From Bacteroidales bacterium (lineage in GTDB: Bacteria > Bacteroidota > Bacteroidia > Bacteroidales > UBA932), in NCBI GenBank assembly GCA_017631435.1, contig JAGBTG010000002.1:1-42018 (forward strand): a stretch of DNA of 42,018 bases, given 5' to 3'. The translations under genes and the position numbers were made by a program. The notes beneath the pieces are model-generated. The model worked only from the letters and a program-made list of their open reading frames with translations, was not told the origin of the DNA and did not search any database. Positions 1 to 42,018 of this stretch are shown piece by piece. The stretch's first letter is position 1; every line of letters starts with the position of its first letter.

Positions 1-40
1 CGGATAAAATGAGAGATAGAAGATCTATCTCCATTATCCG
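1..40. repeat. imperfect palindrome at the window edge
   Basis: The first 40 bases fold on themselves. CGGATAA at the left end pairs with TTATCCG at the right end, and an inner GAGATAGA/TCTATCTC stem closes on an AGA loop, with small bulges between. No T-run follows on the plus strand, so it is not an obvious terminator. The gene to the left is outside the window, so its role cannot be judged. Confidence 0.4.
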
Positions 41-100
41 AACTGCGGCTACTGCATATACTATATGATACAGTATAAGGTAATCTCAAAAAATATAAAA

Positions 101-143
101 AAGAGGCTGTATTCCTTGGAAAAGTCTTAGAATACAGCCTCTT
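101..143 (-). terminator. rho-independent terminator downstream of yicC
   Basis: A perfect 14-bp stem (AAGAGGCTGTATTC with its complement, 101-114 and 130-143) encloses a 15-nt loop. Read on the minus strand it is followed by a T-rich tail, so it most likely ends the yicC transcript about 28 nt after the stop codon. A short T-rich stretch on the plus side means it may work in both directions. Confidence 0.8.
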
Positions 144-170
144 TGCTTTTGACCAGGTTGTGTTGCTTTT

Positions 171-1031
171 TTAAAGGATATTCAGGCTCTGCTCCTTTAT
201 TTTCTCAAGTTCGTCTTTCATGCGTACAACCCATTTCTGGATATCGGCATGGTTGGCCTTTGAGCCCATGGTGTTTATCTCGCGGCCCATCTCCTGTGCA
301 ATGAAACCGAGTTTTTTGCCCGGGTAAGGCTCTGTGTTGATGGTCTCCATAAAGTATTTGCAGTGCTGGCGGAGGCGTACTTTCTCCTCGTTTATGTCCA
401 GCTTCTCCACATAGAATACTATCTCCTGCTCAAGGCGGTTGGCATCCGGGGTGATTCCAAGCTCATCTATGCGGGCTTTGATACGCTCTTTCACAGCCTC
501 AACGCGGCTTGCCTCAAATTTTTCAACCTCTGCAACAAAAGACTCTATAAGTGCTACGCGGGAGGTTACATCGTTGTAAAGGATCTCGCCCTCTTTTGCG
601 CGGAAATCATTGAGTGCTGCCACAGCGTTGTGGATTGCCTGTTCAAGGGAGTTCCAGCTCTCCTCTGTCATCTCTTGCTTTTTTACATCTACAACATCCG
701 GCATTTTAAGGATTGCCTGGAGGATGGTGTCTGTGCATACCGGGAAGCCGAGTTCCTTTATCTGGTTGAGGTAACTGTCAAATATCTCCCTGTTTATCTG
801 TTTTGCCTGGGCAGTTGCGTTCTGCTCCATTGTTGCAAAAAGGTCTATGTTTCCTCTCTGGAGCTCTTTTGCTATGTGTTGTCTTACAGCCATTTCCTTA
901 TCTCTTGGGATAAGTGAGCTCTTGATGCTGATGTCGGCATTCTTTCCGTTGAGGGAACGGATCTCTATAATTATTTTGCTGTCGGGAAGAAGGCATTCTG
1001 CCTTTCCGTAGCCTGTCATTGATCTTACCAT
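171..1031 (-). CDS. yicC: YicC family endoribonuclease (YicC_N / DUF1732)
   Basis: This 286-residue protein matches the YicC family over its full length. It opens with the family signature MVRSMTGYGKAE and ends with the DUF1732 region, seen as KKLGFIAQEMGREINTMGSK followed by a KDELEKIKEQ helix. Family members are cytoplasmic hexameric endoribonucleases; the E. coli protein promotes decay of certain small RNAs. Length and start agree with the family. It diverges from glnS, with about 64 bp between the two start codons holding a promoter for each. A strong terminator follows. Identification is secure; the RNA targets in this organism are unknown. Confidence 0.95.
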   Translation of the reverse strand: MVRSMTGYGKAECLLPDSKIIIEIRSLNGKNADISIKSSLIPRDKEMAVRQHIAKELQRGNIDLFATMEQNATAQAKQINREIFDSYLNQIKELGFPVCTDTILQAILKMPDVVDVKKQEMTEESWNSLEQAIHNAVAALNDFRAKEGEILYNDVTSRVALIESFVAEVEKFEASRVEAVKERIKARIDELGITPDANRLEQEIVFYVEKLDINEEKVRLRQHCKYFMETINTEPYPGKKLGFIAQEMGREINTMGSKANHADIQKWVVRMKDELEKIKEQSLNIL

Positions 1032-1044
1032 TGAAATCTTATTT

Positions 1045-1076
1045 TCTGCAAATGTAAGGATATTTTACTATATTTG
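1045..1076 (+). promoter_or_regulatory. glnS promoter (Bacteroidetes type)
   Basis: A TATATTTG -7 element (1069-1076) matches TAnnTTTG, with a weak TCTG -33 element 20 bp upstream (1045-1048). The predicted start near 1082 lies downstream of the in-frame TTG at 1078. That favours the ATG at 1096 as the true glnS start. Confidence 0.55.
1049..1056 (-). promoter_or_regulatory. yicC -7 promoter element
   Basis: On the minus strand, 1056-1049 reads TACATTTG, an exact TAnnTTTG element about 18 bp before the yicC ATG. It overlaps the glnS promoter region, so the two genes are served by overlapping divergent promoters. No clear -33 element was found. Confidence 0.45.
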
Positions 1077-1095
1077 CTTGTTAATTTTTACTACT

Positions 1096-2766
1096 ATGGA
1101 AGAAGTTAAAAACGAGGTGGCGCAGGAGCGTCAGTTGAACTTTATTGAAGAGATTGTTGAAAACGATTTGGCAACAGGAAAACATGAGAGCATTCTTACC
1201 CGTTTTCCACCGGAGCCAAACGGTTATTTGCATATAGGTCACGCAAAGAGTATCTGCCTTAACTTTGGTCTTGCAAAGAAATATGGCGGAAAGACAAACA
1301 TCCGTTTTGATGATACCAACCCTACCAAAGAGGATGTTGAGTATGTTGATTCAATCAAGCAGGATGTGAAATGGCTTGGCTTTGAGTGGGCCAACGAGTT
1401 TTATGCTTCAGATTATTTTGAACAGCTTTATGTTTGGGCACAGGAGCTTATCAAAAAGGGTCTTGCATATGTTGATGACCAGAGCCAGGAGGAGATCAGG
1501 GCTACCCGCGGTACCGTTAACCAGCCGGGAATCAACAGCCCTTACAGAGACCGTAGCGTTGAGGAGAACTTGAGGTTGTTTGAGGAGATGCGTCAGGGCA
1601 AATACAAGGAGGGAGAGAAGGTGTTGCGTGCAAAGATTGATATGGCTCACCCTAACATGATGTTTAGGGATCCTCTTATGTACAGAATCAACTATTCACA
1701 CCACCATAGGACAGGTGACAAGTGGTGCATCTACCCAATGTACGACTATGCTCACGGACAGAGCGATTCAATTGAGGGTATCACACACTCAATCTGTACA
1801 CTTGAGTTTGACGTGCACCGTCCTTTGTACGACTGGTTCATTGAGAAACTTGAGATTTTCCCTTCTCACCAGTACGAGTTTGCCCGCTTGAACCTTACAT
1901 ACACTGTAATGAGCAAGCGCAAGCTTCTTGAACTTGTGAAGAACAACTATGTACGCGGCTGGGATGACCCTCGTATGCCAACCATCTGCGGTATCCGCCG
2001 TAGAGGTTATACCCCTGAGAGTATCCGTCTGTTTGCAGAGAAAGTGGGTGTTGCAAAACGTGACAACACAATTGACCTTTCATTGCTTGAGTGGTGTGTA
2101 AGGGAGGATTTGAATAAGCGCGCAAACAGATATATGACAGTGCTTGACCCTATCAAACTTGTCATCACCAACTGGGAGGACGGCAAAGTTGAGGAGTTCC
2201 AGGCACCTCTTAACCCTGCTGATCCCGACGGTCCAAAACGTACAGTGAAGTTTGCAAAGGAACTTTACATTGAGCGTGACGACTTTATGGAGGAGCCGCC
2301 TAAGAAATATTTCCGCTTGAAACCGGGTGGAGAGGTTCGTATGAAATACACCTACATCATCAAATGTGAGGAGGTTGTAAAGGATGAGAACGGCAACATT
2401 GTTGAAATCCGTTGTACATACGACCCTACTTCTAAACCAGGTGCAGGTGAGTGGCGTTCAGTTAAGGGTACTATCCACTGGGTTGCCTGCTCTGAGGCCA
2501 AGGAGATTGAGGTGAGACTTGTAGACCGTTTGTTTACCGAGCCTTTCATGGATGCAATACCTGAGGGTACAGACTACAAGGATTACTTGAATCCGGATTC
2601 AATGAACATAATTACCGGTTACGCAGAGCCTGCATTGCTTGAGGACAACAGCGGCATTGCAGTTCAGTTTGAGCGTCTCGGTTACTTTGTAAAAGACCAG
2701 GATTCAACTCCAGAGAAGTTTGTCTTCAACAAGACAACCGGTTTGAAGGATACATTCAAGAAGTAA
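1096..2766 (+). CDS. glnS: glutaminyl-tRNA synthetase
   Basis: This is a class I aminoacyl-tRNA synthetase of about 556 residues, close to the 554 of E. coli GlnRS. It charges tRNA-Gln with glutamine in the cytoplasm. The HIGH signature is at residues 46-49 (GYLHIGHAKS) and the KMSKS-type loop is VMSKRK at about 271-276. The stretch TNIRFDDTNPTKED is characteristic of GlnRS rather than non-discriminating GluRS. The C-terminal half is the two-barrel anticodon-binding domain. An in-frame TTG at 1078 would add six residues, but the ATG at 1096 fits both the family and the promoter. A strong terminator follows, so it is probably monocistronic. Its presence implies Gln-tRNA is made directly. Confidence 0.96.
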   Translation: MEEVKNEVAQERQLNFIEEIVENDLATGKHESILTRFPPEPNGYLHIGHAKSICLNFGLAKKYGGKTNIRFDDTNPTKEDVEYVDSIKQDVKWLGFEWANEFYASDYFEQLYVWAQELIKKGLAYVDDQSQEEIRATRGTVNQPGINSPYRDRSVEENLRLFEEMRQGKYKEGEKVLRAKIDMAHPNMMFRDPLMYRINYSHHHRTGDKWCIYPMYDYAHGQSDSIEGITHSICTLEFDVHRPLYDWFIEKLEIFPSHQYEFARLNLTYTVMSKRKLLELVKNNYVRGWDDPRMPTICGIRRRGYTPESIRLFAEKVGVAKRDNTIDLSLLEWCVREDLNKRANRYMTVLDPIKLVITNWEDGKVEEFQAPLNPADPDGPKRTVKFAKELYIERDDFMEEPPKKYFRLKPGGEVRMKYTYIIKCEEVVKDENGNIVEIRCTYDPTSKPGAGEWRSVKGTIHWVACSEAKEIEVRLVDRLFTEPFMDAIPEGTDYKDYLNPDSMNIITGYAEPALLEDNSGIAVQFERLGYFVKDQDSTPEKFVFNKTTGLKDTFKK

Positions 2767-2786
2767 TCTTATTTGAAACATGATAG

Positions 2787-2820
2787 GCGGGTGCCCTGTG
2801 GGGGGTGCCCGCTTTTTTTT
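2787..2820 (+). terminator. glnS terminator
   Basis: A stem of about 10 bp starting with GCGGG/CCCGC and containing two G.U pairs closes on a short loop. It is followed by eight T residues, 20 bp after the glnS stop codon. Confidence 0.85.
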
Positions 2821-2896
2821 ATTCCTCTTCCCGACAGGTGTATACTTTATGGATGCTGGATGAAAAATACCCCATACATGCCCGGTGCCAGGAAAA

Positions 2897-3084
2897 AGTT
2901 GCCTGCAGGCACAAAACACGCCTTATATGTGCCCGGTATCACTACTGCGGGCACATATACATGGTGGAACATGCCCAACTGCCGGTAATAGTTGCTTGCG
3001 GGCACAAAATATGCCTTATATGTGCCCACCGGTACTGCTGCGGGCACAAATGTGTGGTGAAATGTGCCCAGGGACCGGGAATGA
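2897..3084. repeat. two tandem copies of a ~93-bp palindrome-rich unit
   Basis: Copy 1 (2897-2989) and copy 2 (2990-3084) align almost throughout. Both start AGTTGC and carry GGCACAAAA, then CCTTATATGTGCCC, then CTGCGGGCACA, then ATGCCC or GTGCCC, and end in CCGG. Each unit therefore has alternating GGGCACA and TGTGCCC half-sites that can form hairpins. Confidence 0.7.
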
Positions 3085-3236
3085 TTCCTGCAATTCACCG
3101 TGGGCAGAGACCCTGTCGGGAGTACTTTCTGAGAGGGGGTAGCGCCCACGGCAAAACAAATCTGTTGCATCGTGGGCATGCATATTGGTTACAGATGCTT
3201 CAGTGGTATATGGTTGCCCACGGTGAATTGCAGGAA
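3085..3236. repeat. 152-bp element with perfect 22-bp terminal inverted repeats
   Basis: The left arm (3085-3106) begins TTCCTGCAATTCACC. The right arm (3215-3236) is its exact reverse complement over 22 bp. Inside, a second pair GCCCACG/CGTGGGC forms an inner inverted repeat. There is no transposase gene inside. A target-site duplication is not evident beyond 2 bp. It may be a MITE-like element, a relic of one, or simply a large palindrome. Confidence 0.6.
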
Positions 3237-3324
3237 GAGTGTGCAGATTTTTACAGGAAGTCTTAATGGGCAATTGGAGGGTGTATAAAAGAGGCCTATT
3301 CAAAATGTAGCCTTTATGAATGAG

Positions 3325-3355
3325 TACCCCCGTCAGATAGACTTCTGGCGGGGGT
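3325..3355. terminator. hairpin, possible terminator
   Basis: A 12-bp stem (TACCCCCGTCAG with CTGGCGGGGGTA, one G.U pair) closes on an 8-nt loop. It is followed on the plus strand by TATATTTCTTTT. It lies beyond the 3' end of the convergent DUF805 gene, but the T-rich side faces the wrong way for that gene. Confidence 0.5.
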
Positions 3356-3410
3356 ATATTTCTTTTGAGAGGGACTTTTGAGTCAGCCCCCTGTTTGTAT
3401 TGTTGTAGGA

Positions 3411-3752
3411 TTATGCTTTTGGATCTTCTCCGTACTGGTTTGCTCCGGTGTTACCCTCTTTGCAAAGCCATACGAAGATAAGGATGATATTTACGATAGG
3501 GATAAAGAAAAGCAACTGGCACCATCCGCTCTTGTTGATATCATGTAGTCTGCGTGCTGTGACTGCAAAGCCTGGAATAAGGGTGGCAATGCAAAATATC
3601 CATGTAAGCGGATCCCATATAAGTCCTAAAACAGTGTTGATTATTGCGTAAAACAGGCTGAAGAACCAAAACTCGGATCTGCGGGCCCTGCCATTGAATG
3701 AAGCGTATTTGTTCTTGATTACATCAAGAAAATACATCTTGAATTCGTTCAT
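3411..3752 (-). CDS. DUF805 family inner-membrane protein
   Basis: This 113-residue protein fits the DUF805 (YhaH-like) family. It has an N-terminal stretch with FNGRARRSEFWFF, then hydrophobic segments at about 29-42, 50-64 and 80-94. The conserved loop TARRLHDINKSGW is at about residues 65-77. These are small cytoplasmic-membrane proteins of unknown biochemical function, sometimes linked to stress responses. The length is normal and the fold appears complete. It diverges from nfo, with 83 bp between the starts. Confidence 0.9.
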   Translation of the reverse strand: MNEFKMYFLDVIKNKYASFNGRARRSEFWFFSLFYAIINTVLGLIWDPLTWIFCIATLIPGFAVTARRLHDINKSGWCQLLFFIPIVNIILIFVWLCKEGNTGANQYGEDPKA

Positions 3753-3835
3753 AGTATTAAGTGTTATGTGATTATTTTATTGTGCCAAGTTAACTAAATT
3801 TCTTAAATTAGCGAAAAAAAACAGGAGATATCATT

Positions 3836-4678
3836 ATGAAATATATAGGAGCACATGTGAGTGCAAGCGGAGGGGTGTGGAATGCACCGGTTAATGCGCA
3901 CAATATTGGGGCAACTGCTTTTGCATTGTTTACAAAGAACCAGAAGCAGTGGGTGGCAAAACCCCTTACAGATGAGGAGATAGGACTGTTCAAGGAGAAT
4001 TGCGCTAAGTTCGGCTATACTGCGGCACAGATTCTTCCGCATGACAGTTATCTTATAAATTTGGGAAGTCCAAGAGAAGAGGGACTGCAGAAATCGAGGG
4101 CGGCATTCATAGAGGAGATGCACCGCTGTGAACAGCTTGGCCTTGACAGGCTGAATTTCCATCCGGGCAGCCATTTGAAGGAGATTTCGGTGGATGAGTG
4201 TCTGGCAACAATTGCCCATTCAATCAATCTTGCGCTGGATAAAACGGAGGGTGTTACAGCTGTGATTGAGAATACTGCAGGGCAGGGGAGCAACCTCGGT
4301 TATACTTTTGAGCAGATTGCCCAGATTATTGAGCAGGTTGAGGACAAGAGCCGTGTAGGTGTGTGTATTGATACTTGCCACAGTTTTGCAGCCGGATACG
4401 ACCTTTCAACAGAACTTGGATTCACTCAGGTGTTTGAGCATTTTGAGAATGTGATTGGATTCAAATATCTTAAGGGAATGCACCTCAACGATGCAATGAA
4501 GCCGCTTGCCAGCAAGGTTGACCGTCACAGTACCCTTGGCAACGGAGTGCTTGGTATGGTGCCGTTTGAGATGATTATGAAGGATTCCCGTTTTGATGGA
4601 ATTCCTCTTATTCTGGAGACCCCTGATCCCGATATTTGGGCGCAGGAACTTGATATGTTGAGGAGTTTTGAGAAATAA
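3836..4678 (+). CDS. nfo: endonuclease IV (AP endonuclease)
   Basis: This is a class II apurinic/apyrimidinic endonuclease of 280 residues. It cuts 5' to abasic sites in base-excision repair and uses three zinc ions. All nine zinc ligands known from E. coli Nfo are present at the same residue numbers: H69, H109, E145, D179, H182, H216, D229, H231 and E261. The start is supported by the family N-terminus [13 protein letters not shown]. An AGGAG sequence sits 8 nt before the ATG, which is stronger than most leaders here. It precedes recG on the same strand, 103 bp away, so the two repair genes may share a transcript. Confidence 0.97.
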
Positions 4679-4680
4679 TC

Positions 4681-4784
4681 CTGCAGGGGAAGAAGAAATG
4701 TCTTCAGGGGAAAAAGAAATGTCTGCGGGGGAGAATGAAATATTTGTCGGGAAGAAAAAATGTCTGTAGGGGAAGAAAATTATG
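4681..4784. repeat. five tandem 21-bp purine-rich repeats abutting the recG start
   Basis: Five units of 21, 21, 21, 20 and 21 bp follow one another without a gap from 3 bp after the nfo stop codon to the recG ATG. The core is CTGCAGGGGAAGAAGAAATGT. The last unit contributes the start codon itself, so copy-number change would alter the recG leader only. Confidence 0.8.
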
Positions 4785-6893
4785 GGTGTTCTTGATACTG
4801 AAATAAAATTTTTGACTGGAATTGGTCCCAAGAGGGCTGAACTGCTGGAGAAGGAACTGGGGATTTCCACGTTCAGGGATTTGCTGTACTTTTTCCCGTT
4901 CCGGTATATAGACCGCAGCAAGGTGTATACTATACGGGAGCTGCAGCCCACTATGGCTTATATTCAGGTGAGGGGGAAGATTGTGAGTGCCGCAATGGCT
5001 GGTGATTCTCCAAAGAGCAAGCGCTTTGTGGCTGTGCTTCAGGATCCTACGGGTCGTATTGAACTGGTGTTCTTTAAGGGAGTGAAGTGGATTCAGGAAA
5101 AGATTAAGGTGGGGCAGGAGTATATTGCCTTTGGAAAACCGTCTGAGTTCAATGGGGTGATAAATATGGTGCATCCCGAGCTGAACCTCCCTACGGATGA
5201 GATAATGTACGGCGGAAGTGCCATGATGGGGGTATATCCCAGCACCGAGAAGCTCAAGAACAGCGGCATAGGCAACAAGCAGATTTCAAAGTTCCAGCTT
5301 ACAATTCTGGAGAAGTATCTGAATTCTATTCCCGACAGCCTTCCTCCTTATATCATTCAGAAGAAAGGGCTGTGTACCTTGCAGGAGGCTTTGCGGAATA
5401 TCCATTTTCCTACCGATAATGCCACTTTGGCCCGCGCGCAGCACAGACTGAAATTTGAGGAACTTTTCTACCTGCAACTGGGGCTTCTGAAACAGAAGAG
5501 CATCCGTATGCGCAATGAAGGGGGTATCCTTATGCCCAAGGTGGGTGATGCGTTCAACAAGTGCTATTCTTCTCTCCCTTACCCGCTTACAGGGGCGCAG
5601 AAAAGGGTGATAAAGGAGATGCATGCAGATATGAAGAGCGGCAAGCAGATGAACCGCCTGCTGCAGGGTGATGTGGGAAGCGGCAAGACTCTGGTGGCGG
5701 TACTGTGTTCACTTCTGGCGGTTGACAACGGGTATCAGGCCTGCATTATGGCCCCTACGGAGGTGCTTGCGCAGCAGCATTTTAAGGGGATTTCTGAGTT
5801 GCTTGCCCCAACGGGAGTATCTGTTGCGCTGCTTACGGGAAATACCAAGACTAAAGAGAGAAAAGAACTCCTGCCGGCACTGGCTGCTGGAGAGATAAAG
5901 ATATTGGTTGGAACCCATGCCCTTATTGAGGAGGTGGTGGTGTTCAGAAATCTTGGCCTGGCTGTAATTGACGAGCAGCACCGCTTTGGAGTGGAGCAGC
6001 GTTCACGCCTGTGGGACAAATCTGCCGTTCCCCCTCATGTTCTGGTGATGACCGCTACCCCTATTCCGCGTACCCTGGCAATGACCCTCTACGGAGATCT
6101 TGATGTCTCTGTGTTGGATGAGCTTCCTCCGGGAAGAAAGCCGGTGCAGACAATACACGCTACAGAGGCACAGCGGGGGAGGATATTTGCATTCATGAAG
6201 GAGCAGATTGCTGCCGGAAGACAGATTTTTGTGGTGTACCCTCTCATTAAGGAGAGCGAGAAGATGGATTACAAGAATCTGCAGGAGGGGTACGAGACCA
6301 TAATACAGGAGTTTCCGGCTCCAAAATACATTACTGCCGTTGTGCACGGCAAGCAGAAGAACGAGGACAAGCAGCACGATATGAACCTGTTTGCCCAAGG
6401 ACGTGCCCATATCCTTGTGGCAACGTCGGTTATTGAGGTGGGTGTGAATGTGCCAAATGCTTCCGTTATGATTATTGAGAGCGCCGAGCGCTTTGGCCTT
6501 AGCCAGCTGCACCAGCTTCGCGGCCGTGTGGGGCGAGGCAGCGAAAAATCTTACTGTATCCTAATGACCGGTTACAAAGTGAGCAAGGAGAGCCGCCAGA
6601 GGATAGACCTCATGTGCCAGACCGGCGACGGCTTTGAACTTGCGGAGGCCGATTTGCGTATGCGTGGCCCGGGCGACCTTGAGGGCACCAGCCAGAGCGG
6701 TCTTGCAATGGATCTCCATATCTCCAACCTTGCCAAAGATTCCCAGATTCTGGAAGATGCCCGCCAGCTGGCTCTCGCCGTACTGGAATCAGATCCCCTG
6801 ATGCAGCATCCGGCAAATGCCCTTCTGCGTACCCAACTTGATGTGCTGAAGAAAGACGGCAAGGCCCCAACGGACTATTCCCAGATCAGTTAA
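4782..6893 (+). CDS. recG: ATP-dependent DNA helicase RecG
   Basis: This 703-residue protein is a full-length RecG, a superfamily 2 helicase that remodels stalled replication forks and branch-migrates Holliday junctions. The N-terminal wedge domain opens with FLTGIGPKRAELL and contains DLLYFFPFRYIDRS. The helicase has Walker A QGDVGSGKT at about 295-303, the RecG-type DEQH box at 397-400, MTATPIPRTLAMT and the motif VI arginine finger QLRGRVGRG. Upstream lies a 21-bp minisatellite ending on the start codon. Downstream is a clear terminator 7 bp after the stop codon. Confidence 0.97.
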   Translation: MGVLDTEIKFLTGIGPKRAELLEKELGISTFRDLLYFFPFRYIDRSKVYTIRELQPTMAYIQVRGKIVSAAMAGDSPKSKRFVAVLQDPTGRIELVFFKGVKWIQEKIKVGQEYIAFGKPSEFNGVINMVHPELNLPTDEIMYGGSAMMGVYPSTEKLKNSGIGNKQISKFQLTILEKYLNSIPDSLPPYIIQKKGLCTLQEALRNIHFPTDNATLARAQHRLKFEELFYLQLGLLKQKSIRMRNEGGILMPKVGDAFNKCYSSLPYPLTGAQKRVIKEMHADMKSGKQMNRLLQGDVGSGKTLVAVLCSLLAVDNGYQACIMAPTEVLAQQHFKGISELLAPTGVSVALLTGNTKTKERKELLPALAAGEIKILVGTHALIEEVVVFRNLGLAVIDEQHRFGVEQRSRLWDKSAVPPHVLVMTATPIPRTLAMTLYGDLDVSVLDELPPGRKPVQTIHATEAQRGRIFAFMKEQIAAGRQIFVVYPLIKESEKMDYKNLQEGYETIIQEFPAPKYITAVVHGKQKNEDKQHDMNLFAQGRAHILVATSVIEVGVNVPNASVMIIESAERFGLSQLHQLRGRVGRGSEKSYCILMTGYKVSKESRQRIDLMCQTGDGFELAEADLRMRGPGDLEGTSQSGLAMDLHISNLAKDSQILEDARQLALAVLESDPLMQHPANALLRTQLDVLKKDGKAPTDYSQIS

Positions 6894-6900
6894 AAGCAGT

Positions 6901-6928
6901 AAAGGTGACATCCCGGTCACCTTTTTTT
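6901..6928 (+). terminator. recG terminator
   Basis: A perfect 9-bp stem AAAGGTGAC/GTCACCTTT with the loop ATCCCG is followed by a T-run, 7 bp after the recG stop codon. Confidence 0.9.
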
Positions 6929-6945
6929 GTGTGAAGATGCATTCC

Positions 6946-7803
6946 CTCCCGGTTTTGTGGCGTTTGCCGGGACATTTTCTTTCCGGTGCTGAAGTTTCTC
7001 CCGGTTTTGTGGCGTTTCCCGGGACATTTTCTTTTTGCGGTGGCGGTTTCTCCTGGTTTTTGTGCTATTTCCGGGATGTTTTGCTGCTGTGGGGGATTTT
7101 GTCCTGGTTTTGGTGCTATTTCCGGGATGTTTTGCTGCGGTGATGCGTTTTGTCCATGAAATCGGGGTAAAATGAGGATATTTTGTTGCGGCAGGAGATT
7201 CCCTCCATGTTTTGGGGGTATTTTCGGGATATTTTGCCGCGGTGATGTGTTTTGTCCATGAAATCGGGGTAAAATGAGGATATTTTGTTGCGGCAGGGAA
7301 TTTCCTCCATGTTTTGGGGGTATTTCCGGGATGTTTTGTTGCGGTGATGCGTTTTGTCCATGAAATCGTGGTAAAATGAGGATGTTTTGTTGCGGCAGGG
7401 AATTTCCTCCATGTTTTGGGGGTATTTCCGGGATATTTTGCAGTGGTGATGTGTTTTGTCCATGAAATCTGGGGAAAATGAGGATATTTTGCTGCGGCAG
7501 GGAATTTTGTCCATGTTTTGGGGGTATTTTCGGGATATTTTGCAGTGGTGATGTGTTTTGTCCATGAAATCTGGGGAAAATGAGGATATTTTGCTGCGGC
7601 AGGGAATTTCCTCCATGTTTTGGGGGTATTTTCGGGATATTTTGCAATGGTGATGTGTTTTGTCCATGAAATCTGGGGAAAATGAGGATGTTTTGTTGCG
7701 GCAGGAGATTCCCTCCATGTTTTGGGGGTATTTCCGGGACATTTTCTTTCTGCGGTGGCGGTTTGTCCTGGTTTCGGTGCTATTTCCGGGATATTTTGCG
7801 GCA
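6946..7803. repeat. higher-order tandem repeat, 51-bp monomers in 102-bp dimers
   Basis: The core holds six units of exactly 102 bp starting at 7143, 7245, 7347, 7449, 7551 and 7653. Each 102-bp unit is itself two diverged 51-bp monomers, one starting GTCCATGAAATC and the other CTCCATGTTTTGG, both ending near TTTTG-GCGG. Older, more diverged single monomers (CTCC-GGTTTT...CCGGGA) flank the core on both sides, giving about 17 monomers in all. The plus strand is strongly G/T-rich with GGGGG runs. There are no unique spacers, so it is not a CRISPR array. Confidence 0.88.
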
Positions 7804-7902
7804 AGAGTAATTATGTCCTGGAAATGGCTGCGGATTGAACAAAAATAATTATGGGAAAATTCCTCAATTTTTATTACCTTGCAAAGTTTTAATTTGATTT
7901 TT

Positions 7903-8988
7903 ATGACACGCAAGATAACTATAGGAATAACACAGGGAGATACCAACGGTATAGGGTATGAGGTGATAATCAAGGCATTGTCTGATGCCAGAATTTTGGA
8001 GATATGCACTCCGGTGGTGTACGGTTCGTCCAAGTTCTTTGGAATGTACAGGAAGGATATCCCTGAAACAGAGAATATTAATACAAATGTAATTTCATCT
8101 GCAAAGGATGCTCATCCAAAAAGGGTGAATATTGTGAACTGTCTTCCCGACAATCTTCAGATTGAGCCGGGGCAGACTACTGCCGACGGTGCAAAGGCTG
8201 CAATCCTTTCCCTTGAGAAGGCGGTTGAGGAGATTAAGGCAGGGCATCTTGATGCAATTGTAACGGCTCCTTTCAATAAGTATCTTGTGAATGAGGAGAC
8301 ATTCAAGTATGCCGGACACACAGAGTATCTTGTAAGCCAGTTTGGTGCAGAGGACGGACTTATGTTCCTTTGCTCAGACCAGATGAGGGTGGGTGTGGCT
8401 ACCGGCCATATTGCCCTTTCAAAAGTTTCCCAGGCTTTGAATCCGGAGTTGATTGTGAGCAAACTCAAGATTATGAACGATTCCCTTATGAAGGATTTCA
8501 ATATCGTTAAGCCTAAACTGGCTGTATTGGGCCTTAATCCCCATTCCGGAGATAAGGGGTTGATGGGAGATGAAGAGATGAATGTGATCTCTCCGGCAAT
8601 AAAGATGGCGCAGGAGCAGGGTATCCTTGCTTATGGTCCATATCCTCCCGACGGTTTCTTTGGAGTTAACATGCAGTACAAGTTTGATGCAGTGCTTTCT
8701 ATGTATCACGATCAGGGACTCATTCCGTTCAAGTCGCTTGCATTTGACAGCGGGGTGAACTTTACTGCAGGACTTCCAATTGTGAGGACATCGCCTGATC
8801 ATGGAACTGCTTTTGATCTGGCCGGGCAGAACAAGGCCAATCCGCAGTCTATGATAAGTTCAATCTATTTGGCAGTTGATGTTGTGAGAAACAGGGAGAA
8901 ATATGCGCAGATGCGTGCAAATCCTTTGAAAGTTAAGGAGTTTGAGGCACCTCAGAAAGAGAGGCCAGGCAAACCTGTAATTGCATAA
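7903..8988 (+). CDS. pdxA: 4-hydroxythreonine-4-phosphate dehydrogenase
   Basis: PdxA oxidises 4-phosphohydroxy-L-threonine with NAD in the DXP-dependent pathway to pyridoxal phosphate. The 361-residue protein starts MTRKITIGITQGDTNGIG, the usual N-terminus. An upstream in-frame TTG at 7879 would add eight atypical residues and was rejected. Metal-ligand histidines are visible at H139 (GHTEYL), H214 (LNPHSG region), H269 (SMYHDQGLIPFK) and H300 (RTSPDHGTAFDLAG). It overlaps rnhA by one base (TAATG), which implies translational coupling. It sits downstream of the long repeat array. Confidence 0.95.
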   Translation: MTRKITIGITQGDTNGIGYEVIIKALSDARILEICTPVVYGSSKFFGMYRKDIPETENINTNVISSAKDAHPKRVNIVNCLPDNLQIEPGQTTADGAKAAILSLEKAVEEIKAGHLDAIVTAPFNKYLVNEETFKYAGHTEYLVSQFGAEDGLMFLCSDQMRVGVATGHIALSKVSQALNPELIVSKLKIMNDSLMKDFNIVKPKLAVLGLNPHSGDKGLMGDEEMNVISPAIKMAQEQGILAYGPYPPDGFFGVNMQYKFDAVLSMYHDQGLIPFKSLAFDSGVNFTAGLPIVRTSPDHGTAFDLAGQNKANPQSMISSIYLAVDVVRNREKYAQMRANPLKVKEFEAPQKERPGKPVIA

Positions 8989-9458
8989 TGGAGCCTATAA
9001 ATCTCTATACAGACGGATCATCGAGAGGTAACCCCGGCCCTGGCGGCTATGGGGTTGTCCTTTCTTGTGGCCCCCACAGGAAGGAGATTAGCGAGGGGTT
9101 CAGGTGTACCACCAATAACCGCATGGAACTGCTGGCTGTGATAGTGGGACTGGAGGCCATAAAGAGGCCCAATGCCCAGGTGAATGTGTACTCTGATTCC
9201 TCATATGTGGTAAAGGCCATAAACGAAGGGTGGATACAGGGGTGGCTGAAGAAAGGTCTTCACAAACAGAAGAATGCAGATTTGTGGGAGAGGTTTCTGG
9301 TTATTTACCGCAAGCATCAGGTCCGTTTCTTCTGGATTAAGGGGCATGCCGGACATCCCGAGAACGAGAGGTGTGACGCCCTTGCTGTTGAGGCAGCACT
9401 TTCGCAGGAGCTTAAGGTTGATTCGGGGTACGAGGCTGCACCGGGGCAGTTGCTCTAG
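8988..9458 (+). CDS. rnhA: ribonuclease HI
   Basis: This 156-residue protein is a type 1 RNase H, which cuts the RNA strand of RNA:DNA hybrids such as R-loops and primers. The catalytic set is complete: D9 (YTDGSSRGNPGPGG), E47 (NNRMELLAV), D70 (YSDSSYV), H120 (IKGHAGHPENERCD) and D130. A basic protrusion helix (GWLKKGLHKQKN) is present. There is no separate hybrid-binding domain. The start codon overlaps the pdxA stop by one base, so it is expressed with pdxA. The last 20 residues or so extend past the usual core. Confidence 0.95.
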   Translation: MEPINLYTDGSSRGNPGPGGYGVVLSCGPHRKEISEGFRCTTNNRMELLAVIVGLEAIKRPNAQVNVYSDSSYVVKAINEGWIQGWLKKGLHKQKNADLWERFLVIYRKHQVRFFWIKGHAGHPENERCDALAVEAALSQELKVDSGYEAAPGQLL

Positions 9459-9512
9459 GGGCGGTGGAAGTGTTGATAAACTGTCGGGAAAATAAAGGAC
9501 AAATTCTTTTCA

Positions 9513-9537
9513 TTCTCAGGCAAAAAGGTTATATTTG
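9513..9537 (+). promoter_or_regulatory. gpsA promoter (Bacteroidetes type)
   Basis: A TATATTTG -7 element (9530-9537) matches TAnnTTTG exactly and lies 24 bp before the gpsA ATG. A TTTTC stretch about 18 bp upstream may serve as a weak -33 element. Confidence 0.5.
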
Positions 9538-9560
9538 TCCTTTGTACAAAAGTATATGTT

Positions 9561-10574
9561 ATGATTACATTTTTTGAGCGTGAAAATCTGAGATATGCCA
9601 TGATTGGCAGCGGAAGTTGGGCTACGGCGCTTGTGAAACTTCTTCTGAACCACCAGCAGAGCATATCGTGGTTCATGCGCAGCCAAAAGAATATAGACAA
9701 CATTAGGGAAAACCATCATAGCAGGTCGTACCTGCAGTCTGTGCTGCTCGATCCTACAAGACTGAATATGAGCACAGATATCAATGAGGTGATTGAGAGC
9801 GCGGATGTGCTCGTTTTTGCAGTCCCTTCTGCGTATTTCATGGGCGTGATGGCAAATTTTACCGGATCGCTGGAGAACAAGTTCATCATTTCTGCAATCA
9901 AGGGCTTTGTGGCCGAGAGCAATCTTACCATTGCGGAGTATTTCAATCAGGTACATAATGTTCCGTTTGACAGGATAGGTATCATCAGCGGACCTTGTCA
10001 TGCGGAGGAGGTTTCAATGGAGAGGCTTTCGTACCTTACACTTACCAGTAAGCACATTGAGGTGGCAAGGGCTTTGTGTGAGGTGTTTGCGTGCAAGTAC
10101 ATAAAGACAACTCCAAGTACAGACATTTATGGAGTTGAGTTTGCTGCGGCGCTCAAGAATATCTATGCAATTGCTGCGGGAATCTGCCACGGTCTTGGTT
10201 ATGGCGACAACTTTATGGCGGTGCTCATGACCAACGCTTTCAACGAGCTTGCAACATTCCTCAACGCTACACATCCGGATTCCAACAGGGTAGTGAAATC
10301 TGCGGCATATCTTGGAGACCTTCTGGTTACCGGTTACTCGCAGTTCAGCCGTAACCGTACTTTTGGAAACATGATTGGAAAGGGATATTCCGTAAAGAGT
10401 GCGCAGGTGGAGATGACTATGGTTGCTGAGGGCTATTATGCCAGCAAGTGCATCCATGAGATAAACAAGGAGTACAGGATAGACATGCCAATTGCTGAGG
10501 CAGTGTATCTTATACTTTATGAGGAGAGGTATCCTCCGTTTGTGATCAAACAGTTGACAGAAGAACTGTTCTAG
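9561..10574 (+). CDS. gpsA: glycerol-3-phosphate dehydrogenase [NAD(P)+]
   Basis: GpsA reduces dihydroxyacetone phosphate to sn-glycerol 3-phosphate for phospholipid synthesis. The 337-residue protein has the N-terminal Rossmann motif MIGSGSWATAL (residues 14-24), the FAVPSAYF and ISAIKGF strands, and GPCHAEEV. The catalytic-domain block FAAALKNIYAIAAGICHGLGYGDN includes the conserved lysine. Residues 1-10 (MITFFERENL) are slightly longer than many homologues, but this ATG is preceded by a good promoter. pgi starts 36 bp downstream on the same strand and may be co-transcribed. Confidence 0.95.
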   Translation: MITFFERENLRYAMIGSGSWATALVKLLLNHQQSISWFMRSQKNIDNIRENHHSRSYLQSVLLDPTRLNMSTDINEVIESADVLVFAVPSAYFMGVMANFTGSLENKFIISAIKGFVAESNLTIAEYFNQVHNVPFDRIGIISGPCHAEEVSMERLSYLTLTSKHIEVARALCEVFACKYIKTTPSTDIYGVEFAAALKNIYAIAAGICHGLGYGDNFMAVLMTNAFNELATFLNATHPDSNRVVKSAAYLGDLLVTGYSQFSRNRTFGNMIGKGYSVKSAQVEMTMVAEGYYASKCIHEINKEYRIDMPIAEAVYLILYEERYPPFVIKQLTEELF

Positions 10575-10610
10575 AATTATCGGGAAGAAAAATAAAAAAA
10601 CAATAATATA

Positions 10611-11939
10611 ATGGTTTCAATAAATTTAAAGGCAGCTGAAGGTTTCATTTCAGAGGCGTTGCTCAATGAGCAGATAGAGAAAGCTTATAACGGTTTGGAT
10701 ACAGTCCTTGCAGGTAATGGTGCAGGAAATGATTTCTTGGGTTGGGTGAACCTCCCTTCGGAGATTGACGGTACCCTTATTGATGCATGCAACAGCATAG
10801 TAAAGAGATGGATTGGAAAGGTGGATGTTGTTGTGGTTGTTGGTATCGGCGGTTCATATCTTGGTGCAAAATGTGCAATTGAGGCACTTTCACACACTTT
10901 TGCAGCAAGCATGCCAAATACCCATCCTCAGGTGGTTTTTGCAGGCCACAACATTTCTGAGGATTATACAGGTGAGCTTCTTGAGTTCCTTTCAAACAGA
11001 ACATATGCAACTATAGTTATCTCAAAATCAGGTACTACCACTGAGCCTGCAATTGCTTTCCGTATCCTTAAGGAGAATATGGAGAAGAGATTTGGCAAGG
11101 AGATCTGCAAGGAGAGGATTGTTGCAATTACAGATGCATCAAAAGGTGCTTTGAGAACTTTGGCAAACCAGGAGGGTTATACAACTTTCATTATTCCCGA
11201 CAACGTTGGAGGCCGTTTCTCAGTACTTACCCCAGTAGGACTTCTTCCTATTGCAGTGGCAGGTTTTGATATCAAGGCGCTTGTTCAGGGTGCAAAAGAT
11301 ATGCAGGAGATCTGTGCAAAGAAAGAGGCAACCAACCCTGCAATCCTTTATGCGGCAGCACGTAATGCAGCTTATTCTCTTGGCAAGAAAATAGAGATCC
11401 TAGTAAACTACAATCCTAAGCTCCAGTATCTTGGTGAGTGGTGGAAACAGCTTTACGGAGAGAGCGAGGGTAAGGACGGCAAAGGTATTTTCCCTGCTTC
11501 CGTAAACTTCTCTACAGACCTTCACTCAATGGGCCAGTATATCCAGGACGGTGAGAGAACTTTGTTTGAGACAAACGTTCTAGTAAAGAAGGCTTACCAT
11601 ACAGTTACAATTGAGAGCGATGAGCAGAATCTTGACGGTTTGAACTTCCTTGCCGGCAAACGTGTTGAGGAGGTTAACAAGATGGCCCAGTTGGGTACCC
11701 GTCTTGCGCATACAGATGGCGGAGTTCCTAACTTTGAGATTGAGATTGAGCAGATTGACGAGTATAATCTTGGACAGTTGTTCTACATGTTTGAGATAGC
11801 CTGCGGTATCAGCGGATATATGCTGGGTGTGAATCCTTTCAACCAGCCTGGTGTTGAGGATTACAAGAAGAACATGTTTGCCCTTCTGGACAAACCTGGC
11901 TATGAGGAGGCATCTAAAGCTATCAGGGCAAGATTGTAA
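10611..11939 (+). CDS. pgi: glucose-6-phosphate isomerase
   Basis: Pgi interconverts glucose 6-phosphate and fructose 6-phosphate in glycolysis and gluconeogenesis. At 442 residues it belongs to the short form seen in Firmicutes and Bacteroidetes rather than the roughly 550-residue enterobacterial form. Two SIS domains are visible: [20 protein letters not shown] with [17 protein letters not shown], then [19 protein letters not shown]. The active-site block [21 protein letters not shown] region follows. A terminator lies 23 bp after the stop codon. The gene uses a noticeably regular codon set, as expected for high expression. Confidence 0.96.
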
Positions 11940-11961
11940 TATTTTTGCTTGAAGAAAGTAT

Positions 11962-11996
11962 AAAAAGGGGTAGCTTGAATAAAGTTGCCCCTTTTG
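11962..11996 (+). terminator. pgi terminator
   Basis: The stem AAAAGGGG/CCCCTTTT is extended by six weaker pairs to about 14 bp with a short loop, and is followed by TTTTG. It lies 23 bp after the pgi stop codon. Confidence 0.75.
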
Positions 11997-12088
11997 TGGA
12001 TAGGACAGGAGGGGACTTGAGAAATGCAGGTGTGAGGTGTGGGATTGCCGGATATCGGAAAAGGAGTTTTTATTTAAATTGGTGATTT

Positions 12089-12751
12089 ATGGAATGGATG
12101 TTTGCAATGAGGTTGTTGCTGGCGGGGTCGCTGGGGGCAATCATAGGACTTGACAGGGAATACCGTGCCAAGGAGGCTGGGTTCAGGACCCATTTTCTGG
12201 TATGCCTGGGGAGCGCCCTGTTTATGATAATTTCGCAGTACGGTTTTGCAGATATAGTTAAGGCAAATGGAGCCAATTATGACGGGGCCCGTGTAGCGGC
12301 CCAGATTGTGAGCGGTATAGGTTTTCTTGGTGCCGGAACAATCATTTTCCATAAGCAGTTTATCCGTGGCCTTACAACCGCAGCCGGAATGTGGGCTACA
12401 GCCGGCATAGGCATGGCAATAGGGGGTGGAATGTATTTCCTTGGTGTAGCGGCAACCATCCTTGTGCTCATTGGCCTGGAGGTGCTTACACTGGCTTTTG
12501 GCAAGATTGGGCTGAGTTCAATATCAATCACTTTCTATACATCCGACAAGGCAAACCTTGAGAAGGTGGTTGAGGAGATCCATACAAAAAAATACCATCT
12601 TGTGCAGTATAATGCCGCGGAGGAATCCATTGGAGGAGTATTGATGTATAAAGCGGAGATTGTAATGAAAGTGAAGGGGCACAGGGAGCAGAGCGGACTG
12701 TTTGTGTTCATACAGAAACTTGACAATATTTCGCAATTGAAAGTAGAATAG
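12089..12751 (+). CDS. MgtC/SapB family inner-membrane protein
   Basis: This 220-residue protein has the MgtC signature: LLAGSLGAIIGLDREYRAKEAGFRTH at the first membrane segment and loop, then GARVAAQIVSGIGFLGAGTI. Four to five hydrophobic segments lie within residues 1-145. A soluble C-terminal domain of about 75 residues (ISITFYTSDKANLEKVVEEI onward) resembles the ACT-like tail of MgtC proteins. MgtC proteins act in low-magnesium and intracellular survival and inhibit ATP synthase in Salmonella; the role in gut Bacteroidetes is unclear. It heads a plus-strand operon, 19 bp before the antiporter gene. An AGGAG sequence lies 24 nt before the ATG, probably too far to act. Confidence 0.88.
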   Translation: MEWMFAMRLLLAGSLGAIIGLDREYRAKEAGFRTHFLVCLGSALFMIISQYGFADIVKANGANYDGARVAAQIVSGIGFLGAGTIIFHKQFIRGLTTAAGMWATAGIGMAIGGGMYFLGVAATILVLIGLEVLTLAFGKIGLSSISITFYTSDKANLEKVVEEIHTKKYHLVQYNAAEESIGGVLMYKAEIVMKVKGHREQSGLFVFIQKLDNISQLKVE

Positions 12752-12770
12752 AAAATAGGAGTAGAGTGGG

Positions 12771-14981
12771 ATGAATGCACTTTTGTCTGATTTGGCGCTG
12801 ATACTTATGGTTGCCGGAGTGGTGACCATACTTTTTAAGAAACTTAAACAGCCTGTTGTGCTGGGTTATATTGTGGCCGGTGTCTTTGCCGGGCCGCATA
12901 TCTCTTTCCTTCCAACCGTGGCAGAGGTGGAGAGTGTTGATTTTTGGGGAAAGATAGGTGTGATTTTCCTCTTGTTCGGCCTTGGACTAGAGTTCAATTT
13001 CAAGAAACTCAAGAAGGTTGGAGGTTCGGGTTTCATTACCGTATTTACAGAGGTGGTGATGATGTTCTGTATGGGCTTCTTTGTGGGGCGTATGCTCAAC
13101 TGGGATTGGGTTACCTCAATGTTCCTGGGCGGTATGCTCAGCATCTCATCAACTTCAATCATCATAAAGGCATTTGATGATATGGGGGTGAAGAACAAGA
13201 AGTTTACCCAGATGGTGTTCGGAGCCCTTGTGGTGGAGGATATGGTGGCTATCCTTATCCTGGTACTGCTTCCGGCACTTGCGTTGAGCAAGGGGTTTGA
13301 CGGAATAGAGCTTGCAGACAACATTACCCATCTGGCCCTGTTCCTGCTGTTGTGGTTTACCGGAGGCATCTATTTCATCCCTTCAATCTTCAGGAAGATA
13401 AGGACCTACCTTACAGGAGAGACCCTTATAGTGGTTTCCCTCGGCCTGTGTTTCATGATGGTGGTGATAACAATCAAGGCGGGCATTTCCGAGGCATTGG
13501 GTGCATTTGTTATGGGCTCAATCCTCAGCGGTACAATGCACAGCGAGAAGATTGTAAAGCTTACAAAGCCTATAAAGGATTTCTTTGGGGCAATATTTTT
13601 CGTTTCGGTGGGAATGATGGTGGACCCTTCTGCCATTGTGAATTACTGGCAGCAGATTCTCATCATTTCGGCGGTAATCATTACTGCCAAACCGTTGGCT
13701 GCCACATTGGGACTCCTTTTCTCCGGACAGACACTAAAGAACGCCATACTGTCGGGAATATGCCTGTGCCAGATTGGTGAGTTCTCATTCATCATTGTGC
13801 AGTTGGGGTTGGACAATAAAGTGTTGCCGGAGCATCTGTATCCGGTAATTGTAACTGTATCAATTATTACAACCTTCATTACCCCTTATTGGATAAAGTT
13901 GGGAGAGCCGCTGTACAATCTCATCTACAATAATGTTAAGCCGCAGTGGCGTACGGTTATTGAGAGACTGGGAACCGGCAGGAAGACCCTTGATAAGGAG
14001 GGGGAGTGGAACAAACTGCTCAAGTCTTATGCCATGAGGCTTTTCATATACATCGGATGGCTTCTGTTTGTGAACCTTCTGTTTACCCAGATGATTTATC
14101 CGGTGATTGTGAATTTCTTTGGAGAGTTCAGGCATGTGAGGGTGATTTCATTCTTGATCAACCTTATGGCTATGCTTCCGTTCCTGTGGGGACTCCTCAA
14201 ACGCAAGGATTCTGACGGGGCATTTGACAGGATATGGCAAGACCAGAAGTTTGCCCGCGGACCGCTTCTGTTCATGATGATATTGAAATACCTGATTGCC
14301 ATAATTGCCATCTCAATCACATCTTCTTTCTATTTCTCATTGGGGTACGGTGCCGCGCTTACCTTGTGCGCCATGATAATTTCCGTGGTACTGGTATCCA
14401 AGAAGATAAAGGAGTATTATGCCAGAATTGAGAACAGGTTCCTTACCAACCTCAACAGTGAGGGAGGGCGCCGTTCACTCATACTCCCAAGGGAACTGGC
14501 AGATGAGATACATATTGAGAAGGTGGAGGTGGAGCCCAATTCATTCATGGCAGGCAAGACAATCTCCCAGATACACAGGAGCAAGCAGACAGGGGCATTG
14601 GTAATACAGATGGTAAGGGGACTGGAGACAATAGACCTTCCGGTAAATTCGGAGGTAATCTTCCCCATGGATATCCTCATCATTCTGGGTACCGACCGCC
14701 AGATAATGGAGTTCAAGGAGGCGGCGGAGGAGACTGTGCAGCCGAGGGAGTGGAGCCGCGCCGAGATGGAACTGTTCCAGATTACTTTGGGAGACACATC
14801 ACCTATGGTAGGGGAAAATGGAAACATTACCAACATAAGGGAGAAGTTTGGTGTATTGCTTGTAGGTCTGGAGGGAGAGGAGAGCAATACTTTCATACGT
14901 ACAACTTCTGCAACTACAATTCAGGCTGGAGACACTGTTTGGGTAGTTGGTGAAAAGAATAAAGTTAAGGAGTTGAGTTAA
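12771..14981 (+). CDS. CPA2 family cation:proton antiporter with TrkA-C domains
   Basis: This 736-residue protein resembles the KefB/RosB type of monovalent cation/proton antiporter. Residues 1-385 form a Na+/H+ exchanger domain of about 12 membrane segments, with GYIVAGVFAGPHISFLP, the FLLFGLGLEF stretch and a STSIIIKAFDDMG loop. Further membrane segments follow at about 420-545. The C-terminal part (about 585-736) holds two RCK-C (TrkA_C)-like domains, seen as IHRSKQTGALVIQMVRG and IREKFGVLLVGLEGEE. The usual nucleotide-binding TrkA_N domain of KefB/KefC is missing, so gating by NAD or glutathione is unlikely. AGGAG precedes the ATG. It is co-oriented with addB, 14 bp downstream. Confidence 0.88.
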   Translation: MNALLSDLALILMVAGVVTILFKKLKQPVVLGYIVAGVFAGPHISFLPTVAEVESVDFWGKIGVIFLLFGLGLEFNFKKLKKVGGSGFITVFTEVVMMFCMGFFVGRMLNWDWVTSMFLGGMLSISSTSIIIKAFDDMGVKNKKFTQMVFGALVVEDMVAILILVLLPALALSKGFDGIELADNITHLALFLLLWFTGGIYFIPSIFRKIRTYLTGETLIVVSLGLCFMMVVITIKAGISEALGAFVMGSILSGTMHSEKIVKLTKPIKDFFGAIFFVSVGMMVDPSAIVNYWQQILIISAVIITAKPLAATLGLLFSGQTLKNAILSGICLCQIGEFSFIIVQLGLDNKVLPEHLYPVIVTVSIITTFITPYWIKLGEPLYNLIYNNVKPQWRTVIERLGTGRKTLDKEGEWNKLLKSYAMRLFIYIGWLLFVNLLFTQMIYPVIVNFFGEFRHVRVISFLINLMAMLPFLWGLLKRKDSDGAFDRIWQDQKFARGPLLFMMILKYLIAIIAISITSSFYFSLGYGAALTLCAMIISVVLVSKKIKEYYARIENRFLTNLNSEGGRRSLILPRELADEIHIEKVEVEPNSFMAGKTISQIHRSKQTGALVIQMVRGLETIDLPVNSEVIFPMDILIILGTDRQIMEFKEAAEETVQPREWSRAEMELFQITLGDTSPMVGENGNITNIREKFGVLLVGLEGEESNTFIRTTSATTIQAGDTVWVVGEKNKVKELS

Positions 14982-14995
14982 ACAGCAGTAGAGAT

Positions 14996-17845
14996 ATGGA
15001 GAACCAGTTTTTGAGACAGGTGGCTGCCGCTTTTGTGGCCAATGATGATTTGGAGTGCAGGTTTGTGTTGCCCAACAGGCGATCAATGAAGTTCTTTCAG
15101 AAGTTTCTTGGGCAGGAGTATGGAAAGAGATGGGGCAAGCCCATGTTTTCACCCCAGATTGTTACAATCAATGAACTGTTTGTGGAGTTGGCGGACCTGC
15201 TCCCTGCAGATCCTGTGGAGCAGCTCTATATCCTCTACAAGGAGTATATTGCAATAAAGTACCGCGGCACAGGGTATGACCCGGCAAGCGGCAAGGATAC
15301 ATTTGACGAGTTTGCCCATTGGGGCGATACCATACTCAAGGATTTCAATGATATAGACAAATACCTCACTGATGCCCGACAGTTGTTTACCAACATTAAG
15401 GACCTAAAGGAGATAGAAAGTGACTTCTCATATCTGAGCAAGAACCAGTTTGACGCGGTAAAGGCCTTCTGGCAGAATTACCTTAAGGGGGGAACTCTTG
15501 GGAGCAAGAAGGAGCTGTTCTCCTCAATATGGGGGATGATGCATGAACTGTATCTGAATTTCAATGCGGCACTGCAGGCCAGGGGTATAGGTTATGAGGG
15601 GCAGATATACCGTAAGGTGGCCGGCAGGGTGGAGGATCTCTGCTTTGACAAGAAGGTGGTATTCATAGGATTCAATGCCCCAAACATGTGTGAGAGGAGG
15701 GTGATGCAGTATCTGAGGGATGCCGGCAAAGGGGATTTCTATTGGGATTTCTATGGAGGGATGCTCACAGACAGGAACAACGGTGCATCGGAGATAATCA
15801 GTTCCCTTGTAAAGGAGTTCCCTTCAAGGTATGAACTGGAAGGGGGAGCCCTTGAGGTGGGGCAGCAGAGTTTCAATGTATATGCCTCGCCGTCGGGAGC
15901 AGGACAGGCATTTGTGGTTGCAGATATCCTTGAGAAACTTTTTCCTGGGGAGGCAGTGGCAGATGAGCAGGCTTTCTCTACAGCAATTGTTCTTCCCGAC
16001 GAGAACCTTCTCATGCCGGTGCTCAATTCCATTCCGGAAAAGTTCAAGTCAATAAATGTTACTATGGGATACCCTATAGGGGCCACATCGCTGGCCTCCT
16101 TCATGAATCTTGTGAAGCAGTTGCAGCAGGATGTGAGGATGAAAGGGGGAAAGTGCCTGTTCTACCACAAGTCGCTGCTGGATATCCTTTCGCATGAGTA
16201 TACGAAAAGGCTTTGCGCAGAAAAGGGGGCTGAGATAAAGAGGAAGGTGCTGGAAGGCAACATGATATATGTGGCGGCAGATTCCGCGGTGCTTGAAGGA
16301 ATTGACGGAGTGCTGGCTCAGGTGCTGGTACCGGTGGAGGGGAGCGGGCAGATGCTTGCCTACATGGCGTCTGTGCTGGAGTACCTTGATACCGTGCTCG
16401 AGAGCTGGGACAGGGAGTTCATCTGCCAGTATCACCAGAGGGTGAAGAGATTGCAGAATCTGAATATTCCTATGGAGACAAGGACATGCCTGAAACTTGT
16501 AGACCAGTTGTGCAACGGCATAGTGGTACCGTTTAAAGGAGAGCCACTTAAAGGGCTTCAGATAATGGGAACCCTCGAGACCAGGGCGCTGGATTTTGAC
16601 AATGTGATAATAGTGTCGGCAAATGAAGGGAAGTTCCCCTCATCAAATGTGGGCAATTCAATAATACCGTACAACCTGAGGGTAGGTTTCGGGCTCCCTA
16701 CCTACGAACTGCAGGACGGCATTGCAGCCTACCATTTCTACAGGAGCATCTGCAGGGCCAGGAATATACACATGATATATGATACCCGCTCTGAGGGGCT
16801 TTCAAGTGGGGAGGTGAGCAGATATGTGAAGCAGCTGAAGTTCCATTTTGGAGTGGATATGAAGGAGCTGGCGGTATCTGTTCCACCTGTCATTGCCCAA
16901 GGGGATGAAGGTATAAAAGTGGAGAAGAGGGGTGAGGTAATGGAAAAACTGCTGCAGATGTATACCGGAGACGGAGTGAAATCGCTCTCTGCAAGTGCGC
17001 TGAACAACTACATATCCTGCCCGCTCAAGTTCTACGTTGAGAATGTTGAGGGGATAGCAGACGAGGAGGAGGTTGCGGAAACTGTTGAGAGCAATGTGTT
17101 TGGCAGCATTTTCCATTATGTGATGGAGAACATCTACAAAAAATATGAGGGGAAAAAGGTGCACAGGGAGGATATTGTGCGGGAGAAGAATGACCATGAA
17201 AACATAGGACGGCTTATACTTGAGGGTTTTGTGGAGTATATGCATACCGATGCGTTGGAGGGGCAGCACAAGATCATTGAGGCGCTGCTGAGAAAATACA
17301 TATCGCTGGCCCTTGAGACAGACATCAAGGCGGTGGCCAATGCCCCTTTGCTGTATGTTGCGGGGGAGAGAAGGTTCAGGTACAGGCTCCCTATAAACGG
17401 CGGAGAGCTTAAGGTGAACTTCAAGGCATTCATAGACAGGATAGATACCCTTGTGGAGGGGAACATTACCAGAATCATAGACTACAAGACAGGTTCTGTT
17501 ACTCCTCCCGACAGCAAGTTTGAGCTCTCCCAGCTCTTTGACAAGGAGGGGGACGGCAAATACAAGGCATTGGCACAGCTGTATCTTTATGCCCTTATAA
17601 TGTTTGATGAAAAACTTGTAAAGGGGGAGAAGGTTGAGGATGCCCTCCTTACCGTATATCAGCTGAAGAAGATTGCAAGGGAGGAGCCTATGCAGAAACT
17701 GCTGGTACATGAAGATCTGGTGGAGTACAAAAGGCTGCTCACTGAGTGTGTTGAGGAGATTTTCAATGAGGATATTCCGTTTTATCCAAATCCTCAGGAG
17801 AAGAATTGCGGATATTGCAAATTGCAGGCTGTCTGCAGAAAGTAA
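14996..17845 (+). CDS. addB: AddB-like PD-(D/E)XK exonuclease with Fe-S cluster
   Basis: This 949-residue protein is the Bacteroidetes-type AddB/RexB subunit of the AddAB helicase-nuclease, which resects double-strand breaks for RecA loading. The N-terminal half is a degenerate UvrD-like domain without a recognisable Walker A. The C-terminal nuclease has the catalytic stretch RIIDYKTGS (D829, K831). Four cysteines, C675 (YISCPLKFYVE), C938, C941 and C947 (NCGYCKLQAVCRK), match the iron-sulfur clamp of AddB. It lies 14 bp after the antiporter gene and 14 bp before addA. The pairing of the two subunits confirms the call. Confidence 0.9.
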   Translation: MENQFLRQVAAAFVANDDLECRFVLPNRRSMKFFQKFLGQEYGKRWGKPMFSPQIVTINELFVELADLLPADPVEQLYILYKEYIAIKYRGTGYDPASGKDTFDEFAHWGDTILKDFNDIDKYLTDARQLFTNIKDLKEIESDFSYLSKNQFDAVKAFWQNYLKGGTLGSKKELFSSIWGMMHELYLNFNAALQARGIGYEGQIYRKVAGRVEDLCFDKKVVFIGFNAPNMCERRVMQYLRDAGKGDFYWDFYGGMLTDRNNGASEIISSLVKEFPSRYELEGGALEVGQQSFNVYASPSGAGQAFVVADILEKLFPGEAVADEQAFSTAIVLPDENLLMPVLNSIPEKFKSINVTMGYPIGATSLASFMNLVKQLQQDVRMKGGKCLFYHKSLLDILSHEYTKRLCAEKGAEIKRKVLEGNMIYVAADSAVLEGIDGVLAQVLVPVEGSGQMLAYMASVLEYLDTVLESWDREFICQYHQRVKRLQNLNIPMETRTCLKLVDQLCNGIVVPFKGEPLKGLQIMGTLETRALDFDNVIIVSANEGKFPSSNVGNSIIPYNLRVGFGLPTYELQDGIAAYHFYRSICRARNIHMIYDTRSEGLSSGEVSRYVKQLKFHFGVDMKELAVSVPPVIAQGDEGIKVEKRGEVMEKLLQMYTGDGVKSLSASALNNYISCPLKFYVENVEGIADEEEVAETVESNVFGSIFHYVMENIYKKYEGKKVHREDIVREKNDHENIGRLILEGFVEYMHTDALEGQHKIIEALLRKYISLALETDIKAVANAPLLYVAGERRFRYRLPINGGELKVNFKAFIDRIDTLVEGNITRIIDYKTGSVTPPDSKFELSQLFDKEGDGKYKALAQLYLYALIMFDEKLVKGEKVEDALLTVYQLKKIAREEPMQKLLVHEDLVEYKRLLTECVEEIFNEDIPFYPNPQEKNCGYCKLQAVCRK

Positions 17846-17859
17846 GGGAGGTTGAAGTT

Positions 17860-20800
17860 ATGATAGAAGTATTGAAAGCGTCGGCAGGTGCCGGAAAAAC
17901 ACACAGGCTTACAGGAGAATATATAGAACTGCTTTTCTCAAAGGATTATGCGTTCAAGAACATCCTTGCGGTTACATTTACCAACAAGGCTACCGATGAG
18001 ATGAAGCAGAGGATTCTGGAGGAACTGCATAAACTTTCACAGCCGGGGGTGAAATCTGATTACCTTGAGAGGATAATGGAGCTGACCGGCAAGGATGAGA
18101 TGCAGGTAAGGCAACAGGCCAAGGAGATACTCGTATCCATTCTGCATGACTACACCTCATTCAGGGTAAGTACAATTGACAAATTTTTCCAGTTGGTGAT
18201 GCGCTCTTTTGCCAGGGAGCTGGGAAAGATGGCTACATATAATGTGGAACTCGACCAGTACAGTGTGCTGGCAAGGGCTGTAGACAAGATGTTTGCCCAA
18301 CTGGACGACCCTAAGAACCGTAAACTGCTGGAGTGGCTTATAGACTATTCTCTTGAGGCGGTTGACAAAGGAAGTTCATGGAATGTGAAGGGGGAGATCC
18401 TCAACCTTGGCAACCAGATATTCAGTGAGGAGTTCAAGCTTGCAAAGGAGAAGTGCAACAGGAACTTTGAGGATATATCCATTGATGAGGTTGCCGGGAT
18501 GAAAAATGCCCTGAAGGCTCAGGTGGAGGGGTTTGAGAAGGACCTTGCATCATTGGCAAGGGAAGGTGTCAAATGCATGGCGGAAGCAGGAATGGACCCG
18601 TCGGGATTCAAGGGGGGAAGCCGTTCACCTTTCTTTTATTTTGGGAAGGTGATTCCACAGAAGGGGAAAACTGTTGTGGTTGTGCCAAGTGCAACATTCA
18701 TGGCCCTGCATGATGACATTTCAAAGTGGTATTCCGGAAAGAAATGTCCGGCAGATATAGAGGCTGTGTATCCTGCATTGAGTGAAATTATAGGGAAGAT
18801 TGTATCTCTGTTCGAAAACGGATATAGGGGCTATGCCACTGCAATGGTACTCCTTTCAAATGTGAATGTGCTGGGTATCCTCAACGACATTTATGTGAAG
18901 GTGATGGAATATTGCAGGGAGAACAATATTATATTGCTGTCTGAATCTACAGAGTTGCTGGGCAAAATCATTGACGGCAGCGATACCCCGTTTGTGTATG
19001 AGAAGATTGGTGCAAAGCTTGAGAACTATATGCTTGACGAGTTTCAGGATACATCTTCATTGCAGTGGCGAAACTTTTTGCCTCTCCTTACAAACAGCCA
19101 GTCGGAGGGGCACAGGAACCTGATTGTGGGAGATGTGAAACAGAGCATCTACAGATGGAGGGGCTCAGACTGGAATATCCTCAAGGATGAGATCTATGAT
19201 GTGTTTGGTGAAGGGGAGATTGAAGGTGAGAGCTTGCAGCACAATTACCGCAGTACAAGGAACATAATTGAATTCAATAACGCATTTTTTGGATATTGCG
19301 CGGCAGAGGTTCAGGGAATTGTGGATAAAGATGGAAATGATATTAGTGCCGTATATTCTGATCTTGAACAGAAACTTCCTGAAGGCAAGCAAGTTGAGGA
19401 TGGATATGTGGAGGTGGATTTTATAGATGTGGAGGAGGCTGATTTTTATGGGCAGGCCCTTGAGATGCTTCCGCAGAAGGTGGCAATGCTCCTGGATGGG
19501 GGGTATTCCCAGAAAGACATTGCAGTACTTGTAAGGACAGGCAGGGAGGGAAATCTGGTGGCGGAGAAACTTCTTGCATGCGGGTATGATGTGATATCAA
19601 GCGATTCACTGTATGTGGCTTCTTCTGCAGCTGTGCAGAAAGTGGTGAACATTCTCAGGGAGGCTGATAATCCCGACAGTGATGCGTTGAGGATAATGAG
19701 GATGTTCCAGAATATCCCCAAGGTGGAGCATATTTCCCAATATTCACTATATCAGTTGTGTGAGGCCATAATAAGGGAATCCCTTGAGGAGGAAGAGAAG
19801 AAGGAACTGGCTTATCTGCAGGCTTTTCTGGATCTTGTTCTTGAGTTTACCAACAATAAGGGGACAAATATCCCGCAGTTCATAAAGTGGTGGGACGAGA
19901 GCGGTGTGAAATGTACAATTTCTGCCCCTGAGGATATGGATGCAATAAGGGTAATGACAATACACAAATCCAAAGGGTTGGGATTCAATGTGGTTATTGT
20001 GCCGTTCCTTAAGGAGAATCTCGACCACAAACCACTGCTTTCACCTACATTGTGGTGCGGATGGGAAGGGATGCCAATGCCGGTACGATATGGCAAGGTG
20101 CTCCAGGATACATATTTTGAAAAGGCGTATGGAGATGAAAGGATTGCTACCTGCATTGATGCCCTCAATACCGTGTATGTGGCGTTTACAAGGGCCAAGA
20201 AGGAGATGTTCATCTTTGCGCCTGCTGCAAAATTGAAGAAATCTGGAGATTATGCCCAGGATACAGTTTCGGATATCCTCTACAGCTATTGCAAGGATGT
20301 AAATGGTCTCTCTCCGGAGAATACAGTTGTGATTGGTGAGAGCGGATGCCAAAGGAAGCAGGAGAAGAGTTCGGGCAAGCTAATGCTGCAGGGTGTATTT
20401 GATACCCCGTTGCAGCAGAAAAGGATCCGGACTTCTGCCCAGAGCGGATCTCTGCAGGGTGGGGAGACAATAAGGGAGCACGGAATAGCCATGCACTATG
20501 TTTTCTCATTGGTCAAATATGCTGCTGATGCCGCAGATGCTGTTGCCAGGGCATGCAGGGAAGGTGTTGCCACTTGTGGGCAGGAGGAACTGTTGGAACT
20601 TGTCGGGAAGAAAATTGCTTCTGTGAAGGAACTGGGGTGGTTTGATGAAAAGTGGGAGGTGCTCAACGAGTGCAGCATACTTACGGAGAATGGGGATGAG
20701 AAGCGTCCCGACAGGGTATTGGTGTGTGGTACAGATGCAATAGTGATAGACTACAAGTTTGGAGCATATTCCCAGGAGGATACCGCCCAGCTGGGACAAT

Positions 20801-20907
20801 ATAAAAGACAGGTGGGCAGATACAAGGAACTGCTCACCTGCATGGGGTATACCAATGTGGAGGGATATCTGTGGTACCTTTCGGCCGACAAGGTCATATC
20901 CGTCTAG
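17860..20907 (+). CDS. addA: AddA-like UvrD/Rep helicase-nuclease
   Basis: This 1015-residue protein is an SF1 helicase with a C-terminal nuclease. Walker A is KASAGAGKT at residues 6-14, motif Ia is LAVTFTNKATDEMK, and motif II is LDEFQDTSSLQ at about 392-402. These are followed by VGDVKQSIYRWRGSDW, NYRST, MTIHKSKGLGFNVV and YVAFTRAKKEMF. The nuclease domain shows TDAIVIDYKFG (D964, K966) and a QL-QY helix. A longer open frame starts at 17806 inside addB, but the ATG at 17860 puts Walker A at the expected place and follows a GGGAGGT leader. The stop codon overlaps that of the convergent DUF4251 gene in a shared CTAG. Confidence 0.93.
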   Translation: MIEVLKASAGAGKTHRLTGEYIELLFSKDYAFKNILAVTFTNKATDEMKQRILEELHKLSQPGVKSDYLERIMELTGKDEMQVRQQAKEILVSILHDYTSFRVSTIDKFFQLVMRSFARELGKMATYNVELDQYSVLARAVDKMFAQLDDPKNRKLLEWLIDYSLEAVDKGSSWNVKGEILNLGNQIFSEEFKLAKEKCNRNFEDISIDEVAGMKNALKAQVEGFEKDLASLAREGVKCMAEAGMDPSGFKGGSRSPFFYFGKVIPQKGKTVVVVPSATFMALHDDISKWYSGKKCPADIEAVYPALSEIIGKIVSLFENGYRGYATAMVLLSNVNVLGILNDIYVKVMEYCRENNIILLSESTELLGKIIDGSDTPFVYEKIGAKLENYMLDEFQDTSSLQWRNFLPLLTNSQSEGHRNLIVGDVKQSIYRWRGSDWNILKDEIYDVFGEGEIEGESLQHNYRSTRNIIEFNNAFFGYCAAEVQGIVDKDGNDISAVYSDLEQKLPEGKQVEDGYVEVDFIDVEEADFYGQALEMLPQKVAMLLDGGYSQKDIAVLVRTGREGNLVAEKLLACGYDVISSDSLYVASSAAVQKVVNILREADNPDSDALRIMRMFQNIPKVEHISQYSLYQLCEAIIRESLEEEEKKELAYLQAFLDLVLEFTNNKGTNIPQFIKWWDESGVKCTISAPEDMDAIRVMTIHKSKGLGFNVVIVPFLKENLDHKPLLSPTLWCGWEGMPMPVRYGKVLQDTYFEKAYGDERIATCIDALNTVYVAFTRAKKEMFIFAPAAKLKKSGDYAQDTVSDILYSYCKDVNGLSPENTVVIGESGCQRKQEKSSGKLMLQGVFDTPLQQKRIRTSAQSGSLQGGETIREHGIAMHYVFSLVKYAADAADAVARACREGVATCGQEELLELVGKKIASVKELGWFDEKWEVLNECSILTENGDEKRPDRVLVCGTDAIVIDYKFGAYSQEDTAQLGQYKRQVGRYKELLTCMGYTNVEGYLWYLSADKVISV

Positions 20908-21497
20908 AATGTCTGGCCTTGAAACACATCCGACTGGCTGTAAGGTACAACAGTGCCTGTCATTGTTATATTGTTGTTGTTGAAGTTAGGGTAGATGGTA
21001 ACGGTTGCCCTGTTGCCGTCTCCCAACAACTGTACATTAACGGTGGCTGAAACCATCATCCCCTGTACCATAAAGTTATAGAACACGCTGCCCCTCTTGT
21101 CTGTGGTCATTGTTATGTCAGAGACATTCCCCTCTACGGTTATTCCTCCCAAACCGTTTGGCCCGGGGTTGTAGTAACTGGTTGCAATCTGTATGACTGC
21201 ACTCCCTTCATTCATTGAAACGAAGTTTGTAAGGCTCGATACAAATTTTGACATTCCTCTTGGAAACAGCAACTGGTCTACCTCTATTACAAAGGATCCG
21301 CTTTTGATGCACTCCACTGCAGCCTGGAAATCCTTCTGCTGCTGTGCGGCCTCAGCTTTTCTGTGTGCTGCGCGTGCAGCTTTCCTTGCTTCCTGTCTGC
21401 TCATTGTGCTCTCTGCACCAAATTCCTGAGCGTAAGAGTAGTTTCCTATACCCATAATGGCAAGTAGGACAACTGATAGAGTAATGAATCTTTTCAT
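20904..21497 (-). CDS. DUF4251 family secreted protein
   Basis: This 197-residue protein has a signal peptide (MKRFITLSVVLLAIMGIGNYSYA, cleavage before Q24). An alanine-, lysine- and arginine-rich stretch with the sequence RQEARKAARAAHRKAEAAQQQ follows, then an all-beta region from about residue 70. This layout fits DUF4251, a family common in Bacteroidetes periplasmic or outer-membrane proteins with no known activity. It converges on addA (stop codons overlap) and diverges from the OmpA-family gene across 154 bp. Confidence 0.75.
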   Translation of the reverse strand: MKRFITLSVVLLAIMGIGNYSYAQEFGAESTMSRQEARKAARAAHRKAEAAQQQKDFQAAVECIKSGSFVIEVDQLLFPRGMSKFVSSLTNFVSMNEGSAVIQIATSYYNPGPNGLGGITVEGNVSDITMTTDKRGSVFYNFMVQGMMVSATVNVQLLGDGNRATVTIYPNFNNNNITMTGTVVPYSQSDVFQGQTF

Positions 21498-21538
21498 CTT
21501 TCTGGCGTATTAAAAATTTCTCCTCTTAACAAAATAAT

Positions 21539-21572
21539 GGGGGAGAAAGTTCTTATTGCCCCCAAAATGGGG
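21539..21572. promoter_or_regulatory. competing hairpins in the leader of the OmpA-family gene
   Basis: GGGGG (21539-21543) can pair with CCCCC (21559-21563), and the same C-run can instead pair with GGGG at 21569-21572 across an AAAAT loop. Two mutually exclusive stems lie 80-110 bp before the OmpA-family ATG. A switch or attenuator role is only a possibility; no known riboswitch class is recognised. Confidence 0.3.
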
Positions 21573-21651
21573 AATATTTTCACTGCGTGGAAAACATTTT
21601 TGTTGGATGTGTGTTGAGTAGGCAATTAAGGATCAATTAAAATTCAGCATT

Positions 21652-22836
21652 ATGAAAAAATTATTTGTGATTTTAATGGTATCTGTATTTGGTTTCTCTG
21701 CTTATGCACAGGATGAGACAGTGATACAGATTCAAAACAGCAAGGGCCCTTATATTACTGCAGGTATTTGGGACAATTGGTTTGTAACAGCAGGTGGCGG
21801 TATCCAGGTCTATTTTGGCGAGAGTGATACCCATGGTGATTTCTCCGACAGGATTGCTCCGGCTCTTGACATTTCAGTTGGCAAATGGATTACCCCTTCT
21901 GTAGGTATGAGATTGCAGTACTCGGGCCTTAAAGCCAAAGGTTGGACAGACGGTCTTCTTCCTTATTCTCATGGCAGCGCAGATGCCGGCGGGTATTACA
22001 AGGAGAAGTTCAATACAATGAACCTGCATGCAGATTTGTTGTGGAATGTATCCAACCAGTTTGGTGGGGAGAACCAGTACAGGTTCTGGAGTTTTGTCCC
22101 TTATGTGGGTTTTGGCCTTGCCCATTCGTCGGGAAACGGCAATTCAAAGGATGAGTTGGCTGCAAATGCAGGCTTGTTGCACAATATCAGGCTATCTGAT
22201 GCATTTGATATCAGTATAGACATGAGGGCTATGTTTGTAAACCAGAGGTTTGCATATACAACAGGTGAAAATGGCTTGAACGTTATGGGTACAGTAACTG
22301 CCGGTATCTCTTACAAGTTTGGCAATGTTGGTTTCAAGAGGGCTTCAGACCTTATTGTAATTGAGGACAATACAAAATATGTGGAGCAGATTGCCTCCTT
22401 GCAGCAGATGCTTGCGCAGTCAGACGCAAAAAGGGCTGCCCTTGAGAAGACCGTTGCTGCCCAGAGAGCTGAAATGAATGAGATGCAGAGTGTTGAGACA
22501 TCCATTCCAATCCTCCCTAAACTTGCAATCTTCTTTGAGATTGGTAAAGCCAAGCTTACAGAGAAGTCTGTAATCAACCTTGGCTACTTGGCAGATATCA
22601 TCAAGCAGTATCCCGACAAACGCTTTACAATCTTTGCTTCTGCCGACAAACAGACAGGTACCCCTGAGTTCAACCAGCAGTTGAGCCTAAAACGTGGAGA
22701 GGTTGTATTCAATACCCTTGTTAAGAAATATGGCGTTAAAGCAGAGCAGTTGAGCATTGATGCGGTGGGATCAAAACAGCAGAAGTTCAATGAGCCGCAG
22801 CTCAACAGGGTAGTAGTAGTTGAAGATAAAGACTAG
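21652..22836 (+). CDS. OmpA family outer-membrane protein
   Basis: This 394-residue protein has a signal peptide ending AYAQ (cleavage after residue 19). An N-terminal eight-stranded-type barrel follows with GPYITAGIWDNWFVTAGGG and repeated aromatic strand ends up to about residue 228. Next is a coiled-coil linker rich in Q, A and E (about 240-280). The C-terminal OmpA domain (about 285-394) has the stretch AIFFEIGKAKLTEKSV and the LKRGEVVFNTLVKKYGV helix. It should anchor the outer membrane to peptidoglycan. The next gene begins 5 bp after its stop codon, so it is in an operon with the porin. Confidence 0.9.
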   Translation: MKKLFVILMVSVFGFSAYAQDETVIQIQNSKGPYITAGIWDNWFVTAGGGIQVYFGESDTHGDFSDRIAPALDISVGKWITPSVGMRLQYSGLKAKGWTDGLLPYSHGSADAGGYYKEKFNTMNLHADLLWNVSNQFGGENQYRFWSFVPYVGFGLAHSSGNGNSKDELAANAGLLHNIRLSDAFDISIDMRAMFVNQRFAYTTGENGLNVMGTVTAGISYKFGNVGFKRASDLIVIEDNTKYVEQIASLQQMLAQSDAKRAALEKTVAAQRAEMNEMQSVETSIPILPKLAIFFEIGKAKLTEKSVINLGYLADIIKQYPDKRFTIFASADKQTGTPEFNQQLSLKRGEVVFNTLVKKYGVKAEQLSIDAVGSKQQKFNEPQLNRVVVVEDKD

Positions 22837-22841
22837 TTGTT

Positions 22842-24131
22842 ATGAAATTTTTCAGAATATTGGTGGCCTGCGCTCTAGCGGCCACCTTTTCTGCTCAGAG
22901 AGTTTCTGCGCAGGATACAGTGGTGCTGAAAGTATTGGAGGAGAATGCTCCAAAATATTTCAATGCACCGGGGATGCCAAGATTTTCAGTAATAGGAAAC
23001 CAGCGTGAATTTTATCTTGGTATTGGAGGATATATAAGGGGATCATTGTCATATGACTGGGGGAACCCTATAGAGAGTCCCCTCTATTTCATTACAAATG
23101 CAATCCCTATGGGTGACAACCGTGGAAACAGCTCTATGGTGCAGATGAGTGCAGCTTCATCAAACATGTTCTTCAACTTTGTTGCCCTTCCGCATACAGA
23201 CAACAAGGTTGGTGCATATGTAGACTTTGGCTTTGCTGAGGGGTTGGGCAACTACGGGTTCTCTGTAAAGGCGGCCTATCTTACTTATAGGAATTTTGTA
23301 GTGGGTTATACCACCAGCCTCTTTACCGACGGCCAGGCTGCAGCCCAGACAATAGACCAGCAGGGACCAAATGCCATGACCTTCTTGTTCAATACGGTTA
23401 TTGACTGGCAGCGTAAACTCAATGACCATTGGAAGATAGGTGTTGGTGTGGAGATGCCTTCTGTGAATGCAACCTATGGCTCCAGAAATCAGGCTGTGGG
23501 CCAGCGTCTTCCCGATATCCCCCTTTATCTCCAGTATTCGTGGAAGGAGGGGAAAGGATGGATAAGGCTGTCGGGATTATTAAGGGACATGCAGTACCGC
23601 AATCTGGTTACGGGGAACAACTCTTCCCAGGCGGGAGTTGCTGTAAAACTCAGCAGTGTGGGGCCTCTTACAAGCAGGCTTACCTTGTACAGCCAGTCGG
23701 TGTTCGGTACCGGTATAGGCTCATATGTGCAGGACCTTCAGGGGCTTGGACTTGATCTTGTTCCGGTAGACGGCGCTTCGGGCAAGATGCGCCCTGTTGA
23801 GGTGGTAGGCTCGTACCTGGGCCTGCAGTACCGGATATCACCGGTACTCTCCACCTCCGCAACTTTCAGTGAGGTGAAATGCTTTATGCCCGACGGCTAC
23901 CAGAGCGGCATTGATGCCGGTGTTTCAGGTGTGACATCCGGCTCGGACGGCACTTACGGCCCATGGGGAGGCACCTATAAGCAGGCATCCTATTTTGTGT
24001 GCAACCTTATATATAAAGTATCTCCGGTCCTTACCACCGGCGTAGAATACCTCTGGGGCAGCCGCAAGGACCTGAATGATGAAATGCACCACAACAACAG
24101 GTTGCAGGCCTCATTGAGAGTCAATTTTTAA
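22842..24131 (+). CDS. DcaP-like outer-membrane porin
   Basis: This 429-residue protein has a signal peptide (MKFFRILVACALAATFSAQRVSAQ). A short helical segment precedes a long barrel starting at FYLGIGGYIRGSLSYDWGN and ending in the terminal aromatic strand SLRVNF. The final phenylalanine is typical of barrel proteins inserted by the Bam complex. The overall pattern, including SNMFFNFVALPHTDNKVGAY early in the barrel, resembles the DcaP/OprO-type trimeric porins. The substrate cannot be read from the sequence. It follows the OmpA-family gene by 5 bp and ends at a nested palindrome that probably terminates it. Confidence 0.75.
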   Translation: MKFFRILVACALAATFSAQRVSAQDTVVLKVLEENAPKYFNAPGMPRFSVIGNQREFYLGIGGYIRGSLSYDWGNPIESPLYFITNAIPMGDNRGNSSMVQMSAASSNMFFNFVALPHTDNKVGAYVDFGFAEGLGNYGFSVKAAYLTYRNFVVGYTTSLFTDGQAAAQTIDQQGPNAMTFLFNTVIDWQRKLNDHWKIGVGVEMPSVNATYGSRNQAVGQRLPDIPLYLQYSWKEGKGWIRLSGLLRDMQYRNLVTGNNSSQAGVAVKLSSVGPLTSRLTLYSQSVFGTGIGSYVQDLQGLGLDLVPVDGASGKMRPVEVVGSYLGLQYRISPVLSTSATFSEVKCFMPDGYQSGIDAGVSGVTSGSDGTYGPWGGTYKQASYFVCNLIYKVSPVLTTGVEYLWGSRKDLNDEMHHNNRLQASLRVNF

Positions 24132-24135
24132 TGTT

Positions 24136-24256
24136 ACGTCGTCTTTTTGTACAACTCGTTGATTTATAGATAGATAAAAATTGAGGTATGGCGGATTTGC
24201 CATACCTCTTATTTTTAAGTTCTTGATTTATTGTAAGTTGTACAAAAAGACGACGT
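24136..24256. repeat. 121-bp nested palindrome with perfect 21-bp terminal inverted repeats
   Basis: The sequence ACGTCGTCTTTTTGTACAACT (24136-24156 less its last base for the quoted core) is repeated inverted at 24236-24256 over 21 bp without mismatch. The element begins 4 bp after the porin stop codon and touches the stop codon of the convergent HdeD-like gene. A separate terminator hairpin lies at its centre. No coding sequence is inside. Confidence 0.75.
24183..24217. terminator. terminator between the porin and HdeD-like genes
   Basis: A perfect 10-bp stem GAGGTATGGC/GCCATACCTC with the loop GGATTT is followed by TTATTTTT on the plus strand and preceded by A-runs that read as T-runs on the minus strand. 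It probably ends both convergent transcripts. Confidence 0.85.
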
Positions 24257-24771
24257 TACTTTAGTTTGAAGCCGTAGTTGAGGTATGTGCAGCCGCCAAT
24301 GATGAGGGAGATGCCGGTCCAGAGGATTACAGCTTCGGCGCCGTAAAGCAGGGGCTGGAGCAGGATGATCATGCCGCAGAGAATGAGCATTGCTCCTGAG
24401 AATACAGCCAATCCCCATCCGGCATATTCGCCAGAACCCTTGGAGAAAGTGAGGCCAAGAAGCGAGAACCCTTTGAAAAGGAGCCAGAATCCCAAAACCA
24501 ACGGCAGTGTAAGGGCTGAAAGGGCAGGGGTAAAGGTGAGGTAAATGCCCAGTGCAAGCTCAACAGCACCGCCAACAATCAGCCATCCTCGTCCTCTGAT
24601 ATCCCTCTGGAACCCCATGTAGATATACATTATTCCCGACAAGGCAATGATAATTCCAAAAAGTACAGACATTGTAATGTAACTGGTCTCAGGGAAAAGC
24701 AGGATTACAATTCCCAATGCAAGGAGTATGATTCCCAGAATCACGTGGCTCCACCAATGTTTTTTTTCCAT
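24256..24771 (-). CDS. HdeD-like (DUF308) membrane protein
   Basis: The 171-residue protein is mostly hydrophobic, with six predicted membrane segments beginning at HVILGIILLALGIVILLFP. It matches the HdeD/DUF308 family, in which two three-helix DUF308 repeats are typical; E. coli HdeD is linked to acid resistance. The open frame extends 49 codons upstream, but that part is Lys-rich, has no family likeness and overlaps the neighbouring promoter region. The ATG at 24771 (MEKKHWWSH) is preferred. It diverges from the DUF3575 gene. Confidence 0.85.
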   Translation of the reverse strand: MEKKHWWSHVILGIILLALGIVILLFPETSYITMSVLFGIIIALSGIMYIYMGFQRDIRGRGWLIVGGAVELALGIYLTFTPALSALTLPLVLGFWLLFKGFSLLGLTFSKGSGEYAGWGLAVFSGAMLILCGMIILLQPLLYGAEAVILWTGISLIIGGCTYLNYGFKLK

Positions 24772-24924
24772 TTCAGACAATTTTTGATGTTTTATAAAAA
24801 TTTTGCCCTTTTTAAAAAGAGCAATAAATGCCAAAAACAGAAATAGTTTTTCCAGGGCCGTCTTCTTTTTCTTTTTCAGGCATCCTTTCTCAATGCGGGG
24901 GTGTACTTTCGCAAACAAAAAAAC

Positions 24925-25479
24925 ATGAAGAAAATTGTTGTTTTGCTTGTGATGTCAGCGGCATCAATGGTCGCCGACAGTGTTTATGGACAAAATGTCC
25001 ATGTAGCCACAAACCTTCTGGATTACCTCAATTTTGGAACAATCAACGCGGAGATTGGTTTAAGTACCTCTCCAAAATGGAGTTTCTATGTTAAGGGAAG
25101 GTACAATCCTTTTACATATAAAAGGGGTGGTGGCATGCAGAACAGGGTTGCCGCTGCTGCTGCCGGGGCCAAGTACTGGTTCTGGTATGCCAATAGCGGA
25201 TGGTTTGTTGGAGGACATTTGGGATACAGTGTATATAATACTGGCGGAATACTCGATGAGTATGCGTATGAGGGTGATGCTGTGGGGGTAACTGCAGGTT
25301 TGGGATATGCACTTATGCTCAATAAAAAATGGAATCTTGATTTCTCGTTCGGCGTTCAGACAGGCACTACCTCCTATACAAAATATGGATGCCCAAGGTG
25401 TGGAAAGATCCTTGACAAGAGGAACAGGTTCTATGTGTTCCCCGGAAATTTGACTGTGCAACTGTCGAGAATATTGTAG
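24925..25479 (+). CDS. DUF3575 family outer-membrane protein of a fimbrial operon
   Basis: This 184-residue protein has a signal peptide ending near VYGQ. A small predicted barrel follows, with the DUF3575-type stretch ATNLLDYLNFGTINAEIG, then WSFYVKGRYNPF and a GGHLGYSVYNTGG strand. A CPRC pair near residue 158 could hold a metal or a disulfide. The start at 24925 (MKKIVVLLVM) is preferred over the ATG eight codons earlier because it leaves a clean signal peptide. DUF3575 genes usually travel with Mfa/Fim fimbrial operons, which is the case here. The next gene begins 2 bp after its stop codon. Confidence 0.8.
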   Translation: MKKIVVLLVMSAASMVADSVYGQNVHVATNLLDYLNFGTINAEIGLSTSPKWSFYVKGRYNPFTYKRGGGMQNRVAAAAAGAKYWFWYANSGWFVGGHLGYSVYNTGGILDEYAYEGDAVGVTAGLGYALMLNKKWNLDFSFGVQTGTTSYTKYGCPRCGKILDKRNRFYVFPGNLTVQLSRIL

Positions 25480-25481
25480 CT

Positions 25482-27374
25482 ATGAAAAGATGTGTGTGTA
25501 TGCTGGTATCCCTTACGCTGCTCTCCTGTGCAGGTGGTAAAAAGCTTTCAATGGTGCAGGAGCAGGGGATAACAGTGGATGTGGCAGTGGGGAGTTTGGA
25601 TGATGTTTACAGGGAGTCTGCAGATGTGCAGCCGGAGGTTGAGGTTGTTGAGATAGAGGATTTGCAGGGGAGAAAGATTATTATGAATGCTGTAAAGGAT
25701 GAGGAGACCGGGGAGATGGTTGCCCAGGAACAGTTGAATGAGATTGTAGTACAGGCCAGGTTCTGCCATGTGGCGGAGAGGAATGGTGTAGTGGACCTTG
25801 TATTTGAACTTGCAGTGCCGGTGGAACTTCAGCAGAGGAGATGGCAGGTGAGGTTTTATCCAAAGTATATGTATATGGGGGACACCCTCAGGACAGATGA
25901 GATAAGGATTACCGGGGAGACATTCAGACGTGTGCAGCACTGGGAATATATGGTCTACAATAATTATTTGAGTAGGGTGGTGCCTGAGCATGAAGCAGAT
26001 TCGCTGTATGCGCTGAGCAGGCTGATGGAGACTTTTACGGCCCGCCATGGATATGACAGCAGGGCTGAGGAGTATTACCGCAGGAGTTTCCTTGAGTATA
26101 TCAACAGAAAGAAGGACCTGGCAAAAGGGACGATTTATGACAAGTTTGTGGTGGATCCTTTCCCAAAGGGTGGGGTGAGGCTGGATTCTGTTGTGAATAA
26201 TGGATCCGGCGTAATAAGATACTACTATGTGCAGACTCTGGCAGCAGTGCCGGGCTTGAGAAAGGTAGATATGGTTCTGGAGGGGGCGGTGCATACCAAT
26301 GGCCGCAAGTTGTGCTCTTTGGCGGAAACAGAACCCATTACGTTCTATATAAGTTCAATTTCAACTTTGGCCGATGAAACCGAGCGGTATCTTAAACAAG
26401 TGGTTTACAGAGATATGCATTTTGATGCTTCATACAATATTGTTTTTGATAGGGGTGCGTGGAAAGTGGATCCCAAAAAGGAAGATAATGCCGTAGTGCT
26501 GGAGAATATGAGGCGTCATATATTGGAGATTATAGAAAATGAGGATTATGTGCTTGACTCAATACTTGTGGCATCTGCATGTTCGCCGGAGGGACGGTAT
26601 CCTGTAAATGAGAAGCTCTCAATGAAAAGGGGTGAAGAGATAAAGAGGTATCTGCAAAAGACACTCTGCAGTTCCAGAGACTCTGTGGTAAGGGATACTT
26701 GGGTAATTGATGCAGGAGAGGTATCCTCAGATAATGAGGGTGTTGCCGGAGATGGTTCCGTTGATGGAGAGGTTGTGAAGGTAACGCAGATATCGGAAGA
26801 TTGGGAGAGCCTATACCAGATGCTTGAACAGGATTCGCTTGTACACAGGAGTGCACTGATAAGCAAATGCAGGGCAGTGGAGGATCCGGATGCCAGGGAG
26901 GCTGTGTTGCTGCAGGGAAAGGATTCGGAATATATTACCAAAGAACTCTATCCTCTCCTCAGACGGGTAAAATTGAATTTCAAGCTGCACAGGAAAGGGA
27001 TGATAAAGGATACTGTTCACACAACAGTGCTTGATTCCGTGTACATGAGAGGCATTGAGGCCTTGAAAGAGAGGGATTACCGGACTGCTGTCACTTTGCT
27101 TCGCCCATATGGATGCTACAACAGTGCGGTTGCATATATGTGTATGGGGTATGACAATTCTGCGCTGGAGATTCTGGGGCAGCTGCCACGGAGTGCCAAG
27201 AGGGATTATATGTTGGCTATAGTATATGGAAGACTGGGCGATGAGAAACTGGCTCTGGAATATTTCCTTGCTTCAGTAGAGCAGGATGAATCTATGAGAC
27301 ACAGGGGAAACCTTGATCCGGAAATAGGAACTTTAATTAAAAAATATTCACTTTTTAATCAAAATTATCAGTAA
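25482..27374 (+). CDS. OmpA-like lipoprotein in the fimbrial operon
   Basis: This 630-residue protein has an SPII signal with lipobox LLSC (Cys16). Residues about 90-170 form a beta-rich part with ELAVPVELQQRRWQVRFYPK and GETFRRVQHWEYMVYNNYL. Residues about 295-400 look OmpA-like, ending DSILVASACSPEG, NEKLSMKRGEEIKRYLQ. The C-terminal 120 residues contain two TPR-like repeats (GIEALKERDYRTAVTLLRPY and IVYGRLGDEKLALEYFLASV). The layout recalls accessory proteins encoded beside Bacteroidetes fimbrillins (DUF3868-like), but I cannot place it in a named family with certainty. It overlaps the fimbrillin gene by one base, so the two are coupled. Confidence 0.8.
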   Translation: MKRCVCMLVSLTLLSCAGGKKLSMVQEQGITVDVAVGSLDDVYRESADVQPEVEVVEIEDLQGRKIIMNAVKDEETGEMVAQEQLNEIVVQARFCHVAERNGVVDLVFELAVPVELQQRRWQVRFYPKYMYMGDTLRTDEIRITGETFRRVQHWEYMVYNNYLSRVVPEHEADSLYALSRLMETFTARHGYDSRAEEYYRRSFLEYINRKKDLAKGTIYDKFVVDPFPKGGVRLDSVVNNGSGVIRYYYVQTLAAVPGLRKVDMVLEGAVHTNGRKLCSLAETEPITFYISSISTLADETERYLKQVVYRDMHFDASYNIVFDRGAWKVDPKKEDNAVVLENMRRHILEIIENEDYVLDSILVASACSPEGRYPVNEKLSMKRGEEIKRYLQKTLCSSRDSVVRDTWVIDAGEVSSDNEGVAGDGSVDGEVVKVTQISEDWESLYQMLEQDSLVHRSALISKCRAVEDPDAREAVLLQGKDSEYITKELYPLLRRVKLNFKLHRKGMIKDTVHTTVLDSVYMRGIEALKERDYRTAVTLLRPYGCYNSAVAYMCMGYDNSALEILGQLPRSAKRDYMLAIVYGRLGDEKLALEYFLASVEQDESMRHRGNLDPEIGTLIKKYSLFNQNYQ

Positions 27375-28393
27375 TGAAAAAATTATTTATGTTGGCTACC
27401 GTAGCTGCATTGGTATGCAGCTGTAGCAAGGAGGAAATGAGGGTTGAATCAGGTTTGGAGAGCACACTTTATCTCTCAATTGTTCCCGACGGGGGAACCA
27501 AAGCCAGTGGAGAAGGCCATGGGAATCAGACTGAAGACAATACTGTAAATACCCTTGAGATATTTATTTTTAGGGATAATCCGGGTAAGCCCGATGATGG
27601 CATATTGGATACATACTGCAAACTTACAGGAGATGAAGTCTCTTCAACTTCAAACTTGGCAATACAGACTACAACCGGCAACAAGATTATCTATGCTGTA
27701 GCCAATGCCCATGGGGCAAACTGGAAAGATGTAAATACCAGGCAGAAGTTTGAAGAACAGACAGCAAATCTGGCAGATGAAAACTCAAAGAATTTCCTGA
27801 TGGTGGGAAGTGCCGAAGCAATATTGAACATTACATCGGTAGTGAGCTTCCCAATCAGAAGACTTGTGGCCAGAGTGGCGATAAACTCAATCAAGACAGA
27901 TTTTGCCGGAGGCCCATATGAAGGGATGGAACTAACTGACGTGAAGGCGTATCTTATTAATGTACAGGGTGCTAAGCGAATATATAATGGCGTGGGAAAA
28001 AACCTGCTTGTGCTGAATAAAGGCAAACTTGTAGAAGAAGATGCGGCAAGTTGTACAATGGCGGGGGCAATATATGACAGCTTCACCGCACCAGTTTCTG
28101 ATGCCGGCTACACTACACCGCATTATTTCTACTGTTATGAGAATGCCCCTGTAAGGGAGAAAGAAGATGATAAATATACACGTCTGATTGTTGAAGGCAA
28201 ACTCAATGGCATGACATACTATTATCCTATCGTTTTTAAAAGTGTCATAAGGAATAATTGCTACAGTGTTGATATAACAATAAAAAGGCCGGGCTCACTT
28301 GATCCGGGTACCGATATCTACAAAGGCAGTATGGATACCACCATCAGTATAGTTGATTGGGATGTTCATGACAACAATGATGTAGAATTTTAA
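27374..28393 (+). CDS. Mfa1/FimA-like fimbrillin (type V pilus subunit)
   Basis: This 339-residue lipoprotein precursor has an SPII signal with lipobox VCSC (Cys17). The mature part begins with a strand (STLYLSIVPDGGTKA). The N-terminal domain includes NTLEIFIFRDN and KIIYAVANAHG, hallmark strands of P. gingivalis FimA/Mfa1-type fimbrillins. A lysine/arginine site suitable for gingipain-like cleavage (FPIRRLVARVAI) follows. The C-terminus TTISIVDWDVHDNNDVEF has the conserved terminal strand. Subunits of this class are exported as lipoproteins, trimmed, and polymerised by donor-strand exchange. It overlaps the upstream gene by one base. Confidence 0.83.
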   Translation: MKKLFMLATVAALVCSCSKEEMRVESGLESTLYLSIVPDGGTKASGEGHGNQTEDNTVNTLEIFIFRDNPGKPDDGILDTYCKLTGDEVSSTSNLAIQTTTGNKIIYAVANAHGANWKDVNTRQKFEEQTANLADENSKNFLMVGSAEAILNITSVVSFPIRRLVARVAINSIKTDFAGGPYEGMELTDVKAYLINVQGAKRIYNGVGKNLLVLNKGKLVEEDAASCTMAGAIYDSFTAPVSDAGYTTPHYFYCYENAPVREKEDDKYTRLIVEGKLNGMTYYYPIVFKSVIRNNCYSVDITIKRPGSLDPGTDIYKGSMDTTISIVDWDVHDNNDVEF

Positions 28394-28411
28394 TTAATGG
28401 GAGGGATAGCA

Positions 28412-29266
28412 ATGAAAAGAGGGGTTTTGCTTTATTTTGGGATAATGGCTTTAGCCTTGCTCGGCAGCAGTTGTACGGTACTTGAAGAGAGGAGCGGCTG
28501 CCCTTGCTATCTTACCCTAGACCTTACAAAAATAGATAAGGGAATAAGGGAATGGCAATTTTGGCTTTTTACTCCCGACGGGGAAATAATGTACAAGGAC
28601 ACAATTTACCGGCGGTCATACTCTTCACCTTATACGGTGCAGGTCCCCCGAAACAGACGTATGCAATGCCTTTTGTGGGGTAATGCCAGAGGAGCAACCT
28701 TATTGGATGAAACCATGACGCCAGCCACATCACTCCTGAAAAAGGAGGATGTGCTGGCAGATTCCCTGTATTTCTTTGCAGATACTGTAGATACATGGAA
28801 AGAAGACGGATGGGTTTCTGTGGAGCCGAAAAAGGAGTTTGCAACAGTTGATATCTATATGCAGGGATGGGTAGATATAGAATATGTTGTTGAACTTATA
28901 CTCAAATGTGATACAAAAGGGTTCTATGTAGACGGAGGGTTTTATTCGGGTAAGGTAGAAACACATATGCAGTTTGATGACATTGACGAATATTGCAGCC
29001 ATTTCCAAGGCAGGATACTCCGTCAGCCGGATACGGAGAATCTTAAGCTTTCAATGCTTTTGAAGAAGAAAGAGGTTGACGGTACCCTTGGACCTGTGAT
29101 TGTAGATAAAGATATTCCAATAGGCAAGTATCTGGAAGAGAACGGTTATGATATGCATAAGCCTATTCTTGAAGATATAAGGATGGATATAGATTATTCG
29201 CGCAATAGTTTCATGATTAAGGCTGAGGATTGGGAGGCAACATATAAACTTGTAGAAGAAATATGA
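28412..29266 (+). CDS. Mfa2/FimB-like fimbrial anchor lipoprotein
   Basis: This 284-residue protein has an SPII signal with lipobox GSSC (Cys21). Soon after comes the family signature ERSGCPCYLTLDLT, as seen in FimB/Mfa2 proteins that anchor type V pili and limit their length. Two beta-sandwich domains are likely. An ATG at 28397 in the same frame would add MGGIA before the signal; the ATG at 28412 gives a more usual lipoprotein leader. It follows the fimbrillin gene closely and is the last gene of the operon; no terminator is seen before tRNA-Lys. Confidence 0.83.
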   Translation: MKRGVLLYFGIMALALLGSSCTVLEERSGCPCYLTLDLTKIDKGIREWQFWLFTPDGEIMYKDTIYRRSYSSPYTVQVPRNRRMQCLLWGNARGATLLDETMTPATSLLKKEDVLADSLYFFADTVDTWKEDGWVSVEPKKEFATVDIYMQGWVDIEYVVELILKCDTKGFYVDGGFYSGKVETHMQFDDIDEYCSHFQGRILRQPDTENLKLSMLLKKKEVDGTLGPVIVDKDIPIGKYLEENGYDMHKPILEDIRMDIDYSRNSFMIKAEDWEATYKLVEEI

Positions 29267-29282
29267 CTTTTTGTAAATAAAA

Positions 29283-29313
29283 TTTGCAATTTGTAAAATT
29301 ATATCTATATTTG
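29283..29313 (+). promoter_or_regulatory. tRNA-Lys promoter, perfect Bacteroidetes consensus
   Basis: TTTG (29283-29286), a 19-bp spacer, and TATATTTG (29306-29313) match TTTG-N19-21-TAnnTTTG exactly. The predicted start is about 10 nt before the mature tRNA. Confidence 0.8.
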
Positions 29314-29330
29314 CAGTCCCAAAACGGGAT

Positions 29331-29403
29331 GATTCGCTAGCTCAGCAGGTAGAGCACAACACTTTTAATGTTGGGGTCCTGGGTTCGAGCCCCAGGCGGA
29401 TCA
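29331..29403 (+). tRNA. tRNA-Lys (anticodon UUU)
   Basis: A complete 73-nt cloverleaf is present. The acceptor stem is GATTCGC/GCGGATC, the D arm GCTC-AGCAGGTA-GAGC, the anticodon stem CAACA/TGTTG with loop CTTTTAA (anticodon TTT), the variable loop GGGTC, and the T arm CTGGG-TTCGAGC-CCCAG with discriminator A. CCA is not encoded. A terminator lies 7 bp downstream. Confidence 0.97.
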
Positions 29404-29409
29404 CAAGAG

Positions 29410-29435
29410 AGCCTTCAGAAATGAAGGCTTTTTTT
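29410..29435 (+). terminator. tRNA-Lys terminator
   Basis: A perfect 8-bp stem AGCCTTCA/TGAAGGCT with the stable tetraloop GAAA is followed by a run of T residues. Confidence 0.92.
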
Positions 29436-29460
29436 GTATCTGTAATAAATAAAGATTATT

Positions 29461-29883
29461 ATGAAGAAAATTCAACTGCTTATAGCAATGACTTTTATGG
29501 CGCTTTGTGCAATATCCTGCCAGGAGTCATCAATCAATCACGAGGGACCGGCTCATCTTGTACTTGAGAATTTGACTACGGGCGCAAAGGCTGTTTTTGA
29601 CGGTACTTTTGTCAATGGTGCTCCCCAACCGCTTATAGTGAAAAACAGTGATTCACTGGAGGTTCTGTTCATTCCGGAACAGAACTATGTAAAGTATGGC
29701 TTTAAGACAAAGTTTATAGTATTCAACAAGGAGATCTCAGACAATGAATATCCGTTCCTGTATAAGATGCAGGTAAAGGATATTGCTCCTGGTACCTACA
29801 CAATAACCTGTGAGGCCAAGGTTGATACTCCAGAAGCCAGCATATCAGAAAGCGGCGAGCTGAAGGTTACGGTAATGGAATAG
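29461..29883 (+). CDS. small lipoprotein of unknown function
   Basis: This 140-residue protein has an SPII signal with lipobox AISC (Cys20). The mature part is predicted as an immunoglobulin-like beta-sandwich, ending ISESGELKVTVME. An aspartate after the lipid cysteine region is absent (QESS), so outer-membrane sorting cannot be judged. No family is recognised. It lies between tRNA-Lys and a secreted protein gene, with its own terminator downstream. Confidence 0.75.
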   Translation: MKKIQLLIAMTFMALCAISCQESSINHEGPAHLVLENLTTGAKAVFDGTFVNGAPQPLIVKNSDSLEVLFIPEQNYVKYGFKTKFIVFNKEISDNEYPFLYKMQVKDIAPGTYTITCEAKVDTPEASISESGELKVTVME

Positions 29884-29890
29884 ATGATTA

Positions 29891-29926
29891 AAATGGGTCA
29901 AAAGCAATTTTGATCCATTTTTTTTT
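29891..29926 (+). terminator. terminator after the small lipoprotein gene
   Basis: A 13-bp stem (AAATGGGTCAAAA/TTTTGATCCATTT with one G.U pair) closes on GCAA and is followed by a T-run, 8 bp after the stop codon. Confidence 0.9.
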
Positions 29927-29972
29927 GTAAATTTATAGCATATACATTATCAATTTACAAATCGGATGACTT

Positions 29973-31952
29973 ATGGTACGCAAATGCATCATTTTATCAG
30001 TTCTGATGGCCGTAATATCCCTTTTGGGTAGCAATGGCCTTGTGTATGGGCAGGGAACAGGAGATATTCTTTTCAACGAATATGTGAGGAATGAGTCAAC
30101 ATATCTTGCCCAGAAAATCCAGTTTCCAAGATCGGATTTTGACAATCCTTTTACTTTGGGCCAGCAGCTTTCTGAACTTGTGGGGGATTTGGATTATACT
30201 TCTGCTGTGGTTGTGCAACAGTGGATTGGAGGATCGCAAAGTGAGAAGTTTGATGATCCACACAAGATATTGGAAATGGATCCGGTGTTCCTGTGCTTCA
30301 ACAGGGAGGGGAGCAGCCTCAAGTTCAAGCATCCCGATATTACTGCAACCGTTTTCCTGAACTATCGGGAAGACAGTACTGGCCTGGAGAGGACCATGGC
30401 GGTGCATTTCAATCCTAGAGGGTTTCCCCAGAAGGTGGTTTATACCCGTACTTCAATTATGATATCTCCGGTTGGGGAGGATGATCTGGAGAGTTTCAAC
30501 TCTGAGTCCTCTGCAGTTTCTGCAAGTTATCTTACTGCTTTTGATGTTGCCCCGGACCAGGAGTATAGAGAACGTTTCAGCAAGGTTCTGTCAAGCACAG
30601 TGCACAAGGATTCAACTGGCGGGGAGTTTGATATGACCGAATTGAGCTGCAAGAAGGGGCTTGATGAGTCTGATGATTTGGAAAATGCCATTTATTATGG
30701 TCAGCGTCTGATGCAGGACAATAGCCTTTTTGACGGTTCCATGGCATGGGCTCCCGCATTTGAGAAACTTAAGAAAAGCATCAGACCGGATACCGCTGTG
30801 GTTGATGAACTGTTCCACAAGATATGTGCAGGAATGGGGGCATGCAACTGGGCTATGGGAAATTTTGATTCTGCAGACTATTATTTTGGGCTGTTGGAAG
30901 ATGTGACTGATTCTCTGGAATTTGACCTTGCCAAGTATGAAGAGAGCAGGCTTCAGGCACCGGCTCTTATGGACGGCCCTGGAACATATCTTGGACAGGT
31001 GCTTCCAATCCTGTATGATATTCCTGAAGAATCTCTCCTTGAGGCTGTTGTGGAGCGTAATGGAGAGATTGTACGCATAACCGGGAAAGATAAACTGTGG
31101 AACTATAACCTTAAAGATCTCTGTACCTCGGGCGTCTCAAAAATGGTGCTTTCATACACCCGCTCTGTTGAGGTGATGGGACTGGAGGAGATAATGGACG
31201 AGTCGGTTCTATGCAACTTCAACAACCTTGTAATCACCGTTGAAAAGGTTGCAGAAACCCTTTTCAGGGTAAATATAATGCACCCAAAATTCAAACGTTT
31301 TGATTATAAGAATCATCCCGACAGCGATTTGAATACCCCAGACATGGCATCATTCATAATGTCCTCCCTGCCGGTTGAGCCTCTTGATGCAGGGGGGAAG
31401 AGCCTCAGTTTGAAGAAGATTGAAGATAAATTGTCATATGTGGGAACACTGAGAAATTCCAATTGCAGTATGGAGGCGGCTATAGCGGCGCTGCAATTGT
31501 GCAGGGAGATTGACCGCCTTCCGCAGAAACAGCTGCAGAAAGAAAAGGGGCAGATACTCCATCTTACCGCCCTGTATATAGCCGGCACATTGCTTGCAGA
31601 CCTTGATATGCCATACAAGGCTATCTCATATTTGAGGAGAAGCACCCGGATAATTCCAACATACACTACAATGAGCGAGTATATTGCAATCCTGACCAAC
31701 GAGATGGATCCGAGGGCATTCCATATTGTACTGGAGGAGATAAGGGGTCTGCAACAGTACCAGGAATCCAAATCCCCCGAGCAGGCAGAGTATGCGAGTT
31801 TCCTCAACCGCCGCCTAGCCTATATGCTTATAGACTACAAGGCCTACAATCAGGCAGAGGAACTTCTGCAAGCCCTCCTCAATGATCCCCTAAGTGCCGA
31901 ATTCGCACGCCACGAACTTGAGTACATAAAACAGATAAGGGAAAGTGAATGA
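29973..31952 (+). CDS. secreted protein of unknown function with C-terminal helical repeats
   Basis: This 659-residue protein has a signal peptide of the SPI type (MVRKCIILSVLMAVISLLGSNGLVYGQ). Residues about 30-200 look beta-rich. Residues about 225-310 look helical, with a run resembling a TPR (ICAGMGACNWAMGNFDSADYYFGLLED). The C-terminal 130 residues contain further TPR-like pairs (TLLADLDMPYKAISYLRRST and RRLAYMLIDYKAYNQAEELLQ). No catalytic motif is visible and no family is recognised. It stands alone between terminators. A periplasmic or surface-scaffold role is only a guess. Confidence 0.85.
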   Translation: MVRKCIILSVLMAVISLLGSNGLVYGQGTGDILFNEYVRNESTYLAQKIQFPRSDFDNPFTLGQQLSELVGDLDYTSAVVVQQWIGGSQSEKFDDPHKILEMDPVFLCFNREGSSLKFKHPDITATVFLNYREDSTGLERTMAVHFNPRGFPQKVVYTRTSIMISPVGEDDLESFNSESSAVSASYLTAFDVAPDQEYRERFSKVLSSTVHKDSTGGEFDMTELSCKKGLDESDDLENAIYYGQRLMQDNSLFDGSMAWAPAFEKLKKSIRPDTAVVDELFHKICAGMGACNWAMGNFDSADYYFGLLEDVTDSLEFDLAKYEESRLQAPALMDGPGTYLGQVLPILYDIPEESLLEAVVERNGEIVRITGKDKLWNYNLKDLCTSGVSKMVLSYTRSVEVMGLEEIMDESVLCNFNNLVITVEKVAETLFRVNIMHPKFKRFDYKNHPDSDLNTPDMASFIMSSLPVEPLDAGGKSLSLKKIEDKLSYVGTLRNSNCSMEAAIAALQLCREIDRLPQKQLQKEKGQILHLTALYIAGTLLADLDMPYKAISYLRRSTRIIPTYTTMSEYIAILTNEMDPRAFHIVLEEIRGLQQYQESKSPEQAEYASFLNRRLAYMLIDYKAYNQAEELLQALLNDPLSAEFARHELEYIKQIRESE

Positions 31953-32031
31953 CAGATGGATGGAAGGTGAGAGAAGATTTTTGGAGATGAATGGTAAATG
32001 AGTGCCGGCAGGGCGGAAGTGGTAAAATTCC

Positions 32032-32064
32032 AGGGGGCAGTTTGAACAACCGCCCCCTTTTTTT
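32032..32064 (+). terminator. terminator after the 659-residue secreted protein gene
   Basis: A 7-bp stem AGGGGGC/GCCCCCT with a 13-nt loop is followed by seven T residues. Confidence 0.82.
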
Positions 32065-32074
32065 GTTGTAAAGA

Positions 32075-32165
32075 CAAGAAAGCGTTTTTTCTCTGTGTTA
32101 CGTATTTAGTTAGTATTTGTGTTTTGGAAATGGCCTGCGGTGCATATGCGCTGCGGGCCGTTTTA
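32075..32165 (+). ncRNA. candidate small RNA element, copy A
   Basis: The segment begins CAAGAAAGCGT and contains TTTGTGTTTTGG. It ends in a 12-bp hairpin (32132-32159, GGCCTGCGG paired with CTGCGGGCC through some G.U pairs, loop ATAT) followed by GTTTTA. A shorter segment with the same parts in the same order lies at 41419-41474. No open frame is present. The call rests on this shared layout only. Confidence 0.35.
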
Positions 32166-32173
32166 TGTGGGGG

Positions 32174-32212
32174 AAAAGTGCCCATTGGGACGACGTCCTG
32201 ATGGGCACTTTT
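32174..32212. terminator. bidirectional terminator before the 791-residue lipoprotein gene end
   Basis: A perfect 12-bp stem AAAAGTGCCCAT/ATGGGCACTTTT holds an inner GGAC/GTCC stem. Both flanks give T-runs, so it probably terminates the minus-strand lipoprotein gene 15 bp after its stop codon and any plus-strand transcript. Confidence 0.88.
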
Positions 32213-32226
32213 AATGATATTCCGGG

Positions 32227-34602
32227 TTAGTTGAAATCGTAAATCTGCAATCCGTACATACCGTAAGCTACATAGATACGGCCGTCGGGACCTTTCTTTA
32301 CAAAGTTTGCAGACTCTTTGATTGTTGTCTCATCTTTTACACTGGTAGCACCTTTGCCGGTGTAGTTGAATTTCTTGATGGTGCGGTTATATGTCTTGCC
32401 GTCAGCATCTGTGTATGTTGCGTTTTTATCAAGGATAGCAAGACCATCGCCTGCTGCAAGATAGATGTATTTGTCGTCAACGTCTACACCATTTGTGTGC
32501 TTTTTACTTCCGCCCACAAGGTTTCCGCTGTAGTCATATACGCCAAATCCGTTTTGTCCTTTACATACATAGATGTATTTGTCATCACAGATACATACAT
32601 TCTTTCCATCTGTAGGGGTAACTGCTCCTGTTTCAAATGAACTCTCCGGTTGCATTGATGAGTTGTAGATGGTTATTATTCCCCTGTTTGTATTGTTCAA
32701 TGTTATTACTTTGCCGTTGCTTGCATTGTAATATATATATTTGCCCTGGAAGTCCTCATCGGTTTCGTTGATGAATTTCTTTTCCTGATTGCTTACATCG
32801 TCCAAGGCAAACTTGTTGATACCGCCTTTTGAGTAACCGGAAATAGTTACAAGCTCATCTCCTATACGTTCCACGCAATTTGCAGAGTATCCGGTAAGAT
32901 TTACGCGAATTTCTTCAAATTGCTCAATTGCAGGGAATTTTCCGTCGCTTGTAAGAGCTATTTCGCTTAGAGCTGCTCCTACATTATAGTTTGTTGCAGC
33001 GGAGTACAATTTATTGTTGGAGTAGATGATGTGATTGTATTTGAATGCATCATTTTCCATTGTCTGCTCAAACAAACTGCTTGTAATATCATATGTATTT
33101 ATGTTTATGATATCAATAATACCGCCAAAATCCTCAGCACCATCTACGGATGGACTGTAGTCCTCTTCTGTATAACCCATATTGGTGGCAGGGTTTGAAT
33201 GCCAGCATACATATACTGTACTGCCGTTGAATGCTATACCGGTAGCAGAGTATTTGTGTGATGCCGATGTTGTAGGAGGAAGTACCTCTGCAACAGGTAC
33301 TTTTCCTGTCTCTGCACGGCAACCGTCTTCTGATGCGGGTAGCCAGCTGTTGGCATTTATACTTACGGTTTCAGGTACTACAAGGTTGTCTTCTGTAAGT
33401 ATAGCCAATGATTCATCAACTTCATGGTAGAACTTGATGCGGAGGTCTGCCTCAATATTCAGGTCACCTGTGAAATTGTTGCAAGGGAAACTTGCTGCCG
33501 CTACTGTGCCGTTTGCGGTAGTGTAGTCATTGCCGCGGTCGAGGTAAAGCTTGCCGCCAACCTTTATAATGGATTTGTAATCTGATTCTACTCCGTTGAT
33601 AACGACTCTCTGGTCTCCTTTGTCTACAAACATACCGTCATTGACAATTTCAAACAACGCATCTTTCAAGTTCATGGTTGCCTTTCCCTGATTTGTCACT
33701 AAGGTGCCTGCAGTAAGGGATTTGTTTACATTCAAGATTGCGTTTCCGGTAGCGCTTTTGAAGTCAAGTTCCTCTGCTACAACGGTACAACCGTCAAATG
33801 TCGCTTTTGCATCACCTTCTACCAAAAGATTTCCAGCAATGTAAAGTTCATTGGTGAAATGGGATGTTCCACCATATATACGGGCAGAACCGTCTACATT
33901 CATTTTACGCTCGCAATAGAAATCAGAAAGAGGATCAACCTGGAATGTTATGGTTTCTGTTCCGTTGTTCCTTACGTTGAACGGTTCTCCTTGTGTGCCG
34001 TAAATGTGTACTTTGCCGGCATCATAAAGCCTGAATCCCAGATTCTCCGGAGTGTCAATGTTTCCCCAGCAGTATACGTTGGTGGCTTTCTTTATTTTTA
34101 CCATATTGTCCCAGCCAACTTCGCAATATGTCATTACGGAGTTAGGTAGAATGTAGATGTTTACTGGTGTGTCATCATTCCACCATGCGCCAAGTATTGT
34201 GGCATTGGCACCAAGATAGATGTCAATTGAGCCTTGTGTGGAACTCCAGTCCTGGCTGATTGTACCTTCCCATGCTTGGTCAATATAGTAAGAATTACCT
34301 CTTGTCAAGGTTACTCCATTGTTCCAGTTGGTAGGTTGTTCGGTCAGCTTTAGTGCTCCGTTGGGAATGCTTGGGGCTGCAGTTGATGATAGAGTTGTAC
34401 GAATGGCTTTTGATTCCACTGTTGTAGCGGGAAAAACCAATCGGGAAGATAATTGTGACATGTCATCAACAATGGTCACGTGGTCCGGAGTAGTTATATC
34501 CGGAGTCTGGCCTTCAGGGGTGATACTGCGATCATCCAAACACGATGCAAGTATAACCATCATCAGGCAAAAAGAGCTTGCAAATACAATTTTCTTTTTC
34601 AT
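32227..34602 (-). CDS. large lipoprotein with beta-helix-like and beta-propeller-like parts
   Basis: This 791-residue protein has an SPII signal with lipobox LASC followed by LDD (Cys21). Residues about 100-400 look like a right-handed beta-helix or similar solenoid, with many short N-, G- and T-rich strands (DIYLGANATILGAWW, VDGSARIYGGTSH, LYIAGNLLVEGDAKATFDG). Residues about 455-791 resemble a beta-propeller of short repeats, with recurrent KYIYVCKGQNGFGVYDYSG and YGLQIYDFN strands as in LVIVD-type proteins. I do not recognise the family. It lies downstream of the exopolysaccharide operon on the same strand but has its own promoter. Confidence 0.85.
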   Translation of the reverse strand: MKKKIVFASSFCLMMVILASCLDDRSITPEGQTPDITTPDHVTIVDDMSQLSSRLVFPATTVESKAIRTTLSSTAAPSIPNGALKLTEQPTNWNNGVTLTRGNSYYIDQAWEGTISQDWSSTQGSIDIYLGANATILGAWWNDDTPVNIYILPNSVMTYCEVGWDNMVKIKKATNVYCWGNIDTPENLGFRLYDAGKVHIYGTQGEPFNVRNNGTETITFQVDPLSDFYCERKMNVDGSARIYGGTSHFTNELYIAGNLLVEGDAKATFDGCTVVAEELDFKSATGNAILNVNKSLTAGTLVTNQGKATMNLKDALFEIVNDGMFVDKGDQRVVINGVESDYKSIIKVGGKLYLDRGNDYTTANGTVAAASFPCNNFTGDLNIEADLRIKFYHEVDESLAILTEDNLVVPETVSINANSWLPASEDGCRAETGKVPVAEVLPPTTSASHKYSATGIAFNGSTVYVCWHSNPATNMGYTEEDYSPSVDGAEDFGGIIDIININTYDITSSLFEQTMENDAFKYNHIIYSNNKLYSAATNYNVGAALSEIALTSDGKFPAIEQFEEIRVNLTGYSANCVERIGDELVTISGYSKGGINKFALDDVSNQEKKFINETDEDFQGKYIYYNASNGKVITLNNTNRGIITIYNSSMQPESSFETGAVTPTDGKNVCICDDKYIYVCKGQNGFGVYDYSGNLVGGSKKHTNGVDVDDKYIYLAAGDGLAILDKNATYTDADGKTYNRTIKKFNYTGKGATSVKDETTIKESANFVKKGPDGRIYVAYGMYGLQIYDFN

Positions 34603-34654
34603 TAGCCTTAAGATTTACTTGTAGGGTGATTTATTTTAAATATTCAATCAAACG

Positions 34655-34684
34655 CAAAAATATAAAAAAATTACACATGATAAA
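34655..34684 (-). promoter_or_regulatory. promoter of the 791-residue lipoprotein gene
   Basis: On the minus strand a TATTTTTG element (34662-34655) matches TAnnTTTG, with TTTA about 18 bp upstream. The predicted start lies roughly 46 nt before the ATG. This separates the gene from the upstream exopolysaccharide operon. Confidence 0.5.
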
Positions 34685-34700
34685 TTATAGCGGTGTATAT

Positions 34701-35978
34701 TTACAGCCTTTCAGTTATTATTTCTCTGTCAAGGACACCTTTTACGTCGTAGAAGATGCCATCGGGCTTTTTGAGAGATGACATTTCTATATCGTTGAAG
34801 CAGTCGTGTTTTACGCAGTAAATCACGGCGTCATACTGGCCCCTTTCCAAATCACGCTCATCGGTTGTTATGTTCATTCCGTATTCATGTTTGGCTGCTT
34901 CTTTGCTTACCCAAGGGTCATAGATGGTTATATCTGATGTGTATGCCTTGAGTGAATTGAATACATCCACAACTTTTGTGTTTCTTATATCCGGACAGTT
35001 CTCCTTAAATGTGAATCCAAGAATCAGCATTTTTGAGCTCAATGCATGAAGATTATGCATATTCATGCAGCGTACAACACGTTCTGCAATGTAGTTGCCC
35101 ATTGTGTTGTTCAATCTGCGGGCCTCTATCATGATTCTTGGCACAACACCGCGCATTGTGGCGCGTTGGATAAGATAGTAAGGGTCTACACTAATGCAGT
35201 GTCCTCCTACAAGTCCAGGGCTGAAATTGAGGAAGTTCCATTTTGTTGAGGCTGCTTTCAAAACATCTGTTGTATCTATTCCCAATGCGTTGAATACAAC
35301 GGCAATTTCGTTCATGAATGCAATGTTGACGTCCCGTTGGGTATTTTCCAAAATTTTGGCAGCCTCTGCAACCATTATGCTTGGAGCCTTGTGTGTTCCC
35401 TTAAGCAATACGGAATTATATAGGTTGTCAATGACATCAGCAGCTTCTGGTGTTGAACCTGATGTGATTTTTGGTATGTTTTCTACAGTGTGTACACGGT
35501 CTCCAGGGTTGATACGCTCAGGAGAATATCCCAAATAGAAATCTTCATTGAGTTTCAAGCCGGAAACTTTCTCAAGGATAGGGGCACATACTTCTTCTGT
35601 AACACCGGGATATACTGTAGATTCATAAATTACATAATCTCCTTTTTTTAGGACTTTGCCCACAGTGGTGCTTGCCTTTTTCAATGGCAGCAGCTCCGGG
35701 TTGTAGAAGTCATCTACTGGTGTAGGTATGGCAACTACATATACGTTACACTCTCTAATATCATCCATGTTGTTTGTGCATACCATGCCGTTTGCCAGGG
35801 CAGCCTCCAATACACTTTTTTTAACCTCGTTGGAGGAGTCAAATCCTCTATTGATTTCATCTATTCGGGTTTCGTTTATGTCAAACCCTATTACTTTATA
35901 TTTCTTGGCAAAAAGGCAGGCTAGGGGAAAGCCTACATAACCCAATCCTATTATGCCAATTTTAAATTCCTTATGCAT
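34701..35978 (-). CDS. UDP-sugar 6-dehydrogenase (TviB/WbpO-like)
   Basis: This 425-residue protein is a nucleotide-sugar dehydrogenase of the UDP-glucose/GDP-mannose family. It oxidises the C6 hydroxyl of a UDP-hexose to a uronate with two NAD. The Rossmann motif IIGLGYVGFPLA is at residues 9-20, TVYPGVTEE at 121-129, the ENTQRDVNIA helix at 211-220, and the catalytic cysteine is C261 in GGHCISVDPYY. Sequence and exact length resemble TviB of the Vi capsule, which acts on UDP-N-acetylhexosamines, more than AlgD or Ugd. It ends the five-gene exopolysaccharide operon, 20 bp after the GT2 gene, and probably supplies its uronic-acid precursor. Confidence 0.92.
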   Translation of the reverse strand: MHKEFKIGIIGLGYVGFPLACLFAKKYKVIGFDINETRIDEINRGFDSSNEVKKSVLEAALANGMVCTNNMDDIRECNVYVVAIPTPVDDFYNPELLPLKKASTTVGKVLKKGDYVIYESTVYPGVTEEVCAPILEKVSGLKLNEDFYLGYSPERINPGDRVHTVENIPKITSGSTPEAADVIDNLYNSVLLKGTHKAPSIMVAEAAKILENTQRDVNIAFMNEIAVVFNALGIDTTDVLKAASTKWNFLNFSPGLVGGHCISVDPYYLIQRATMRGVVPRIMIEARRLNNTMGNYIAERVVRCMNMHNLHALSSKMLILGFTFKENCPDIRNTKVVDVFNSLKAYTSDITIYDPWVSKEAAKHEYGMNITTDERDLERGQYDAVIYCVKHDCFNDIEMSSLKKPDGIFYDVKGVLDREIITERL

Positions 35979-35998
35979 TATATGTGTGTTTTATATGT

Positions 35999-37318
35999 TT
36001 ATATACCTTCAATTTGTGCCAAATCTGATGTCTTCTTAGGATTCCACGGATCTTTATATGATGAGAAGAAGAACAACTCCTTGATATGGGCCAGCAGACG
36101 GGTACTGCGGAGAAAGTAACCTGTGTAGAACGAGCTGAGCAGAAGGTATGGTATAAGTTTCCTCTCTTCCGATGCGCGTTCTGATACCATCATTATAACT
36201 CCAAATGCAACCAATGAGAAACAAAGCCTTATGAGCCAGCTTACCAAAAAGATTTCAAGCAGCCTGTCGGTGTGCATGAATACCAATGTTATCATGTAGA
36301 ATAGCCATAAGAAATTGAATACGCAGTCGTATAGCAAGTTTTCCATATTTGATATCCAGTTCAGGAAGTTGAAATGCTTGTGTGGCATAAGGATATCAAA
36401 GTGCTTGCGTAAACGGAAACGGATAAGAGATTTGCTCCATCTCTGGCGCTGTTTGAAGAGGGCATGCCAGGCTGTCGGGACATTGGTCATGCATATTGCA
36501 TTCTCTGCAAAGTATACTTTGTCTCCGGATTTTCTTATTTTTTGGGTGATGTCCCCATCCAATCCTGGTCCAATATCCCACATTCCAATTTGCATCAGTT
36601 TATTGCGTTCAAATGCTCCGAATGCGCCAGATATGATGTGATATATGCCAAGTGTATTGGTAACCATTCGTCCAACCTGAATAGTTTTGAGGTATTCCAA
36701 CGCCTGCATTGATGTGCATAAAGATTCTTCTGAGTTTCTAACCTTTACACAGCCTCCTACTGCTTTGATTTTTGGATCATAGTAGAATGGAATGAGAATC
36801 TTTTCTATGGCATCCCTGTCTAAAGAGGAGTCTGCATCAAGATGGACTATGTATTTGCCTTTAGCGTAGTGCACTCCAAAATTGGCAGCACTGGCCTTTC
36901 CTCCACGGATGTCTGACCTCAGGTATAAATCTATGTAGCCGGCTTTTTCCAGGTCTCTGCAGATCAAGGGGGTGGCATCGTCGGATCCGTCGTCTACAAT
37001 GATGATTTCGTAGTTGCGGTATGTTTGTTCATTGAGAGATTTTACCAGCTTGTATATATGTTTGCCTTCATTCTTTCCAGGGGCAAGGATTGTTATGAGG
37101 GGGTTCTCTATGTACAGTTTCATTTTTGCAACAGCCATAGCTTTTTCCCTTCTCCTGTACGTGATCTTGTGCCATATGGCAATGACAAATTCAAGAAAGT
37201 AATAACGTGGAAATTCTATGAAAAAAAGGAACCAGTAGGTATGCAGTACTGCACTCCACGACAAATTTCTCGTAAAGCAGGCAACAATGCCATCTACTAT
37301 GTTAAAAATGATATCCAT
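35999..37318 (-). CDS. processive family 2 glycosyltransferase (polysaccharide synthase)
   Basis: This 439-residue membrane enzyme has one or two N-terminal membrane segments, a cytoplasmic GT-A domain, and about four C-terminal membrane segments (from about residue 320). The GT2 residues are all visible: IIIVDDGS (D109, D110), HLDADSSL (D161, D163), GPGLDGDITQKI (acid near 254-256) and the processivity motif Q290-R-Q-R-W294. This is the cellulose/hyaluronan/alginate synthase type, which links sugars and translocates the chain through the inner membrane. Together with the dehydrogenase it should polymerise a uronate-containing chain. It lies 18 bp after the zinc-ribbon gene. Confidence 0.92.
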   Translation of the reverse strand: MDIIFNIVDGIVACFTRNLSWSAVLHTYWFLFFIEFPRYYFLEFVIAIWHKITYRRREKAMAVAKMKLYIENPLITILAPGKNEGKHIYKLVKSLNEQTYRNYEIIIVDDGSDDATPLICRDLEKAGYIDLYLRSDIRGGKASAANFGVHYAKGKYIVHLDADSSLDRDAIEKILIPFYYDPKIKAVGGCVKVRNSEESLCTSMQALEYLKTIQVGRMVTNTLGIYHIISGAFGAFERNKLMQIGMWDIGPGLDGDITQKIRKSGDKVYFAENAICMTNVPTAWHALFKQRQRWSKSLIRFRLRKHFDILMPHKHFNFLNWISNMENLLYDCVFNFLWLFYMITLVFMHTDRLLEIFLVSWLIRLCFSLVAFGVIMMVSERASEERKLIPYLLLSSFYTGYFLRSTRLLAHIKELFFFSSYKDPWNPKKTSDLAQIEGI

Positions 37319-37336
37319 TATATTGGGATAAAATTC

Positions 37337-38728
37337 TTAATTATCCTTGCTTATTCTTTTTATAAATGCTTCTATTTTTTCTCCTTCATTCTGGTTCAGA
37401 TAGTTCGGCTCGGAGAGTACTATCCCCGGATATTTGAGGTCTATAATTTTCATTGTCTCAAGATACTCCTCTTCCATCAGCCTTTTCAAAGTATCAGACA
37501 TGTCGGCAGGAGCCTTTGTTGCCATGAAAATGTTGTTTCCATTGTAAGACAGATTGTTATAATGGTATCTTTTCTGGATATCGCTTACAATGCTGATTAT
37601 TGTCTCTTTGTTTACATTAGGGCCATCAACCTTAAAGCGGTTGATAAAAATGGCTTCATTTTTATCCTTTGAATAAGAGAACAGACGTATCTGTGATATG
37701 AATGATGTGAAGTTTGAGTAGCCGGCCCACAAATCCTTGCTGATTGCAACCAGTGCATCATTAGAAGATAATGCAAGTATTCCATCTGGAGTGAATTCAT
37801 ACAGGTACAGGTCTGTCGGGATCAGATCAGATGGCCTCATAGATTTCCTGCAAGCATGACAATATACTTTCATCTTGGTATGGAGAAAGTTATGGTTGCA
37901 CTCCTTGCATGTATATACATTGGAAGGGCGGTCATAATCAACACCTATGTGTCTGAGGAAGTGATGGCATTTTGGGCATCTGAGCTCTCCGTCATAAAGA
38001 TAGCTTGATTCTGGAGATATGTTGGCGCAGCGGAAATGGTGAAGAACCGGTTCTTCCTGCAAGTTGGAAGAGTTGCATTTGGGGCAGGCCTCCATATAGA
38101 ACAGATGAGTGTTCTTGCACTTCGGACAAATATGTATACGTTCTAAGAATTTGGTCTTTATTGCATAACCCAAATCCATAAGTATGTGGTTGAAGTGTAT
38201 GAATTCAGCTCTCATGTTGCTGAGCAGGTTGTTCTGTTTGGCAACAAAAAGTGCTGTGTGTCCAATGGCATAGGCCTTGTCCAAAGACATGGTAAAGGTG
38301 TTCATGCCCCTGGAGATTGCGTATTTGCAGAGCTTGAGAAAGTATATATAATTGCTTTTAGTAACTTCTGCTATGTCAAAGGTCTCAATATAAGCCAATT
38401 TTTCATAGATGTCATTAGAGAGTTCGTTCAGAAGCTTGTCATCTATTGAATCTACATATCCATCTACAACGGTACTCAGGCCAAGTACGCGGTTCTTCAA
38501 TGACGTCTCAAGGAAACGGGGCTTAAGGTGGCATTTGAGACTGTGAAAAGGAGACATCAGTTGCAACTGATAGGAGAGCTCCGCATGTGTCTGCTTCGTA
38601 TCCATAATCCAGATTATGTCAAAATCCTCTGTTTTGATCTCTTCTGTCAGGTCTATATTTATAACTCCCTCTACAATAAGAATATTGCGTCCGGATAAGT
38701 TTGTCTTAATCTGATAATTGCTTGCCAT
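37337..38728 (-). CDS. multi-zinc-ribbon protein of the exopolysaccharide operon (TackOD1-like)
   Basis: This 463-residue protein has no signal peptide or membrane segment, so it is cytoplasmic. Residues 1-110 are mixed alpha/beta. Residues about 125-300 contain several helices and then clustered CxxC pairs at 201/204, 215/218, 251/254, 274/277 and 290/293, with C234 and a HH pair at 230-231, enough for two or three zinc ribbons. This arrangement resembles TackOD1, a metal-binding output domain. The C-terminal part (about 320-430) may be a degenerate GGDEF-like fold (IFINRFKVDG and YNGNNIFMAT), without catalytic residues. It sits between the fusion protein and the synthase, 2 bp from the former, so a regulatory or scaffold role in polymer synthesis is inferred. 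Confidence 0.85.
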   Translation of the reverse strand: MASNYQIKTNLSGRNILIVEGVINIDLTEEIKTEDFDIIWIMDTKQTHAELSYQLQLMSPFHSLKCHLKPRFLETSLKNRVLGLSTVVDGYVDSIDDKLLNELSNDIYEKLAYIETFDIAEVTKSNYIYFLKLCKYAISRGMNTFTMSLDKAYAIGHTALFVAKQNNLLSNMRAEFIHFNHILMDLGYAIKTKFLERIHICPKCKNTHLFYMEACPKCNSSNLQEEPVLHHFRCANISPESSYLYDGELRCPKCHHFLRHIGVDYDRPSNVYTCKECNHNFLHTKMKVYCHACRKSMRPSDLIPTDLYLYEFTPDGILALSSNDALVAISKDLWAGYSNFTSFISQIRLFSYSKDKNEAIFINRFKVDGPNVNKETIISIVSDIQKRYHYNNLSYNGNNIFMATKAPADMSDTLKRLMEEEYLETMKIIDLKYPGIVLSEPNYLNQNEGEKIEAFIKRISKDN

Positions 38729-38730
38729 TT

Positions 38731-39897
38731 TTACTGATGATTAATATGTTCCTTTACCTGTTCCGGTATCTTCAAACCTTTAGGTGTTGTCAGCATAAGA
38801 TACTCTTCCGGAAGCACTTGCTCATATTCCAGATTGTTGAAACGGATAATTACGGGCATTCCGTTCACAAGAGACCAGAACGGGATATCTTGTCCATCAT
38901 CTATCTTAAGAACGGCAATGGCCGCAATATGATCTTTTGACAAGTTGTTCCTGTAACCATTAGGAATATCCTCTGTTCGGGCACCCATAGAAACTACAGT
39001 AGCCGTATATTTTATGTCGTTGTTCACTATAACCGTAGCTTTGAAACCTCTGTTCAGGTATTTTGCACGGTAAGGAGTCACATATGCCATAACGTAAACA
39101 TTGTCCTTCTCAAGGTTGAAACTTTGGGTTTCAATTATATCTTCTCCTCTCAACACCAGAGAAAGCTCAGAAATCCAGTTCTTTGTAACAAGTCCTGAAT
39201 CAGCGGCAATGGTATAGTGGACCAGTCCCAAATCCTTCATCTTTCTCTTGTTTCTCACATCCTGGATAGAGAAACCACCGCTGTTTACCTTATCTATGCG
39301 GGTAACGGCATCCTTGGATTCGCCAATTGCCTTCTGCAAAACATATAGTTTGCGCTGTTCAGCTTTAAGCTCTTCTTCTGTTTCCTTGTATTCCCTTTCC
39401 AGATTAAGTTTGTGCACATTATCGCTCAGCCCAAAACGGATATTGTGATCTTCCAGCTCTATCTGTCTTTTAATTTCCTCCATTTTTGCCCTTAATACAG
39501 CCAGGTTCTGATATGCCAGGCCATACTGCAGTTTCAGGTCTCTGGACTTTACCACAATGGCAGATTCAGTATTGATATTTCCTATCTCATGGAACCAGTC
39601 CAATGAAACATATGAATAGATAGTGTCTCCCGGTACAATCAAATCTCCGTTGTGTTTGTAAATATCATGCACAAAAACATCTTCCGATGCCCTGAAACGT
39701 ACATTATGTACTACCACATATCCGTTAAAATCCGTGTAAACTATCATACGTGCGCAATAAAGTGCAATGACAGCCATAATGAACACAAAAATGCCAAGGA
39801 AAATAATCTGTTGTTGAGATTTTTTCTTTTTCCTCTGCAGCAGTATCTGTTCTATTTCAGCCTGTTCCTTCTCAGTTGTAAAATGAAAATCTTTCAT
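38731..39897 (-). CDS. HlyD-like membrane fusion protein
   Basis: This 388-residue protein has a short cytoplasmic start, one membrane segment at about 31-52 (IIFLGIFVFIMAVIALYCA), and a periplasmic part. A lipoyl-like half is followed by a coiled-coil hairpin at about 125-205 (LAVLRAKMEEIKRQIELEDH and ETEEELKAEQRKLYVLQKA), then the second lipoyl half (ADSGLVTKNWISEL) and a barrel domain. The shape matches HlyD/EmrA adaptors and the periplasmic half of Alg44. It lacks a PilZ domain. It should bridge the synthase to the TolC-like channel encoded 10 bp upstream. Confidence 0.88.
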   Translation of the reverse strand: MKDFHFTTEKEQAEIEQILLQRKKKKSQQQIIFLGIFVFIMAVIALYCARMIVYTDFNGYVVVHNVRFRASEDVFVHDIYKHNGDLIVPGDTIYSYVSLDWFHEIGNINTESAIVVKSRDLKLQYGLAYQNLAVLRAKMEEIKRQIELEDHNIRFGLSDNVHKLNLEREYKETEEELKAEQRKLYVLQKAIGESKDAVTRIDKVNSGGFSIQDVRNKRKMKDLGLVHYTIAADSGLVTKNWISELSLVLRGEDIIETQSFNLEKDNVYVMAYVTPYRAKYLNRGFKATVIVNNDIKYTATVVSMGARTEDIPNGYRNNLSKDHIAAIAVLKIDDGQDIPFWSLVNGMPVIIRFNNLEYEQVLPEEYLMLTTPKGLKIPEQVKEHINHQ

Positions 39898-39907
39898 TGT
39901 CCGCTCC

Positions 39908-41269
39908 TTAATTTATAATTGTACAGAATTCCAGAACCGAATGGTCCGGCAGATAATTCTGCAACTGTGCAATGCAGCAATCCCTTGAGTACTGATATAA
40001 ATAATAATTTTCCCAACAAGTAAGGTAATGATTATACTCCTTAATGCGGGTAAGGAAATTATATTCTCCAATATGCCCCTTGTAATTCTCTTTCCTTAAG
40101 GCCAAATACTTCCTCAATTGCCTTATACGTTCCAATTCTCCCGCAATGCTACGGTTAGCTCTCTCAATCTCTGCAAAAAGGAGATTGACTTGCTCATTAA
40201 TATAATCTGCAAGCATATCCTTCTCCATAATTTTCTGCATCCTTTCAGCTTTCATAGCCTTCTGTTTGCGGCCTTGCTGTGAAGTCAACGGAATCTGGAA
40301 AGCTATACCTGCATCAATATTGGATGAGTTTTTTATTTGGGGACGAACATAATATGAATATCTTACAAAAGGAGAGATATTCAAGGTCCTCCAATATGTC
40401 GTTCCAATTTCCTGCTGCTGCAACAACTCAATCTGAAGATCTGCCTCTTGCAGCATCAGACTGTTCTCCAAAATATGTTTTCTGATGCCAGCAGTATCAA
40501 TCTTCACCATAGCTCCAGCCGGATACACCAATTGTGATGCAACAGGATAATCTTTGGGAACAGATTCCAGCTGCCTTTCAGCAATAGCCTTCTCATCCAT
40601 AAACTTCAACAGGTCATCAGTGCCAATACTCCTGTCGCTAACCAGATACTCTTGAGCATCATAAAGCAACTTTAAATTGTCTATACGAAGTTTTAATACT
40701 CCCGATAGAAGGCTGTCATACTCAGCCCTGAAAAAAATCTGTTGCTTCTCTGTAAGCTCCTTAATCTCATCCTTAAGGAAAGCCATCCGCTCCAGCTCAC
40801 CTTTCAATTCCAGCTCTTTCATCCGGCTGTCACGGTGAACCAGTGAACTGCTGAGAAAATTCCACCTGAGCTCAACCTGTACCTTAGCATTATAGCGTGA
40901 TAAAGCATCTTCATCATCAATTCCAAATCCCTCATCCAGACGATAATAGCTCTGTCCAGAAACCAACAGGCCGTTCTCCGCCTTAAAGGCCTCTTTCTGC
41001 ATACTCACCTTATCATTGATCAAAGAATCAACAGCCAGCATGCCTGTTCCATCAAAACCATTATACATCCGGAACTGTTGGTACTGCTGTGGAGCATCTC
41101 CATTTTTAAAGATTAAAGAATCCAAAAGGGCAAAACGTCTCTCAAATCCACGGAACAAATCTTTATAAACCAGCTGCTGGGACAAAACAGGTGAACATAA
41201 AAGCAATGCAAAAGCAGTCCCCCAAATTTTCAGGAGACAACGGATGCTGTTTGTGCCCAATTTTGTCAT
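39908..41269 (-). CDS. TolC-like outer-membrane channel
   Basis: This 453-residue protein has a signal peptide (MTKLGTNSIRCLLKIWGTAFALLLCSPVLSQQ region). Long helical hairpins at about 160-260 and 350-420 surround short beta segments (ISPFVRYSYYV and DAGIAFQIPLTSQQGRK), the usual layout of TolC outer-membrane factors. A TTG at 41299 would extend it by ten residues but lies upstream of the likely transcription start, so the ATG at 41269 is chosen. It is the first gene of the exopolysaccharide operon and should provide the exit duct for the polymer. Confidence 0.85.
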   Translation of the reverse strand: MTKLGTNSIRCLLKIWGTAFALLLCSPVLSQQLVYKDLFRGFERRFALLDSLIFKNGDAPQQYQQFRMYNGFDGTGMLAVDSLINDKVSMQKEAFKAENGLLVSGQSYYRLDEGFGIDDEDALSRYNAKVQVELRWNFLSSSLVHRDSRMKELELKGELERMAFLKDEIKELTEKQQIFFRAEYDSLLSGVLKLRIDNLKLLYDAQEYLVSDRSIGTDDLLKFMDEKAIAERQLESVPKDYPVASQLVYPAGAMVKIDTAGIRKHILENSLMLQEADLQIELLQQQEIGTTYWRTLNISPFVRYSYYVRPQIKNSSNIDAGIAFQIPLTSQQGRKQKAMKAERMQKIMEKDMLADYINEQVNLLFAEIERANRSIAGELERIRQLRKYLALRKENYKGHIGEYNFLTRIKEYNHYLTCWENYYLYQYSRDCCIAQLQNYLPDHSVLEFCTIIN

Positions 41270-41296
41270 AAATGTTCTGAATTTAAAAACAAGCTT

Positions 41297-41327
41297 CAAA
41301 GATACTAAATGTATTTTAAAATATAAA
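41297..41327 (-). promoter_or_regulatory. promoter of the exopolysaccharide operon
   Basis: On the minus strand TATCTTTG (41304-41297) matches TAnnTTTG exactly, with TTTA about 19 bp upstream. The predicted start near 41290 is 20 nt before the ATG at 41269. Confidence 0.6.
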
Positions 41328-41418
41328 CAGTAAGAATGTCGGTATACTTATGCACCCATAAAACTTGCAAAAAACAAGTATATAAATGAACAAACCTTTC
41401 TCTAAAGCGTTGTCATTG

Positions 41419-41474
41419 CAAGAAAGCGTGTATTTATTTTGTGTTTCAGGGCCTGCCTAGTGCGGGCCCTTTTG
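41419..41474 (+). ncRNA. candidate small RNA element, copy B
   Basis: The segment begins CAAGAAAGCGT, contains TTTTGTGTTTC, and ends in a 9-bp hairpin (AGGGCCTGC/GCGGGCCCT, one G.U pair, loop CTAGT) followed by TTTTG. It shares the order of these parts with 32075-32165. It could be a small RNA, or the leader and terminator of the small open frame that follows. Confidence 0.35.
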
Positions 41475-41490
41475 CAAAACAATAATCAAT

Positions 41491-41655
41491 ATGGAAAAGA
41501 GTTCTGTTCAAAGCTGTTATTTGCTCGTAAAGCTTATAGTAGCCGTAGTAGGCCACACCTTAACAGAAGAAGACTGGACAAACGGAGATGAATCCCTTGA
41601 CTTGGAATTCGGGATAGGGGAGTTCTTCTATTATAAATACAGAGAGGTGTGCTAA
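41491..41655 (+). CDS. hypothetical 54-residue protein
   Basis: An ATG at 41491 opens a frame of 54 codons ending TAA at 41655. The product begins MEKSSVQSCYLLVKLIVAVV and is acidic and aromatic-rich towards the end (LDLEFGIGEFFYYKYREVC). Codon use is like neighbouring genes and there is no internal repeat. No family is recognised. A terminator-like hairpin lies just upstream, which weakens the case. It could be a real small protein or the tail of a lost gene. Confidence 0.4.
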   Translation: MEKSSVQSCYLLVKLIVAVVGHTLTEEDWTNGDESLDLEFGIGEFFYYKYREVC

Positions 41656-41707
41656 TGTCAAAGAAACAAAAAAGCCGCCATCAGGCGCCCCGCGGAGCCC
41701 TTAACAA

Positions 41708-41761
41708 GTTGCCGGAGGCAACCGGTGCCCACGGGGCACCGCAAATCCCCCCTTGAGGGGG
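41708..41761. repeat. three adjacent GC-rich hairpins (REP-like)
   Basis: GTTGCC-GGA-GGCAAC (41708-41722), CGGTGCCC/GGGCACCG (41723-41741) and CCCCC-TTGA-GGGGG (41747-41761) follow one another almost without spacers. Such clustered palindromes are typical of dispersed intergenic repeats. A genome search is needed to confirm that it is dispersed. Confidence 0.55.
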
Positions 41762-41779
41762 TGCAGGGGGTGATGCTTG

Positions 41780-41835
41780 TCTCCACTGGATAAAAAAAGC
41801 CAGTCCTTATGGGCCGGCTTTTTATCCAGTGGAGA
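41780..41835. repeat. 17-bp inverted repeat spanning the ssrA 3' end
   Basis: TCTCCACTGGATAAAAA at 41780-41796 is perfectly inverted at 41819-41835. The right copy includes the last six nucleotides of the tmRNA acceptor strand. The ssrA terminator hairpin is between the two copies. Confidence 0.8.
41792..41823 (-). terminator. ssrA terminator
   Basis: On the minus strand the sequence reads AAAAAGCCGG-CCCATAAGGA-CTGGCTTTTTTT, a stem including GCC.GG/C.GGC with flanking A and T runs. It starts 7 nt after the mature tmRNA 3' end. Confidence 0.8.
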
Positions 41836-42018
41836 TGGGCGGACTCGAACCGCCGTCCAACCAAACCATCAATATGCTTTCTACATGCTTATTCTTTCTT
41901 TAATTGTCGGGAACAGGCTGCCGAAAGACAGGCCACCTGTAACTTATCCTTTGGGGCTTAGGGTGCTTTAAAGGAGTCCGCACCGGCATCCTGCTTGGAA
42001 TGATACCCCATATGCCAG
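41830..42018 (-). ncRNA. ssrA: tmRNA (ssrA), 3' part, cut by the window end
   Basis: The minus strand ends in a tRNA-like domain: T arm GGCGG-TTCGAGT-CCGCC, acceptor 3' strand CATCTCC and discriminator A. It is preceded by the conserved TAAGCATGTAG block and GGTTTGGTTGGACGG. tmRNA with SmpB rescues stalled ribosomes. CCA is not encoded. Only the 3' 189 nt lie in the window; the tag-reading frame and 5' acceptor half are outside, so the tag peptide cannot be read. One copy of the TGTCGGGA octamer lies inside the gene (41905-41912). Confidence 0.93.

Follow-up and report, generated by a model that had tools for sequence, protein, structure and literature searches.

Synthase-dependent exopolysaccharide systems are described, in the sections of PMC7112194 drawn on here, as combining a c-di-GMP-binding regulatory domain or co-polymerase with a TPR scaffold that is coupled to an outer-membrane pore. 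In alginate synthesis, Alg44 joins a PilZ regulator to a periplasmic membrane-fusion part, while PelD and BcsE are degenerate GGDEF receptors with an RxxD site and the Pel synthase is a soluble GT4 enzyme (passages of PMC8461298). For cyanobacterial cellulose, a tripartite exit has been proposed in which the GT2 synthase XcsA is combined with the HlyD-like adaptor XcsB and a TolC-like channel. According to the same excerpts of PMC12430437, XcsA carries a PilZ domain and makes cellulose, the genes are scattered in T. vulcanus, and the exit is still a proposal.

The locus studied here lies in a 42,018-nucleotide stretch of Bacteroidales DNA (the window), where five contiguous minus-strand ORFs extend from 34701 to 41269, or to 41299 if the TolC-like gene uses an alternative TTG start instead of the ATG at 41269. 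The gaps between them are 20, 18, 2 and 10 bp. The earlier note on this DNA had described these five tightly spaced genes, and the ORF coordinates bear this out, but the extent it gave was one gene short, as it left out a lipoprotein gene (32227..34602) located on the same strand 98 bp downstream. We consider it likely that the product of the operon is a synthase-dependent polysaccharide machine that has an HlyD/TolC-like exit and in which a TackOD1 protein takes the place of PilZ in gating. Gene content and order, co-occurrence and domain make-up were observed directly, whereas enzyme activity, polymer, export route, contact of TackOD1 with the GT2, gating and signal are inferences. Like the alginate operon (Alg8-Alg44-AlgK/AlgE, AlgD), it holds a GT2 enzyme, a periplasmic HlyD-like part, a putative cytoplasmic regulator and a sugar-nucleotide dehydrogenase. 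However, the PilZ domain of Alg44 has no match among the five proteins at E 0.1, as the note had also observed, and the TackOD1 ribbon would be the regulator instead. Furthermore, regulator and adaptor are separate proteins, a TolC-like exit replaces AlgK/AlgE, the five genes include no modification enzymes, and the sugar-nucleotide precursor would not be made by an AlgD-like enzyme.

This last difference concerns the dehydrogenase (34701..35978, minus strand), which contains the N-terminal, central and C-terminal UDPG_MGDP_dh domains (Pfam, 1e-33 to 8e-22) and scored 378 bits against the NDP-sugar dehydrogenase subfamily model (cut-off 190). The TviB model gave 482 bits, below its cut-off of 592, so that no equivalog was assigned, and WecC and TuaD gave 209 and 98 bits. 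In the PDB, 4r16, a UDP-ManNAcA dehydrogenase, gave 192 bits, Cap5O 176 and GDP-mannose dehydrogenase 92. By these scores, the enzyme is probably nearest to the TviB-type (TviB/Cap5O-like) UDP-N-acetylhexosamine dehydrogenases and far from the GDP-mannose 6-dehydrogenase type of AlgD. Since it is closest to TviB, an N-acetylhexosaminuronate precursor is likely, and the alginate parallel fails at this step; an alginate-like reading was rejected on this point and on the lack of a PilZ match. The enzyme would oxidise UDP-GlcNAc (or UDP-GalNAc) to UDP-N-acetylhexosaminuronate. The Vi capsule system, to which the TviB likeness points, includes an ABC exporter and the TviC epimerase, whereas the five genes include neither. 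The dehydrogenase gene is not found beside every operon locus. Among 12 genomes picked because no dehydrogenase was called beside the operon, nine have a copy somewhere, and in one of these nine (L102) the copy lies beside the operon by its coordinates.

Processive GT2 synthases are marked by a DxD motif, an acidic general-base motif and QxxRW, and have several transmembrane helices that form a channel for the chain. The GT2 of the window (35999..37318, minus strand; Glycos_transf_2, PF00535, 2e-26) carries D161/D163, a second acidic pair D254/D256 and Q290/R293/W294, all invariant in 36 sequences including its own, and a simple hydropathy scan revealed two clear hydrophobic segments (328-346 and 356-374). 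The closest named model is PgaC/IcaA, at 152 bits far below its equivalog cut-off of 422, and E. coli PgaC scores 187 bits with the family HMM; the five genes differ from the PNAG system in having no counterparts of PgaD, PgaB and PgaA. Conceivably, the enzyme could be non-processive and make a short glycan or glycolipid head group that is exported or anchored at the surface on the lipoprotein. The recurrence of a lipoprotein gene beside the operon would suit this idea, and no biochemistry of this GT2 family was found in the open-licence PMC literature. Yet the invariant QxxRW and acidic pairs are typical of processive enzymes and the nearest named model is PgaC, which makes a short product highly improbable. 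As a processive synthase, the GT2 would polymerise the uronate and pass the chain through its own membrane-embedded portion.

The lipoprotein itself has an LASC lipobox (by eye) and matches neighbours of the loci L041, L040 and L066 with 1307, 1154 and 578 bits. Its family occurs within 1.5 kb of 34 of the 46 comparable loci but at none of 18 orphan TackOD1 loci, and 51 of 52 relatives show a permissive lipobox pattern. At the cell surface, it would probably hold or organise the product.

Of the two presumed exit components, the adaptor (38731..39897, minus strand) matches HlyD_3 weakly (E 0.002; 19.3 bits, under the Pfam cut-off of 22.2). This call is supported by the matches to HlyD_3 at E 0.1 in 27 of 38 family members, the window included, and by the family profile, which finds EmrA in the PDB (8zar, 8e-5) and E. 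coli EmrA at 50 bits. The adaptor has one N-terminal transmembrane segment (residues 31-49, hydropathy), and hhalign related its family to the HlyD protein of an Aeromonas operon at 91%. The outer-membrane factor (39908..41269, minus strand) barely exceeds the OEP cut-off of 22 with 23.0 bits and has a signal-peptide-like N-terminus with a hydrophobic segment at residues 21-39 (hydropathy). OEP is matched by 15 of 32 family members; the family found nothing in the PDB at E 0.1, its HMM missed E. coli TolC at E 1, and hhalign gave 1% against the TolC protein of the Aeromonas operon. Its identification as TolC-like is accordingly soft. With these parts, the locus resembles XcsA-XcsB-TolC, in which we know of no TackOD1 protein: a GT2 enzyme is accompanied by an HlyD-like adaptor, recognised here by its family profile, and by a candidate TolC-like channel. 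The two proteins would take the chain across the periplasm and the outer membrane.

An alternative is that this pair belongs to a drug or protein exporter that lies beside a capsule-type glycosyltransferase by chance. The adaptor's nearest relative of solved structure, EmrA, belongs to a drug pump, and in Methylocystis an MFS/HlyD/outer-membrane-factor cluster sits next to the locus. However, a Pfam scan detected no ABC, RND or MFS pump among the five genes or the lipoprotein, in contrast to tripartite efflux and type 1 secretion systems, and the adaptor adjoins TackOD1-GT2 in both Bacteroidota and Proteobacteria. Moreover, the two commonest neighbour families comprise lipoproteins and, judging from five members scanned, signalling proteins. 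We therefore regard a separate exporter, which the earlier note had named as a possible refutation, as very unlikely as far as these six genes and the two commonest neighbour families go. A TPR match was likewise absent from the five operon proteins and the lipoprotein, so that the locus differs from the synthase-dependent systems in the cited part of PMC7112194 both in this and in the lack of a c-di-GMP domain match, with a TolC-like protein instead.

The third protein (37337..38728, minus strand) had been described as a cytoplasmic zinc-ribbon protein. The ribbon was confirmed, but the protein belongs to a named family, TackOD1 (PF18551; 1e-42, 146.1 bits, gathering cut-off 32), and all 38 members of the family set, the window included, match PF18551 at E 1 or better. 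Passages of PMC5847659 give as the hallmark of this domain 11 cysteines arranged as five CXXC plus HXXC, describe its function as obscure, and present it as an output domain of response regulators. The window protein carries the full set (Cys201, 204, 215, 218, 234, 251, 254, 274, 277, 290 and 293) together with H231xxC234; all 11 cysteines are invariant across 17 sequences including its own, and the invariant histidine is H230. The ribbon (residues 182-311, Pfam) is flanked by an N-terminal domain (about 1-118) and a C-terminal domain (about 316-463), and hydropathy indicated no hydrophobic or transmembrane segment. The N-terminal domain matches a separate ORF of about 110 aa in six other operons (hhalign 94%) and was rejected as a degenerate REC (0.5% against the REC domains of relatives). 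A degenerate-GGDEF ancestry of the C-terminal domain did not emerge from hhalign, which gave 14% and 27% against two sets and 0.1% against a gammaproteobacterial pair.

TackOD1 could instead regulate the operon through transcription or a phosphorelay and never touch the synthase, with polysaccharide still being made by the GT2, HlyD and TolC proteins. REC-TackOD1 forms do occur among the relatives, and the REC-wHTH-TackOD1 form in the cited passages of PMC5847659 would fit a transcriptional role. In Thaumarchaea, moreover, most reported occurrences of TackOD1 are at type IV pilus loci (excerpt of PMC4858521), and in five loci read by eye, orphan TackOD1 copies are followed by a short receiver-like ORF. 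On the other hand, neither the window protein nor any of ten relatives scanned has a DNA-binding domain above the cut-off, the TackOD1 ORF overlaps or nearly touches its neighbours, a minimal ribbon ORF adjoins a distant Sinorhizobium GT2, and TackOD1 and GT2 are common to the same genomes. A regulator detached from the synthase is therefore unlikely.

Of 395 genomes of the phylum, an identical set of 12, the own one included, encodes the TackOD1 protein and the GT2, and 13 of 13 pairs are adjacent, counting the window; the probability of this co-occurrence is 4e-23 if draws were independent, a figure that genome relatedness forbids taking literally. Among the 78 named loci whose TackOD1 ORF is intact, 44 keep the order TolC-HlyD-TackOD1-GT2, and in 30 of these 44 the dehydrogenase gene lies no more than 6.5 kb away; where the HlyD and TackOD1 ORFs overlap, they most often do so by 4 bp. 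The genes are thus not rarely neighbours, and the operon that the note saw, combining a GT2 synthase with HlyD- and TolC-like parts, is kept as a unit across loci. The note's suggestion of a class in Bacteroidetes needs widening, as the TackOD1-GT2-HlyD machine is not confined to Bacteroidota. GT2 lies beside TackOD1 in all 15 listed bacterial plasmid records from Alpha- and Gammaproteobacteria, several of them near-duplicates, and HlyD comes next in 14 of 14 records read, in Aeromonas after the TolC gene; the trio also occurs in a bin labelled Aminicenantes (L107). Conversely searched, 14 of 16 plasmid GT2 matches were listed TackOD1 records, a fifteenth had a small TackOD1-like ribbon ORF, and one from Acidithiobacillus had no TackOD1. 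Across 33 loci, the five proteins show correlated pairwise distances (r 0.61-0.92), as is also expected from shared descent.

TackOD1 is found without adjoining HlyD, TolC or GT2 in 18 of 80 named loci, one of which (L080) has a more distant GT2-family ORF upstream; in 12 of 12 such genomes tested, out of 18, the GT2 was absent at E 1e-60. Four of five haloarchaeal plasmid TackOD1 loci had no GT2 within 5 kb. Three TackOD1 matches below the cut-off were seen in other genomes of the phylum. A 17.5-bit match in G187 was judged a chance match to an unrelated protein, whose start we take to be MsrA-like, so that the window protein is present in one of 199 family genomes, its own.

Regarding the signal, neither PilZ nor GGDEF is matched by the window proteins at E 0.1 (Pfam), and no RxxD was seen by eye at the aligned place of the window TackOD1 protein. 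Among ten relatives scanned, REC is fused to TackOD1 in four and GGDEF exceeds the cut-off in two. The TackOD1 proteins of Plesiomonas, Aeromonas and Photobacterium have a GGDEF domain without the catalytic motif but with RDTD (RxxD) in register, reminiscent of PelD and BcsE, which to our knowledge have no zinc ribbon. From these, the window protein differs in the missing RxxD site, and its synthase is GT2 rather than GT4 as in Pel. The earlier idea that the c-di-GMP receptor had been replaced may apply to the window but not to the whole class, since three gammaproteobacterial members keep RxxD in a dead GGDEF. No GGDEF exceeded the Pfam cut-off in any of 17 other genomes with TackOD1, of which 16 have the operon, or in the own genome, where its absence is not proof because the MAG is 88% complete. 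The machine may thus work without c-di-GMP in Bacteroidota, while its gammaproteobacterial relatives keep a c-di-GMP-type site.

Since the synthase usually adjoins the TackOD1 protein in the relatives examined, the association hints at a function for TackOD1. The cytoplasmic ribbon would sit on the GT2, gate it and relay signals from the attached domain, in a role similar to that of PilZ in Alg44 and BcsA or of the degenerate GGDEF of PelD; in Bacteroidota, the input would likely be not c-di-GMP but a phosphorelay or another signal. More broadly, we tentatively propose that one class of processive GT2 enzymes, found in Bacteroidota, Proteobacteria and perhaps haloarchaea, has the ribbon as its standard allosteric partner. 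The ribbon would dock on the synthase and receive inputs from a fused REC, the domain of about 110 residues, a dead GGDEF with a c-di-GMP site or none, so that c-di-GMP would control the same machine in some phyla and have no part in it in others; the Bacteroidota product would be a poly-N-acetylhexosaminuronate with an HlyD/TolC exit and a surface lipoprotein. TackOD1 was not found described together with GT2 or HlyD among the literature matches listed (open-licence PMC, seen in extracts). A domain called obscure in the cited part of PMC5847659 would in this way gain a candidate and testable job as partner of a polysaccharide synthase.

The operon possibly lies in a variable region between tRNA-Lys (29331..29404, plus strand) and tmRNA (41827..42018, minus strand; RF00023, 75.6 bits; truncated at its 5′ end where the contig finishes). 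Synteny with one congener (L124) breaks off at the tRNA-Lys, the matches ending at window position 29437; a search of the window for attachment-site repeats of the tRNA-Lys gave none. That the contig is a contaminant of the MAG was judged unlikely, because five among 24 congeners searched have a recG with 90-91% identity to the one on it. A defence role was dropped, since PADLOC returned zero matches for five window proteins (TackOD1, HlyD, TolC, the lipoprotein and a 659-aa protein). One neighbour cluster with kinases and receivers occurs in 17 of 62 loci. Among the carriers of the operon are cultured Paraprevotella clara, Segatella copri and Heminiphilus faecis strains as well as a 29-kb Aeromonas plasmid typed as mobilizable, and on this account the polymer may be relevant to colonisation and biofilms.

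The five operon genes proved to be contiguous minus-strand ORFs with intergenic gaps of 20, 18, 2 and 10 bp, which bore out the tight spacing claimed in the earlier note. By Pfam, NCBIfam and PDB matches, they encode a nucleotide-sugar dehydrogenase (34701-35978), a GT2 synthase (35999-37318), a TackOD1 protein (37337-38728), an HlyD-like adaptor (38731-39897; HlyD_3 match below the cut-off) and a TolC-like channel (39908-41299, with an ATG at 41269; OEP match barely above the cut-off). The third of these had been described as a zinc-ribbon protein. The ribbon cysteines are indeed present, and since the protein matches PF18551 with 146 bits, it is more exactly a TackOD1 protein. In its accessible text, the 2018 paper naming TackOD1 gives 11 conserved cysteines, arranged as five CXXC motifs plus an HXXC, and calls the function obscure (PMC5847659). 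The window protein has 11 cysteines and an HXXC, and all 11 cysteines were invariant across 17 sequences, the window included.

TackOD1 and the synthase were closely associated within the phylum, taken to be Bacteroidota from the named relatives. Of 395 evenly sampled genomes, the own one counted in, 12 matched TackOD1 at E 1e-3 and the identical 12 matched GT2 at E 1e-60, with 13 copies of each since one genome has two. The two genes were adjacent in all 12 fetched pairs, the window being the thirteenth. The probability of this coincidence under independent draws, 4e-23, serves for orientation only, because the sampled genomes share ancestry and the own genome was included by design. In three loci (L019-L021) the TolC-HlyD pair lay some kb away, with a gene of ∼655 aa and the dehydrogenase gene in between, and in six copies an ORF of ∼110 aa separated HlyD from TackOD1. 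A PF18551 HMM census of 296 genomes gave a match in 13, above the cut-off in 10 and weak in three. Furthermore, we scanned named genomes, which yielded at least 575 relatives; the 80 best were kept, a choice biased to close relatives. Two of these loci (L053 and L054) had no intact TackOD1 ORF. According to the ORF calls, HlyD and/or GT2 directly adjoined TackOD1 in 59 of the other 78 and did not in 19, one of which (L099) has an adjoining GT2 by coordinates, leaving 18 orphans. The gene order TolC-HlyD-TackOD1-GT2 was found in 44/78 loci, several others being cut by contig ends, and 30 of the 44 had the dehydrogenase gene within 6.5 kb downstream. With each ORF taken to begin at its first start codon, HlyD most commonly overlapped TackOD1 by 4 bp. 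Pairwise distances of the five proteins correlated with r 0.61-0.92 in the 33 loci with all five genes, a level reached in none of 999 permutations; this correlation is partly due to shared descent. A 3.4-kb contig binned as Lachnospiraceae (L032) carries a Bacteroidales-type operon at 64% identity, probably through a binning error.

The association was not confined to Bacteroidetes, as had been proposed, since TackOD1-GT2 pairs also occur on plasmids of Alpha- and Gammaproteobacteria. TackOD1 matched 21 plasmid records, and the 20 listed comprise 15 from these two classes, with near-duplicate pairs among them, and five from haloarchaea. GT2 adjoined TackOD1 in all 15 listed bacterial records, with one small ORF separating the two in an Alisedimentitalea plasmid. 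HlyD came next in the 14 bacterial loci that were read through, preceded in Aeromonas by a TolC gene; in the fifteenth record, from Aeromonas, the locus spans the record start and just GT2 was seen. The 29-kb Aeromonas caviae plasmid pKAM329_3 (L133), typed as mobilizable, carries a TackOD1-GT2-TolC-HlyD set. Among the haloarchaeal loci, GT2 was the second gene downstream of TackOD1 on a Halorussus plasmid, and no GT2 was found within 5 kb in the other four. The Halorussus stretch (L115:4950-7911) has a DUF2334 gene between the two. A reverse search with GT2 at E 1e-30 returned 16 plasmid records, of which 14 were TackOD1 records. No TackOD1 was detected in an Acidithiobacillus GT2 record, and a Sinorhizobium medicae GT2 plasmid has a small TackOD1-like ribbon ORF 3′ of HlyD. 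This 118-residue stop-to-stop frame (L137:7176-7529), a minimal ribbon following GT2 and HlyD, is perhaps the smallest form of the synthase partner.

Counter-evidence came from TackOD1 genes without a synthase, namely the 18 orphans among the 78 named loci with an intact ORF. No GT2 was found in any of the 12 orphan genomes tested, and in five loci read closely a short receiver-like ORF, recognized by eye, followed TackOD1 with no synthase near. The orphan TackOD1 proteins form a clade (L078, L080-L083, L085-L088, L090-L095, L097, L098 and L101) found in Bacteroidaceae/Prevotella-like bins. For Thaumarchaea, the accessible text of PMC4858521 reports the TackOD1 family mostly from type IV pilus loci. 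The function of the operon, its polymer, the contact between TackOD1 and GT2 and the gating are assigned here by association.

On the signal side, the companion domains of TackOD1 vary among relatives. A Pfam scan of ten relatives showed REC on TackOD1 in four (Palleronia and three Bacteroidota loci), two of which also have GGDEF below the cut-off, and GGDEF above it in two (Plesiomonas, 1e-10; Aeromonas, 2e-8). By eye, the Plesiomonas, Aeromonas and Photobacterium TackOD1 proteins have lost the GGDEF motif and kept an RDTD five residues upstream of it, a register that we take to be that of known cyclases. In this they resemble the c-di-GMP receptors PelD and BcsE, for which the accessible text of PMC8461298 reports the same RxxD before a lost GGDEF. 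The window protein matched neither REC nor GGDEF, and hhalign gave no tie of its C-terminal domain to GGDEF. Its N-terminal domain matched the separate ORF of ∼110 aa found between HlyD and REC-TackOD1 in six other Bacteroidota loci (hhalign 94%; 98% for intermediate forms), which by sequence comparison points to a fusion/split relation. The own genome has no GGDEF gene above the Pfam cut-off, nor do 17 TackOD1 genomes (16 with the operon and the orphan G604), in which the single sub-threshold GGDEF match falls within a TackOD1 protein. In addition, a loose single-linkage cluster of neighbours, with histidine kinases and receivers among the five members scanned, was present in 17/62 loci. From the varied companions, the missing GGDEF genes and these neighbours, we infer that TackOD1 would pass a signal on to the synthase, with c-di-GMP as one of several inputs, one probably not used in Bacteroidota.

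The claimed TolC-HlyD exit stood firmer for the adaptor than for the channel. The adaptor family matched HlyD_3 in 27/38 members and was further backed by an EmrA match. The channel family matched OEP in 15/32 members, with no PDB match, no match to E. coli TolC and an hhalign value of 1% against the Aeromonas TolC protein; among proteins in the TolC position of eight other Bacteroidota/Aminicenantes loci, five were at or above the OEP cut-off. The TolC-like call, as judged from these matches, is the weaker of the two. In the accessible text of PMC12430437, the cyanobacterial cellulose system XcsA-XcsB-TolC is another case of a GT2 synthase with a proposed HlyD/TolC exit, unproven there as it is here. 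As the accessible text of PMC7112194 describes them, synthase-dependent systems combine a synthase, a c-di-GMP regulator/co-polymerase, modification enzymes and a TPR-coupled pore. The operon lacks the c-di-GMP and TPR features and is therefore not a member as so defined; it would work like these systems, yet lies outside their definition.

The alginate-like precursor logic suggested in the earlier note did not hold. The dehydrogenase scored highest with TviB (482 bits; cut-off 592), followed by WecC (209) and TuaD (98), and its nearest PDB matches were UDP-ManNAcA dehydrogenase and Cap5O, well above GDP-mannose dehydrogenase. Given this similarity to the TviB/UDP-ManNAcA type, our guess is that an N-acetylhexosaminuronate polymer is likelier than an alginate- or hyaluronan-like one. 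The dehydrogenase gene does not lie beside every locus; of 12 genomes picked for that, nine have a copy somewhere. On two rhodobacteral plasmids, galE adjoins HlyD in its stead.

The next gene downstream (32227-34602, minus strand) encodes a putative lipoprotein, whose signal peptide closes with LASC, recognized by eye as a lipobox. Its family, defined by blastp single linkage, lay no more than 1.5 kb from the operon in 34/46 loci: 11 upstream, 22 downstream (three on the opposite strand) and one in between. In the remainder, two had the gene further away and 10 lacked it. The 46 are those showing the lipoprotein or having both flanks longer than 2.6 kb, 16/62 being cut by contig ends; the fraction is biased upward, as matches were counted at cut loci and absences just at complete ones. 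None of the 18 orphan loci had the family. Many members carry acidic residues immediately after the lipobox cysteine, the pattern of the Bacteroidota surface-export signal. Pfam found DUF5074 in one of five members, LVIVD below the cut-off in another, and DUF4114 in the member at L019.

With recG at 90-91% identity in five of the 24 congeners searched, the contig fits the genus. TackOD1 was absent from 19 congeners and present in 1/199 family genomes, after one chance match was discarded. Synteny with the congener G616 ends just beyond tRNA-Lys (29331-29404), which may be a hot spot; of two other congener stretches, one matched the tRNA alone and the other matched nothing. A tmRNA lies on the far side of the operon, and the operon genes have a GC of 0.40-0.42 vs 0.44-0.49 across the greater part of the first 28 kb; the genes immediately before tRNA-Lys are also low in GC, and a search for attachment repeats found none. 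The synteny stop, the opposite tmRNA and the lower GC thus suggest that a variable region may carry the operon as cargo. A protein of 659 aa near the operon (29973-31952, plus strand) had no Pfam match at E 0.1 and a signal-peptide-like start by eye, and a FimA/fimbrillin-like protein is encoded at 27374-28393, just before tRNA-Lys. In G616, the place of the operon is taken by TIR-domain genes, ThsB-like by PADLOC (L124:134-3648).
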